From Gloeomargarita sp. SKYB120 (GTDB lineage: Bacteria; Cyanobacteriota; Cyanobacteriia; Gloeomargaritales; Gloeomargaritaceae): a DNA stretch of 44,736 nucleotides. The stretch spans positions 1 through 44,736 of the forward strand of contig JANXAM010000014.1 in NCBI GenBank assembly GCA_025062155.1, written 5' to 3'. Shown in pieces: positions 1 through 44,736 of the stretch. Within the stretch, counting starts at the first letter, position 1, and each line of letters starts with the position of its first letter. Both the position numbers and the translations under genes were made by a program. The notes below the pieces were generated by a model. That model made no database searches. It had not been told where the DNA came from and saw nothing but the letters and a program-made list of their open reading frames with translations.

Positions 1-53
1 GAGATGGCTTCTACCGCCTTCTTACGCAAATCATAGTTATATGGTCTGGGCAT
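1..53 (-). CDS. IS630-family transposase, N-terminal 17 residues (partial)
   Basis: Reading the minus strand from ATG at 53 gives MPRPYNYDLRKKAVEAI, then the window ends. This resembles the first helix of the helix-turn-helix DNA-binding region of IS630/Tc1-type DDE transposases, many of which start with M-P-x-P-Y-S/N-Y-D-L-R. The catalytic DDE part lies outside the window, so it cannot be said whether the gene is intact. There is no clear ribosome-binding site beyond gggag at 61-65 (read on the minus strand). The family call rests on the short N-terminal motif and on the matching element at the right edge. Confidence 0.6.
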   Translation of the reverse strand, partial: MPRPYNYDLRKKAVEAI

Positions 54-110
54 TTTCTCACTCCCTAGCAACACGTTTATTATATGACAACCTTAAAAAG
101 CTTGGCTATA
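1..110 (-). mobile_element. IS630-family insertion sequence, left part, cut by the window edge
   Basis: The transposase start codon lies at 53-51 on the minus strand, and coding runs out of the window to the left. Between the start codon and about position 110 is a short AT-rich leader. It ends in cttggctata (101-110), whose reverse complement tatagccaag resembles the end of the second IS630 remnant at 44495 (tatagctaaa). I take position 109-110 (TA) as the element boundary, as expected for a family that targets TA. The insertion sits in the 3' part of the broken gene at 80-491. The boundary is inferred from this end similarity, not from a complete element. Confidence 0.6.
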
Positions 111-491
111 ACTGTACCCAACTCATCAATAACTTTCCTAACAAGCCCACCGTATAACCATTCATGATCACTTTGCTTTCCCATGACAACTACAATCAAA
201 TACTTAAAGCTCACTTGAGGTAGGTCAGTAAACAATACTACATCACCTGGTTTGCTGCCATTAGGCTATGTACGAAATCAAATAGTCTTGGCCTACTGTA
301 GCAGCAACTGCACCAATAGCAGAATCAGGTGCAAAGTGCCTTTCAGGATAAGATGATATAACAATCGTTTCTAGTTCGCTTGCACAAATATTACCATACC
401 CCAAGGCAATAAATTTGCCGGATTTAATTTCCTTGAACATTTTTGTTCCTACGGAATGTGATGCGCCAGCTCGCTTGTAGAAGTTGCTCAC
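80..491 (-). pseudogene. Broken gene of unknown function, frameshifted and truncated by the IS630 insertion
   Basis: A GTG-started reading frame (491-261) encodes 76 residues beginning MSNFYKRAGA and stops at TAA 263-261. Immediately beyond, a second frame with equally protein-like sequence continues (P-N-G-S-K-P-G-D-V-V-L-F, then K-Y-L-I-V-V-V-M-G-K and R-K-V-I-D-E-L-G). It runs into the IS630 end near 110 and stops at 82-80. A single-base slip near 265-275 would join the two. I read this as one former gene of at least 130 residues, frameshifted and then cut by the IS. The pattern of the second half loosely recalls the end of serine beta-lactamase/carboxypeptidase folds, but this is weak and I give no function. 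AGGAAA lies upstream of the GTG. Positions 492-690 hold nothing I can recognise. Confidence 0.4.
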
Positions 492-690
492 AGTTATTTC
501 CTATACCCCTTACTTTATTAGTCTAGAGATGAATTGTGAAAGCGAACTGTTCCTTTAACAAGAGTTTAACATTACCCAGCAACCTGACTTGGACCCTTGT
601 CCGCATCGAGTCCGAAGGACGGCTATCCCTACCGCCTTAGCCATAACACTGGCCTAACATAGACATAGAAGGAGTTGGTCACAAAGGATC

Positions 691-1380
691 ATGTTTTACT
701 TTGACCCGTTGTACTTGATATTGGCGCTGCCGGCTCTCGTGCTTGGCTTGTGGGCGCAGATGCGAGTACAGTCAGCGTTTCAACGCTATTCGCAAGTAGG
801 GACTCGGTTCACAGGGGCACAGGCAGCCCGTCTGTTGTTGGATCGCTATGGCTTAAAAGGCGTGCGGGTAGAACGAGCATACGGTTTTTTAACCGATCAC
901 TACAATCCTTTGACGCGGGAGTTGTGCCTGAGTCCAGCGGTGTATGATGCGCCAACGGTCGCTGCTGTAGGGGTGGCCGCCCATGAAGCCGGTCATGCCT
1001 TGCAACACGCAGAAGGTTATGCCCCGTTGCAATTTCGCTCAGCGATTGTGCCAGTTGTGGCGTTTGGCAGTTGGCTGGGGCCGATCCTGTTCATGGTGGG
1101 GTTTGTTTTCAGCGCCCTGCGCATCTTGGCCTGGATTGGGGTACTCATTTTCGCCGCATCTGCCCTGTTTGCCCTGATTACATTGCCGGTGGAGTTTGAC
1201 GCCAGCAACCGCGCCAAGAAACTGCTGGTGGCCGAAGGGATTTTAGCGCCCCAGGAAATGGTGGGGGTCAATGCTGTACTGGACGCAGCAGCGTTGACGT
1301 ACGTGGCGGCGGCGATTCAGGCCATTGCCAACCTGCTGTACTACGTGCTGCTGTTACTGGGCAACCGGCAACGCGAGTAG
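691..1380 (+). CDS. Membrane zinc metallopeptidase, YugP-like
   Basis: The 229-residue protein has an N-terminal membrane segment (residues 4-24) and a zinc-binding HEAGH motif at about residues 98-102. It then has two long hydrophobic stretches (about 120-165) and a hydrophobic C-terminus (about 200-222). This is the layout of the YugP/DUF2265-type neutral zinc metallopeptidases. The two histidines of HEAGH should bind zinc and the glutamate is the likely catalytic base; the substrate of the family is not established. The start ATG at 691 follows AAGG at about 682-685. The gene converges on and overlaps the last 27 bases of the LpxB-related gene on the other strand. Confidence 0.8.
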   Translation: MFYFDPLYLILALPALVLGLWAQMRVQSAFQRYSQVGTRFTGAQAARLLLDRYGLKGVRVERAYGFLTDHYNPLTRELCLSPAVYDAPTVAAVGVAAHEAGHALQHAEGYAPLQFRSAIVPVVAFGSWLGPILFMVGFVFSALRILAWIGVLIFAASALFALITLPVEFDASNRAKKLLVAEGILAPQEMVGVNAVLDAAALTYVAAAIQAIANLLYYVLLLLGNRQRE

Positions 1381-2535
1381 CTGGAGAATTTCCTGGGCAA
1401 TCCCTGCGGCGCCCCCGCCCCGTGCGACCCGTTCTCGGCCATTGCGCCGACAGCGTTGGTGATACAGTTCATCGTCCACAATCTGATGCACTAAGTGGGC
1501 CGCTTGTTGTAATTCCCTGTCGCCAGCGGGACCTTGGCCAACCGTTTGCACCGAACATCCCAGTAGTCGCATTTGCGCTTCGGCAAACCGGTACGTAAAC
1601 TGCGGCCCACGCCCAGGAATCTGTATCACGGGTTTACCCAACCCCACTGCCTGCTCAATGGCTGTGCCGGCCATGCCCACGACCACGCGGCTCGCCCACA
1701 GAATGTCTGCAAATTGCGACCGGCTGTAGTGAATGACCCCCTTATGGCACTGGAGTTGTCCTTCCTGGTGCAACCATCCTTCAGCCTGGGCAAGTTCACT
1801 CAGCACTGCATCGGTGAAGCCAGGTACGAGCGCGGCCCACACCTGCACCTGGGGACGGATAGCGAACAGATAGCGACAAAAACGCAGTAACAACCGGAAA
1901 TTGTCGGTGGCTTCGGGCAAACGACTGCCTGGCAAGAGCGCAACAACAGGATATGCATTGTGGACATTGATTGGCTGGCCGCTGGGTTCTAGTCCGTCCA
2001 TGATGGGATAGCCGGCAAAGACGGCTTTGACCATACCCTGTTGCTGCAACTGTTTCGCCGTCAGACTATCGCGTGTGAACACTTTGCGACATCGGGGCGC
2101 TGTCAATCCCCACCAGGTTAGCGCTGGTAGTTGCAATCGGCCTTCGTAATAACTGGATGTGGACACGATAAACGCCACGTAGGGCCGACCAGACAGGCGG
2201 GCAAAGGTCAAGGGAACACCGTCGCCCACCGCCACCAGCAGGTCAGAATGGGGAGCCACCCGTTGCAACGCCTGCCATTGCTGCCAGGTCAACTGGGGTA
2301 GTCCCGCTAGCACGTCCTGCACCAGCACCAGCGGATTCATATAAACCAGGCCCCCCGATGGCAATGCCCGCACCGGCCCCACAACCGGAATGTCCAAGCG
2401 CCGGTAGGCCTGCCCCAACCCCACCAGCGGTAATGCCAGAACGTCTGCTCCCCCTAACTGGCGACAGGCATCGGCAATCAAACTGGCGTTTAAGTCTTCT
2501 CCATGCCCATTGCTGAGAAATAGCAGCCGCGCCAT
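1354..2535 (-). CDS. Lipid-A-disaccharide synthase-related glycosyltransferase (cyanobacterial family)
   Basis: This 393-residue protein begins MARLLFLSNGHGEDLNA, the typical start of the cyanobacterial family annotated as lipid-A-disaccharide synthase-related (TIGR03492 type). It is a GT-B fold protein distantly related to LpxB. A second nucleotide-sugar-binding half contains LLPGSRLPEA (about residue 205) and MAGTAIEQAVGLGKPVIQIP (about 290-309), matching the donor-binding region of GT-B enzymes. Its acceptor is not known; it may act in outer-membrane glycolipid or polysaccharide synthesis. ATG at 2535 directly follows the TAG of the upstream membrane protein gene (2538-2536), so the two are probably cotranscribed. 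The 3' end overlaps the metallopeptidase gene by 27 bases. Confidence 0.75.
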   Translation of the reverse strand: MARLLFLSNGHGEDLNASLIADACRQLGGADVLALPLVGLGQAYRRLDIPVVGPVRALPSGGLVYMNPLVLVQDVLAGLPQLTWQQWQALQRVAPHSDLLVAVGDGVPLTFARLSGRPYVAFIVSTSSYYEGRLQLPALTWWGLTAPRCRKVFTRDSLTAKQLQQQGMVKAVFAGYPIMDGLEPSGQPINVHNAYPVVALLPGSRLPEATDNFRLLLRFCRYLFAIRPQVQVWAALVPGFTDAVLSELAQAEGWLHQEGQLQCHKGVIHYSRSQFADILWASRVVVGMAGTAIEQAVGLGKPVIQIPGRGPQFTYRFAEAQMRLLGCSVQTVGQGPAGDRELQQAAHLVHQIVDDELYHQRCRRNGRERVARGGGAAGIAQEILQLLALPVAQ

Positions 2536-5500
2536 CTATTCCCAACCGGCCCAACCGCTGGTTATCAATGTCTTCAAGGCTTGTAGCCAGTCCCGCACTT
2601 GCGCCTGCCGCGTTTCAAAGGTCGCTGCCATCCACAATAACACCACACCAGCCGCTAACCCCAGCACCCAGATGAAAAAGCTATGGGTCGTGACAAACAT
2701 CCAGACTTGGATCAATGCTTGCAGGGCAAAGACGAGCGTTCCCACCCACAGATAAGCCCGCACTCGTCGCCATAGACCCAACCCCGCCAGCGCCAATCCC
2801 AACGCCATCGTCAGCAATCCTGGTCCCCAAGCTCCTTGCGTTTCCCAAATCAACGTTGCCCCGATCAATCCCGTCGCCCAACATCGCAGTGCGTGGCGTT
2901 CTTCCCGTGTGTCCGCCTGCCGCCAATAGACATCTACCTGCGCCACATACAGCATTGACACGCCGATGATCAGGGCATAGGCCAAAAATGATGACCAGTC
3001 TTGCTCCCGCAGAAACTTGAACAATCCCCAATCCAGCAGCAGCAGACTGACATAGCTCCAGCGCAAGTTATCCTTGGCGGCCCAGGCGTAAAATGCCGCT
3101 GTCACCAGTAGATTCGGCCAGGTCACCCAGTTCCCACCGGCCATCCAGCCCAACAGCAACACCGTCCCCCCTGGCACCGCCCATCCCACCGCCTGCCAGC
3201 GCTGTTTTTCCGGCCATCCCCACCGTTCCCAAGGGGCGCTCACGAAAAATAAGCCCAGCAAACTGCCCATGGTCCCCGCCCAGGCGGCTAACGTCGTCTC
3301 CGCTACCAGCACCATCAATATATCGCCTACTGCTGCTAGAAATATCGCCGCCCCTGCCCATACCCATGGCCCTTGATGCCGCCCGTACCCCAAGGCATAA
3401 ACGCTGCACAGCAATAGGACAATGGCATTACCTACAACACCACTTTGACTCGTAGGAAAGCCCAAGCGAATGGCTGCCAGCAGCACCGCCAATCCCCAGT
3501 GGGCATGTCCCAGGTAGAACGCCACTGCCGGTGCAATGACCCGGGCCCCCCAGCGTTGTAGGCCAACGTAGGCATAACTCAGCAGCATCGCCAACGCCGC
3601 CAATGCCATCCAGCCATCGCCCGGTTGTCCCGCCGGTTGTTGCAGGAGCCAATAGACCAGGAATTGATAGAGTCCTAACGAAATCGCCCCCCAACCGGTG
3701 TAGGTCAGCCATAGACTGAGCGAGCGCCAGCGCTGGATACTCAACACCACCAAGCCAAAACCCACTGCCGTCCAACCCGTTAAATCTGTCAAGGGTGTTC
3801 CCAGCCCTACGACCAAACCAATCGTGACGTAGAACAGGGGAATGACCATCACCCAGCGAGACGGTAATTGCCGCCGAAGCAGCACCAGCGCCACTAGACC
3901 CAAAACGGTATTGCCCAGCGCCAACACCAGCCAGCGGTCCGCCGTTGCCAGTACAGCGCCGACTCCCAGGGCTGCTTCCAATCCCAGCACCAGCATCCAG
4001 CCGACCCAGCCTTGCACGCGTTGATACAACCGGTAGGCCAGCCCTAGATTGACAATTCCCAGGCCGGTGAGCGTGCGGACAACAGTGCTGGTATCCGGCA
4101 AAACACCTGCGGTATAGGCGGGGGAAATCGTGTACACTGCCCCGAACAGCAGCCCCCCACTCACCACGGCTGCCCAATCATCGGCAATCCAGGCGTAAAG
4201 CTCTCGATGTAAAGCCAAATAGTGGCGGCCCGCCCACACCAGCAATAAAAACCCCGTCTCGAGTAGTGTTGTGATGACTCCCAGCTCATCGGGGATCAAC
4301 CGCAGCCACAGCCACCAGCCCAGCGACAGCGTCACCCAGCCGGTCAGACCATTCGGCCATTGCCAGGCATTGAATGCGGTTATCACTGCTGCTAACCCCA
4401 ACGCCAGCGTTCGCCATTCATCCGGCATCCAAAGCGCCACCAACCCCGCACTCACAGTTGAAATTCCCAGCCACCAGCGCGGTAATGGGCACGGCGGCTG
4501 CCAGGCCAGAATACTCAACGCCAAGGGGGGGAGCAGTCCGCTCAGCAACCAGGCATTTGAGGAACTCATGAGCCACTGTCCGTAACCCAGCGCCATGAGC
4601 ACCAACCCCACCGGCCAGCCCGTTTGGCGCCAGCGATGCTCTGTACAGCACCAGCACCATTCCCCCGCCGCCCCTATGAATAAAAGCAACGCCCAAATCT
4701 CGCTCGGTAATTCAGGCGCCAGCCGGTCAACGGCAAATAACACGGCACTCCACGTCAAGGCTTGCCCTAGATAGACCCAACCGAGATGAACCGCTGGTTG
4801 TCCCCGCCCCCACCCCCACAGGTACAGAGCACAACTGCCCCAGACCAGCACCCGCCAAGTGGGATTGGCCAGGCTGAGCACACACAAAGCCGCCCCTAAC
4901 GCCAGGGCAAACCATCGGCCATCACGAGCAAAATCGGCATTTCCCCGGCGCTCCCACCACTGGCTGACCGCTAAGACCACTCCCAATGCCGGTAGCCACA
5001 GCACACTGAGCAACACCATTGGCATCCCCAACGTGCCCCCGACCCGTTCCGCTGTGGTCAGGACTGCATCTCGTCCCGTTGCTGGAATCGCTGTCCACAG
5101 CAGCCACCAGGCTTGAAGTTGCAGCAATCCCAAACCCCAAATCCCTATCCTGGCACGGGTTTGATGCACCCACCGGTAAATCAGCGCCCCTAGCACCAGC
5201 ACCATGCCGGCTGCTGACCATGCCCATTCCGCGCCCCAACTGGCCCACAACCATCCCGCCCACGCCAGCGGCCAGCCTACCCACTGCGGTCCCAACAGCA
5301 CCAACAACCCACCGCTCCCGCCCACTGCCAAAGCCAATTCTCGCGCTGACCAACCCAACGTCCCAATGGCCCGCACCAGCAACAGCCCCACGCTCCCAGC
5401 AACCGCTATTTCCGGCCATTGCCAGCGCCTTTGCCGCAGCAGCACTGCCGTTGCCAAGCCCACACCCAGATACACCGCGCCGTAAATGACCACCGGTTGC

Positions 5501-6600
5501 GGCCAGTACGATTGCAGCCAAACTAACGCGAGCGCTACACCCGCCGACCGGTTCTGCCCCAGTAACCACCATCCCAAACCGGTTAGTATCAGCCCTGAGC
5601 CGATGGCGACTGCCAATTGTTCCTGCCACAATCCCAGCCCATCCATCGCCCAGAAGTTAATGGGAATCAACAGTAACGTCAGGCTCTGGAGTAAAGTCGT
5701 TGTCAAAGGCACCCGGTTCGTACGCCGTAACCGCCAGGTCAGACCGCCAAACGCCAGTGTGTACAGCGCCACAAGGGCGTACTGCCCGACCCGGCCCAAG
5801 ACATCCCAAACGCTGACCACCAGCACCACCGACGACAGCACCACCAAAAACACTCCCACAAGTCCCAGCCAGAGAATGCTCAGCTCGGCTTGCAGGGATT
5901 GCAACAGCGCTGGTGGTTGAGCGACAGATGCCACCGGTTCAGTCACGACAGAAACCACTCCTCGGCGCTGGTTGGCCACTCTTGTCATGTACGGAATGAG
6001 CAGAATATCTACCAATTGCCCGATGCCGCCCAATCCGAAGGTAAAAAACCACAGCAATCCCCAGCCTATTTGCCCTAGGTAGAGCCGGTGCAGGCCGCAC
6101 AGTCCCACAAAGCCCAATGCCCACAGTAGATAGGCTGTTCCTATGGATAGGGGCTGAACCGCTCCGCCTAATCGTCCAGGTTCCGTCACGCGAGACGACC
6201 TTGGCTCTACCAACGACGGAATTTCCCTGAGCGGTTGCGTGAGATAGTCCTGGCAAAACCAGGCCAGCTGCTTGTCCGATAGCAACCCAAGTTGTAGCCA
6301 ACGTTCTAACCCCCCTAACAACTGTTCCGGCAACTGGGAGAAAACCACTTTCCCTTCGACTGGCGCCGTCACCAAACCCAATTCTGCCCAGGTCTTCATC
6401 CCTTGAATCACTCGGGGAATTTGGGCAGTAGTCGTGATGTTTAGCGTTAAATCAATCGTCCGCGCCCCTCGCTGGATAATCGCTAGGTTTAGGGTTGCAC
6501 CTTCCCACAATCCCCGCTCTTGCCAGTCTTGTAACCCCGCCACTAGCGCATCCGCCGATTGGCTGGAAAAACGCAACACATATCCTGCGGCTGGGGACAT
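2536..6600 (-). CDS. Giant Trp-rich multi-spanning membrane protein with N-terminal TM2 domain
   Basis: The 1354-residue protein starts with a soluble region of about 150 residues. A TM2-type hairpin follows at about residues 156-206 (two helices joined by GLHRLYLGQ, ending D-I-L-L-I-P). From about residue 240 to near the end there are dozens of consecutive hydrophobic segments, very rich in Trp, Leu, Gly and Val. Such giant proteins occur in cyanobacteria without known function; some resemble DUF2157-type polytopic proteins. I do not recognise catalytic motifs. Transcription probably continues directly into the LpxB-related glycosyltransferase gene, which starts one base after this stop codon, so a role in envelope assembly is plausible but inferred. 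ATG at 6600 is the first start of the frame. Confidence 0.7.
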   Translation of the reverse strand: MSPAAGYVLRFSSQSADALVAGLQDWQERGLWEGATLNLAIIQRGARTIDLTLNITTTAQIPRVIQGMKTWAELGLVTAPVEGKVVFSQLPEQLLGGLERWLQLGLLSDKQLAWFCQDYLTQPLREIPSLVEPRSSRVTEPGRLGGAVQPLSIGTAYLLWALGFVGLCGLHRLYLGQIGWGLLWFFTFGLGGIGQLVDILLIPYMTRVANQRRGVVSVVTEPVASVAQPPALLQSLQAELSILWLGLVGVFLVVLSSVVLVVSVWDVLGRVGQYALVALYTLAFGGLTWRLRRTNRVPLTTTLLQSLTLLLIPINFWAMDGLGLWQEQLAVAIGSGLILTGLGWWLLGQNRSAGVALALVWLQSYWPQPVVIYGAVYLGVGLATAVLLRQRRWQWPEIAVAGSVGLLLVRAIGTLGWSARELALAVGGSGGLLVLLGPQWVGWPLAWAGWLWASWGAEWAWSAAGMVLVLGALIYRWVHQTRARIGIWGLGLLQLQAWWLLWTAIPATGRDAVLTTAERVGGTLGMPMVLLSVLWLPALGVVLAVSQWWERRGNADFARDGRWFALALGAALCVLSLANPTWRVLVWGSCALYLWGWGRGQPAVHLGWVYLGQALTWSAVLFAVDRLAPELPSEIWALLLFIGAAGEWCWCCTEHRWRQTGWPVGLVLMALGYGQWLMSSSNAWLLSGLLPPLALSILAWQPPCPLPRWWLGISTVSAGLVALWMPDEWRTLALGLAAVITAFNAWQWPNGLTGWVTLSLGWWLWLRLIPDELGVITTLLETGFLLLVWAGRHYLALHRELYAWIADDWAAVVSGGLLFGAVYTISPAYTAGVLPDTSTVVRTLTGLGIVNLGLAYRLYQRVQGWVGWMLVLGLEAALGVGAVLATADRWLVLALGNTVLGLVALVLLRRQLPSRWVMVIPLFYVTIGLVVGLGTPLTDLTGWTAVGFGLVVLSIQRWRSLSLWLTYTGWGAISLGLYQFLVYWLLQQPAGQPGDGWMALAALAMLLSYAYVGLQRWGARVIAPAVAFYLGHAHWGLAVLLAAIRLGFPTSQSGVVGNAIVLLLCSVYALGYGRHQGPWVWAGAAIFLAAVGDILMVLVAETTLAAWAGTMGSLLGLFFVSAPWERWGWPEKQRWQAVGWAVPGGTVLLLGWMAGGNWVTWPNLLVTAAFYAWAAKDNLRWSYVSLLLLDWGLFKFLREQDWSSFLAYALIIGVSMLYVAQVDVYWRQADTREERHALRCWATGLIGATLIWETQGAWGPGLLTMALGLALAGLGLWRRVRAYLWVGTLVFALQALIQVWMFVTTHSFFIWVLGLAAGVVLLWMAATFETRQAQVRDWLQALKTLITSGWAGWE

Positions 6601-6712
6601 AACCCACTAGGGCGAGTTGCTCTTAGATATACCATATCGGTCTAGGTTAACCAAGCTGAACGGGCAAAGCAGCTTTAAGATGGATAGCCAGATGAACTGC
6701 GTGGAGTCTTTT

Positions 6713-6877
6713 ATGGAATGGTTCAACCGCTGGGTAATGCCCTTGCTCCTAGTCCTGATGTTCGGGGTAGCGTTAGTTGCCGTAACGGCGCGTTCCTTTT
6801 TACCAGGAGACATGGCAGCGCCAGCACCGACGGGTGTAATTTTGCTGAGCGTTCTCAAAATGATTTGCGTGCTGTAG
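6713..6877 (+). CDS. Small single-span membrane protein, 54 residues
   Basis: The open frame extends upstream to 6617, but I prefer ATG 6713. It is preceded by GGAG (6703-6706) at six bases, and the product then begins MEWFNRWVMPLLLVLMFGVA, a single membrane segment. A short loop with SFLPGDMAAPAPT follows, then a second weakly hydrophobic stretch. It has the look of the short thylakoid or plasma-membrane proteins found across cyanobacteria, but I do not recognise the family. It diverges from the giant membrane protein gene, so the 100-bp gap upstream probably holds both promoters. Confidence 0.55.
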   Translation: MEWFNRWVMPLLLVLMFGVALVAVTARSFLPGDMAAPAPTGVILLSVLKMICVL

Positions 6878-6975
6878 CTAAGTACAGAATGCTTGGCACG
6901 AGCAACCGCTGAAATCTTTGAGCAGCCGGCCTTAATTCCGGCGTGCCTGTGACAATCTAACTGTTTTCAGCTATA

Positions 6976-7073
6976 AATAGCTAAGCCGCTTCAGTTTGTT
7001 AGAAAAATGGGAGAAAAACCAAGGGCGGGGCTGCGCCCTGCGACTCCTAGCAAACATTGATGGCTCAGCTATA
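6976..7073 (+). repeat. MITE-like repeat, copy A (98 bp, imperfect terminal inverted repeats)
   Basis: The left end aatagctaagcc (6976-6987) is matched by the right end ggctcagctata (7062-7073) in inverted orientation, 10 of 12 positions. In between is a hairpin, agggcg (7022-7027) with cgccct (7034-7039). Related copies lie at 23131, 40802-40859 (inverted) and 43545-43571 (inverted). The termini resemble those of the IS630 fragments at 110 and 44495, so a non-autonomous element moved by an IS630-type transposase is likely. The rest of the 6878-7255 gap is AT-rich and probably carries the promoter of the downstream nuclease gene; no clear -35/-10 pair was seen. Confidence 0.55.
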
Positions 7074-7255
7074 GTAGGTTCTGATGGCTCTTTGCCCACC
7101 CTGACCACCTCTCAAATAGGTTGCTATATCTCCTACTAGCAGATTAGAAACTTAACCTTTCACTAACAAAAATTTAACCCTAATATAACTACTATATGCA
7201 CCTTAGCCTGATACAACTAACCCCTGTTGGCCATTGATTGCATCGCTAGGAAACT

Positions 7256-8293
7256 ATGTCTGTTTCACTAACTCATGCAACGGTTTATACAGAGACTTTT
7301 GATATTTTCACAGACCCTAGTAGCACAACGTTTGTGACCCACCAGTCCCCTGTTGCAAATGATAGCAATGTAGCTACTGTAACTGCCTTTTCGTTGGTTG
7401 GTGAACAAACCGTGCAGTTCAGTAGTATCCTTAGCGAAACTAAAACCGGTGGCCTAACGCCTCCTATCGTCAATAATTTTGACACGAATCTGGGGACAGG
7501 TTGGCAAGTTTTTAGTGTAGATAGTGATAAAGCAAACACCTGGTTCTTTACCCTTGCTCAGGGCGGTCGTGCTGAAGTTAACGGGTTTGGTGACAGCGCG
7601 CCGGCTAATGATTGGTTAATTTCACCCCCTGTCAATTTGGATATCTTCAGTCAAGAGATTGTTTCCTTCACGACGTTTACCCAGTTCACTGACATTGGGC
7701 TACCCGTCAGTCAACAGCTACGATTTCTCTACTCCACCAACTACAGCGGTTCAGGGGACCCCAGCCTGGCCACCTGGATACCCCTGTCCTTTACACTGCC
7801 AGCTGCCAATAGCCAGGTGGATACCTTCTCGGGCAATATCGATCTAAGTGGTATCACTGGTAGTAAGGTCTATTTCGCCTTTCAGTACAAATCTTCGGGT
7901 ACGGGAGCGAACACCTCTACCTTGTGGCGCATTGACAACTTTAATCTTAGGGATGCGGAGCCTGGTTTCTCGATTGTGGAAACTGATAATGTGACTGCGG
8001 TTGTTGAAGGGGGTGTTTCTGATAAGTACGAAATTGCCCTCATTCGCAATCCCTCTGCGCCCGTACAGGTTACGGTCAACCCTAATCCCGATTTACTCTT
8101 TAGTACCGATAATGTCAATTTTTTTAGCACAGTGACCCTCACGTTCACCAGTGGCCTTCGACCGCAAAGTGTGTTTGTTAAGGCGGTTAATGATACGACA
8201 GCAGAAGGCTTTGAACGTGTAACAATTACGCATACGGTTCGTACTAGCGACCCCAGCTACAGTCTTCTCTCGGCACCTACATCTGATCATTAA
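7256..8293 (+). CDS. Secreted RTX nuclease, N-terminal part, separated by a frameshift
   Basis: This frame encodes 345 residues and is the 5' part of the gene that continues at 8284-11087. ATG 7256 follows AGGA (7247-7250). Residues about 70-235 form a jelly-roll domain of the choice-of-anchor J/cleaved-adhesin type (FDTNLGTGWQVF, then NDWLISPPVNL). Residues about 240-340 look like a Calx-beta domain. No Sec signal peptide is seen, as expected for type I secretion. The frame ends early at TAA 8291-8293 after S-A-P-T-S-D-H. Removing one T near 8280-8283 would give S-A-P-T-L-I-I-N-D-D and carry on into the next frame, so a one-base insertion, or a sequencing error, explains the break. Confidence 0.7.
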   Translation: MSVSLTHATVYTETFDIFTDPSSTTFVTHQSPVANDSNVATVTAFSLVGEQTVQFSSILSETKTGGLTPPIVNNFDTNLGTGWQVFSVDSDKANTWFFTLAQGGRAEVNGFGDSAPANDWLISPPVNLDIFSQEIVSFTTFTQFTDIGLPVSQQLRFLYSTNYSGSGDPSLATWIPLSFTLPAANSQVDTFSGNIDLSGITGSKVYFAFQYKSSGTGANTSTLWRIDNFNLRDAEPGFSIVETDNVTAVVEGGVSDKYEIALIRNPSAPVQVTVNPNPDLLFSTDNVNFFSTVTLTFTSGLRPQSVFVKAVNDTTAEGFERVTITHTVRTSDPSYSLLSAPTSDH

Positions 8294-8381
8294 TGACGAC
8301 CGCATCACCCCCATCTATGAGATCCAAGGGGCAACCCATACGTCAATCGCCAAGGGTTTACCCATCAAAACTCAAGGGGTT

Positions 8382-11087
8382 GTGACCGCGAAAGCAAGCA
8401 ATGGTTTTTACCTGCAAGACCCTGTCGGTGATGGCAATCCGGCCACGTCTGACGGGATTTTTGTCTTCACGGGTAGCGGTTCACCTATCCTGAGCACGAT
8501 TGCTGTTGGGAAAAGCTATCAGGTCAGCGGCAAGGTGACCGAGTTTGGCACCGGTCTCAATCTCACCATTACTCAGATAACGAGTCCGACGGTCACGCCG
8601 ATTGCGTCGCTTGGGACAGTGACGCCCACCGTCATCGGAGCGCTGGGCGGTCCGGGTGTGCGTGTTCCGCCAACGCAAGTAATTGATGATGACAATTTCA
8701 CGGCCTTTGAGCCTGCAACGGACGGAATCGATTTCTTTGAGTCCCTTGAGGGGATGGTGGTTACTATCCGTAATTTCGTGGCGGTTGCACCGACGTTTGG
8801 TTCTGGGAATAATGCCAACATTTGGGGACTCTCTGATCAGGGCAAAGGTTCAACTGGCTTGAGTTTGCGGGGGACGAGCAACATTGCCCCTGGAGACTTT
8901 AATCCTGAAAAAATCCAAATCCGTCAAAACGACACGATTCTCCCCGGTTTTGCATTCCCAAATGTCAATGTGGGGGACCGCCTAGGGGATATAACGGGTG
9001 TTGTAACCTACAGCGGTGGCAATTACGAAATTATCCCCATTCAGCCCTTCAGGGTCGTGAATCCTACGGCTTTGACACCGGAAGTGACAACCTTCCCCAG
9101 GCTCGCCAATCGGAGCAACCAACAGTTACTCATTGCTAGCTACAACGTGCTCAATCTTGACCCTAATGACAACGATGGGGATACGGATATTGCGGATGGG
9201 AGGTTTGCAACCATTGCCCGGCATATTGTTAATAACTTAGCTGCCCCTGATATTATTGGTTTGCAAGAGATTCAAGACAATAGCGGGAGAGTGGATGATG
9301 GCACGACGTCTGCTACCGTGACTCTCCAGACACTGGTTGATGCTATTGACTTGGCCGATGATGGCCGGTTAAACGGTAGCTTGGTTTATCGGTTCATTGA
9401 CAACCCCTTTATTATCAATAACCAGGTAGGGGGTGAACCAAGTGGGAACATCCGCACGGCTTTCCTGTACAATCCAGCGCGGGTTGCGGTGGTTCCCAAT
9501 TCGGTGGGGACGCTTGACCCCAATGGTAACTTCACCCAAAGCCCCGTTAATTTCTTCAATAGTCGTCCGCCGCTGGTAGCCCGTTTTGTCTTTCTCCCTA
9601 ACGGGCAGGAACTTACGATTGTGAATAATCACTTCACGTCAAAAGGCGGTAGCGCACCTTTGTTTGGCACCGTCCAGAATTTTGCCGCCTTGCAGGAAGA
9701 CACCAACGTGAATGCTGGGTTGGCAAACCGTCGTCTCCAGGCCCAGGCGGTGGCAAACTATCTCAACTTTGTGCGCTCCCGCAACCCCGATGCCAACCTG
9801 GTGGTGCTGGGAGACTTAAATGAGTTTGAGTTTGTGTCACCGCTACAGATTGTGGCGGGCACCTTGCAGAGCAGTCCCGATGGTTTGAGTGTTACGCCGA
9901 CGAGACAACCGGCTTTTATGCGGAATTTGATTGACACTTTGCCCGAAAATGAACGCTACAGTTTTATTTTTCAAGGAAATTCCCAGTCCCTAGACCACAT
10001 CTTGGTATCCACCAACCTCGAAATCAACGCCAAGATTGACATTGTCCATGTCAATAGTGAATTTGCAACGACGCCGAGTACCGCTAGTGACCACGAGCCA
10101 CTCGTCGCGCTCATCAATTTCACCATCAGGGGGACGACGGGCAACGACGTTCTCACGAGTGGGGATACGGATGACGTCATGGATGGGGACACGGGTAGCG
10201 ACACACTGGATGGTCGTGGCGGGGATGATGTGCTCATCGGTAGTTCCGGCAATGACCGGCTGTTGGGTGGACTAGGCAATGATTTACTCAGTGGCGGCTC
10301 CGGCTCTGACGAGCTTTTGGGTGGGCCGGGAAATGATGTCCTTGATGGGGGGTCTGGCTTTGATGAACTCACCGGTGGTCAGGGGAATGATGTCCTTGAT
10401 GGCGGTTCCGGTTTCGATACGGTTATTGAAGGGTACACCGGTTCCAGCGATGGCCAATACCTGATTACAGACCAGGCCATCATCCACAGGAATGCAGCCG
10501 GTACAGCCCTCGTACCTGACGGTCTCGGAGAAGATACGCTCATCAGCATCGAAAGGGTAGTCCTTACCGGCGGCAACGGCAATGAAGTTTTCGACGCCAG
10601 TGGATTCAGTGGTGTATTGGGTGTGGAGTTGAACGGGGGGGCTGGGAACGATGTACTCGTTGGCGGTTTCGGGACGGATGTGCTTACCGGTGGTGCTGGG
10701 AGTGACCGCTTTGGGTTCACCGCCAGCGCTGCGTTTAGTGCTTCGGCCCACAACCCTGACGTGATTACGGATTTCGACCCCAATCAGGATTTCCTTGTGC
10801 TGAGCCGCACGATGTTTGATGGCTTCGTTGAAGGGACTGCGAGTGGCACGCTGCTCAGTGGTGGCACGCCCGTAAGCAGCGGTGATTTTGCCGTTATCAA
10901 CGTTCCCTTGTCCCAGGAGCAGGCCGTTGCGGGTAATGCCACAGCTCTAATTGTGTACAACCAGCAAACGGGTCACTTGTTCTATAACCAGAATCGGGGC
11001 GTGGCCGGCTTTGGAACTGGCGGCCTGTTGGCCACACTGGTGGGTACCCCCAACCTGACTGCTAGTCGGGTCTTACTCGTCCCCTGA
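8382..11087 (+). CDS. Secreted RTX nuclease, main part: OB-fold, EEP endonuclease domain and Ca-binding repeats
   Basis: The frame opens just after the frameshift near 8284; the first start-like codon is GTG 8382 (901 residues). Residues 1-80 look like an OB-fold of secreted nucleases. Residues about 245-580 are an endonuclease/exonuclease/phosphatase domain. Its expected residues are present: N255 in SYNVLNL, E296 in LQEIQD, H417 in NNHFTSKGG, D478 and N480 in GDLN, D538-H539 and D570-H571 in SDHEP. Residues about 584-775 hold RTX nonapeptides of the G-G-x-G-N/S-D-x-L type, which bind calcium, and the protein ends with an RTX-type C-terminal region. The likely role is extracellular DNA degradation or phosphodiester hydrolysis after type I export. 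If translation cannot cross the frameshift, the nuclease domain has no normal start. Confidence 0.75.
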   Translation: MTAKASNGFYLQDPVGDGNPATSDGIFVFTGSGSPILSTIAVGKSYQVSGKVTEFGTGLNLTITQITSPTVTPIASLGTVTPTVIGALGGPGVRVPPTQVIDDDNFTAFEPATDGIDFFESLEGMVVTIRNFVAVAPTFGSGNNANIWGLSDQGKGSTGLSLRGTSNIAPGDFNPEKIQIRQNDTILPGFAFPNVNVGDRLGDITGVVTYSGGNYEIIPIQPFRVVNPTALTPEVTTFPRLANRSNQQLLIASYNVLNLDPNDNDGDTDIADGRFATIARHIVNNLAAPDIIGLQEIQDNSGRVDDGTTSATVTLQTLVDAIDLADDGRLNGSLVYRFIDNPFIINNQVGGEPSGNIRTAFLYNPARVAVVPNSVGTLDPNGNFTQSPVNFFNSRPPLVARFVFLPNGQELTIVNNHFTSKGGSAPLFGTVQNFAALQEDTNVNAGLANRRLQAQAVANYLNFVRSRNPDANLVVLGDLNEFEFVSPLQIVAGTLQSSPDGLSVTPTRQPAFMRNLIDTLPENERYSFIFQGNSQSLDHILVSTNLEINAKIDIVHVNSEFATTPSTASDHEPLVALINFTIRGTTGNDVLTSGDTDDVMDGDTGSDTLDGRGGDDVLIGSSGNDRLLGGLGNDLLSGGSGSDELLGGPGNDVLDGGSGFDELTGGQGNDVLDGGSGFDTVIEGYTGSSDGQYLITDQAIIHRNAAGTALVPDGLGEDTLISIERVVLTGGNGNEVFDASGFSGVLGVELNGGAGNDVLVGGFGTDVLTGGAGSDRFGFTASAAFSASAHNPDVITDFDPNQDFLVLSRTMFDGFVEGTASGTLLSGGTPVSSGDFAVINVPLSQEQAVAGNATALIVYNQQTGHLFYNQNRGVAGFGTGGLLATLVGTPNLTASRVLLVP

Positions 11088-11194
11088 AGCGCCGGTCGTT
11101 GACGGCCTGCTTATGCTACTGTTGACGGGACGCTCTCAGAAGGGAGTGCGCAAGTGGTGCAGCCTATTGCCTCCTGGCGCATGGGTTGCCGGCA

Positions 11195-11839
11195 ATGAGT
11201 TCCCCCCAGGCGCGACCGGAGTTGCCGCTGGCGCTGGTGGAAACCTCGTTTTTGGCGAGTGCAGCTAGCTTGGCCTGGTTGACGAGTTTTTACCTGGGTT
11301 TGACGCCGGTGCTGCGGTTGTTTCTGCCGATTCCGTTGGCCATGGCGACCCGTCGCTGGGGGCATCGCTGGGGCTGGCTGGGATTAATCACCACGTTTTT
11401 GCTCCTGTCGGTGTTGATGGGACCGCCCCGTGGGTTGGCCTATATCCTGCGCTACGGCTTCCTGGCGGTTATGCTGGGCTATCACTGGCGCCGCGGCACA
11501 GGTTGGGGGATGACCATCCTGCAGGCAATTGGCGTGGGAACGGTGGGTTTTTTTGCCCAGATTGGCGTGCTGTCGGTTTTGGTGGGGGAAGACCTCTGGC
11601 TGTACATCACCAACCAGGCCACGGGGGCGCTGGAATGGCTCCTGGACCGGCTGGGGATTCTCTGGCAACCAACGGTCTGGGCGATTCAAATGGCAACGGT
11701 AGTGCTGGTGATGCTCAACACGGCGGTCTATACCTTGGTGGTGCAATTGATGGCCTGGGCGCTGCTGGAGCGATTGGATGCACCCGTTCCCCCCCCACCG
11801 GTTTGGCTGCGGGCTTGGTTGGGCTTGGATGAACCATGA
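11195..11839 (+). CDS. DUF2232 (YybS-like) membrane protein
   Basis: A polytopic protein of about 214 residues with roughly six hydrophobic segments (for example LTSFYLGLTPVLRLFLPIPLA and GLITTFLLLSVLMGP). The arrangement and the LPIPLAMATRRWG stretch fit the DUF2232 family of bacterial membrane proteins of unproven function; some relatives resemble ECF S components. I take ATG 11195 as the start; TTG 11186 in the same frame is possible. The stop codon overlaps the next gene's ATG by four bases (ATGA), so the pair is translationally coupled. No strong terminator is seen between the RTX nuclease gene and this one. Confidence 0.7.
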   Translation: MSSPQARPELPLALVETSFLASAASLAWLTSFYLGLTPVLRLFLPIPLAMATRRWGHRWGWLGLITTFLLLSVLMGPPRGLAYILRYGFLAVMLGYHWRRGTGWGMTILQAIGVGTVGFFAQIGVLSVLVGEDLWLYITNQATGALEWLLDRLGILWQPTVWAIQMATVVLVMLNTAVYTLVVQLMAWALLERLDAPVPPPPVWLRAWLGLDEP

Positions 11840-12939
11840 TCCAAACCCATAGCCAGCTTCTTCAGGTAGCCGATTGGTGCACCCAGGTGCAAAGGCAGCC
11901 CCCCGCCTTGATTTGCGTGCTGGGATTTACGGAAACCGCTTTGCGCCCAGGGATTTCCGCTGCTGGGGCTACCCCCTGGTCGCGACGGTTTACAGCCGCC
12001 GCCGATGCAGAGTTTTTAATCCATGGCCCCTGTTCCCAACCGGTGTATCCCCTACCGCCCTTGACGGCTGGGGTTTCGCCGGTGTACATCACGCGCGCCC
12101 TGGTACAGGCCCTGGACCTACCGGTGCGTCTGGTCAACGCGGGGTTGCCAGTGCCGCTGTCTGTTCCGGCTATGTCCCTGGGTCCGGTGCTTGCCCGCTG
12201 CGTCAGTACGGGAAACGCCATGGACCGGGCTGCTGTGGATTTACTCTGGCGACAGGGATGGGAGCTGGGAAAACAGCTATTGCAGTCACTTCCGCGGCCC
12301 TACTACGTCATCGGGGAATGTGTGGTGGGAGGAACAACGACGGCCCTAGCGGTATTGACGGGGTTGGGGTGGCCAGCCCAGGGACGGGTCAGTAGCAGCC
12401 ATCCCAAGTGCAATCACGCCCAGAAATGGCACCTGGTGCAAACGGGTTTGCACCATTGCCGTGGCCAGTTGGGCGATCCCTGGTCAGTGGTGGCCGCCCT
12501 GGGTGACCCCATGCAGGTGGTGGTGGCGGCCATGACGCTGGCGATGCACCAGGATACTCCGATTCTGTTGGCGGGGGGAACGCAAATGCTGGCGGTGTGG
12601 GCCTTGATCCAGGCCATCGCCAACCACGAAGCTTTGCCCTGGCAACCCGAACGAGTCCTAGTCGGCACGACCAGTTGGGTGGTTCAAGACCCCAGCGCCC
12701 AGGTCGTTGCCTTGGCGCAGGCGCTGCAAGCACCCTTAGCAACGGCTAACTTGAATTTCCAGGCCTCCAGCTATCCGGCACTGCGGGCCTATGAACAGGG
12801 CTTTGTCAAAGAGGGGGTCGCCGCCGGAGGATGCGCAATCGCAGCCCACCTGTATCGTGGCTGGGGGAACGCCCAAGTGCTGGCTGCTGTGGAAACCCTG
12901 CTCAAGCAGTCGGCAACGCTAGCTTCACCAGACGGCTGA
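11836..12939 (+). CDS. CobT-family nicotinate-nucleotide phosphoribosyltransferase-like protein (UPF0284)
   Basis: The 367-residue protein matches in layout the family related to CobT, the enzyme that makes alpha-ribazole phosphate for the lower ligand of cobamides. Visible features are an N-terminal LICVLGFTETALRPGISAAG, a glycine-rich stretch ECVVGGTTTALAVLTGLGW (about residues 157-175) and a later LLAGGTQMLAVWAL (about 238-251). Canonical CobT carries a catalytic glutamate near the C-terminus; I cannot place it with certainty here, and the UPF0284 branch is not well characterised. Coupled to the upstream DUF2232 gene by a four-base overlap. Its end overlaps the convergent ddl gene by 38 bases. 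Confidence 0.7.
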   Translation: MIQTHSQLLQVADWCTQVQRQPPALICVLGFTETALRPGISAAGATPWSRRFTAAADAEFLIHGPCSQPVYPLPPLTAGVSPVYITRALVQALDLPVRLVNAGLPVPLSVPAMSLGPVLARCVSTGNAMDRAAVDLLWRQGWELGKQLLQSLPRPYYVIGECVVGGTTTALAVLTGLGWPAQGRVSSSHPKCNHAQKWHLVQTGLHHCRGQLGDPWSVVAALGDPMQVVVAAMTLAMHQDTPILLAGGTQMLAVWALIQAIANHEALPWQPERVLVGTTSWVVQDPSAQVVALAQALQAPLATANLNFQASSYPALRAYEQGFVKEGVAAGGCAIAAHLYRGWGNAQVLAAVETLLKQSATLASPDG

Positions 12940-13945
12940 CCAGTTCCGGGTAGGGAATCCCGCTGAGTTCCCAGAGCTTGGGGTACATGCTGATCGAGGT
13001 AAAACCGGGGATGGTGTTGATCTCGTTGACAATCCAGCGGCCCTCGGGGGTCAAAAACCAATCCACCCGCGCCAGGCCTCGCCCCTCGAGCACCTGAAAA
13101 ACCCGCAGGGACAGGCGCTGGACTTCAGCCACCTGGTCGGGCGTGAGATCCGCTGGCGCTTTCAGCAACGCGCCCTGGGCGTCCAGGTATTTGGCGGCGT
13201 AGGAATAGAACTCGTGCTGGGGGATGATTTCGCCAGGAACCGACGCCTGGGGCGGCGACCCATCCAAAATGGCGCATTCGATTTCCCGTCCCACAATGGC
13301 CTGCTCCACCAGCGCTTTGGCGTCGTACCGCCAGGCCAGGGCCAAGGCCGGACCCAATTCATCAGCAGTATGGACTTTGGTGATCCCCACCGACGACCCC
13401 ATGTTGGCCGGTTTCACAAACAGGGGCAACCCCAACTGGGCGACCAACGCTTGCGGGTCGACCGTCTCCCCGCGCCGGTAACAGCGATGGGGGGCCACCG
13501 CCAAACCCGCCTGGGTCAACAGCCGTTTCATCACCTCCTTGTCCATGCCCAGCGCCGAGCCGAGCACACCCGCACCGACAAACGGTAAACCCGCCAGGGT
13601 GAGCAACCCCTGCACCGTGCCATCTTCACCGCAGGGGCCGTGCAGCACCGGAAACACCACGTCCAAGGGCAACAGTTCCCACTGGTGCTGTTGACACACT
13701 GCTAGGCCTTGACCGGGTAGCACGCCCACCGGTGCGAGACCCTGGTCAAAGGTGGGCAACCGCTGGGGGTCCGCCTGCTGGAGCCAGGCCGGGTCGGCCA
13801 ACCACCAGTGCCCCCGCCGTGTGATGCCGATGGGAATTGCCGTGTAATGGGCAGACGCCAACGCCGCCAGGACATTGCGCGCTGATTGCACGGAAATTTC
13901 GTGCTCTGCTGACTGGCCCCCAAACAGCACCCCAACCCGGATCAT
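12902..13945 (-). CDS. ddl: D-alanine--D-alanine ligase
   Basis: An ATP-grasp ligase of 347 residues that joins two D-alanines for peptidoglycan precursor synthesis in the cytoplasm. The N-terminal motif VGVLFGGQSAEHEISVQSA is diagnostic. Further on are VFPVLHGPCGEDGTVQGLL (around 95-113), the ATP-grasp loop FVKPANMGSSVGITKV (around 175-190), and near the end GLARVDWFL with IVNEINTIPGFTSISMYPKL, which carries the Mg-binding E and N. Length is normal. ATG at 13945 overlaps the stop codon of the upstream NYN-domain gene by four bases, so the two are probably coupled. Confidence 0.95.
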   Translation of the reverse strand: MIRVGVLFGGQSAEHEISVQSARNVLAALASAHYTAIPIGITRRGHWWLADPAWLQQADPQRLPTFDQGLAPVGVLPGQGLAVCQQHQWELLPLDVVFPVLHGPCGEDGTVQGLLTLAGLPFVGAGVLGSALGMDKEVMKRLLTQAGLAVAPHRCYRRGETVDPQALVAQLGLPLFVKPANMGSSVGITKVHTADELGPALALAWRYDAKALVEQAIVGREIECAILDGSPPQASVPGEIIPQHEFYSYAAKYLDAQGALLKAPADLTPDQVAEVQRLSLRVFQVLEGRGLARVDWFLTPEGRWIVNEINTIPGFTSISMYPKLWELSGIPYPELVSRLVKLALPTA

Positions 13946-14511
13946 TCCGCCAGCACCGAACTCCGGGTCAAGGGCACCTCCGCGCGCGCAGGGCTGGGGT
14001 CCAGCTTTTCGATATAGGGGCGGATGTCGTTCAGGTCAATATAGCAGTCGGCGGCGTTGCGCAACTCCCGCGCGATCATCCCCTCAGTAGAGACCACAAC
14101 GATATGGGTGTTTTTAGAACGTAGCAGTTCCACCGCCCGTTCAAAGTCGCCGTCGCCGCTAAACAGTACCACTCGGTTGTACTGCTCCACCGTGTTGAAC
14201 ATATCAATCACAATTTCAATATCTAGGTTGGCCTTTTGTAGGTGCCGGTTGGACTGTTCGTCGTAGAATTCCTTGAGCAGTTTTGTGCGCACAGTGTAGC
14301 CCAAGTTAATCAACGCATCCCGAAAGCTTCGCTGGTCGTTGGGGTCCTTGATCCCAGTGTACCAAAAGGCATTCACCAAATGGACATGGGGTTCGCGGGT
14401 AAAGTAGTCCAGCACACGTTTGGGGTCAAAAAACCAACCGTTTTTCTGCTGGGCATAAAACATATTATTCCCATCAATGAAGATGGACAGATACACATGG
14501 GGATAAGTCAT
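13942..14511 (-). CDS. NYN-domain (LabA/DUF88-type) putative RNase
   Basis: A PIN-like NYN domain fills most of this protein of about 189 residues. LSIFIDGNNMFYA gives the first metal-binding Asp, NLDIEIVIDMFN the second acidic cluster, and VVLFSGDGDFERAVELL the third. This is the pattern of LabA-like proteins, which in Synechococcus act in circadian output; many NYN proteins are RNases. I start at ATG 14511; the open frame extends to a TTG at 14550 that would add 13 residues. Its stop overlaps the ddl start codon. Upstream on the same strand lies the CHAT pseudogene, ending 44 bases away. Confidence 0.75.
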   Translation of the reverse strand: MTYPHVYLSIFIDGNNMFYAQQKNGWFFDPKRVLDYFTREPHVHLVNAFWYTGIKDPNDQRSFRDALINLGYTVRTKLLKEFYDEQSNRHLQKANLDIEIVIDMFNTVEQYNRVVLFSGDGDFERAVELLRSKNTHIVVVSTEGMIARELRNAADCYIDLNDIRPYIEKLDPSPARAEVPLTRSSVLAE

Positions 14512-14554
14512 ATCTATCGCTAAAAAAATAGGCTCTCTCCATCTTAGCAAGGTT

Positions 14555-15763
14555 TCACCAGGGATTTCCTACCAGGGTAAAAGCTGCCCAGTTGTGGGGA
14601 TGCGAAAAGTACTGTTCGCCCCCGGACGAGCTAGGTAACGGGAGTCCCCTTTGTTGGCCTTGCCGCCGCCACTCGCCGTCTCGCAGGGTGATTTGCTGTC
14701 GGAGTAAAGCCACCTGCGCCCCTTGCAGTGCGGTGGCCATCAAGGCCAGGGTGCTCTCATCACCTACGGACCAGAGACTGGCCAGCACCGATTTGATGTC
14801 GGCCTTGGCCGCCACTCCCGCAAATCCCATTTCTGCCCCTTTGTCCTCTACCGCCGTTCGGCACGCGTTGAGGACCAGCAAATCCATGCCCTCCCAAGGC
14901 AATTGGGTCATCTCCGACAAGCCTAGACGACGCTCCCAGAACTGGATGTGGGAATCATGGATTGCGCTGGGGCGAAAATCGGTATGGGTGGCAAGATGGA
15001 CAACGTTGTATCGACGTTGGCGCTGTTGGGTCCGCAGTTGGTCAATTGTAAAGGCCGCTCCCGGCCATTAAGTGGTGATGGTCGCCGGTTCAACGGGCAC
15101 GGCTGGTAGCGGGGGATGCTCGAAAAATTCCGACGCCCCTATTGCCAGGACGCGCAAATTCGGCAGGCGGGTGCGGTCATGATTGGTCAAGCTGTAGGCC
15201 GGCATACGCCCCACGGCGTATTTTTCAGTCAAGTCAGTCAAGAACTGTTGCCCGTCGTGCAGAGCAGCAAAGGGCACCGTGCGCAGTCCCGGCCTAGCGC
15301 AAAAAATGAGCGCCTGGATATGCTCTGCCTGCAAGGCCGCCTCCAAGGGAACAATGAGCCACTGGTGTAAAGGGCTTGCGCTAGCGGCAGGTAACGCTCG
15401 AGTTGGTGGGGGTATGGCCTGTAAAAACTGATCCGCCGTCGGTTGCAAAACCTCAGGGACCGCGTCGGTCACCCGTCTGACAACCAGGCCCCCGCTCGGC
15501 AGCATCAGCAGGAGTTCTAGGTCCGTTGCGCGCGGCACTACGTACAGCACAGCCACTCGTTGCAAATCCTGGCCCACCTGCTGTTGGGTCAGCACGGGAA
15601 CGGTCCATTCCATCCGCAGGTGGCATAATCGTCTTTACCAAAGAGCCTCGATTGGGTTGACGGGGTCAAGTCCCAGCGTGACCTGAACGGGCGCAAGCTG
15701 GGGCAAAGCCAGATGGCCTGTCAAACTCAGAACGAATACAACCAAAGCCTGCTGCCGTTGCAT
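14555..15763 (-). pseudogene. CHAT-domain (caspase-like) protein gene with two in-frame TAA stop codons
   Basis: One reading frame runs from ATG 15763 to TAG near 14555 (403 codons) with TAA at 15637-15635 and at 15070-15068 and no frameshift. The first segment, MQRQQALVVFVLSLTGHLAL, looks like a signal peptide. The second (15613-15071) holds LELLLMLPSGG and PLHQWLIVPLEAALQ, the start of a CHAT domain. The third (15067-14555) holds the His of VVHLATHTDF and the Cys of LLVLNACRTA, the expected catalytic dyad, and ends F-T-L-V-G-N-P-W. TPR repeats usual in front of cyanobacterial CHAT domains are missing, so an internal deletion is also likely. Other genes here use TAA as a true stop, so I call this decayed rather than recoded. 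Confidence 0.7.
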
Positions 15764-15775
15764 GACGCCTGGCAC

Positions 15776-15893
15776 GCAGGTAGGGAAAAGGTGCCGTGGA
15801 CACTGCGCCAAAGAACAAGCGGACTTTCTACCCAGGCGCAAAACGATTCTAACCAAACCCCCTGTGGTTTGGCCAATCCCTTGACTTCGTTGA
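15776..15893 (-). pseudogene. Fragment of a TnpB gene related to the copy at 37686-39392
   Basis: An 18-bp exact match, gcaggtagggaaaaggtg, lies at 15776-15793 and at 37936-37953 inside tnpB. The similarity continues with an internal deletion: acccaggcgcaaaac at about 15830-15844 also occurs in tnpB. The translated fragment V-L-R-L-G-R-K-S-A-C aligns with V-L-R-L-G-E-R-P-A-C (residues 458-467 of the intact protein). It is a degraded piece of the C-terminal third of tnpB, on the same strand, ending 13 bp upstream of the CHAT start codon. It shows that the element family has been active here before. Confidence 0.65.
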
Positions 15894-15983
15894 CAGATAT
15901 TCATCTCTGGCTACAAAAGTGCATAAATGGTTCAGCAGTTGGTAACCCGCGCGCGCCACCGGGCTGCTCCCTAATTCCAGGAA

Positions 15984-16526
15984 TTACGCAGACCGACGCT
16001 GAGGCGATGGCGCTTGGTTTAATTCCAGGAGTCCGGGCGGCAACACAAGTTCCAGTCGTCCCTCCGCCAGATTCACCACCGGCACCAGTTCCGGCACAAA
16101 GGGCACCCAATGCACTTGGCCGGTCGGCGTGGTAATTTCTAACAAATCGTTACCGGCGGGAATCACCGCCGTGACCCGCCCCAACATCGCACCGGCATGC
16201 CAGGCGGTGAGACCAATTAAGTCGGGTACGTAGAATTCATCCGGCTCCAGATGAGGACGGTCTGCCTCCGACACCCACAGCGTCGCGCCCCGAAGCTGTA
16301 GAGCTTGTTCAGGGGTTTGAATTTCCTGAAATTGGACAATGTACAGGCGTTTGCCCGGTACAGGACGAGAACGCACCAGCGTCAAGGGTTGGGGTTGCGG
16401 CTGCTGCGGTAGGGAATACCAACGCACCCCCGGCTGGGTAAACCGCTCGGGAAAGTCGGTAAGGGACAAGACTTTGACCTCCCCGCGTAGGGCATGGGGC
16501 GCTAGGATTCGACCGATTTCGCGCAT
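15984..16526 (-). CDS. rimM: 16S rRNA-processing protein RimM
   Basis: RimM helps mature the 3' (head) domain of the 30S ribosomal subunit and binds ribosomal protein S19. This protein of 180 residues starts [19 protein letters not shown], the typical beginning of the RimM barrel. The C-terminal PRC-barrel part carries [14 protein letters not shown] and [20 protein letters not shown]. The frame is open to 16625, but ATG 16526 fits the family; it lies inside the last eight codons of the hybrid kinase gene, so the genes overlap by 25 bases. An 11-bp direct repeat, taattccagga, occurs at 15972-15982 and 16020-16030 around the C-terminal codons, and a 15-bp palindrome covers the stop codon. Confidence 0.9.
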
Positions 16527-19500
16527 GGGCCGTGCAGGTAGGTCTGCCACCGCTGCAGGACTTGCCGCAACTCCTCCTTGTGGACGGGCTTGCTCAGGTA
16601 GTCGTCCATCCCGGCGGCCAGGCATTTCTCCCGGTCCTCCTTCATGGCGTTGGCGGTCAAGGCCACCACAATCGGGCGCTGGGGCAACCGCCCCTCCCGG
16701 TGCAATTCGTGCAGGCGGCGCGTCGCAGCAAACCCGTCCAGCACCGGCATTTGACAGTCCATCAGCACCAGGTCGTAGGGGAAACGCAACGCCATTTCCA
16801 GGGCCTCCTGACCATTGGCCGCCACGTCGGCTTTGTAGCCTAGGCTTTCCAGTTGTTTGAGGGCCACCTTCTGATTCACAGGATTGTCCTCCGCTAGGAG
16901 AATGCGCAGGGTACTAACAGGCACAGTGGAAGCGGGGCTGGGCATCGCCGTTGTTGCCGGCGTCAGGGTGCCCTCCAGCACATTCATAATCGTATCCAGC
17001 AAACGGGAGGCCTTGACGGGTTTGACCAGATGGGCGGCAAACCCAATCGCTTGTGCCTGTTGCGCATGCTCCTGCAGGGGACTGGAAGTGAGCATGATCA
17101 GGGGTGTCTGGGCCAGTTGGGCGTCGGCTTTGACCTGCCGCCCTAGCGTTAACCCGTCCACCTCAGGCATGTTCATGTCCACCAGCACCACCGCGTAGGA
17201 CCGCTGCCGCATTTTTGCCAGTGCTTCGGCCGCCGAAGCTGCTTCTTCGACTTCCAATCCCCAGCGGCTCGCGTGGTAGCGCACCACCTTGCGGTTGATG
17301 GGATGGTCGTCCACCACCAGCAGCGCCTTGCCCTCCAGCGGTTGGGTCGAAAGCGCCGGAGCTTCCGCTGTCGGTGCCGCTACGGCGGGCAAGGGCACGG
17401 TGAAGAAAAAGCGCGACCCCTGTCCAGGGGTGCTCTCTAGCCCGATTTCACCCCCCATCAAGGTCACTAGTTGCTTGCAGATGGCCAGGCCCAACCCCGT
17501 GCCGCCGAATTTGCGGGTGGTGGAGACATCCGCCTGGGTAAAGGGACGAAACAGACGGCTTTGCACCTCCGGTGGGATGCCAATCCCTGTGTCGGTGACG
17601 CTAAACAGCAGCAAGGGCGGGTGTTCCCCTGGTTGCACCCGGATCACCACTTCGCCGCGTTCGGTGAATTTGATGGCGTTGCTCACTAGGTTCATCAACA
17701 CCTGGCGTAGGCGGGTGGCGTCACCCCGCACCCAGGAGGGCACCTGTGGGTCTACCAGCGCGGCGATCTCTAGCCCCTTGACGTGGGCCTGGGGCGCCAG
17801 CAGGTCCACCACCTCCTCCACCACCGTCAACACCTCAAAGTCGAGCGCCTCCAGTTCCACCTGGCCCGCCTCGAGCTTGGACAGGTCGAGAATTTCGTTG
17901 ATGAGATTCAACAGAGTGTCGCCGCTGACCCGAATGGTATTGACAAAGTCGCGCTGCTCGGGGGTCAAGGGGGTCTCTAGCAGCAGACCGGTCATCCCCA
18001 GCACGGCGTTCATCGGGGTGCGAATCTCGTGGCTCATGTTGGCCAAAAAGGCGCTTTTGACCCGCGACGACTCCTCAGCGGCCCGCCGCGCCTGCTCCAG
18101 CTCCTGCAGCAAATGGGCTTGGGTCAGGGCTACCCCCACTTGGTCCGCCAACTGGGTGAGCAAGTCCTGTTCAAAGGCATTCCAGATGCGGGGTTTGGCG
18201 TACTGGTGACAGACCAGCATCCCCCACAGCTCTGCCTTACGCATCAGGGGCACCACCAGTTGGGCCTGGATCCCCAGCGCCTGCAGTCGCCCTAGCTGGG
18301 TGGTGAGTTCATCGGTCACCAGGAGTTGCCCTTGCCGCAGCCAGGCCAGCTCGTCCGCTATGCTTTGATACCACTGGTCCGTCCAGTCGTCGCTAAGGGT
18401 ACAGTCGCCGCAACAGGCCTGGGCCACCACCGCTTGCTGGTCGAGCGCGTAGATAAATGTGCGGTCGGCCTGGATGATCTTTTGCACCTCGTCCACGGTG
18501 GTTTGCAGGATCACCGGCAAGTCTAAGCTTTGGCGGATTTTCAGGGTGATGTCGTTAAAAATTTGCAACCGGCGATTCTGGCGCGCCAGCTCGGCTTCCG
18601 CCCGTTTGCGGTCGGTCACATCCCGGAAAATCCCCCGCGTGGCGACCGGACAACCCCGCTCGTTATAGGAACAACTGGTGCTGCCCTCAAGCAGGCGGGT
18701 TTCCCCATCCCGCGTCCGCACCCGCAACTCCACAAAGGGGAGCGTCCCCGTCGCCAGCAACTGCTGGAATTTCTCGCGGCAGGCCTCGCGGGCGTCGGGA
18801 TGGAGGACGTCCCAAATGGTTAAACCGACAATCTCCTCATCGCTGTAGCCCAGAGTCTGTTTCCAGGCCCGATTCACGTACAGGAACCGCCCCTGCATAT
18901 CCACGCTTTGGATCAGGTCGTAGGCGTTTTCAAACAAATCCCGGTAGCGGGCTTCGCTGGCGGCCAGGGCTTGGCGCGCAGCCTGTTCCTCGGTGATGTC
19001 AATCCCAGCGGCGATGACGTACTCGGTCTCCCGCTGGTGGTCGGTCAGCAGGGTGGCAGTCCAGCGGATCAAGCGCTTGTCGCCAGTGCGGGTGCGCCAG
19101 TGGTTTTCGTAGGCGGTCAAGGGCTGACCCTGCAGCAGTTGGGCAAAGGCAGCTCGCACACTCTCCTGTTCCTCCGGTGGCACCAGCAGTTCCCAGACCG
19201 GTTGTCGGTTGACGTCGGCCAGGGTGTAGCCGCTGAGTTCTTCGCAAAACCGGTTCCAGCGTACCACTCGCCCGTCGTCATCCAGCGCCAGGATCAAGGC
19301 GGGGGTGGTTTGGAAGATGGCCTCCGTGAGGTGGGTCTCCTGCTGGGCAGCCTGCTGGGCCTGCTGACGCGCTTGGATTTGCCGCGCCACAAACACCGCT
19401 GTTGCCCACAGGATTGCAAAATTCAACACCAGCCCGCCGCTGAACAGGTGCTGGGCTTGCTGGTTGACGGCCGCTAACCGGTCTAGCCGTTGTTGCAGCA

Positions 19501-20026
19501 GGTATTCCTCTGTCCGGCGCATCGCCTCCAGTAGCTCCCGCACCTCCTGAGTCAGACGGCGTTGGGCCTCGGAACGCACGGCCCGGATACTGGCCGGTTG
19601 CCCCTGCTGCTGGTACAACCGAATGCTCTGGTCCCAGTGGAGCAACGTGGTGGTGGTAAGGGTGTGGAGCCGGTCCCAGCGGGCCTGCTGGGCGGCGTTG
19701 TCCTGGATCAAATGCCGTAGAGTCTGCAGGGTCAGTTGCAGGTCGGTGCGGGTTACCTCGTAATCCCGCAGGTTCTCCGCCTCACCGGTTAGGAGATAAC
19801 TGCGGTGCTGGCTTTTCAGGGTCGCTAGCTGCGCTTCGATTTGGGTTAGGGACCGCAACACCTGCTCCGTATGGCGCACCCACTCCTCGGAGGCCATTTG
19901 CGCCTGCCAGCTGCGCAGCAGGGCGTTTCCACCCACCACCAACATCACCGTGGCGGCGCTGAACCCCAACAGCACGCGGTTCACCCAGGGAAAAGTTGTC
20001 TTGGTTTTTTTCGGGGGCAAGGCCAT
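16502..20026 (-). CDS. Hybrid sensor histidine kinase: CHASE3, two PAS, GAF, HisKA, HATPase, two receivers
   Basis: An 1174-residue sensor. Membrane segments at about 15-35 and 195-215 bracket a periplasmic helical CHASE3-type domain. Then come PAS domains (about 232-350 and 355-475), a GAF domain (about 490-640) and HisKA with phospho-acceptor H666 in [12 protein letters not shown]. HATPase motifs follow: N-box [12 protein letters not shown] (780-791), DTGIGIPP and GGTGLGLAI. Two receiver domains end the protein, with phospho-acceptor Asp at D950 ([12 protein letters not shown]) and D1090 ([13 protein letters not shown]). No HPt domain is present, so a separate phosphotransfer partner is expected. 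The signal is unknown. The gene is first in an operon with rimM, which starts within its 3' end. Confidence 0.92.
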
Positions 20027-20105
20027 CCCAGCAGCCAGCGCTCTATGGTACCAGTCTAGTCCGCCAACCGGTTAATCTGGTAAAAAAGCCTCTGCTGGAG
20101 CGCCT

Positions 20106-20825
20106 GTGTCCTTGGTCAATCCCCTGCACTATCCCTTGGCTGTGTTCCTGGGGGTGCTTGTGTGGGTCGTCGGCGTGCGAGTTGGGTCCCTGCCGCGGCT
20201 GCTTGTGGTGCCGGTAGGGGTTGGGGTGGCCCTGGGCGCAAGTGGGTTTTTGCACCAGCGGGAGCTTCAGGCGCGACTCGACCCGGCCTTGGCCCGGCAA
20301 ATCTCGGACCTGCGACAACAGGTGCATCGTTTGGTGGAAGGAGCCGAACAGGTTCGAGCCGAAGCGGCGCGGTTGTTGGCTGATGCCCCCGATTTCGACC
20401 TGCTGATTACGGTGCAGGAGGTGTGCGACCAGGTGCAAACCCTACCCCAGGCGGTGGAACAACAGCTCGCGCGGCTCCGGCAGATGGATGAAGCGGTGTT
20501 GTCCGTGGAGACGCTGGAGCGGCAACTGGCCCAGGTGCAACGCCAGCAACGGCACGTCGGTCCTGCGGCCTCAGAGCAGTTTGCCCAATTGGCTGCGAGT
20601 TTAGCTCGCAATATCCAGCTTGCCAAGGCCGGTCAGGACATCCGTTCGGCCCACCTCACAGCGCTGGCAACCCTAGTGCAGGATGCGGCGGGGGTCCTCC
20701 AGCAATTGCAAAACCAACTGCGGGCGATGGAGGTGGGCAATCCACGCCAACGGCAGGAGGTGCAGGCTTTGAGTGAAACCCTGCGGGGGTTTGAACAGCA
20801 GATGACCATCCTGACGCGCCGTTAA
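20106..20825 (+). CDS. Membrane-anchored coiled-coil protein of unknown function
   Basis: A 239-residue protein with a GTG start (20106). Two N-terminal hydrophobic stretches (about residues 8-28 and 29-48) are followed by about 190 residues of charged, Gln/Leu-rich heptad-like sequence (for example QISDLRQQVHRLVEGAEQVR and LERQLAQVQRQQ), a long coiled coil facing the cytoplasm or periplasm. I do not recognise a named family. Its TAA overlaps the ATG of the EcfT-like gene by one base, which suggests coexpression with that transporter subunit and the TrpE/PabB-type enzyme behind it. Confidence 0.65.
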   Translation: MSLVNPLHYPLAVFLGVLVWVVGVRVGSLPRLLVVPVGVGVALGASGFLHQRELQARLDPALARQISDLRQQVHRLVEGAEQVRAEAARLLADAPDFDLLITVQEVCDQVQTLPQAVEQQLARLRQMDEAVLSVETLERQLAQVQRQQRHVGPAASEQFAQLAASLARNIQLAKAGQDIRSAHLTALATLVQDAAGVLQQLQNQLRAMEVGNPRQRQEVQALSETLRGFEQQMTILTRR

Positions 20826-21694
20826 TGGACCTGCTGCGCTCGTTGCCCCTGGGTCTTTACCTGGAATCCCCCCAGACTTGGTTGCACTGGCTGGATGCGC
20901 GGGTGAAGTTAGGCTGGTTGATGGCCCTCCTGCTGACGCCCATCCTGGCCAATGGTCTCTGGCGTGGGGTATTGGTAGCCCTGCTGGTGGCGCTAACCCT
21001 GCTTTCCGGTCTACCCCCGCGGGTGTGGCGCAAGCAACTGGGCGGTTTGGCCGCCTTTTGCCTGGTCTTGCTGGTGGTCATTGCCCTGGCGCCGGACGGT
21101 TTGGCGGTGACGACGCAACCGCGTTTACCCTCTGAGGACGGCACGCCGCCGACCTCCTACGACTACGTGCTGTGGCGCTGGCACTGGTTCACGGTCACCC
21201 AGCGCTCCTGGCAATTGGCCTGGCGGTTAAGCAGTTTGTTTTTCACGCTGGTCTATGCCACCCACCTGTACCTGCTGACGACCCCCAGCGAAGCGATTGC
21301 AGCGGCCATGACCTGGTGTTTACAACCCCTGCGGCGTTGGGGATGGCCGGTGGCAGAAATCAGCCTCAGTTTGACCCTGGCGCTGCGGTTTATCCCCCTG
21401 GTGTTGGAGGAGGTGCAAAATCTGGTGCGGTCGGTGCAGATGCGGGGGATTCGTTGGTCCAAGTTGAAATTGCGGCAGGTCATCCAGGTGTGGCTGCGAG
21501 TGGCCGAGCGACTGCTGGTAAATTTGTTTCTCCGAGCGGAACAGGTGGCGACGGCGATGGTGGTGCGGGGCTATCAACCCGGTCAAGCGCCTCCGTTGCA
21601 CTGGCGACCAGCGCGATGGCAGTGGGGCGATACGCTCGCAGTGCTGGCCCTGCTGGGATTGTGCGGCGCACGCTGGGTCTATGGTGGGAGCTAA
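20825..21694 (+). CDS. EcfT/CbiQ-family energy-coupling factor transmembrane protein
   Basis: A 289-residue polytopic protein. Hydrophobic segments at about 30-65, 75-95, 125-155 and 260-285 surround a cytoplasmic helical region. That region has the two short Arg-Gly motifs typical of EcfT coupling helices: VQMRGIRW (about residue 205) and MVVRGYQPGQ (about 245). EcfT links ATPase subunits to a vitamin- or metal-binding S component. No S component or ATPase gene is adjacent; the only candidate ATPase in the window is at 36999-37664. One-base overlap with the gene before and 14-base overlap with the TrpE/PabB-type gene after it. Confidence 0.8.
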   Translation: MDLLRSLPLGLYLESPQTWLHWLDARVKLGWLMALLLTPILANGLWRGVLVALLVALTLLSGLPPRVWRKQLGGLAAFCLVLLVVIALAPDGLAVTTQPRLPSEDGTPPTSYDYVLWRWHWFTVTQRSWQLAWRLSSLFFTLVYATHLYLLTTPSEAIAAAMTWCLQPLRRWGWPVAEISLSLTLALRFIPLVLEEVQNLVRSVQMRGIRWSKLKLRQVIQVWLRVAERLLVNLFLRAEQVATAMVVRGYQPGQAPPLHWRPARWQWGDTLAVLALLGLCGARWVYGGS

Positions 21695-23030
21695 CTGGGT
21701 CTGGCGGGAATGGCCTCTGGAAGGACGCACCGGTAGCCAGGTGTTTGCCCGGTTAGGGTTGACCCAGCCGGTAGCGGCGCTGCTGGAAAGCCCGCCAGGG
21801 AGTGGGGGGCGGTATTCCCTGTGTGCTGCTGGTCAGCGCTGGGTGGCCCTGGAGGTCCAGTCGTTGCTCCCCTGGATGCGCCGCCACTTACGACGTGTGC
21901 CCCAGCTTGGAGCGCCGGAGCCTGTTCCCTTTGCGGGCGGCTGGTGGGGCTGGCTGGCCTACGAAGCGGTATGGGGCTGGGAACGCTTGCCCCCCTTGGC
22001 GCCCGACCCGTTGCCCTTTCCAGTGGGGTTTTGGTTTCAACCGGATTGGTGCGCCGTTTTGGACCACCAGGAGAACCGGCTATACCTAGGCGCAGGCGAT
22101 GGCGACCAGCTCCGAACCCTGGCGCAGCAGTTGCACCGCGCGGCAGAACTCGATTTTCCCGACCAAGCGCCGAACGGTCCGGTGCAATGGCAATTATCTC
22201 CCTGGGACTACCAGCAGCGGGTACAGAAGGTGCAGGCCCATATCCGGGCAGGAGACATTTTCCAGGCCAACTTGTCGGTGCGGTTCGGGGTGCCGACGGC
22301 GGCCCATCCCTGGCGCGTCTATCAGCGCTTGACCCGGTTGAATCCGTCTCCCTTCGCCTGCTACTGGCAGACACCCTGGGGCCAAGTGGTCAGTTGCTCG
22401 CCGGAGCGCCTGGTGCAGGTGCAGGGAGATAGAATCGAAACCCGTCCGATTGCTGGCACACGACCTCGGGGACGCACGCCCGCCGAGGATAGCGCCCTGG
22501 CGGCGGAACTGCAACAACACCCCAAGGAGCGGGCCGAACACATCATGCTGGTGGATTTAGAGCGCAACGACCTGGGACGGGTGTGCCAGACCGGTTCCGT
22601 GCAGGTGGCGGAGCTGTTGACCATCGAGCGTTACAGTCATGTGATGCACCTGGTAAGCCGGATTACTGGCAAACTGCGCCCGCAATGGACGCCTGCGGAC
22701 GTGTTCCAAGCGGTGTTTCCTGGGGGCACCATCACCGGCTGTCCCAAGGTTCGTTGTATGGAAATCCTCCAGATGCTGGAACCCCAGCGCCGCAACTTGT
22801 TTTACGGGTCCTGCGGCTACTGGGACTGGCGAGGCCGGGCTGATTGGAATATCTTGATCCGCACGTTGCTGTTTCCGGCGGGTGCCGGCATGGCCTGGGG
22901 ACAGGTGGGCGCGGGCATTGTCAGCGACAGCGACCCTGAGCGGGAGTGGCGTGAATCGCTGCAAAAGGCCCAGGCGCAACTTGTGGCATTAGGTGTCCCG
23001 GACGACAAATCCCTTGGCAGTTGGGCTTAA
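21681..23030 (+). CDS. Anthranilate/para-aminobenzoate synthase component I (TrpE/PabB family)
   Basis: A chorismate-binding enzyme of 449 residues. Conserved motifs are QANLSVRF (about 195-202), PIAGTRPRGRTPAED (256-270), LVDLERNDLGRV (about 291-302), FPGGTITGCPKVRCMEI and YGSCGYWDWRGRADWNI. It should convert chorismate with ammonia from a glutaminase partner to aminodeoxychorismate (folate) or anthranilate (tryptophan). The compact N-terminal part suggests PabB. However, residue 258 is Ala (PIAGT), as in anthranilate synthases, not the Lys of the E. coli PabB motif PIKGT. I therefore leave the symbol open. The start ATG lies inside the EcfT-like gene; a terminator hairpin follows at 23076. 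Confidence 0.85.
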   Translation: MVGANWVWREWPLEGRTGSQVFARLGLTQPVAALLESPPGSGGRYSLCAAGQRWVALEVQSLLPWMRRHLRRVPQLGAPEPVPFAGGWWGWLAYEAVWGWERLPPLAPDPLPFPVGFWFQPDWCAVLDHQENRLYLGAGDGDQLRTLAQQLHRAAELDFPDQAPNGPVQWQLSPWDYQQRVQKVQAHIRAGDIFQANLSVRFGVPTAAHPWRVYQRLTRLNPSPFACYWQTPWGQVVSCSPERLVQVQGDRIETRPIAGTRPRGRTPAEDSALAAELQQHPKERAEHIMLVDLERNDLGRVCQTGSVQVAELLTIERYSHVMHLVSRITGKLRPQWTPADVFQAVFPGGTITGCPKVRCMEILQMLEPQRRNLFYGSCGYWDWRGRADWNILIRTLLFPAGAGMAWGQVGAGIVSDSDPEREWRESLQKAQAQLVALGVPDDKSLGSWA

Positions 23031-23043
23031 AATGAGCTACTAT
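23014..23043 (+). promoter_or_regulatory. Possible promoter at the end of the TrpE/PabB-type gene
   Basis: TTGGCA (23014-23019) and TACTAT (23038-23043) are separated by 18 bp, five of six and four of six matches to the sigma-70-type consensus. A transcript from about 23050 would end at the terminator hairpin at 23076-23103 and be only about 55 nt long. Weak, by-eye evidence. Confidence 0.25.
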
Positions 23044-23075
23044 ACGCCATGTTAGTTACTCCCTGTGGAATGTTG

Positions 23076-23103
23076 GCTCTAGTCGTGGAGACTAGAGCTT
23101 TTT
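23076..23103 (+). terminator. Rho-independent terminator
   Basis: A perfect nine-base-pair stem, gctctagtc (23076-23084) with gactagagc (23090-23098), has loop GTGGA and is followed by TTTTT (23099-23103). It ends the operon 20106-23030 and could also end a short RNA started at about 23050. Confidence 0.8.
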
Positions 23104-23130
23104 ACTCGGCCGGAACTGGTCATTGCCCCC

Positions 23131-23197
23131 AGCCAAGCCACTTGAGTTTGTCAAGTAATCAACTGGAAAACCAGGAACAGGGCTGCGTCCTACGACC
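23131..23197 (+). repeat. MITE-like repeat, copy B (degenerate)
   Basis: The stretch starts agccaagccacttgagtttg and is colinear with copy A (about 18 of the first 22 bases). The similarity resumes at a hairpin region agggctgcgtcctacgac. The stem differs from copy A by a paired change (fourth pair A-T instead of G-C), which keeps base pairing. No clear right end is seen. The rest of the gap 23104-23311 holds nothing I can name. Confidence 0.5.
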
Positions 23198-23311
23198 CAA
23201 GTCCAGACTAGACCCTACCCAACCTGTAGACGAGTGCGACACAACCGTCAGTTGGCAACCCCACGGGTGTTCAATGGTGGATAAGTCGTTTTTGCGAGCT
23301 AGGGCCGGCCC

Positions 23312-24898
23312 GTGCTAGATAGCCTCATCGCGCTGATTCTCTGCGGTTTTTTGGGAGGACAGATTGCCCAGCGATTGCGGGTACCGGCGCTGGTGGGCAT
23401 GGTGCTGGTGGGCATAGCGCTCGGCCCCCAGGGGTTGCAGGTGCTCCGTCCCGAACTACTGGCGGGGGCGTCGGATGTGCGGGTCATCGCCGTGATGGTG
23501 ATTTTGATGAAGGCGGGCCTGGGACTCGACCGGGAAAAACTGAAGCAGCAGGGCACTGTGGCCCTACGCCTGGGTTTTCTCCCAGCGCTCGGGGAGATGG
23601 TGGTCGTGGCGATAGCGGCGGCGGCCCTGTTGACCTTTGATTGGCAACGGGGACTGCTTCTGGGCTGTGTGCTAGGGGCGGAATCACCGGCGGTGATTGT
23701 CCCCGGCATGTTGCGGCTCAAGAGTTTGGGCTGGGGCGTGGACAAGGGCATCCCCGACGCCATCTTGACGGGGAGCGCCCTCTCAGATGTGCTGCTGCTG
23801 TTGCTGTTCAATTTGTTGATGGGCTGGTTGACGGCGCAAACCGAAACCGCCAGTCTCTGGTGGTGGCCGGTGCAGGTGCTGGCCCAAGTCGGGTTGGGGG
23901 TTGCGCTGGGCTGGTTAATGGCCCAGGTGCTGGTGTGGTTGTTCGTCCGGCAAAACTGGACTCAGAATGCGGTGCAGGAGGGACTGCTGACGGCAGCCCT
24001 AGCCCTGTCACTTGTCGTCGGCGCTGAACGCCTCCCCTGGTATTCCGGTTACCTGGCGGTGATGGCCACGGGCTTTTTTCTCATCGAAGTGGACGCTCCC
24101 CTAGCCCGACGGTTGCGGGGGAGTTTCGACGGTCTGTGGGTGGGCGCGGAGTTGTTTTTGTTCGTCCTGCTGGGGGCGAGTATTCCTCTAGCGGTGCTGG
24201 GAACGATCTGGCGCGACGGACTCTTGATCCTGGCGCTCGGGACACTGGTGGGTCGAGGGTTGGGCTGGTGGCTCTCCACCTGGGGCAGCAACTGGAATCC
24301 CCGAGAACGGCTCTTTCTGCTGGCGGGGAATTCCGCCAAAGCTACGGTGCAGGCGGCGATTGGGGCCTTACCCCTGGCGGCGGGCATCCCCGGGGGCGAG
24401 CAGATCCTAGCCCTGGCGGCCCTTTCTATCCTGGTGACGGCTCCCCTGGGCGCTTGGGCAATTCCCACCTTTGCGCCGCGATTGCTCAGCCGAGGCCCGG
24501 TAGACCCCACCAAGGTCAGTGTGGGACAGCCAGTGGTGGTGTTGGCGGCGGTGGATGTGTCCCCCCTGGCGGTGGCGGTGTTGACCAAGGCCGCCGAGTT
24601 GGCCCGCCGTAGCGATGGCCGGGTGGTGGTTCTCCATGTCGTGCAAGTAGCCGACCCCGCAGGCATCACTTGGTTGCGCCAGCAAACCAACCGTCTCCTG
24701 GCTGATATTCGCCACGAGTTGCTCTGCGTCGAAGGGGCGGTCGTGGAAACCATCCTGCGCACGGCGGCAACGGTGGGGGCGACCGAAATCGTCATGGGCA
24801 AGCGGGGACAACGCCCGGAACTGCTCATGGGTTCCGTGTCACAGGCGGTCCTGGAAAGCAGTCCCTTGCCCGTGGTTGTGGTCGAGGAGTCGCGCTAG
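23312..24898 (+). CDS. CPA2-type cation/proton antiporter with C-terminal universal stress domain
   Basis: A 528-residue protein with about 12 membrane segments over residues 1-390. They include a Gly-rich helix with LRVPALVGMVLVGIALGP and a central LGAESPAVIVPGMLRL, in the region where Kef/CPA antiporters carry their ion-binding helix. A soluble domain at about 405-526 has the universal-stress ATP-binding signature: MGKRGQRPELLMGSVSQAV (G-x2-G-x9-G-S). The protein probably exchanges Na+ or K+ for H+ and may be regulated by nucleotide binding. GTG 23312 is taken as the start. The end overlaps the convergent nusB gene by four bases. Confidence 0.85.
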   Translation: MLDSLIALILCGFLGGQIAQRLRVPALVGMVLVGIALGPQGLQVLRPELLAGASDVRVIAVMVILMKAGLGLDREKLKQQGTVALRLGFLPALGEMVVVAIAAAALLTFDWQRGLLLGCVLGAESPAVIVPGMLRLKSLGWGVDKGIPDAILTGSALSDVLLLLLFNLLMGWLTAQTETASLWWWPVQVLAQVGLGVALGWLMAQVLVWLFVRQNWTQNAVQEGLLTAALALSLVVGAERLPWYSGYLAVMATGFFLIEVDAPLARRLRGSFDGLWVGAELFLFVLLGASIPLAVLGTIWRDGLLILALGTLVGRGLGWWLSTWGSNWNPRERLFLLAGNSAKATVQAAIGALPLAAGIPGGEQILALAALSILVTAPLGAWAIPTFAPRLLSRGPVDPTKVSVGQPVVVLAAVDVSPLAVAVLTKAAELARRSDGRVVVLHVVQVADPAGITWLRQQTNRLLADIRHELLCVEGAVVETILRTAATVGATEIVMGKRGQRPELLMGSVSQAVLESSPLPVVVVEESR

Positions 24899-25497
24899 GG
24901 TTGGGCGGCGGTTTCCGCCTGATGCACCAGGTAAATCTGGCGCAGCGTGCCGTTGATAAACCGGTAGCTGTCGGCCCCGCAGTAGCGCTTGGCCAACTCC
25001 ACCGCTTCGTTCATCACGACTTGCACCGGCGTCTCCAGAAACACCATTTCCGTCGTCGCCAGCCGGAGAATATCCCGCTCCATGCGATGCAGCCGGTGGA
25101 GCTGCCAGCCGCGGATGCCCCGTTGCATCAGGTCGTCAATTTCCTGGCGGTGGGCGTACCAGGTTTGAAGCAAGGTCAGGGCAAACTGACGCACCTCTGC
25201 TTGGCCCGCCAGGTACACCCACTCTGGCAAATGGGTCGCGGTTCCCAGGTAGTTAATCGCCGTACGGGTAGCCTCCATCGCCTCCTGGAGATGGGCCTGG
25301 GCGCTGGCCGGGTGCAATTCCAACTGCTCATAGGCCCGCTTCAAAGTGCTGCTGGCTTGCTCTAGGGTGTCCTCCAGTTCCTGGGTCAAGGTGCGAATCG
25401 CCGCCAGGATCAACTCCTCCAGGTCAACCGCCTTGCCTGGCGCCATCTGACTCAAGCCCAACAAGGCCAGCTCGCGCGCCACGCGCCGGGGTTGCAT
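24895..25497 (-). CDS. nusB: Transcription antitermination factor NusB
   Basis: NusB binds boxA RNA together with S10 (NusE) in rRNA antitermination. The 200-residue protein begins with PRRVARELALLGLSQM, and the C-terminal half has RGWQLHRLHRMERDILRLAT and VMNEAVELAKRYCGADSYRFINGTL, the conserved NusB helices. An insertion of about 50 residues relative to E. coli NusB (about 30-80), rich in Gln and Ala, is usual in cyanobacterial homologues. Its start overlaps the stop codon of the upstream DUF502 gene by one base. Confidence 0.92.
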   Translation of the reverse strand: MQPRRVARELALLGLSQMAPGKAVDLEELILAAIRTLTQELEDTLEQASSTLKRAYEQLELHPASAQAHLQEAMEATRTAINYLGTATHLPEWVYLAGQAEVRQFALTLLQTWYAHRQEIDDLMQRGIRGWQLHRLHRMERDILRLATTEMVFLETPVQVVMNEAVELAKRYCGADSYRFINGTLRQIYLVHQAETAAQP

Positions 25498-26171
25498 TAG
25501 ACCCGCTCCGAAGGCAACAGGGATTCCGGAGAACCCGCCAGGGTGGGGTTAACGATGCCCCCCGAAACCAGCAGTTTGAAGGCGTCCTCCACCGAGATGG
25601 GCAACGGTACAATGTCCCGCTCCGGTACCATGGCGTACCACCCCGTCGCCGGGTTGGGGGTCGAGGGGATAAACACGCTCACCAGCGTCTCCTGGCGCGG
25701 CACCGGCAAGGCGCGCTCAATCACCTCCCCTGGTGTCCCAGTCACGAAGGCCACCGCCCACACATCTCGGCGGGGATATTCCACCAGCACCACCCGGCTG
25801 AATTTTTGACCCGAGTCCCGCAACAGCGTTTCCAACAGTTGCTTCAGCGTTCGGTAGACCGACCCGGCCAGGGGAATTTGCTGCAGAATCTGCTCCCCTA
25901 GGTTCAACAACCACCGGCCCACGATATTGCGCGCCATCAGCCCGATGAGCAAAATGCCCACCAGCGGCACCGTCAACCCTACGCACAAATTCACCAGGTC
26001 CTGCAACAGGGGCGGTAAATTCAGGGGGTTCAACTGCTTGGGGATGCGGGTCAACAGCCGGACCACCCAGTTGGCCGTGACAAAGGTGATCCAAATCGTG
26101 GTCGCTAGGGGGATGACCACCAGCAATCCCGCAATCAGGTCATTCTTCAGGTCCTGCCGCCAAGTGGACAT
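25497..26171 (-). CDS. DUF502 membrane protein
   Basis: 224 residues with two membrane segments (about 11-35 and 62-85) and a cytoplasmic C-terminal domain. The stretch containing LAGSVYRTLKQLLETLL and the conserved FIPSTPNPATGWYAMVPE identify the DUF502 family, found in bacteria and plants (plant COV1-like proteins); molecular function is not known. Located directly upstream of nusB on the same strand, which is a common cyanobacterial arrangement. Confidence 0.85.
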   Translation of the reverse strand: MSTWRQDLKNDLIAGLLVVIPLATTIWITFVTANWVVRLLTRIPKQLNPLNLPPLLQDLVNLCVGLTVPLVGILLIGLMARNIVGRWLLNLGEQILQQIPLAGSVYRTLKQLLETLLRDSGQKFSRVVLVEYPRRDVWAVAFVTGTPGEVIERALPVPRQETLVSVFIPSTPNPATGWYAMVPERDIVPLPISVEDAFKLLVSGGIVNPTLAGSPESLLPSERV

Positions 26172-26211
26172 AGGCCCATCACCAGCCTTGTGTGTTTGAA
26201 ATTAGCATAAT

Positions 26212-27177
26212 TCAGTGCAACCGCGACAAAACATACTCGGTCAGGTCCCACAGGGATTGCCGCGCCGGCGACGGGGGTAGGTCTGTCAAAAAGGTGGTCG
26301 CCCGCTGGGCATACTCCTGGGCCATTTGGCGGGAGCGTTCAATGCCACTGCCCATGCGCACCAGGGCCACCGCCTGCTCCAAATCCCCCGGCTCACTGAA
26401 CTTGCGCTCCACCAGCTTGCGCAACGCTGGGGTTTCCTGCAACGCAAACAGCACCGGCGCGGTGAGGTTGCCCTCCTGCAGGTCGGCGCCCGCTGGCTTG
26501 CCTAACACGGCGCTGGAGCCTGTGAAATCAAAGATGTCGTCCACCACCTGAAAGGCCAGCCCCAGGTAGCGCCCGTACTGGTACATCTGCTCGCACAGGG
26601 ACTCGGGACAATTGCTCAACACCGCTGCCGCCTTGCAACTGGCCGCCATCAGAGACGCTGTCTTCAGAAACGTCTTCTCGATGTACTCCTCAAAGGACAA
26701 GTCTGGGTCGAAATGGGTCATGCTCTGGCGGATTTCCCCCTCCGCAAAGTCCATAATCACCCGCGACAGGAGCTTGACCACCGTGAGATTGTCCAGGTTG
26801 GCCAAGTACCAGGAGGACTGGGCAAAAAGGTAATCCCCCGCCAAGATGGCCACCCGGTTGCCGAAGGAGGTATGCACCGTTGGGACATTGCGGCGCATAT
26901 CCGCCCCGTCCACCACGTCGTCATGCACCAGGCTGGCTGTGTGGATCATTTCAGTGATTTCTGCCAACCGCCGGTGCTGCATCGTCACTTCTCCCGCCGT
27001 CGCCTTGGCCACCAACAACACCAGGGCTGGGCGCAAGCGTTTGCCTCCCGCCCCAAACAGGTACTCCGCCGCTGCGGACAGGATGGGATGGCGTCCCCCC
27101 ACCAACTGGCGCAAGCGCTCGCTCAACTCCTGTAGGTCGGCTTCAATCGGGGCAAACGGCGCAGTTACCAGGGTCAT
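26212..27177 (-). CDS. sds: Long-chain (solanesyl-type) polyprenyl diphosphate synthase
   Basis: About 321 residues. The first Asp-rich motif is LVHDDVVDGADMRRN and the second is AFQVVDDIFDFTG; both bind Mg-diphosphate. GGKRLRPALVLL near the N-terminus binds IPP. The enzyme extends prenyl chains for plastoquinone side chains. Chain length cannot be read with certainty, but the small residues before the first Asp-rich motif (H-T-A-S-L-V-H-D-D) fit long-chain synthases. The open frame begins at 27237, but ATG 27177 (MTLVTAPFAPIEAD) matches the family start. Not overlapped with DUF502; 40 bp between them. Confidence 0.88.
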   Translation of the reverse strand: MTLVTAPFAPIEADLQELSERLRQLVGGRHPILSAAAEYLFGAGGKRLRPALVLLVAKATAGEVTMQHRRLAEITEMIHTASLVHDDVVDGADMRRNVPTVHTSFGNRVAILAGDYLFAQSSWYLANLDNLTVVKLLSRVIMDFAEGEIRQSMTHFDPDLSFEEYIEKTFLKTASLMAASCKAAAVLSNCPESLCEQMYQYGRYLGLAFQVVDDIFDFTGSSAVLGKPAGADLQEGNLTAPVLFALQETPALRKLVERKFSEPGDLEQAVALVRMGSGIERSRQMAQEYAQRATTFLTDLPPSPARQSLWDLTEYVLSRLH

Positions 27178-27236
27178 GGTTGAGTTACATTTTTTTACAT
27201 TGTGTATCCCTATTCTAAGGGATGCAACCCTGCGCA

Positions 27237-27250
27237 AGCCAGCGCTGGCT
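27237..27250. promoter_or_regulatory. 14-bp perfect palindrome upstream of sds
   Basis: agccagcgctggct is a perfect inverted repeat 60 bp upstream of the sds start, in the gap shared with the rightward genes. It could be an operator, but there is no second copy in the window that I noticed, and chance is possible. Confidence 0.25.
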
Positions 27251-27284
27251 AGGTGGCGGACGTTGAGAAGCTGGCCTAGCGTTC

Positions 27285-27365
27285 ATGTTTTTTTCAGATT
27301 GGTCGCCCGCCGTGTTAGATTTGGAATTAGAAGATTTTCCAGACGGTGACGCCTTCAAGGTTTGA
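27285..27365 (+). CDS. Possible 26-residue micro-ORF
   Basis: ATG 27285 to TGA 27363-27365 encodes M-F-F-S-D-W-S-P-A-V-L-D-L-E-L-E-D-F-P-D-G-D-A-F-K-V. The acidic, non-repetitive composition is protein-like, but no ribosome-binding site is clear. It might be a real small protein or chance. The rest of the 27178-27517 gap holds the palindrome at 27237 and a short hairpin gcgcca/tggcgc at about 27480-27495. Confidence 0.2.
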   Translation: MFFSDWSPAVLDLELEDFPDGDAFKV

Positions 27366-27517
27366 CCTCCCACTGGTCCAGGCGTGCGTCTAGGTTGATA
27401 ACAAGCTGAGATAGTAAGCGGGAAAGACAAAGCAGTTTAGGGAAGCCGACCCGGGGTTTGCAAGCTGAGGGCTACAGGTGCGCCAGGAGTGGCGCAAGTT
27501 GTGTTGGGCGAGGGCCA

Positions 27518-27628
27518 ATGACGACTCCACTACCGGTTGTGATTGTCCTAGCGGCGACGGGCTACGTAGGGGTGATCTATCTACTGTTGAGCCTGTGGGC
27601 CCGCTGGTGGCAACGGTTCCAGGGTTAA
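27518..27628 (+). CDS. Very small single-span membrane protein, 36 residues
   Basis: ATG 27518 is preceded by GAGGG at about five bases. The product (begins MTTPLPVVIVLAATGYVGVI, ends R-W-W-Q-R-F-Q-G) has one membrane helix and a basic, aromatic C-terminal tail. Its TAA (27626-27628) is immediately followed by the ATG of thrB. Size and topology are like the tiny accessory subunits of thylakoid complexes (for example NDH-1 P/Q-type subunits), but I do not recognise the sequence, so this stays a comparison only. Too short for most gene finders. Confidence 0.55.
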   Translation: MTTPLPVVIVLAATGYVGVIYLLLSLWARWWQRFQG

Positions 27629-28504
27629 ATGGCGGTTGAGGTCTGGGTGCCAGCGACGACGGCCAATCTGGGGCCAGGCTTTGACTGTCTGGGGGCGGCG
27701 CTCGATTTTGGCAACCGGTTCCGCTTTACGGTGCGGTCCGCAGGCAAACCGGTTGAAGTGGTCGGGGCTGACTTACCGCCAGACAATTTGGCCTACCGCG
27801 CCTTTGCCCTGGTGTACGAACGCCTGGGCCAGCCCGTACCGCCGGTGACCCTGGCGCTGCAACTGGAGGTGCCCTTGGCGCGGGGATTGGGCAGCTCGGC
27901 GACGGCAATTGTGGCGGGCTTGTTGGCGGCGCAGTATTTATTGGGACAACCGGTCCCGGAAACGGAATTGCTGGACTGGGCGGTGGCCCTCGAGGGGCAT
28001 CCCGATAATGTCGTACCAGCTTGGCGGGGAGGCTGCTGCTTGGTCTGCGACGGGCACGTGTGTGCGATTTCCTGGCACTCGGACGTTGTGCCAGTGCTGG
28101 CGATTCCCGATTTCCCGCTGGCAACGGCTGAAGCGCGGGCGGTTTTGCCGGCCCAAGTCCCCTACCGGGATGCCGTGGCCAACCTGGGAGCACTGGGGTG
28201 TTTACTCCAAGGTTTGCAGCGGGGCGACCCAACCCTCCTACGCCGGGGGTTGCAGGACCGCTTGCACCAACCCTACCGGCGGCGACTGATTCCGGGCTAT
28301 GACCAGGTGGAACAGGCAGCTCTAGCGGCGGGGGCCTACGGCGTTGTCATCAGTGGCGCTGGGCCCACCTTGTTGGCGTTAACGGCACCGGCGCAAGCAG
28401 AGGGGGTGGCAGTCGCAATGGTGCAGGCGTGGCGGGAGCTGGGTGTGCAGGCGCTGACTCGGGTCGCCAAGGTCACGGCCCAGGGAGCCCAGGTCAACGC
28501 CTGA
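27629..28504 (+). CDS. thrB: Homoserine kinase
   Basis: A GHMP-family kinase of 291 residues that phosphorylates homoserine with ATP in threonine synthesis. It begins VEVWVPATTANLGPGFDCLG. The ATP-binding GHMP motif is VPLARGLGSSATAIVAGLL (residues 81-99), and the C-terminal motif GAYGVVISGAGPTLLAL (about 231-247) closes the active site. Length is usual for the family. It starts directly after the stop of the 36-residue membrane protein gene. Confidence 0.95.
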   Translation: MAVEVWVPATTANLGPGFDCLGAALDFGNRFRFTVRSAGKPVEVVGADLPPDNLAYRAFALVYERLGQPVPPVTLALQLEVPLARGLGSSATAIVAGLLAAQYLLGQPVPETELLDWAVALEGHPDNVVPAWRGGCCLVCDGHVCAISWHSDVVPVLAIPDFPLATAEARAVLPAQVPYRDAVANLGALGCLLQGLQRGDPTLLRRGLQDRLHQPYRRRLIPGYDQVEQAALAAGAYGVVISGAGPTLLALTAPAQAEGVAVAMVQAWRELGVQALTRVAKVTAQGAQVNA

Positions 28505-28574
28505 CCCTTTGCAGGGGAGACGGTGCATCCTAGAATGGGAGCGGACGGCCTGGTGGTGGGGGCGTTGGACAGCA

Positions 28575-30311
28575 ATGGTGAAAGTGCGTGGACGTACCCG
28601 GCGTCGGTTATCGCTATGGCCGGCAGTATTGACGGGGTTTGGCCTGGGTGCTCTCACGGGGCTGGCGATGGTTCTCTGGACCACACCCTTGCGATGGCCA
28701 GGGCGGGCGCACCAGCAGGCTGGCGATGATTGTGCCGCCGGAGCTTTGACCCAGTTATCAATACTCACCTGCTGGCACGTCCCAGTGACTCAAACCATGA
28801 CCCAGCAGCGGTGGGATGCGGTGAGTTTTGCAGCGGCCATGGGCGACCAACTCATCCCGTTTTTACGCCAAGACCCTTGGCCCAAGCTGGCACAAGCGGC
28901 GCAAACCGCGCGGGTGCCGGTGATGATGTACCACGACATTACCCCCCACAAGCAGGTCTTTTTTGATGTCACCCCCCAGGAACTCGAAGAACACTTTCGC
29001 CTGATCCAAAGCCAGGGATTGACGCCGGTGAGTTTAGAGGTGCTGGTAACCCACCTGCGCACTGGCTTGCCCTTGCCCCCCAAACCCATCGTGCTGACCT
29101 TTGACGACGGCTATCGCGGTCATTATGAATACGTCTATCCCCTGCTCCAGAAGTACAACTACCCGGCGGCGTTTGCCATCTATACCCAGGGAGTCGGCAC
29201 GGGTGGGAACCGGCCTAAGATGACCTGGGCACAACTGCGGGAGATGGCCCAAAACCCGCTGGTGACCATTGCCTCCCACAGCGTGACCCACCCGTTGGAT
29301 TTACGTTCTCTGGACGATGTGGCCCTGGAGCGGGAGTTGGTGGTGTCCAAGCAGGTGTTGGAGCGGGAACTGGGACGGCCTATCCATTACTTCGTCTATC
29401 CGGTGGGGCACTACGACGAGCGGGTGCGGGCAGCCACCCAAAGGGCGGGTTACCTGGCGGCATTCACCATGCGCAACGGCGAGGAATTTTACGCCGGTCA
29501 ATCGGCGGACCTGCTGGCCATTGAACGGTTTGGGCAATCGCGCTTGCCTAGTCTGGTGGAACACGCCTGGGGCGGGTCACCGGCGGCGGCGCCCTTGGCT
29601 GGGGTGGATTTCACAGCGCCCATTCGGTTGCAGCAGACGACGGTGGAGGGGGTGGAGTTGGTGCTGGTCAGCGGCGGGCGTCCGGTCACCTATCACGCCG
29701 ATGCCCGCTATCAAGTGGAGGAGTTTCTGCGGCGCGAACCCCGCGCTACAGCCGTTGTAGATGGGGGCTTTTTCTCCCTGGAGTCGCTGAATTCCAACGT
29801 GATGATTGGGCCAGTGCTGGCCCAGAATACGCGCCAATTTATCCCGGGCGGCAACGGCGATACTCCCAAGCTGCGGGGCCGGCCCCTTGTCGTGATCACC
29901 CCCAAAACCGTGCAGTTTCTGCCCTTTGACCCAGACCGCCACAACACCCTGGCGGGGGTTCAGGCCGAGGTGCCGGGCGTCACCGATTTATTTGTCGCCT
30001 CCGCCTGGTTGGTCAAGGATGGCCAGCCGCGCGATCACGCCAGTTTCGGCAATCTCTACGGATTTGACGCCTACCGGCACCGGGCGTTCTGGGGACTCCA
30101 CCACAGCGGGCAGCCGATGATTGGCATTTCCAAAAACCGGGTGGATTCGGTACACCTGGGCCGAGCGCTGGCCAAGGTTGGTTTTCGAGAGGCGGTGATG
30201 CTGGATTCGGGCGCAACGGCAGCCCTGGCTTACCAAGGACGCAGGTACACCGATTACGAACCCCGACCGACCCCCCATGCCGTGTTGCTCTTGCCGCCGG
30301 GAATGCCGTGA
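28575..30311 (+). CDS. Polysaccharide deacetylase fused to a phosphodiester glycosidase (NAGPA-type) domain
   Basis: About 578 residues from ATG 28575; an upstream TTG at 28509 in frame is less likely. A membrane anchor lies at about 15-37. The deacetylase domain (about 110-320) has VPVMMYHDI, the metal-binding Asp of VLTFDDGYRGH and the histidines of IASHSVTHP. The second domain (about 350-575) has VVDGGFFS and VMLDSGATAALAYQG, the hallmarks of NAGPA/phosphodiester glycosidase proteins. It probably acts on an envelope or extracellular polysaccharide, removing acetyl groups and cleaving a phosphodiester-linked sugar; the substrate is unknown. The stop overlaps the coaX start by four bases. 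Confidence 0.85.
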   Translation: MVKVRGRTRRRLSLWPAVLTGFGLGALTGLAMVLWTTPLRWPGRAHQQAGDDCAAGALTQLSILTCWHVPVTQTMTQQRWDAVSFAAAMGDQLIPFLRQDPWPKLAQAAQTARVPVMMYHDITPHKQVFFDVTPQELEEHFRLIQSQGLTPVSLEVLVTHLRTGLPLPPKPIVLTFDDGYRGHYEYVYPLLQKYNYPAAFAIYTQGVGTGGNRPKMTWAQLREMAQNPLVTIASHSVTHPLDLRSLDDVALERELVVSKQVLERELGRPIHYFVYPVGHYDERVRAATQRAGYLAAFTMRNGEEFYAGQSADLLAIERFGQSRLPSLVEHAWGGSPAAAPLAGVDFTAPIRLQQTTVEGVELVLVSGGRPVTYHADARYQVEEFLRREPRATAVVDGGFFSLESLNSNVMIGPVLAQNTRQFIPGGNGDTPKLRGRPLVVITPKTVQFLPFDPDRHNTLAGVQAEVPGVTDLFVASAWLVKDGQPRDHASFGNLYGFDAYRHRAFWGLHHSGQPMIGISKNRVDSVHLGRALAKVGFREAVMLDSGATAALAYQGRRYTDYEPRPTPHAVLLLPPGMP

Positions 30312-30994
30312 ATGTGCTGGGTCTGGTTGCCGGTAACAGTCGTTATCACTGGGGCTGGTGGCGCAACGGGCGCTTAAAACGTACCTGGCATACGCCCTGG
30401 GATAGCCCCACCACCACCTGGGTTGCAACCCACTGCCGCTGGCCGTTGTACGTGGTTTCGCCGGTGCCGAGTCAGGTGACCCGCTGGCAATGCCATCCCC
30501 ACGCGCGCGTGTTGACGTTGTCGGACATCCCTTTGCTAGGGGTTTACCCGACGTTGGGAGTGGACCGGGCGTTAGCTGCTTGGGGAGCCGCCCGGTTGTA
30601 CGGCCCGCCCGTACTGGTGATTGATGCGGGAACCGCCATCACATTAAATGCAGTGGACGCCCAAGGAGTGTTCATCGGCGGGGCAATTTTGCCGGGGTTA
30701 GCGCTCCAGTGCCGCAGTTTGCACCAGGGAACCGGTGCGCTCCCGCTGGTGGAATGGCCAACGCAACTACCACCCCTGTGGACGCGAGATACCGTGCAGG
30801 CGATTCAAAGCGGGGTTGGGTACAGCGTGCTGGCGGGGCTGCGTTTTTACCTGAACCAGTGGCCGGAGCGAGTGGTTCTCACCGGCGGTGATGGCGCATG
30901 GCTTTGGCGGCAATTGCGGCAAGAAAGACCTACGCTTGTCTGGGCACCGGATTTGCTGTTGCAGGCGCTGGGCCAGTGGTGGCAAAGCCGCTAG
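30308..30994 (+). CDS. coaX: Type III pantothenate kinase
   Basis: First step of coenzyme A synthesis (pantothenate to 4'-phosphopantothenate). The 228-residue protein has the ASKHA-fold motifs of CoaX: GVDRALAAWGA (G-x-D-R, residues 84-94), VIDAGTAITLN with D106, GGAILPGLALQ and SGVGYSVLAGL. The first phosphate-binding motif, usually D-x-G-N-T, reads VAGNSRYHWG here, so the Asp is absent; similar variants are common in cyanobacterial CoaX. GTG 30308 overlaps the preceding stop codon. The 3' end overlaps the convergent pilin gene by four bases. Confidence 0.85.
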   Translation: MNVLGLVAGNSRYHWGWWRNGRLKRTWHTPWDSPTTTWVATHCRWPLYVVSPVPSQVTRWQCHPHARVLTLSDIPLLGVYPTLGVDRALAAWGAARLYGPPVLVIDAGTAITLNAVDAQGVFIGGAILPGLALQCRSLHQGTGALPLVEWPTQLPPLWTRDTVQAIQSGVGYSVLAGLRFYLNQWPERVVLTGGDGAWLWRQLRQERPTLVWAPDLLLQALGQWWQSR

Positions 30995-31566
30995 GGGCGA
31001 AAGATATTGACGTAGCCCGCCGGGCAGGTGGGCCATGCCCCATCGCGCGCGTCATTGACCACGGGCCTTTCCGCTAAACCGCGACCGGGTGCGTGGCTCT
31101 CGCACAAGACGGGGAGGTTGTGAACCTGGTATTCGCGCCGACCATCTGGCAAGTTTACAGCCACGGTGTCTCGTTCCACGCCGGCAGCATAGCGTTTGAG
31201 GGAGTCATTCTTGCTGTAGGCCATCAGTCGGGCAAAGTCGTCTGCAAATTCTTCTTCCCCGCCGCCGCCGAGATAGTTGTAATTTTTGCTATCTGTGGGC
31301 AGCCCGAGCGCCAGGTCATGGAACGAAAAAAAACGACCATACTCGTGGCGGTAAAGTTGTTGCGCTTTGGTCCAGGCATTCAGGGTGGTTTTGGCTTCGG
31401 CTTGCCTGGCTCTAACGGATTGGTCGAGAAAGCTCGGCAGGGCAATGGCAACCAAAACGCCTGTTATCACCACCACCACCAGCAGTTCTATCAGCGTAAA
31501 TCCCCCTTGGGCTGACCGTCGCCCCCAACGCTGCACCCAGTAGCGTTGCCACGCTGCACTCGTCAT
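30991..31566 (-). CDS. Type IV pilin-like protein
   Basis: A 191-residue prepilin. A 22-residue basic leader ends in Gly-Gly, followed by the methylated-Phe and Glu5 motif GGFTLIELLVVVVITGVLVA, where prepilin peptidase should cut between G22 and F23. The globular part ends with two cysteines (in LCESHAPG and TCPAGYVN) that probably form the disulfide-bonded D-loop. It could be a major or minor pilin used for motility or DNA uptake, or a pseudopilin of a secretion system. The longer open frame to 31731 is rejected because the family starts close to the leader. Located opposite leuA; the 170-bp gap probably contains both promoters. Confidence 0.85.
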   Translation of the reverse strand: MTSAAWQRYWVQRWGRRSAQGGFTLIELLVVVVITGVLVAIALPSFLDQSVRARQAEAKTTLNAWTKAQQLYRHEYGRFFSFHDLALGLPTDSKNYNYLGGGGEEEFADDFARLMAYSKNDSLKRYAAGVERDTVAVNLPDGRREYQVHNLPVLCESHAPGRGLAERPVVNDARDGAWPTCPAGYVNIFRP

Positions 31567-31739
31567 ACAGGTTCTCCAATGGACGGTGACCAGAAGCACT
31601 TGATGAAAACGTACCCAACCAGCTGATACTTCACCACAAGCCTGTCTATAGAAATCCTTAATACCGTGAGATGACAGAAGGGCTGGGTGGGAGACAAAAT
31701 TGGGTATATTAGGAAGGCGATGGCTTGCCAAAGGGGTCT

Positions 31740-33323
31740 ATGGCCGACCGGATTTTGATTTTCGACACCACGTTGCGGGATGGGGAACAGTGCCCAGGGG
31801 CGAGCTTGAACGTTGAGGAAAAACTCATCATTGCCCGGCAACTGGAGCGGTTGGGAGTGGACATCATTGAAGCAGGGTTTGCTTATGCCAGCCCGGGGGA
31901 TTTTGAAGCGGTGCGCACGATTGCTAAGGAGGTGCGCGGGCCCATCATCTGCTCCCTGGCGCGGGCGGTCCCAGCCGACATTGAGGCGGCAGCCAAGGCC
32001 CTGGAGCCAGCAGAACGGCCCCGCATTCACACCTTCATCTCCACGTCGGATATTCACCTCAAACACCAGTTGCGCAAGAGCCGGGAGGAAGTGCTCGATA
32101 TTGCCGTAGCCATGGTGCGCAAGGCCAAAAGCTACGTGGACGATGTGGAGTTTTCCCCGATGGATGCGGCCCGCACCGACCCGGAATATCTGTATCAAGT
32201 ACTCACGGCGGTGATTGAAGCCGGGGCCACGACGGTGAATATCCCCGACACGGTCGGCTACTTGATGCCGGAGGAATTTGGCCAGTTGATCAAAGGCATC
32301 AAGGAGAACGTACCCAACATTGACCGGGCGGTGATTTCGGTGCATGGGCACAACGATTTGGGCGTGGCGACGGCCAATTTCCTGGAGGCAATTAAAAACG
32401 GAGCACGCCAGGTGGAGGTGACGGTCAACGGCATCGGGGAACGGGCGGGCAATACGGCCCTGGAGGAAATCGTCATGGCGTTGCACGTACGGCGCAGTTA
32501 CTTCAACCCCTACCTGGGTCGCCCGGTGGACTCGACGGAACCCTTGACTCGGATTGACACCACCCAGATTTACAAGACGTCGCGCTTGGTGTCCCAGTTG
32601 ACGGGCCTGGTGGTCCAGCCCAACAAGGCGATTGTGGGGGCGAACGCCTTTGCCCACGAGTCGGGGATTCACCAGGACGGAGTGCTCAAACACCGCCAGA
32701 CCTACGAGATCATGGACGCCCGCACCATTGGCTGGCAGGCCAATCAAATCGTGCTAGGGAAACATTCGGGCCGCCACGCCTTTCGCACCCGCTTGCGGGA
32801 GTTGGGCTATGAGTTGAACGACCAGGAACTCAACCGGGCCTTTGTGCGCTTCAAGGAACTAGCGGACAAGAAAAAGGAAATTACCGACCGGGATTTGGAG
32901 GCGATTGCCAGCGACGAGATGCAGACGCCGGTGGTGGTGAATTTCCGGCTGGAACGGGTGCAGGTCTCCTGCGGTGACCACGAAATTCCCACGGCGACGG
33001 TGACGGTGCGGTTGCCCAATGGGGAAGAGCGCACAGATGCCGCAACGGGAACAGGGCCGGTGGATGCGGTGTACAAAGCGATTAACCGGGTGGTGCAGGT
33101 GCCCAACCGGCTGGTGGAATTCTCGGTGCAGTCGGTGACAGAGGGGATTGACGCCATCGGCGAAGTGACAATCCGGCTGGAGCACAACCAGCGCACCTAC
33201 AGTGGCCATGCGGCCCACACCGATATCATCGTGGCGTCGGCCCAGGCCTACATGAACGCCCTGAACCGGCTGTACAATGCCCTGCAGCAACCCCCGACGC
33301 CGGTGGTCACCAGTCAAACGTGA
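31740..33323 (+). CDS. leuA: 2-isopropylmalate synthase
   Basis: Catalyses the first committed step of leucine synthesis (acetyl-CoA plus 2-oxoisovalerate). The 527-residue protein carries the TIM-barrel signature [18 protein letters not shown] at the N-terminus, the metal-binding [14 protein letters not shown] (about 203-216) and [20 protein letters not shown] (about 226-245). The C-terminal regulatory LeuA domain (about 385-515) is present. Start ATG 31740 follows AGGGG (31732-31736); the in-frame TTG 31725 is less likely. It is followed one base after its stop codon by the chorismate mutase gene. Confidence 0.95.
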
Positions 33324-33324
33324 C

Positions 33325-33711
33325 ATGGCGGAGCACAGCGATTGGTGCTGGCGAGCGTTACGGGGCGCGACGACGGCGGAGGCCAATACGGTAGCGGCCA
33401 TTCGCGAAGCGGTCTTGGAATTACTCGAAACCCTGGAGCGGGAAAACCACCTGCACCCCCGGCAACTGCTGAGTGTGACCTTTAGCGTGACGCCGGATTT
33501 GGATGCTATTTACCCAGCGACGGTGGCCCGCGAGCGCCCCCATTGGGATGAGGTGGCGATGCTAGACGTGCAGCACATGGTGGTGGCCCAGGGGTTGCCC
33601 CGCTGCATTCGCCTGCTGGCCCACGCCTACCTGCCGGCGTCCCAGCGCCTGGTGCATCCCTACCTGCGGGGGGCCCAACAGTTGCGACCGGACTGGAGCT
33701 ACAGCCATTGA
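33325..33711 (+). CDS. aroH: AroH-type monofunctional chorismate mutase
   Basis: 128 residues, the trimeric AroH type that converts chorismate to prephenate for phenylalanine and tyrosine. The landmarks by eye against Bacillus subtilis AroH are RALRGATTAEANT (active-site Arg at R13), VTFSVTPDLDAIYPATVARE, CIRLLAH (R96, for Arg90) and HPYLRGAQQLRPD (Y113, for Tyr108). The position of B. subtilis Glu78 falls on His in DVQHMVV (H84). ATG 33325 starts one base after the leuA stop. Coupling with leuA suggests shared amino-acid control. Confidence 0.85.
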   Translation: MAEHSDWCWRALRGATTAEANTVAAIREAVLELLETLERENHLHPRQLLSVTFSVTPDLDAIYPATVARERPHWDEVAMLDVQHMVVAQGLPRCIRLLAHAYLPASQRLVHPYLRGAQQLRPDWSYSH

Positions 33712-33717
33712 GAACCG

Positions 33718-34683
33718 ATGGAGGTGCGGGAATTTCGGGTAACCACGCCCATCGCCCGGTTGGACCAGGGTCTCGCCCAACAGTGGTCGGACTTGTCCCG
33801 CAGCCGCCTCCAAAAGCTCATCCAGCAGGGGCGGGTCTGGGTCAACCAGCGGGTGCAGACGGATAAAAATCACCCCTTGCGGCCCGGCGATTGGGTGCAG
33901 ATTCACCTGCCGCCGCCGACGCCCCTGGATACGCCGGCTCAACCCATGCCCTTGGACATCTTGTACGAGGATGACCACCTGCTGGTCCTGAACAAGCCGG
34001 CGGGGTTGGTGGTGCATCCGGCGCCTGGGCATTGGGATCAAACGTTGGTGAATGCGCTGCTGGCCCATTGCCCCCACTTTTTGGACATGGCTGACAAGCA
34101 GCGCCCAGGGATTGTGCATCGCCTGGACAAGGACACGACGGGGGTGATGGTGGTGGCGAAAACGGCGGCGGCCCTGCAGCACCTGCAACGGCAACTCCAA
34201 AGCCGCCAGATGCAGCGGGAGTACCTAGGGCTGATTCACGGGCGTTTACCCACGCCCACCGGCACCATTGACGCGCCCATCGGTCGGCATCCCCGGCACC
34301 GGCAAAAAATGGCAGTGGTACCCACCGGGCGACCGGCAGTCACCCACTGGCGCGTATTGGACATGCAGGGCGATTATAGCTGGGTGCATTTCCGCCTGGA
34401 GACGGGGCGAACCCACCAGATTCGGGTGCATCTGAGTCACCTGGGACACCCCCTGGTGAACGACCCCCTGTACAGTGCCCGGCGCACCTTCAGCCGTTAT
34501 TTGCCGGGTCAAGCCCTGCATGCCTGGCGCTTGCATTTCCAACATCCCGCCACAGGTGAGTCCCAAACCGTCACAGCGCCCTTACCCCCGTCGCTCCAGC
34601 AATTGCTCCGCCACCTGGGGTTCAGACATAACCCAGCAATGGGGATGGCGGTTCCCCCCGTTCCACCGGCCAATCGGGATTGA
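33718..34683 (+). CDS. rluD: RluA/RluD-family 23S rRNA pseudouridine synthase
   Basis: 321 residues: an N-terminal S4 RNA-binding domain (about 12-60, LDQGLAQQWSDLSRSRLQKL) and the RluA catalytic domain with GIVHRLDKDTTGVMVVAK. D137 in HRLD is the catalytic aspartate. ETGRTHQIRVHLSHLGHPLVN completes the fold. The family modifies uridines in 23S rRNA; RluD (positions 1911/1915/1917 in E. coli) is the likely orthologue because of the S4 domain, but RluC-like specificity cannot be excluded. The last 62 bases overlap the convergent DUF3531 gene. Confidence 0.85.
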   Translation: MEVREFRVTTPIARLDQGLAQQWSDLSRSRLQKLIQQGRVWVNQRVQTDKNHPLRPGDWVQIHLPPPTPLDTPAQPMPLDILYEDDHLLVLNKPAGLVVHPAPGHWDQTLVNALLAHCPHFLDMADKQRPGIVHRLDKDTTGVMVVAKTAAALQHLQRQLQSRQMQREYLGLIHGRLPTPTGTIDAPIGRHPRHRQKMAVVPTGRPAVTHWRVLDMQGDYSWVHFRLETGRTHQIRVHLSHLGHPLVNDPLYSARRTFSRYLPGQALHAWRLHFQHPATGESQTVTAPLPPSLQQLLRHLGFRHNPAMGMAVPPVPPANRD

Positions 34684-35074
34684 CGCCGCCAATGATGACC
34701 GTTTTCAGGGGCACATACTCGCGCGAAAACTGACGTAGAGCATTGATGAGGACATCCAGAGCCAGCGCGTCGCTCGTGCCCAAGTCGAACCAGCAGCGCG
34801 CCCAGTGATCCCGGTACTCTACGTCCCCCATGTTGTGCATGAGGGCCTGCATCGCCCGTTCCCCCGCCTGGTTGTCGTAGGGGAAAAAGTTCAGGTCGTA
34901 GCCCTGCTCCTGGACCTGTAGGTTTTCGGCGTTGAATCCGCCCAATTTGCCCAGCAAAAACCAGGAGCTGAGAATTTCCTCTAGATACTGGCGGGCTTGG
35001 TTGTCCGGTGGCTGGACAAACTCAAACCACAGCCACAGGTTAAAGACATCCACCTCCCGGAATTGGACGTTCAT
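34622..35074 (-). CDS. DUF3531 family protein
   Basis: 150 residues. The family occurs in cyanobacteria and plastid-bearing plants and has no known activity. Recognised by VDVFNLWLWFEF near the N-terminus and DHWARCWFDLGTSDALALDV in the middle. Its start overlaps the stop of the upstream TPR gene by four bases, so they are coupled. The 3' end overlaps rluD by 62 bases. Confidence 0.8.
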   Translation of the reverse strand: MNVQFREVDVFNLWLWFEFVQPPDNQARQYLEEILSSWFLLGKLGGFNAENLQVQEQGYDLNFFPYDNQAGERAMQALMHNMGDVEYRDHWARCWFDLGTSDALALDVLINALRQFSREYVPLKTVIIGGVNPDWPVERGEPPSPLLGYV

Positions 35075-35961
35075 GGCGGGGTCGTCACCAACCGTCGTTG
35101 CGCCCGTTCCCGTTCGCGGCGAATTTGCTGCACAAGTACAGGCGGCAATTGCGCCTCCATGGCTAGGGCCTGGTCAAACCACCGAACCGCTTCCGCGTAG
35201 TTTTGCTGCCCCGCCAGGATTTGGGCCTTTAGGTAGTGCAATTCGGGATGGTTGGGCGCGGCGGCCAACGCCTTGTCCACTTCCTGGAGCGCGTCAGCCC
35301 ATCGCTTCATATCTCGATAGGCCAGGGCCAGGCCCCGATGCACCAGATAAGGGGGCGCTCCCGAGCGACGCAAGCGATTCACCGCCTCGTCCACATTGCT
35401 AAAGGGGATGTTGATGGCAATGAGCAGGTCAGCAAACCCCCGGATGAGATTAAGTTCGGGGTCGTTGGGGTCCACCTGGGCCGCCCGGTCAAAGGCCGCC
35501 AGGGCCACCCGCACCTTGTCCAACAATTGGGGGACGACCAATAGGAGATTTCGCCGGTTTTCCGTCGCAATGACGCCGCCTTCCAGGAAATGGGCCACGC
35601 CCACGTACAGGTGTCCTCGCAGGGGGTCGGTTCTCTGTAGCTGTTCCGCCGCCTGCATCGTGCGAGTGGCGGCCTGAGCCATCGTGGTCAAATCACCGTC
35701 TAGATAGGCCATGGCCGCCTGCAGGGCATAGACCAGGGGTTCCGATGGATTTTGGGCCAGGAGGTCGGCAAGAATCGCCCGCGCCCGGGGGTAGTTGCCG
35801 AAGCGAAACACCTGCTCAAACGCCTGCTCCGTCTGGTCGCTGATGGGACGGGGAGGGTTGCGGCGAAAGGGATCGCCCGCTTGGGCCGGTACGGCCGTCA
35901 GCCCCAGCGTTAGGGCCGCCAGGATGGCACACCCCCAGCGTTTGACCCTAAATCCGCTCAT
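35071..35961 (-). CDS. Exported TPR protein (Sll0314/Alr1548-like)
   Basis: 296 residues with a Sec signal peptide (CAILAALTLGLTAVPAQAG, cut after AQA). About six TPR-like helical repeats follow, e.g. ALQAAMAYLDGDLTTMAQAA, GLALAYRDMKRWADALQEVD, LKAQILAGQQNYAEAVRWFD. This matches the cyanobacterial family annotated Sll0314/Alr1548-type TPR protein; it probably works as a periplasmic or lumenal scaffold. It overlaps the 3' neighbour DUF3531 by four bases and the upstream small exported protein gene by 14. Confidence 0.75.
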   Translation of the reverse strand: MSGFRVKRWGCAILAALTLGLTAVPAQAGDPFRRNPPRPISDQTEQAFEQVFRFGNYPRARAILADLLAQNPSEPLVYALQAAMAYLDGDLTTMAQAATRTMQAAEQLQRTDPLRGHLYVGVAHFLEGGVIATENRRNLLLVVPQLLDKVRVALAAFDRAAQVDPNDPELNLIRGFADLLIAINIPFSNVDEAVNRLRRSGAPPYLVHRGLALAYRDMKRWADALQEVDKALAAAPNHPELHYLKAQILAGQQNYAEAVRWFDQALAMEAQLPPVLVQQIRRERERAQRRLVTTPP

Positions 35962-36316
35962 TGCTCAGGATGCTGGTTTGGAATGTCCGTTTATCCACCC
36001 GCACCACCGTCCGAATCGAATAACGACCGGCGGCGACTTCCTCCGGCGTGCCCCCCCGAAACGTGAAAACCCAGGCGTCGCCCACGTCTTCATAACGGGC
36101 TTCCCCCACCGTGCCCACTGTCCGGTGCATGGCCGGTTCGGTGCGATAGACCTCAATCCCGCCGTTGGCCCGTTCCCCCGCCATGCGCGCCAGATTCTGC
36201 GCCCGCTTCAGATTCATGATTTCCTGGAAGCGGTTGGTTTGGGCTAAAGTCGGCAAGGTGGGGGTCAGGGTGAGGGTTGCTAGGAACAATCCCATTGTCA
36301 CCGTCAAAGCACGCAT
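35948..36316 (-). CDS. Small exported protein of unknown function
   Basis: 122 residues. The start MRALTVTMGLFLATLTLTP has signal peptide character with a cleavage site near LPTLAQ. The rest (for example MNLKRAQNLARMAGERANGG and DAWVFTFRGGTPEEVAAGRY) is soluble and has no motif I recognise. It sits in a tight minus-strand run with rsmG upstream (26 bp gap) and the TPR protein downstream (14-base overlap), so all are likely cotranscribed. Confidence 0.65.
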   Translation of the reverse strand: MRALTVTMGLFLATLTLTPTLPTLAQTNRFQEIMNLKRAQNLARMAGERANGGIEVYRTEPAMHRTVGTVGEARYEDVGDAWVFTFRGGTPEEVAAGRYSIRTVVRVDKRTFQTSILSNERI

Positions 36317-36342
36317 GATGTCTCTCCCACACGTTACTCCCG

Positions 36343-37002
36343 TTAAGAATCACCTGGCCCCGCCAAGTTCCGCACCAGATGTATATAGTGGCGCGCTGCG
36401 TGGGTCAAGGGCGTCCGTTGCGCGTCAATCTGCACCAATTGTAACCCCTGAGCGTGGGCCGTCAACGCCGCTGTTTGCGCATCCGTCCATCGCCCCTGGT
36501 AGAGCACCAAATGACCACCGCGTTTGACGAACGGCGCGCCATAGGCCAGCGCTTGGTCAGCGGGGGCCACTGCTCGCAACAACACCAAATCATAGGCCCG
36601 CTGGTGGGCAGGGGTCGCACCCAACACCTCCGCCCGCCCCGTGAGCACGGTGACGTTTTCCAACCTGAAATCAGCCACCAACTGCTGGAGAAAGTGAGTC
36701 TTTTTGTGGCGAGCGTCGAGCAGCGTAACCCGCCAGTGGGGTTGCAACAGGGCCACCACGAGTCCTGGAAATCCTGCGCCGGTGCCAATATCTACGACCC
36801 GCCATGGGGCTGTCTCGTAGAGATAGGGGCGAATCCCCTGGGCGCTGTCCCACAGGTGCTTTTCCCAGAAATCCGCCGGTGCCGTGATGCGGGTGAGATT
36901 GAGCCGTTGATTGCCCTGCAGGATGGCCTCGTACAGCGCTTGCCAGCGGGGGTCAGGGTTGGAGGTGCTGCCTGGCCAGGTCTCCAGGGGGCTAGGCATC
37001 AT
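36343..37002 (-). CDS. rsmG: 16S rRNA (guanine527-N7)-methyltransferase RsmG
   Basis: 219 residues with a Rossmann-like SAM-binding core: VVDIGTGAGFPGLVVALL (about 70-87), VTLLDARHKKTHFLQQL (about 93-109), VLTGRAEVLG and YDLVLLRAVAPADQAL. N-terminal NLTRITAPADFWEKHLWDS is the usual RsmG lead-in. It methylates N7 of G527 in 16S rRNA. ATG 37002 overlaps the stop codon of the ABC ATPase gene by four bases. Confidence 0.93.
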   Translation of the reverse strand: MMPSPLETWPGSTSNPDPRWQALYEAILQGNQRLNLTRITAPADFWEKHLWDSAQGIRPYLYETAPWRVVDIGTGAGFPGLVVALLQPHWRVTLLDARHKKTHFLQQLVADFRLENVTVLTGRAEVLGATPAHQRAYDLVLLRAVAPADQALAYGAPFVKRGGHLVLYQGRWTDAQTAALTAHAQGLQLVQIDAQRTPLTHAARHYIHLVRNLAGPGDS

Positions 37003-37664
37003 GCCGCATCGTACTGCTGTTGAATGTACTGCTGGAGTTCCAGACCCGTCCCTTGCCGAGTAATGCGTCCGTCACTAAGCAACACCGCCTGGTCGCAGTA
37101 GGCGAGTTCCTCCAAGCGATGGGTCACCCACAGGGCCGTCACGCCCGTAGCTCGCACCAACTGTTGCACCTGCTGCGCCAGTTCCAGTTGCTGGTCGGGG
37201 TCGAGGAAGGCGGTCGGTTCATCCAGGAGCAGAATGGGCACCTGGCGCGCCAAAGCACCTGCAATCGCCAAGCGTTGTTTTTGCCCGCCGCTCAAACTAT
37301 AGACGGGCCGGTTGTGCAGTTCCCACAGGCCCACCAGGCGCAACGCCTGTTCCACCCGCGCGGCCCACTGTTTTCGGGGCACATCCGCCAGCCCAAAGGC
37401 CACATCCGCGCCGACGCTGGGCATCACCACCTGATGGTCGGGATTTTGCAGCACCAGGCCAACTGGACCCGCCAGTTCGACGGACCCCTGGTCTGGTTCA
37501 ATCAAACCCGCCAGGATTTTCAGCAACGTGGACTTGCCGCTGCCGTTGGCTCCCAGTAGCATCCAGAACTCCCCCTGGGGCACTCGCAACGTGCAGTCCT
37601 GGAGAGCCAGCCGCTCCGGCGACCAACCAAAGCGAACGTTTTCTAGGGCAATGGCCGTTTTCAC
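36999..37664 (-). CDS. ABC transporter ATP-binding subunit, EcfA/CbiO-like
   Basis: About 221 residues with Walker A LLGANGSGKSTLLKIL, Q-loop VLQNPDHQVV, signature YSLSGGQKQRLAIAGALA and Walker B ILLLDEPTAFLD, then the switch His in WVTHR. The V-L-Q-N-P-D-H-Q motif is characteristic of energy-coupling-factor ATPases. An EcfT-like protein is encoded at 20825, but the partner is not shown. GTG 37664 is preferred; an in-frame TTG at 37685 would add seven residues. The TnpB element ends only about 30-50 bases upstream, so the natural promoter or leader may have been displaced. Confidence 0.85.
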   Translation of the reverse strand: MKTAIALENVRFGWSPERLALQDCTLRVPQGEFWMLLGANGSGKSTLLKILAGLIEPDQGSVELAGPVGLVLQNPDHQVVMPSVGADVAFGLADVPRKQWAARVEQALRLVGLWELHNRPVYSLSGGQKQRLAIAGALARQVPILLLDEPTAFLDPDQQLELAQQVQQLVRATGVTALWVTHRLEELAYCDQAVLLSDGRITRQGTGLELQQYIQQQYDAA

Positions 37665-37685
37665 CGTTCCTAAAACTATGGACAA

Positions 37686-39392
37686 CTATCCACAGGCTGC
37701 CAACCGAACGGTACTGTTGACAACTTCCTCCGCCACCGACGGAGGCGGAGCGTGCCGGAGTCTCACCGGCAAGCCACTGCTGCACGCAAACCGCGCTCTC
37801 GGGGCGGTAGGTGGTCGGTCATCTCCAGCTGGTGGTAGCTGGAGACTCGCACGACTCAGTGACTGCGGTACGACCGCCGCTAACGCCTGAGCAACTCCCC
37901 GCCAGAACGACCATACATGCTTTCCCCGATTCCTTGCAGGTAGGGAAAAGGTGACATAGCCGTCTCGGCAGGGAACAATGACTGTCCCCCGGCAAGCGGG
38001 TCGTTCACCCAGGCGCAAAACTCTTCTAGCCAACACCAACGCTGCAGCAAGATGCGGTGAAATGCCAAGTTTCCTGGCGTAATTAACCGCACCGATAACA
38101 CTGCTGTGGGCTGGGTTGACTTCACACACGTCCACCCCCGCTCTCAACGCAGCCAACTTGAGACCAGTTAAAACCTTACGATAAGCAAAACTCGACAACT
38201 GACGGCAACGGCGGGGTGATTCACTCTCTAGCTGCGCCCGTTTACGCTGAAAGTCGAGCTCTTCTACAACCAACGGCTTTCCCTTCTCTGCTGCTAACCG
38301 CGCAACCTGGGCGCAGGTTTCCAAAATCATGGCTTGTGCTTGACCAGTCGTCTTGCCGTACAGGTTCCGGTCAAACCGCCAAGACGCGACCCAGTTCCCA
38401 TACCGGTCCATTTCGGTTACGGCCAAGTGGTCAGCATTGATGTCCACACCATCAGCATTGATGTCCACACCAATAGCACCAGCCGCCAGGTTGGTCACCG
38501 GTTCTGGTCGCATTTGTTCGATACTGACGATGACTCGCCAACCACGCGCATCCAGGATGAAACGATAGTTAACGGCTGTACCGATACGCTTGGTCGTAGC
38601 TTTGCCGCTACGCGTGGTCGTGCGTACCTTCACTCCCTGTAACGCTTGCACAATTTGGTCATGACCATAGGCAAACCGAAGGCCCGTTAACTTCAGGTAG
38701 ACTTTCTTTCCTTTTTGCTCTGGTCCTGGAGACAAGTGGTCAGCAAATGAATCCACAAGGGCATCCGGCACGCGCAGATAAAGCGTGAACGTCCCGTCCG
38801 TTTCCGGTACGGCTTGGCATGATACATTACCGGCTGTCTCATCCTGACTACCAAGTACGAAAAACTGTCGAGAACGGCTAAACCGCCAGTCGGCTAACCA
38901 TTCCGCGTGAGAAGCATAACCATTAGCCGCCAGAGCAAACTGCTGGCGAAACAGTCGATTGGAACCGAAACACAGCCGTATCTTGCCACTGTGCCTATCG
39001 GCTTCCAGCCGCGACAGTTGACTTTGCAACCTAGCCAAGCACCGTTGCTTTTGGTGCAAGACAAACCGACGCTTTTCCTTCTTAATGACTCGTTCTGCCT
39101 CGCGTATTTTCTGTTGCAACTCCTCAATCGGCGTCAATTGACTTTCTTTGACAGCTTGTATGCGTCCTTCTAGTTCCACACGTGCACTGTTGAATTGTCT
39201 GGAAGTGATACCAAACCGTTGCAGGAATTCCCGTTTTGTCTGGTTTTTGTCCCGCCCCGCAGCCGTGACAGCGAATAATGACCGCTCCGCCCGGCCAAAT
39301 AATTCTGCATAGGCAGACAGCACCTGATGCTGTTCTGAGCTGGTGGCAATCCGTGCTTGGTAGCTAAACGTCAGACGCACAACCGCTGGCAC
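37686..39392 (-). CDS. tnpB: TnpB-type RNA-guided nuclease of an IS200/IS605-group element, RuvC-I duplicated
   Basis: 568 residues with a GTG start, the first possible after an upstream in-frame stop. An N-terminal helical region (about 60-130) and a barrel-like region (about 180-300) precede the split RuvC domain. RuvC-I is GVDINAD at 308-314, repeated exactly at 315-321; RuvC-II is LVVEELDF (E377); the RuvC-III region is NPAHSSVIGAVNYARK then ISPHLAAALVLARR, where His447 stands where an Asp is usual in TnpB. No C-x2-C zinc finger is seen. The last about 35 residues are read through the presumed omega-RNA and beyond the element end, and stop at TAG 37688-37686. No tnpA partner is present, so it must rely on another transposase or be stranded. 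Confidence 0.8.
   Translation of the reverse strand: MPAVVRLTFSYQARIATSSEQHQVLSAYAELFGRAERSLFAVTAAGRDKNQTKREFLQRFGITSRQFNSARVELEGRIQAVKESQLTPIEELQQKIREAERVIKKEKRRFVLHQKQRCLARLQSQLSRLEADRHSGKIRLCFGSNRLFRQQFALAANGYASHAEWLADWRFSRSRQFFVLGSQDETAGNVSCQAVPETDGTFTLYLRVPDALVDSFADHLSPGPEQKGKKVYLKLTGLRFAYGHDQIVQALQGVKVRTTTRSGKATTKRIGTAVNYRFILDARGWRVIVSIEQMRPEPVTNLAAGAIGVDINADGVDINADHLAVTEMDRYGNWVASWRFDRNLYGKTTGQAQAMILETCAQVARLAAEKGKPLVVEELDFQRKRAQLESESPRRCRQLSSFAYRKVLTGLKLAALRAGVDVCEVNPAHSSVIGAVNYARKLGISPHLAAALVLARRVLRLGERPACRGTVIVPCRDGYVTFSLPARNRGKHVWSFWRGVAQALAAVVPQSLSRASLQLPPAGDDRPPTAPRARFACSSGLPVRLRHAPPPSVAEEVVNSTVRLAACG
37716..37850 (-). ncRNA. Presumed omega-RNA (reRNA) at the 3' end of tnpB
   Basis: Three hairpins follow one another on the minus strand inside the 3' end of tnpB: tctccagct/agctggaga (37822-37830 with 37837-37845, 9 bp, 6-nt loop), 6 bp at 37753-37758 with 37766-37771, and ctccgcc/ggcggag (37728-37734 with 37744-37750). 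The last is followed by gaagttgtcaac, where the element ends. TnpB proteins use an RNA from this place as guide carrier. The guide would be the first 16-20 nt beyond, at 37715-37696. The 5' end is not defined. Confidence 0.5.
38431..38472 (-). repeat. Exact 21-bp tandem duplication over the RuvC-I motif of tnpB
   Basis: Two identical 21-bp copies lie at 38431-38451 and 38452-38472. In the protein they give GVDINAD twice in a row (residues 308-321). It keeps the reading frame and adds seven residues at the catalytic Asp. Confidence 0.9.
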
Positions 39393-39484
39393 CGCTCACT
39401 TAATTTCATGGCTAGATGCCCATATATGTATATAAGCGCGCTCACTTAATTTCATGGCTAGATGCCCATATATGTATATAAGCG
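39393..39484. repeat. Exact 46-bp tandem duplication upstream of tnpB
   Basis: Units 39393-39438 and 39439-39484 are identical. Each ends in an AT-rich catatatgtatata stretch that could act as a promoter or as a left-end structure of the element. The duplication lies between the tnpB start and the end of ndhN. Confidence 0.9.
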
Positions 39485-39492
39485 TACATACA

Positions 39493-39978
39493 TTAAACAG
39501 TTATCAACCCCTGGTCCAGGTAGGTTTTGAGAGGTTGCCAGCGAAACTCGCGGCCACTGGCGACCTCCACCACCACCTTGCAGCGGGGGTACTGGGTCGG
39601 CACCACCGTCAAATAACGCAATTCCTGGCGGGACAACACTTTGCCTTCAATCAGCCACAGTACCACGCCCTTGGCCTGGGGAGGTAACGCCGCCAGCGCT
39701 TGGTCGAGCAAGGGCGGGAAGTAGTACACATCGCCAACTGCTGCGGTTTGGGCCAGGGCTTTTCCCAAGTGGGCCGGACGCACCCCGTGAAAGCGAGTCA
39801 AAAACGCCTCCAGTTCACCCATGCCGCGCGCTGTCATATGGAGCGTGCGATACCCCGCGCCCTTCAAGCGCCGTTGATAGCGTCCTTCGTGACCGCCTTC
39901 CGGTGGCACCCACACCGCCAGCGCCCCGTGTTGCTCCAAATCCTGCTCAAACTGATTGCCAATGACAATGAGCGCCAT
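39493..39978 (-). CDS. ndhN: NAD(P)H-quinone oxidoreductase subunit N
   Basis: 161 residues, the usual length. NdhN belongs to the peripheral arm of the cyanobacterial/chloroplast NDH-1 complex, in which ferredoxin reduces plastoquinone for cyclic electron flow and respiration. Recognised by the start MALIVIGNQFEQDLEQHGAL, then EGRYQRRLKGAGYRTLHMTA, GVRPAHLGK and VVLWLIEGKVLSRQEL. The gene ends L-D-Q-G-L-I-T-V immediately before the tandem duplication of the TnpB element. Its natural downstream neighbour on this strand may have been the ABC ATPase gene. Confidence 0.9.
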   Translation of the reverse strand: MALIVIGNQFEQDLEQHGALAVWVPPEGGHEGRYQRRLKGAGYRTLHMTARGMGELEAFLTRFHGVRPAHLGKALAQTAAVGDVYYFPPLLDQALAALPPQAKGVVLWLIEGKVLSRQELRYLTVVPTQYPRCKVVVEVASGREFRWQPLKTYLDQGLITV

Positions 39979-40023
39979 ACCCTTTTCCCCAGGCCATTTA
40001 CTAAAACTGTAACAGAGTTTGCC

Positions 40024-40257
40024 CTAGCGAGCAGGCAACTGGGGGTCTCGTGGTATCCCGCCTCGGTAGGCCCCGCAGTAGTAAAGGGTCATGACGGCCT
40101 CAAAGGCCCAGTGGTTGGGGTCCAAATCAGCAAAGGGGATGGGTAACTCCCGCACCCGCCGCGTGGCGCAGGCTTGGGCAACCCGAGACTCAGCCGCAAT
40201 AGCTGGGACTGGGAGCAGCAGAGCCGCCAGCCCGAAGATCAGCAACAAACGGTTCAT
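40024..40257 (-). CDS. Small exported protein with one SLH-like motif
   Basis: 77 residues: a signal peptide (MNRLLLIFGLAALLLPVPAI, cut near A-I-A-A) and a single stretch FADLDPNHWAFEAVMTLYY that resembles the first half of an S-layer homology motif. Two cysteines are near (QACATRR and YYCGAY). Full SLH proteins have three such motifs, so this may be a small secreted protein that uses the fold or a remnant. It diverges from the 122-residue gene at 40349. Positions 39979-40023 hold only the leader of ndhN. Confidence 0.5.
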   Translation of the reverse strand: MNRLLLIFGLAALLLPVPAIAAESRVAQACATRRVRELPIPFADLDPNHWAFEAVMTLYYCGAYRGGIPRDPQLPAR

Positions 40258-40348
40258 CTTTGGGTCTGGTCAACCTCGCACTACTACAACGGTAACAAAG
40301 CTGGCCCCTAAAACGAGTTACAGTAGGTGGGAGCGGGAAAAACCAACG

Positions 40349-40717
40349 ATGAACATCACCGACTTTCGCGCCGCCTGCCAAACCTGGAGCGTGGGCACTC
40401 GACCCGTTTTGGAACTGGGGAGCCTGATTCGCACAGGCGAGGACGCGCGCGCCCTGATGCGGGTGATTGCCGCCTTGTGGTGCCAGAACCTGGACCTGGA
40501 CGACTCCACCGTAACCCGCATGGCTTTTATCTACGACCTGCTCAGCCATTGGGAATCCTGGAGCAAACACCAGGCCCAGGAGTGCGAACAGGTGGTGCAG
40601 GGTCTCCACCTGCAGCTTCAAGGCATGGGGCAGCGGACCAGCTCCCAGGAAACCCTGGACCTGCTCATCCAAGTCCTAGCTAGCGGCATCAGCGCCCACA
40701 TTGACGACATGGATTAG
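40349..40717 (+). CDS. Conserved-looking small soluble protein of unknown function
   Basis: 122 residues from ATG 40349 (the open frame begins at 40091, but upstream sequence is the shadow of the small SLH-like gene). GGGAG (40329-40333) is rather far as a ribosome-binding site. The sequence (TRPVLELGSLIRTGEDARAL, ALWCQNLDLDDSTVTRMAFI, IYDLLSHWESWSKHQ) is helical and acidic with no motif I recognise. Composition and length suggest a real gene. Confidence 0.6.
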   Translation: MNITDFRAACQTWSVGTRPVLELGSLIRTGEDARALMRVIAALWCQNLDLDDSTVTRMAFIYDLLSHWESWSKHQAQECEQVVQGLHLQLQGMGQRTSSQETLDLLIQVLASGISAHIDDMD

Positions 40718-40801
40718 GAGTGCCCCGAGGCCCAACCCAATCGCTGGGTGACGTTTGTCGCGCCCTACCATCACCAGATAGCAGCAGGTTGAGCATGCCC
40801 C

Positions 40802-40859
40802 ATCCCCACTTCAGGGCACAGCCCCGCCCTTGGCTTTTCTCTAAAGCGGCTTAGCTATA
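40802..40859 (-). repeat. MITE-like repeat, copy C (shorter, inverted)
   Basis: Read on the minus strand it starts tatagctaagccgcttt (40859 leftward) and contains aagccaagggcggggctgtg, colinear with copy A but with about ten bases missing near the start. The hairpin agggcg/tgccct is kept with a G-T pair. A right end is not clear. It lies in the 40718-41034 gap, otherwise without genes. Confidence 0.5.
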
Positions 40860-40959
40860 CTGACTGGCAAATGTCCCAAAGTTACTTGAAATGACTAGGG
40901 CAGAAAAGAAACAAGAGCGCAAACATCTAGGGTTTCGGTTGCTGCCCATATAAGGTGCT

Positions 40960-41027
40960 GAGCGGACCGCCCTCGTTTCCCCTTCAGACATTCGTCGCCA
41001 GTTGCCTATTCTAGCGTCGGTCCGCTC
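40960..41027. other. 10-bp inverted repeat with 48-nt loop downstream of asnS
   Basis: gagcggaccg (40960-40969) pairs with cggtccgctc (41018-41027). It lies just after the asnS stop (41035) on its downstream side. There is no T-tract after the stem, so it is not a standard terminator; it may stabilise the transcript end. Confidence 0.35.
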
Positions 41028-41034
41028 CTGCAGC

Positions 41035-42426
41035 TCAAAAATCAATTCCATCCGGTGTGCGGGGAAACGGGATCACATCGCGGATATTGCCCATACCGGT
41101 CATGAACTGGATCAACCGCTCAAACCCCAGCCCGAATCCCGCATGGGGTACAGTCCCGTAGCGCCGCAAATCCAGATACCACCAGTAGGCGGCGGGGTCT
41201 AAACCACAGGCTTCAATCCGCCGCAATAGCACGTCATAGCGCTCCTCCCGCTGGGAACCCCCGATCAGTTCGCCCACCCTGGGAACCAGCACATCCATCG
41301 CCGCCACGGTTTTTTCGTCGTCGTTGAGCCGCATATAAAACGCTTTGATGTCCTTGGGGTAGTCGTAAACGATCACTGGCTTTTTACACAGTTCTTCAGC
41401 GAGATACCGTTCATGCTCCGACTGCAAATCCAAACCCCACTCCACGGGATATTCAAAGTTTTTGCCGGATTTTTTCAGGTAAGCGATGGCCTCCGTATAA
41501 CTCATCCGCTCAAAGGGTTGCTCCGCCATCCGTTCGGCCACCGTTAAAACCGTGGGTTCAATCCGTTGCTGGAAAAATTCCAAATCCGGTAAATCATGCT
41601 CCAGCACATAACGAAACACATGCTGTAAAAAGGCTTCCGCCAGGTCCATGTCGCCCGCCAAATCACAAAAGGCCACCTCCGGCTCAATCATCCAAAACTC
41701 GGCCAGATGGCGAGACGTATTGGAGTTTTCAGCGCGAAATGTCGGGCCAAAGGTATAGACCTTGGTGAGAGCCGTGGCCATAATTTCGGCCTCCAGTTGC
41801 CCGCTCACCGTTAGATAGGCCCGCCGCCCAAAAAAGTCCTGGCGAAAATCAATTTCTCCCTGCTCATTGCGGGGCAATTGGTGCAAGGGCAAATTCGTGA
41901 CCGTAAATAATTCCCCCGCCCCTTCACAGTCACTTGCCGTCAGGATAGGCGTATGCACCCACACAAATCCCCGCTCCTGGAAAAACTGGTGGATGGCCAT
42001 CGCGCAGTGGTTGCGAATCCGGGCAATCGCGCCGAAGGTGTTAGTCCGGGGGCGCAGGTGGGCAATCGTGCGCAGGAACTCAAAGGAGTGCCGCTTCTTT
42101 TGCAGGGGATAAGTCTCTGGATTCGCGTCGCCGTACAATGTAATGCTTTCGGCCTGCAATTCCACCCGCTGTCCCTTAGCGGGGGACGCCACAAGCAACC
42201 CCTGCACCGCAATCGCCGACCCCGTGTGCAACCCGGCAGCCAGTTCGTAAAGCGGCGAGGTCTTCGGCACCAGCACCTGCAGGTTAGCCAGGCAACTGCC
42301 GTCGTTGAGTTCCAGAAAGCACAAGTCTTTCAAGTCACGGCGCGTGCGCACCCACCCCTGGGCAACCACCGGGGTATCGGGTGGGGTTTGGGTCAATAAC
42401 TCGCGAATGGGTGTCGCCGCCAACAT
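41035..42426 (-). CDS. asnS: Asparaginyl-tRNA synthetase
   Basis: 463 residues, class IIb synthetase. N-terminal OB-fold (about 15-110: [20 protein letters not shown]), then the catalytic domain with motif 1, motif 2 region [20 protein letters not shown] (about 226-245) and motif 3 [12 protein letters not shown] (about 437-448). The [15 protein letters not shown] form is diagnostic of AsnRS. It is preceded by the HtrA-type protease gene with only 3 bp in between, so the two are cotranscribed. Confidence 0.95.
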
Positions 42427-42429
42427 ACC

Positions 42430-43383
42430 TTAAAACTGTACCAGCACGTTGGCAATGCGTCCTTGGCGCGCTACTGTCAGCAGCATGGCTCGAGGCCGCC
42501 GTTGTAGATAGGCCCGCAATTCCTCCGCGTCCTCTAGTGGACGACCGTTCAAGGCCAACAAGCGGTCTCCTGGCCGTAGCCCAATCAGTTCCGCCGGCGA
42601 GTTGGGTTCCACGTCTTGAATCACCAGTGTTTCCGGGTCAAGGGCAATGCCTAGCCGAAATCCTTGCGCTGGGGTAGGCGGCACTGGCGGCGTTGCCACC
42701 TTAGGAATGGGATTGTTGCGGTTTTGGGCGATAAACTCCCGCGCGTTGAGAATGCTCGTGGCAAACCCAATGCCGATGTTCGCCCCGATCCCTGCTGGGT
42801 TGAGAATCGCGCGGTTGACGCCAATGAGTTCCCCTCGGGAGTTGAGCAGCGGCCCGCCGGAATTGCCGGGATTGATGGCCGCGTCCGTCTGCAAATCCCC
42901 GTTGGGCGCGATCCGGCTGAGAATGCCAGTGGTCAAGGTCCCCGACAATCCAAAGGGACTCCCGATGGCAAACACCCGCTGGCCCACTTGAATCCCATCC
43001 GCATTTGCCAAGGGCACAGTGGGCAACGGTCCTTGGACACCCTCCAGCCGCACTAGCGCCAAATCCCGCTGCCGGTCGGTGGCAATCACCCAACCTCTGT
43101 AGCGCGCGCCTGTACTGGTAATGACTTGTACCGTTCGGAACCCCCGCACCACATGTTCACCCGTCAACACCAGGCCCTCGGGGCTGATGATGGTTCCCGA
43201 ACCGTTGCCATAGCCAGTGTGAATCGTGACCACAGCGGGGCTGGCCTTGCGATAGACCTCAATGCTGACCCGTTCCTCGGCGGCAAACCGGGACTGGGCC
43301 GTGCTAGGGCTGATTCCTAGCAGTGGCGATGTTGTAGCTAGGGTTAGGGTCAGCAGGGGCCAAACCAACGCAGAAGCTCTCAT
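42430..43383 (-). CDS. HtrA/Deg-type serine protease with one PDZ domain
   Basis: 317 residues. The N-terminus is signal-peptide-like (VWPLLTLTLATTSPLLGISP). Trypsin-like domain with catalytic triad H77 (LTGEHVVRG), D107 (DRQRDLALVRLE) and S175 (NPGNSGGPLLN). A PDZ domain follows at about 240-315 (VIQDVEPNSPAELIGLRPGD). It is shorter than the HhoA/HhoB/HtrA proteins of Synechocystis. Probable periplasmic or lumenal quality-control protease. Its stop lies three bases before the asnS start. Confidence 0.88.
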   Translation of the reverse strand: MRASALVWPLLTLTLATTSPLLGISPSTAQSRFAAEERVSIEVYRKASPAVVTIHTGYGNGSGTIISPEGLVLTGEHVVRGFRTVQVITSTGARYRGWVIATDRQRDLALVRLEGVQGPLPTVPLANADGIQVGQRVFAIGSPFGLSGTLTTGILSRIAPNGDLQTDAAINPGNSGGPLLNSRGELIGVNRAILNPAGIGANIGIGFATSILNAREFIAQNRNNPIPKVATPPVPPTPAQGFRLGIALDPETLVIQDVEPNSPAELIGLRPGDRLLALNGRPLEDAEELRAYLQRRPRAMLLTVARQGRIANVLVQF

Positions 43384-43544
43384 AGACCATCGCCAGATAA
43401 ACGCCGACTCGTTAGACGGTGCGATAAAGGTGAAGTTTCAGCGCCGGAAGTCCGCCTGACCCCTAGGTTAACGCGCTCTTTGGCGTTGCGGCAACCAAAG
43501 TTCGTTAGCTTGCAGGGCAAGTTCCGTTCTTTCTGACGCTCTCA

Positions 43545-43571
43545 GTGACAAACGCAAGTGGCTTGGCTATA
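43545..43571 (-). repeat. MITE-like repeat end, copy D
   Basis: On the minus strand 43571 leftward reads tatagccaagccacttgcgt and then ttgtcac, 21 of 22 bases identical to the start of copy B from agcc onward. Similarity stops after about 25 bases. The remaining gap 43384-43599 should carry the promoters of the protease gene (minus) and the TPR gene (plus); I cannot place them. Confidence 0.45.
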
Positions 43572-43599
43572 TGTTTAAACAGGGTATTTTGGAGTGGGA

Positions 43600-44394
43600 A
43601 TGCCCATGGGACGGTGGTTTTGGCAAGGGGTTTTACTGCTGGCGCTTTGGGGAATACAACCGCTGGCGGCGCAACCGGCCAATCCCGAAGCCCAGAGCAA
43701 GTTCCAGCAGGCGACCCGCTCCCTGAGCCGCAACGAAAACACCAAAGCCCTCCAAGAATTTCAAGACGCCCTCAAGCTCAATCCCAAAATGGCGGGTGCG
43801 TGGCGGGGATTGGGCATTGCCCTGGGACGCTTGGGACGCTGGGCCGAAGCCGCTCAAGCGCAGGCGCGCGCAACGGCACTGGAACCGCGATACGCCCCCG
43901 GTTGGGTGTTGCGGGGATGGGCCGAACACCGCAGTGGCAATCACCCCATCGCCGTGCAGTGGTTGCAACAGGCCCTGCAGCTCGACCCTAAAAACGTCCA
44001 AGCCCACAACGCCCTTGGTGTCGTTTACCTCTTTCTCAATCAACCCCAGAAGGCCGAAGCCAGCACTCGCGCCGTGCTCAAACTCGACCCCAAAAACGGC
44101 ACCGCCTGGTACAACTTAGGGCTGAGTCTCGACCGCCAGGGACGCTATGCCGAAGCCATTGCCGCCCAAACCCAAGCCCAAAAGTGGGAACCGAATAATC
44201 CCCACCCCCTCCTAGCGCAGGCGGTGAGTTACCTGGCGCAAAATCAAATTTCTCAAGCTCGTGCGGTGTTTCAACGGGCTATTGCGCTCGACCCCTGGTA
44301 TGCCCAAGCGGCGGGCATGGACGACCTAGTGCGCGCTGGGTTTAGTCCAACTCAGATTTCTCGGTTGAAGAAACTTCTGGAACAGCCTCGGTAG
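43600..44394 (+). CDS. Exported TPR-repeat protein
   Basis: About 264 residues. ATG 43600 follows GGAG (43591-43594) at five bases; a GTG at 43594 lies within that site. Signal peptide MPMGRWFWQGVLLLALWGIQ, cut after PLAA, then at least five TPR motifs (for example AWRGLGIALGRLGRWAEAAQ, AHNALGVVYLFLNQPQKAEA, AWYNLGLSLDRQGRYAEAIA). It probably scaffolds protein-protein contacts in the periplasm or lumen; partner unknown. It stands alone between the protease operon and the IS630 remnant. Confidence 0.8.
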   Translation: MPMGRWFWQGVLLLALWGIQPLAAQPANPEAQSKFQQATRSLSRNENTKALQEFQDALKLNPKMAGAWRGLGIALGRLGRWAEAAQAQARATALEPRYAPGWVLRGWAEHRSGNHPIAVQWLQQALQLDPKNVQAHNALGVVYLFLNQPQKAEASTRAVLKLDPKNGTAWYNLGLSLDRQGRYAEAIAAQTQAQKWEPNNPHPLLAQAVSYLAQNQISQARAVFQRAIALDPWYAQAAGMDDLVRAGFSPTQISRLKKLLEQPR

Positions 44395-44494
44395 GCGCCA
44401 TCACCTGGTTTTTCCGCATCATCTCTCTGACAGTCGAATATGCCGTTATGCTCACCAGTAGGACTGTACAGTTGTAAGGTCTTCTCTTGGGTTT

Positions 44495-44736
44495 TATAGC
44501 TAAAATCACAAAACTTGACATAAGCTACGGATAGTTTCATTGACCAAGGATTGCAGATTTTCGATTGGACTCACCTGTAACTTACGCACCTTTTGCTCAA
44601 TCAATCGGGTTCAAATCTGGCGAATATCTAGGCAAATATATCAGCTCACACCCAGCCGCTTCCACCACTTGCCTAACCGCCGCCGACCGGTGAAAACTGG
44701 CATTGTCCATCACTATCTTTTTGCCAGGACCAATCG
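44495..44736 (-). mobile_element. IS630-family insertion sequence remnant, cut by the window edge
   Basis: The outer end is near 44495 (tatagctaaaatc reading inward), matching the end of the left-edge element. The transposase C-terminal part is broken (see the pseudogene entry). Orientation is the same as for the left-edge element. The gap 44395-44494 shows no gene. Confidence 0.6.
44506..44736 (-). pseudogene. IS630-family transposase, broken C-terminal part
   Basis: The minus strand from 44734 reads IGPGKKIVMDNASFHRSAAV then LIYLPRYSPDLNPID, the second Asp (VMDNASFH) and the final catalytic region of IS630 DDE transposases (usually Y-S-P-D-L-N-P-I-E). It stops at TGA 44599-44597. In the next frame I-E-Q-K-V-R-K-L-Q, then ENLQSLVNETIRSLCQVL, continues to a stop at 44508-44506. 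The W-containing stretch that normally follows N-P-I-E is missing, so a small deletion has shifted the frame. Confidence 0.7.

Follow-up and report, generated by a model that had tools for sequence, protein, structure and literature searches.

The CHAT locus and its neighbours

The window, that is, the whole 44,736-nucleotide stretch of contig JANXAM010000014.1 of Gloeomargarita sp. SKYB120 that was analysed, belongs to a 2.48-Mb assembly of 91 contigs (genome G000). The genes and features of the locus are all located on the minus strand and are given in the direction of transcription:

15984 to 16535, minus strand: rimM, upstream of the CHAT copy; start not settled, the mechanical ORF extending to 16625 (ORF list, domain match)
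14555 to 15763, minus strand: very probable CHAT-domain pseudogene, 403 codons in one frame with two internal TAA (frame translation, PF12770 match, intact orthologues)
15617 to 15637, minus strand: slipped stretch 1, net -3 nt relative to the orthologues (frame scores, shuffles)
15635 to 15637, minus strand: first TAA, inside a stretch off the ancestral frame (frame scores 5-6 vs 17-20)
15366 to 15412, minus strand: slipped stretch 2, about 15 codons off the ancestral frame between a -5 and a +2 indel, stop-free (alignment, frame scores)
15234 to 15242, minus strand: 9-nt insertion relative to all four genus orthologues (alignment)
15068 to 15070, minus strand: second TAA, with deletions of 3 and 15 nt next to it (alignment)
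14984 to 14986, minus strand: presumed catalytic His codon, ATH motif (aligned with orthologues)
14861 to 14863, minus strand: presumed catalytic Cys codon, NACRTA motif (aligned with orthologues)
14734 to 14735, minus strand: approximate site of a 39-nt deletion by which a conserved TEFYRQ... segment was lost; deletion absent from sister SKYG116 (alignment)
13942 to 14510, minus strand: NYN-domain gene, downstream of the CHAT copy; likely ATG start at 14510, the mechanical ORF beginning at TTG 14550 (ORF list, domain match)
12902 to 13945, minus strand: D-Ala-D-Ala ligase gene (ddl), after the NYN gene (ORF list, domain match)

Positions 15763-14555 can be read in one frame of 403 codons, the last of which is TGA; two TAA codons interrupt it, at 15637-15635 and 15070-15068. 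Translated with X at the stops, this frame matches the PF12770 profile at E 7.1e-42 and 144.2 bits, well above the curated cut-off of 24. Among the segments delimited by the stops, segment 2 alone (E 9.2e-11, 42.1 bits) and segment 3 alone (E 2.9e-29, 102.9 bits) match PF12770, and segment 1 (42 aa) gave no match in the domain profile search. At its N-terminus, segment 1 aligns to MKRRHALALFGLGLT... in the orthologues. Full-length orthologues match the window copy at E of about 1e-140, which places the CHAT homology far above chance. The His of VVHLATH (14986-14984) and the Cys of LNACRTA (14863-14861), which we take to be the catalytic dyad of a CHAT protein, are both present in the 403-codon frame and align with their counterparts in the orthologues. 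In these respects the earlier note, which had described a CHAT gene with two TAA codons and its His/Cys portion in one frame, was borne out. Because of the two TAA codons, the locus is not an uninterrupted gene for one protein with both residues. Beyond the second TAA, the earliest common start codon is TTG 14920, which lies 3' of the His codon, and no ORF starting with ATG, GTG or TTG 3' of that stop contains both His and Cys without readthrough.

Neither an intact orthologue nor the two ORFs of the locus matched a curated NCBIfam name, and a search of PDB sequences with an intact orthologue gave no match at E 0.01. The listed start of the NYN gene is TTG 14550, but the conserved one looks like ATG 14510 (MTYPHVYLSIFIDGNNMF). 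Elsewhere, the same genome holds three long open CHAT frames and two more short C-terminal CHAT scraps, L005:1393-1638 (G000:C1:29430-29630) and L006:1501-1701 (G000:C4:24474-24674). One of these two scraps has an inner TAG, and its 81-aa ORF matches PF12770 at E 2.5e-5.

Orthologues and sister loci

Seven genomes (G000-G006) made up the genus sample, with Gloeomargarita sp. SKYG116 (G006) as sister genome, and the other genus of the family was represented by G007. At the CHAT locus, the gene is intact in four of the seven, broken in one (the window), reduced to a remnant in one and gone from one. The open full-length orthologues, of 439 codons plus stop, are those of G001, G003, G004 and G005. 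Each lies directly upstream of an NYN gene, with rimM just upstream in G003, G004 and G005 and elsewhere in G001. G007, too, has an open CHAT copy directly upstream of NYN. Intact orthologues at the same place, as expected among relatives of a pseudogene, are present in these five genomes. Identity of the window copy to the genus orthologues is 57-59% by tblastn and 63-65% in the genome search.

The nearest relatives have gone further. In SKYG116 both gene ends only are left; the core is missing and the start codon is replaced. No CHAT match was obtained between rimM and NYN in G002, where these two genes are almost joined; a few bases at the join look by eye like those that end the orthologues. 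A rooted protein tree groups G000, G006 and G002 with support 98 and G000 and G006 with support 92, although its base is weak (support 26; one branch has a length of 10). An unrooted DNA tree splits the three from the other four genomes at 100 and gives no clear order among the three (54). The genomes of this CHAT-losing clade measure 2.2-2.5 Mb, those of G001, G003 and G004 3.0-3.2 Mb, and loss of the CHAT gene may be part of a wider genome shrinkage in G000, G002 and G006.

The neighbourhood was also surveyed from the side of the NYN gene, whose closest named relatives among the best 80 of 550 loci are those of Gloeomargarita sp. SKYG116 and Gloeomargaritales cyanobacterium VI4D9. A CHAT match was found in the flank of four of these 80 loci (L026, L027, L028 and L037), with 10 of the 80 not re-found by the NYN query and some flanks short. 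All four belong to Gloeomargaritaceae, L027 being a contig of genus member G005. Among the best 80 of 550 NYN loci, the CHAT-NYN neighbour pair thus seems to be confined to this family. The CHAT match beside NYN in L026 is a remnant.

Lesions and substitution pattern of the window copy

Alignment with the four genus orthologues revealed eleven gaps in the window copy, which is shorter by a net 111 nt. There are nine deletions (21, 3, 24, 5, 6, 3, 15, 39 and 6 nt) and two insertions (2 and 9 nt), and nine of the eleven have lengths divisible by three. The gaps of 21, 24 and the 3'-most 6 nt are common to SKYG116 and the window copy; the 39-nt gap is not. In slipped stretch 2 the next frame reads PHQLERYLPLAQALY, which is orthologue-like and scores 28 as opposed to 15 in the 403-codon frame, a value reached by four of 2000 shuffles. 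In slipped stretch 1 the next frame reads KDDYA, where the orthologues have KNQYA and the sister KEDYG; it scores 17 (against the orthologue of G003) and 20 (against the sister) as opposed to 5-6, and 19 and one of 2000 shuffles, respectively, reached these scores. The aligner displays stretch 1 as a net 3-nt gap only, and the slip is deduced from frame scores and a reading of the alignment. Given that the first TAA lies within this stretch, it probably did not arise by a point nonsense change; most likely the frame slip, compensated a few codons on, created it as a by-product. The lesions are hence of several kinds: stops, indels and slips. The earlier description of a frame broken only by TAA is refuted by the -5 and +2 indels, the two slipped stretches and the eleven gaps, and with it falls the premise of pure nonsense decay without frameshifts.

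Differences were counted at sites where the four orthologues do not vary, for the CHAT copy in its in-frame parts only. At codon positions 1, 2 and 3 the CHAT copy differs at 61/311, 42/346 and 68/172 sites (0.196, 0.121 and 0.395). Corresponding values for genes of the same genome are 14/135, 11/143 and 30/71 (0.104, 0.077 and 0.423) for rimM, 14/174, 5/186 and 29/113 (0.080, 0.027 and 0.257) for NYN, 25/277, 17/304 and 48/140 (0.090, 0.056 and 0.343) for ddl, and 119/879, 91/972 and 178/480 (0.135, 0.094 and 0.371) for HK. The CHAT copy shows an excess of change at positions 1 and 2 that is seen in none of these four flanking genes. Based on JC distances, with the functional pattern taken from intact orthologues as the ratio of position 1, or 2, to position 3, this excess corresponds to roughly 0.08 neutral substitutions per site as judged from position 2 and 0.13 as judged from position 1; for position 2 of the four control genes the equally rough estimate is about 0.02 or less. 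When neutral change of 0.08-0.13 per site was simulated on intact orthologues (400 runs per setting), it produced on average 3.1-5.2 stops and no more than two in 8-39% of runs. Two TAA codons are therefore unremarkable for this amount of neutral change.

Conserved residues have likewise been lost. An alignment with 22 homologues has 89 columns that at least 21 of them conserve; here the window copy has nine changes and five gaps, and the four genus orthologues have 0-1 changes and no gap. When each of the 22 homologues was left out in turn, 0-8 conserved columns were changed and none was gapped, the value of 8 belonging to L023.

Relative to the neighbouring genes, constraint appears relaxed in part. 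Third positions of the CHAT copy change two to three times as fast as positions 1 and 2, which implies that most of its divergence accrued under coding constraint. Calculated without the slipped stretches, the ratio of change at positions 1 and 2 to that at position 3 is 0.77 in the first part (0.19 and 0.31 in two orthologues) and 0.40 in the last part (0.17 and 0.16). Between the stops it is 0.29, compared with 0.20 and 0.43 in two intact orthologues, such that the middle part is not clearly relaxed. Constraint may act on this part alone.

Over the flanking genes, the third-position distance between G000 and SKYG116 is 0.656. The neutral change is only part of what the lineage's own branch has accumulated, so that, by this crude sequence-based reckoning, the gene would have been inactivated once SKYG116 had split off, or shortly before. 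The suggestion of a recent inactivation made in the earlier note is thus supported by the intact orthologues and by an excess at positions 1 and 2 that amounts to no more than some 0.08-0.13 neutral substitutions per site.

Origin and fate of the CHAT copy

Taken together, the CHAT copy of the window is very probably a pseudogene that was inactivated recently, within a clade now losing the gene. The ancestral gene, upstream of NYN in Gloeomargaritaceae, would have encoded a 439-residue stand-alone CHAT protein. Its inactivation in the window lineage would be fairly recent and followed by erosion through substitutions, small indels and deletions; the second stop lies at a deletion. Cancelling slips together with mostly frame-keeping deletions would account for the long open appearance of the frame. 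The gaps of 21, 24 and 6 nt common with the sister may predate the loss of function. Speaking against a pseudogene are the fastest third positions, the nine of eleven gaps that keep the frame, the preserved dyad residues, the ratio of the middle part and the homologue L023, in which as many as eight conserved residues are changed. The third positions, the in-frame gaps, the dyad and the state of the middle part fit a gene that was under constraint until recently. From these comparisons we infer both the timing and the lack of a functional product at the CHAT locus, although a short-lived product may still be made from the middle part.

A related proposal is that G000, G006 and G002 are actively shedding the gene, each with lesions of its own, because its presumed caspase-like activity is costly or useless, and that the fragment starting at ATG 15613 is perhaps made as a non-catalytic remnant. 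We regard this specific scenario as very improbable; selection and drift may alike explain the gene loss here.

It is very doubtful that either the stretch between the two stops (181 aa from ATG 15613) or the stretch 3' of them has become a small gene of its own. An ATG-started ORF of 181 aa does exist, and its ratio of 0.29 falls within the orthologue range. However, this ORF includes slipped stretch 2, lacks the His and the Cys, covers positions 3-113 of the 289 in the Pfam CHAT profile, less than half of the domain, and has no counterpart kept in the two sisters, and the last part has no ATG, GTG or TTG ahead of the His codon. Separate genes were rejected on the grounds of the incomplete domain and the lacking starts. 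Just as little probability is assigned to the idea that assembly or sequencing errors created the stops in a healthy gene. The assembly is indeed fragmented (91 contigs), but errors would have to explain many independent lesions, lost conserved residues and the excess at positions 1 and 2, and the eroded locus in the separately assembled sister genomes is hard to attribute to base-calling.

Programmed stop readthrough yielding a switchable full-length CHAT protease, the least probable reading and one we consider practically negligible, could draw on a frame that runs on past both stops and on the preservation of both presumed catalytic residues, but it was rejected because sense codons, which the earlier note had itself named beforehand as refuting, occupy both TAA places in all four intact genus orthologues (and the first in the sister), because the product would be partly out of the ancestral frame and devoid of conserved residues and the 39-nt segment, because TAA is a normal terminator nearby (8 of the 28 long ORFs chosen in the window), and because the gene is eroded or absent in the two nearest relatives, SKYG116 and G002. 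The combination of a stop conserved in relatives and a constrained downstream frame, as would characterize readthrough, was not found.

Beyond annotation, the pseudogene reading matters little: the annotation should call the locus a pseudogene and, without evidence, list no protein of 181 or 121 aa from it. It illustrates that compensated frame slips can disguise a decayed gene as one with nonsense changes only when it is read without its orthologues. Moreover, the natural series of a whole gene, a broken gene, two ends only and a scar shows a stand-alone CHAT gene disappearing from one Gloeomargarita branch. In the portions available of the literature on Gloeomargarita and pseudogenes, nothing concerning the CHAT locus was found.

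The window copy resembles the stand-alone CHAT proteins (PF12770) of Gloeomargaritaceae in its adjacency to NYN and in its full-length alignment. It differs from the genus orthologues, which are open over 439 codons, by its two TAA codons and two slipped stretches. According to its published description, HetF is a cyanobacterial CHAT protein with CHAT, TM and TPR domains, the CHAT domain residing in amino acids 1-555 (PMC8406250). HetF and the orthologues studied here both contain CHAT, which in the orthologues is the only domain (residues 146-437 of 439). An ordinary bacterial pseudogene under lineage-specific loss offers a close parallel, sharing the existence of intact orthologues, a mixture of stops and indels, relaxed substitutions and further eroded sisters. 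Apart from the gaps of the window copy, most of which keep the frame, nothing essential separates it from such a pseudogene.

What the first reader, a model, noticed from the sequence alone, without database searches (positions are those of the whole stretch)
38431..38472. TnpB with an exact 21-bp tandem duplication over the RuvC-I catalytic motif
Seen: two identical 21-bp units encode GVDINAD twice (residues 308-321), the motif with the first catalytic Asp of the RuvC fold. Known: in TnpB/Cas12 nucleases this Asp ends a fixed beta-strand, so a seven-residue insertion here should disturb or re-register the site. Inference: either a recent inactivating event, or a protein in which one copy replaces the other and the extra residues form a loop. 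A clean duplication in an otherwise open frame suggests that it is young or tolerated.
Basis: partly seen in the sequence, partly recalled or inferred. Interest (0 to 1): 0.65.

Follow-up and report, generated by a model that had tools for sequence, protein, structure and literature searches.

The report
TnpB nuclease with recently duplicated catalytic motif
One of four copies of a small transposon's RNA-guided nuclease gene in a cyanobacterium carries a fresh in-frame stutter that repeats seven amino acids at the enzyme's cutting site; it is most likely a young, probably damaging accident in a decaying mobile element, not a new kind of enzyme.

Summary
In detail: two identical 21-bp units encode GVDINAD twice (residues 308-321). 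It is private to this copy. Three paralogues in the same genome (83-85% identical) and 28 more distant homologues all have one unit. The gene is a TnpB of an IS607-type element that has lost tnpA: it sits at a GGG site that is empty in close relatives, homologues lie beside IS607 serine recombinases, and the last ~300 bp are conserved like an ωRNA. AlphaFold puts the FIRST Asp (D310) in the catalytic strand (it aligns with D7 of RuvC resolvases) and turns the second unit into a low-confidence loop that lengthens the β1-β2 turn. The window gene shows normal purifying selection and no other damage, so the change is recent. The same element carries a second exact tandem duplication (46 bp, just upstream); only three such duplications were found in half the genome, so this is not background. 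Most likely: a young mutation, probably impairing cleavage, in a dying element. An assembly error is unlikely but not excluded, because the assembly has an uncollapsed overlap elsewhere. Of wider interest is the clade itself: most members have His in place of the third catalytic Asp (D-E-H).

The parts
38431..38472 (-). Exact 21-bp tandem duplication, 2.00 copies, encoding GVDINAD twice (residues 308-321); RuvC-I motif
38463..38465 (-). Codon of D310, first-unit Asp; predicted catalytic Asp at the end of β1 (aligns with D7 of RuvC resolvases)
   Evidence: AlphaFold model, structural alignment, offset, single-motif control
38442..38444 (-). Codon of D317, second-unit Asp; predicted to lie in the 7-residue extra loop between β1 and β2
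37686..39392 (-). tnpB ORF (568 aa with nominal GTG start; residues 1-465 under purifying selection, 466-568 overlap the ωRNA-like right end)
38262..38264 (-). Codon of E377, RuvC-II glutamate
   Evidence: invariant in the 15-row alignment, and
38052..38054 (-). Codon of H447, His at the RuvC-III (third catalytic residue) position
   Evidence: maps to residue 143 of T. thermophilus RuvC by offset
39393..39484 (-). Exact 46-bp tandem duplication, 2.00 copies, just upstream of tnpB; single in the paralogues
39371..39409 (-). Out-of-frame leader MKLSERCQRLCV*, probable remnant of the IS607 tnpA start (compare MKLSIWAEQQGIS of an adjacent TnpA in L029)
   Evidence: sequence; TnpA N-terminus
37664..39509 (-). 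Whole element, from left-end GG(TTGATAAC) to right-end (GGAAC)GG, inserted at a GGG site without target duplication
   Evidence: paralogue ends; empty sites in relatives
37664..37960 (-). Right end, ωRNA-like conserved region shared by 13 aligned copies, with predicted stems

Best explanation
A recent, in-frame 21-bp tandem duplication in one of four full-length copies of a transposase-less IS607-type TnpB element. Shown: it is derived, private to this copy and young. Inferred from the model: the first unit keeps the native strand β1 and its Asp (D310) in the catalytic position, while the second unit becomes a seven-residue insertion that stretches the 3-4-residue β1-β2 turn beside the active site to about 11 residues. 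Inferred, not shown: the bulky acidic loop (DGVDINAD) next to the metal site impairs or abolishes cleavage, so the copy is probably on its way to being a dead or binding-only TnpB in an element that can no longer move by itself. The element's second tandem duplication (46 bp, in the leader) is a separate mutation of the same kind.
For: Single unit in all three in-genome paralogues and in every homologue with the region readable, 31 in all, from cyanobacteria, Pseudomonadota, Nitrospirota, Bacillota and IMG/VR contigs. The residue just before the motif is hydrophobic (I/L/F) in all of them; it is I307 before unit 1 but D314 before unit 2, so only unit 1 can continue β1 normally. AlphaFold: E306-310, loop 311-321 (pLDDT about 57), E322-328, although the input alignment paired unit 2 with the homologues. 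RuvC resolvases align from residue 304 = 1, so D310 = D7; the single-motif control L021 aligns from 271 = 1, so its D277 = D7. dN/dS for residues 1-465 is 0.16-0.19 for pairs with and without the window copy, and the window copy departs from family-conserved positions no more often (8 of 103) than the paralogues (8, 10, 14), so there is no older decay. The units are identical at DNA level while the paralogues differ by dS 0.30-0.40; zero changes in 67 duplicated sites bounds per-copy divergence at about 0.02. The genome has no Resolvase or Y1 transposase match.
Against: No activity data. The site may tolerate the loop: the native strand, Asp, DxN, E377 and H447 are all retained, and the rest of the gene is intact. 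The model rests on only 12 sequences (mean pLDDT 73, pTM 0.59). Raw reads were not available.
Confidence: 0.66

Rival explanations
1. Tolerated or useful variant: the loop insertion leaves RuvC working (perhaps slower or with other strand or metal preference) and the copy is still selected.
For: Frame open for 568 codons, normal dN/dS and no loss of other conserved residues; all catalytic residues still present; native β1 predicted intact.
Against: No homologue has any insertion in this turn; the duplication is too young for selection on the gene to testify about it; it lies beside the metal site.
Confidence: 0.2
2. Assembly artefact: one or both duplications are uncollapsed overlaps or mis-joins.
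For: Two exact 2.00-copy tandems with no extra microhomology in one multi-copy element, against one other in 1.24 Mb; the assembly has N-run joins, and at one of them (C13, L110:5170-5178) 77 bp are repeated on both sides; two contig ends overlap by exactly 53 bp.
Against: No N run at either place; overlaps seen in this assembly are 53 and 77 bp, longer than the units, so a de Bruijn assembly with that word size would need reads across the junctions (inference); no such tandems in the three other full copies or about nine short copies.
Confidence: 0.12
3. Normal double-motif subfamily of TnpB.
For: None found.
Against: All 31 aligned homologues, three of them in the same genome, have one motif.
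Confidence: 0.01

Closest known systems
IS607-family TnpB (guided by ωRNA/reRNA; PMC11061315, PMC10711439)
   Same: GG-core insertion without target duplication, G-rich left flank, overlapping 3' ωRNA-like end, homologues adjacent to IS607 serine recombinases, RuvC fold with D310/E377
   Different: About 465-568 aa instead of about 390; no Pfam match to a zinc ribbon; His at RuvC-III; no tnpA; duplicated RuvC-I motif
Cas12f / Cas12k / Cas12m (fold neighbours of the model)
   Same: Whole-length structural resemblance, Z about 11-14; short local sequence similarity to Cas12f profiles
   Different: No CRISPR context was seen or sought in detail; Cas12m2 has an H-D-D site with the first Asp changed (PMC10442227), whereas here the third is changed
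RuvC Holliday-junction resolvases
   Same: RuvC fold, Z 12-14; D310 at D7, and H447 at residue 143 of T. thermophilus RuvC by offset, a position that I recall as a catalytic His there
   Different: Only a domain-level relation

Membership tests
TnpB (RNA-guided transposon nuclease) | Sequence match to TnpB family models | tested here: met
   TIGR01766 passes its cut-off in the paralogues L002, L003 and L004 (35.2, 35.7, 32.4 bits; cut-off 32) but the window copy falls just below (29.5); NF040570 significant but below its cut-off of 100
TnpB (RNA-guided transposon nuclease) | RuvC fold with catalytic acidic residues | tested here: inconclusive
   Fold matched; D310 and E377 present; third residue is His in this clade
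TnpB (RNA-guided transposon nuclease) | ωRNA from the transposon right end | tested here: inconclusive
   13 copies conserve about 290 bp up to the end, with a consensus fold and 16 of 66 pairs showing double changes; no Rfam match; transcription not tested
TnpB (RNA-guided transposon nuclease) | RNA-guided DNA cleavage | not testable with these tools
   Needs a biochemical or plasmid-interference assay
IS607 family element | Insertion at a GG dinucleotide without target-site duplication | tested here: met
   Filled site CCAGGGG...AACGGTGA against empty CCAAGGGTGA in same-genus genomes; rule from PMC6188088
IS607 family element | Serine-recombinase TnpA beside TnpB | tested here: not met
   Absent from the window element and no Resolvase match in the genome; present beside homologues L019, L025, L029, L031, L035, L122, L123, L132. 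Hence filed as a tnpA-less derivative, not a complete IS607
IS200/IS605 family element | Y1 transposase TnpA | tested here: not met
   No Y1_Tnp match in the genome

The most novel reading that the evidence does not exclude
A TnpB caught in the act of losing cleavage, and perhaps turning into an RNA-guided binder, by one in-frame stutter at RuvC-I, within a clade whose third catalytic residue is already His (D-E-H).
Probability: 0.1. Interest if true: 0.5.

Novelty: new member of a known kind. Interest (0 to 1): 0.24.

Why it matters
As an allele it is a natural loop-insertion test of the RuvC β1-β2 turn, with single-motif paralogues in the same genome as controls. As a clade, IS607-linked TnpBs with a D-E-H site and no recognised zinc ribbon are a lead on how far the TnpB/Cas12 active site can vary. 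The duplication itself is most likely an ordinary mutation.

Tried and rejected
Double motif as a family trait: rejected, 0 of 31. Older pseudogene: rejected for the protein core by dN/dS and conserved positions. General excess of tandem duplications in this genome: rejected, three in 1.24 Mb. Hairpin-driven slippage: folds of the two units are not unusual. Promoter or terminator scan of the element: nothing above chance. Rfam: no RNA family. PDB by sequence: only weak local matches to Cas12f and Cas12m. Phages: only distant partial Thermus matches. Papers on a duplicated RuvC motif in TnpB or a D-E-H TnpB site: none found in the held library.

Full report
WHAT IS THERE. The minus-strand ORF 37686-39392 (568 codons) contains two identical 21-bp units at 38431-38472 and reads ...NLAAGAI-GVDINAD-GVDINAD-HLAVTEMDRYGN.... 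The motif is RuvC-I of a TnpB: NCBIfam TIGR01766 and NF040570 match the protein, weakly in the window copy and better in its paralogues; Pfam shows no zinc-ribbon or OrfB model. A second exact tandem duplication of 46 bp lies at 39393-39484, directly upstream of the nominal GTG start.

DERIVED AND PRIVATE. The same genome (2.48 Mb, 91 contigs; the window is contig C14) holds three more full-length copies, 83-85% identical, and all have one GVDINAD. One of them, L004, holds the first 20 bases of the unit without a mismatch, once. Homologues from other phyla, plasmids, viral contigs and other cyanobacteria, 28 with the region readable, also have one. The 46-bp unit is likewise single or shorter in the paralogues. 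So both duplications arose in this copy.

AGE AND SELECTION. Pairwise dS between the copies is 0.30-0.40 and dN/dS for residues 1-465 is 0.16-0.19, whether or not the window copy is in the pair; the window copy departs from family-conserved positions 8 times in 103, the paralogues 8, 10 and 14 times. The gene was under normal constraint until recently. Zero differences in 67 duplicated sites puts the per-copy divergence since duplication below about 0.02 at 95%, if sites are near neutral and both events are of one age. From residue 466 on, dN/dS rises to 0.35-0.75: this part overlaps the right-end RNA-like region and is probably not constrained as protein.

WHICH ASP. AlphaFold2 on the window protein with 11 homologues gives β1 at 306-310, a low-confidence loop at 311-321 and β2 at 322-328. 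In the single-motif control L021 β1 is 274-278 and β2 282-288. RuvC resolvase structures align from model residue 304 = 1 for the window protein and 271 = 1 for the control, so D310 and D277 both fall on D7 if the first seven residues align without a gap. This was so although the input alignment had matched the second unit to the homologues. A simple reason is visible in the sequences: the residue before the motif is I, L or F in every homologue; it is I307 before unit 1 but D314 before unit 2. The picture is therefore native β1 and Asp, plus a seven-residue acidic insertion in the hairpin turn beside the metal site. Whether that stops cleavage is inference; I think it more likely than not.

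THE ELEMENT. The paralogues share a left end (GGTTGATAACTG...) and a right end (...TTTTAGGAACGG). Same-genus genomes have the empty site: ndhN ends ...CCAAGGGTGA, overlapping the GTG start of the ABC-transporter gene; in the window this reads CCAGG-element-GGTGA. That is insertion at a GG dinucleotide with no target duplication, the IS607 rule (PMC6188088; PMC10711439). At least eight homologues lie beside an IS607-type serine recombinase (annotated as IS607). The window element has none, the genome has neither Resolvase nor Y1 transposase, and a 12-codon out-of-frame leader, MKLSERCQRLCV (MKLSEW... in the paralogues), resembles the start of the TnpA in L029, MKLSIWAEQQGIS; I read it as the stump of a deleted tnpA. 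It is a tnpA-less IS607 derivative, not a complete IS607.

THE RIGHT END. About 290 bp up to the right tip are conserved in 13 aligned copies, nine of them in short elements without tnpB; RNAalifold gives a structured consensus with 16 of 66 pairs showing changes on both sides, though these copies are closely related. Rfam has no match. It is the expected place and kind of sequence for an ωRNA; expression is untested.

ACTIVE SITE OF THE CLADE. At RuvC-III the window protein and most homologues have His (GISPHLAAALVLARR), while a group of cyanobacterial relatives has Asp (GLSSDTAAALVLARR). By offset H447 lands on residue 143 of T. thermophilus RuvC and 138 of E. coli RuvC, which from memory are catalytic His and Asp there. 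A D-E-H site could thus be active; Cas12m2, by contrast, has H-D-D and does not cleave (PMC10442227). This is a property of the clade, not of the duplication.

ARTEFACT CHECK. In 1.24 Mb of the genome only three exact tandem duplications with units of 13 bp or more occur, two of them here; such clustering asks for a reason, biological or technical. The assembly has short N-run joins, one of which repeats 77 bp on both sides, and two contig ends overlap by 53 bp, so uncollapsed overlaps do occur in it. Against this, neither array has an N run, and both units are shorter than those overlaps. I give an artefact 12%.

VERDICT. Low to moderate interest; the D-E-H clade and the family of short ωRNA-bearing elements around it are the better leads.

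Noticed in passing
L042-L049, L052 (own genome, contigs C1, C2, C9, C17, C20): About nine short elements (roughly 450 bp where the left end was seen) carry the same right end (ωRNA-like) and, in most, a related left end (GGGTAGGCAACTGTTGAAC) but no tnpB, plus a shared module ending ...CCAGCCTGCCAAG...TCCACGG. They look like non-autonomous relatives that could share TnpB in trans.
   Followed up: partly
window 38052-38054 and the alignment: RuvC-III position is His in most members of this IS607-linked TnpB clade and Asp in a cyanobacterial subgroup, i.e. a D-E-H instead of a D-E-D site; L123 has Gly there.
   Followed up: partly
window 39393-39484: Second exact tandem duplication (46 bp, 2.00 copies) in the leader of the same gene, including the ATG of the tnpA remnant.
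   Followed up: yes
window 37660-37669 and 39500-39519: The insertion splits a GTGA stop/start overlap of ndhN and an ABC-transporter ATPase gene; the element's ends appear to supply four new C-terminal residues and a stop for ndhN and to restore the GTG start of the other gene.
   Followed up: partly
L110:5093-5256 (G000 contig C13): A 9-base N run flanked by a 77-bp exact repeat, probably an uncollapsed contig overlap in the assembly.
   Followed up: partly
L005, L012, L017 (G000 contig C27:101-954): A degenerate full-length-like tnpB copy with several stop codons, at a contig end.
   Followed up: no
L090:7075-7121 (G000 contig C6): The only other exact tandem duplication found, within a run of GGTACATC/GATGTACC repeats.
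   Followed up: no
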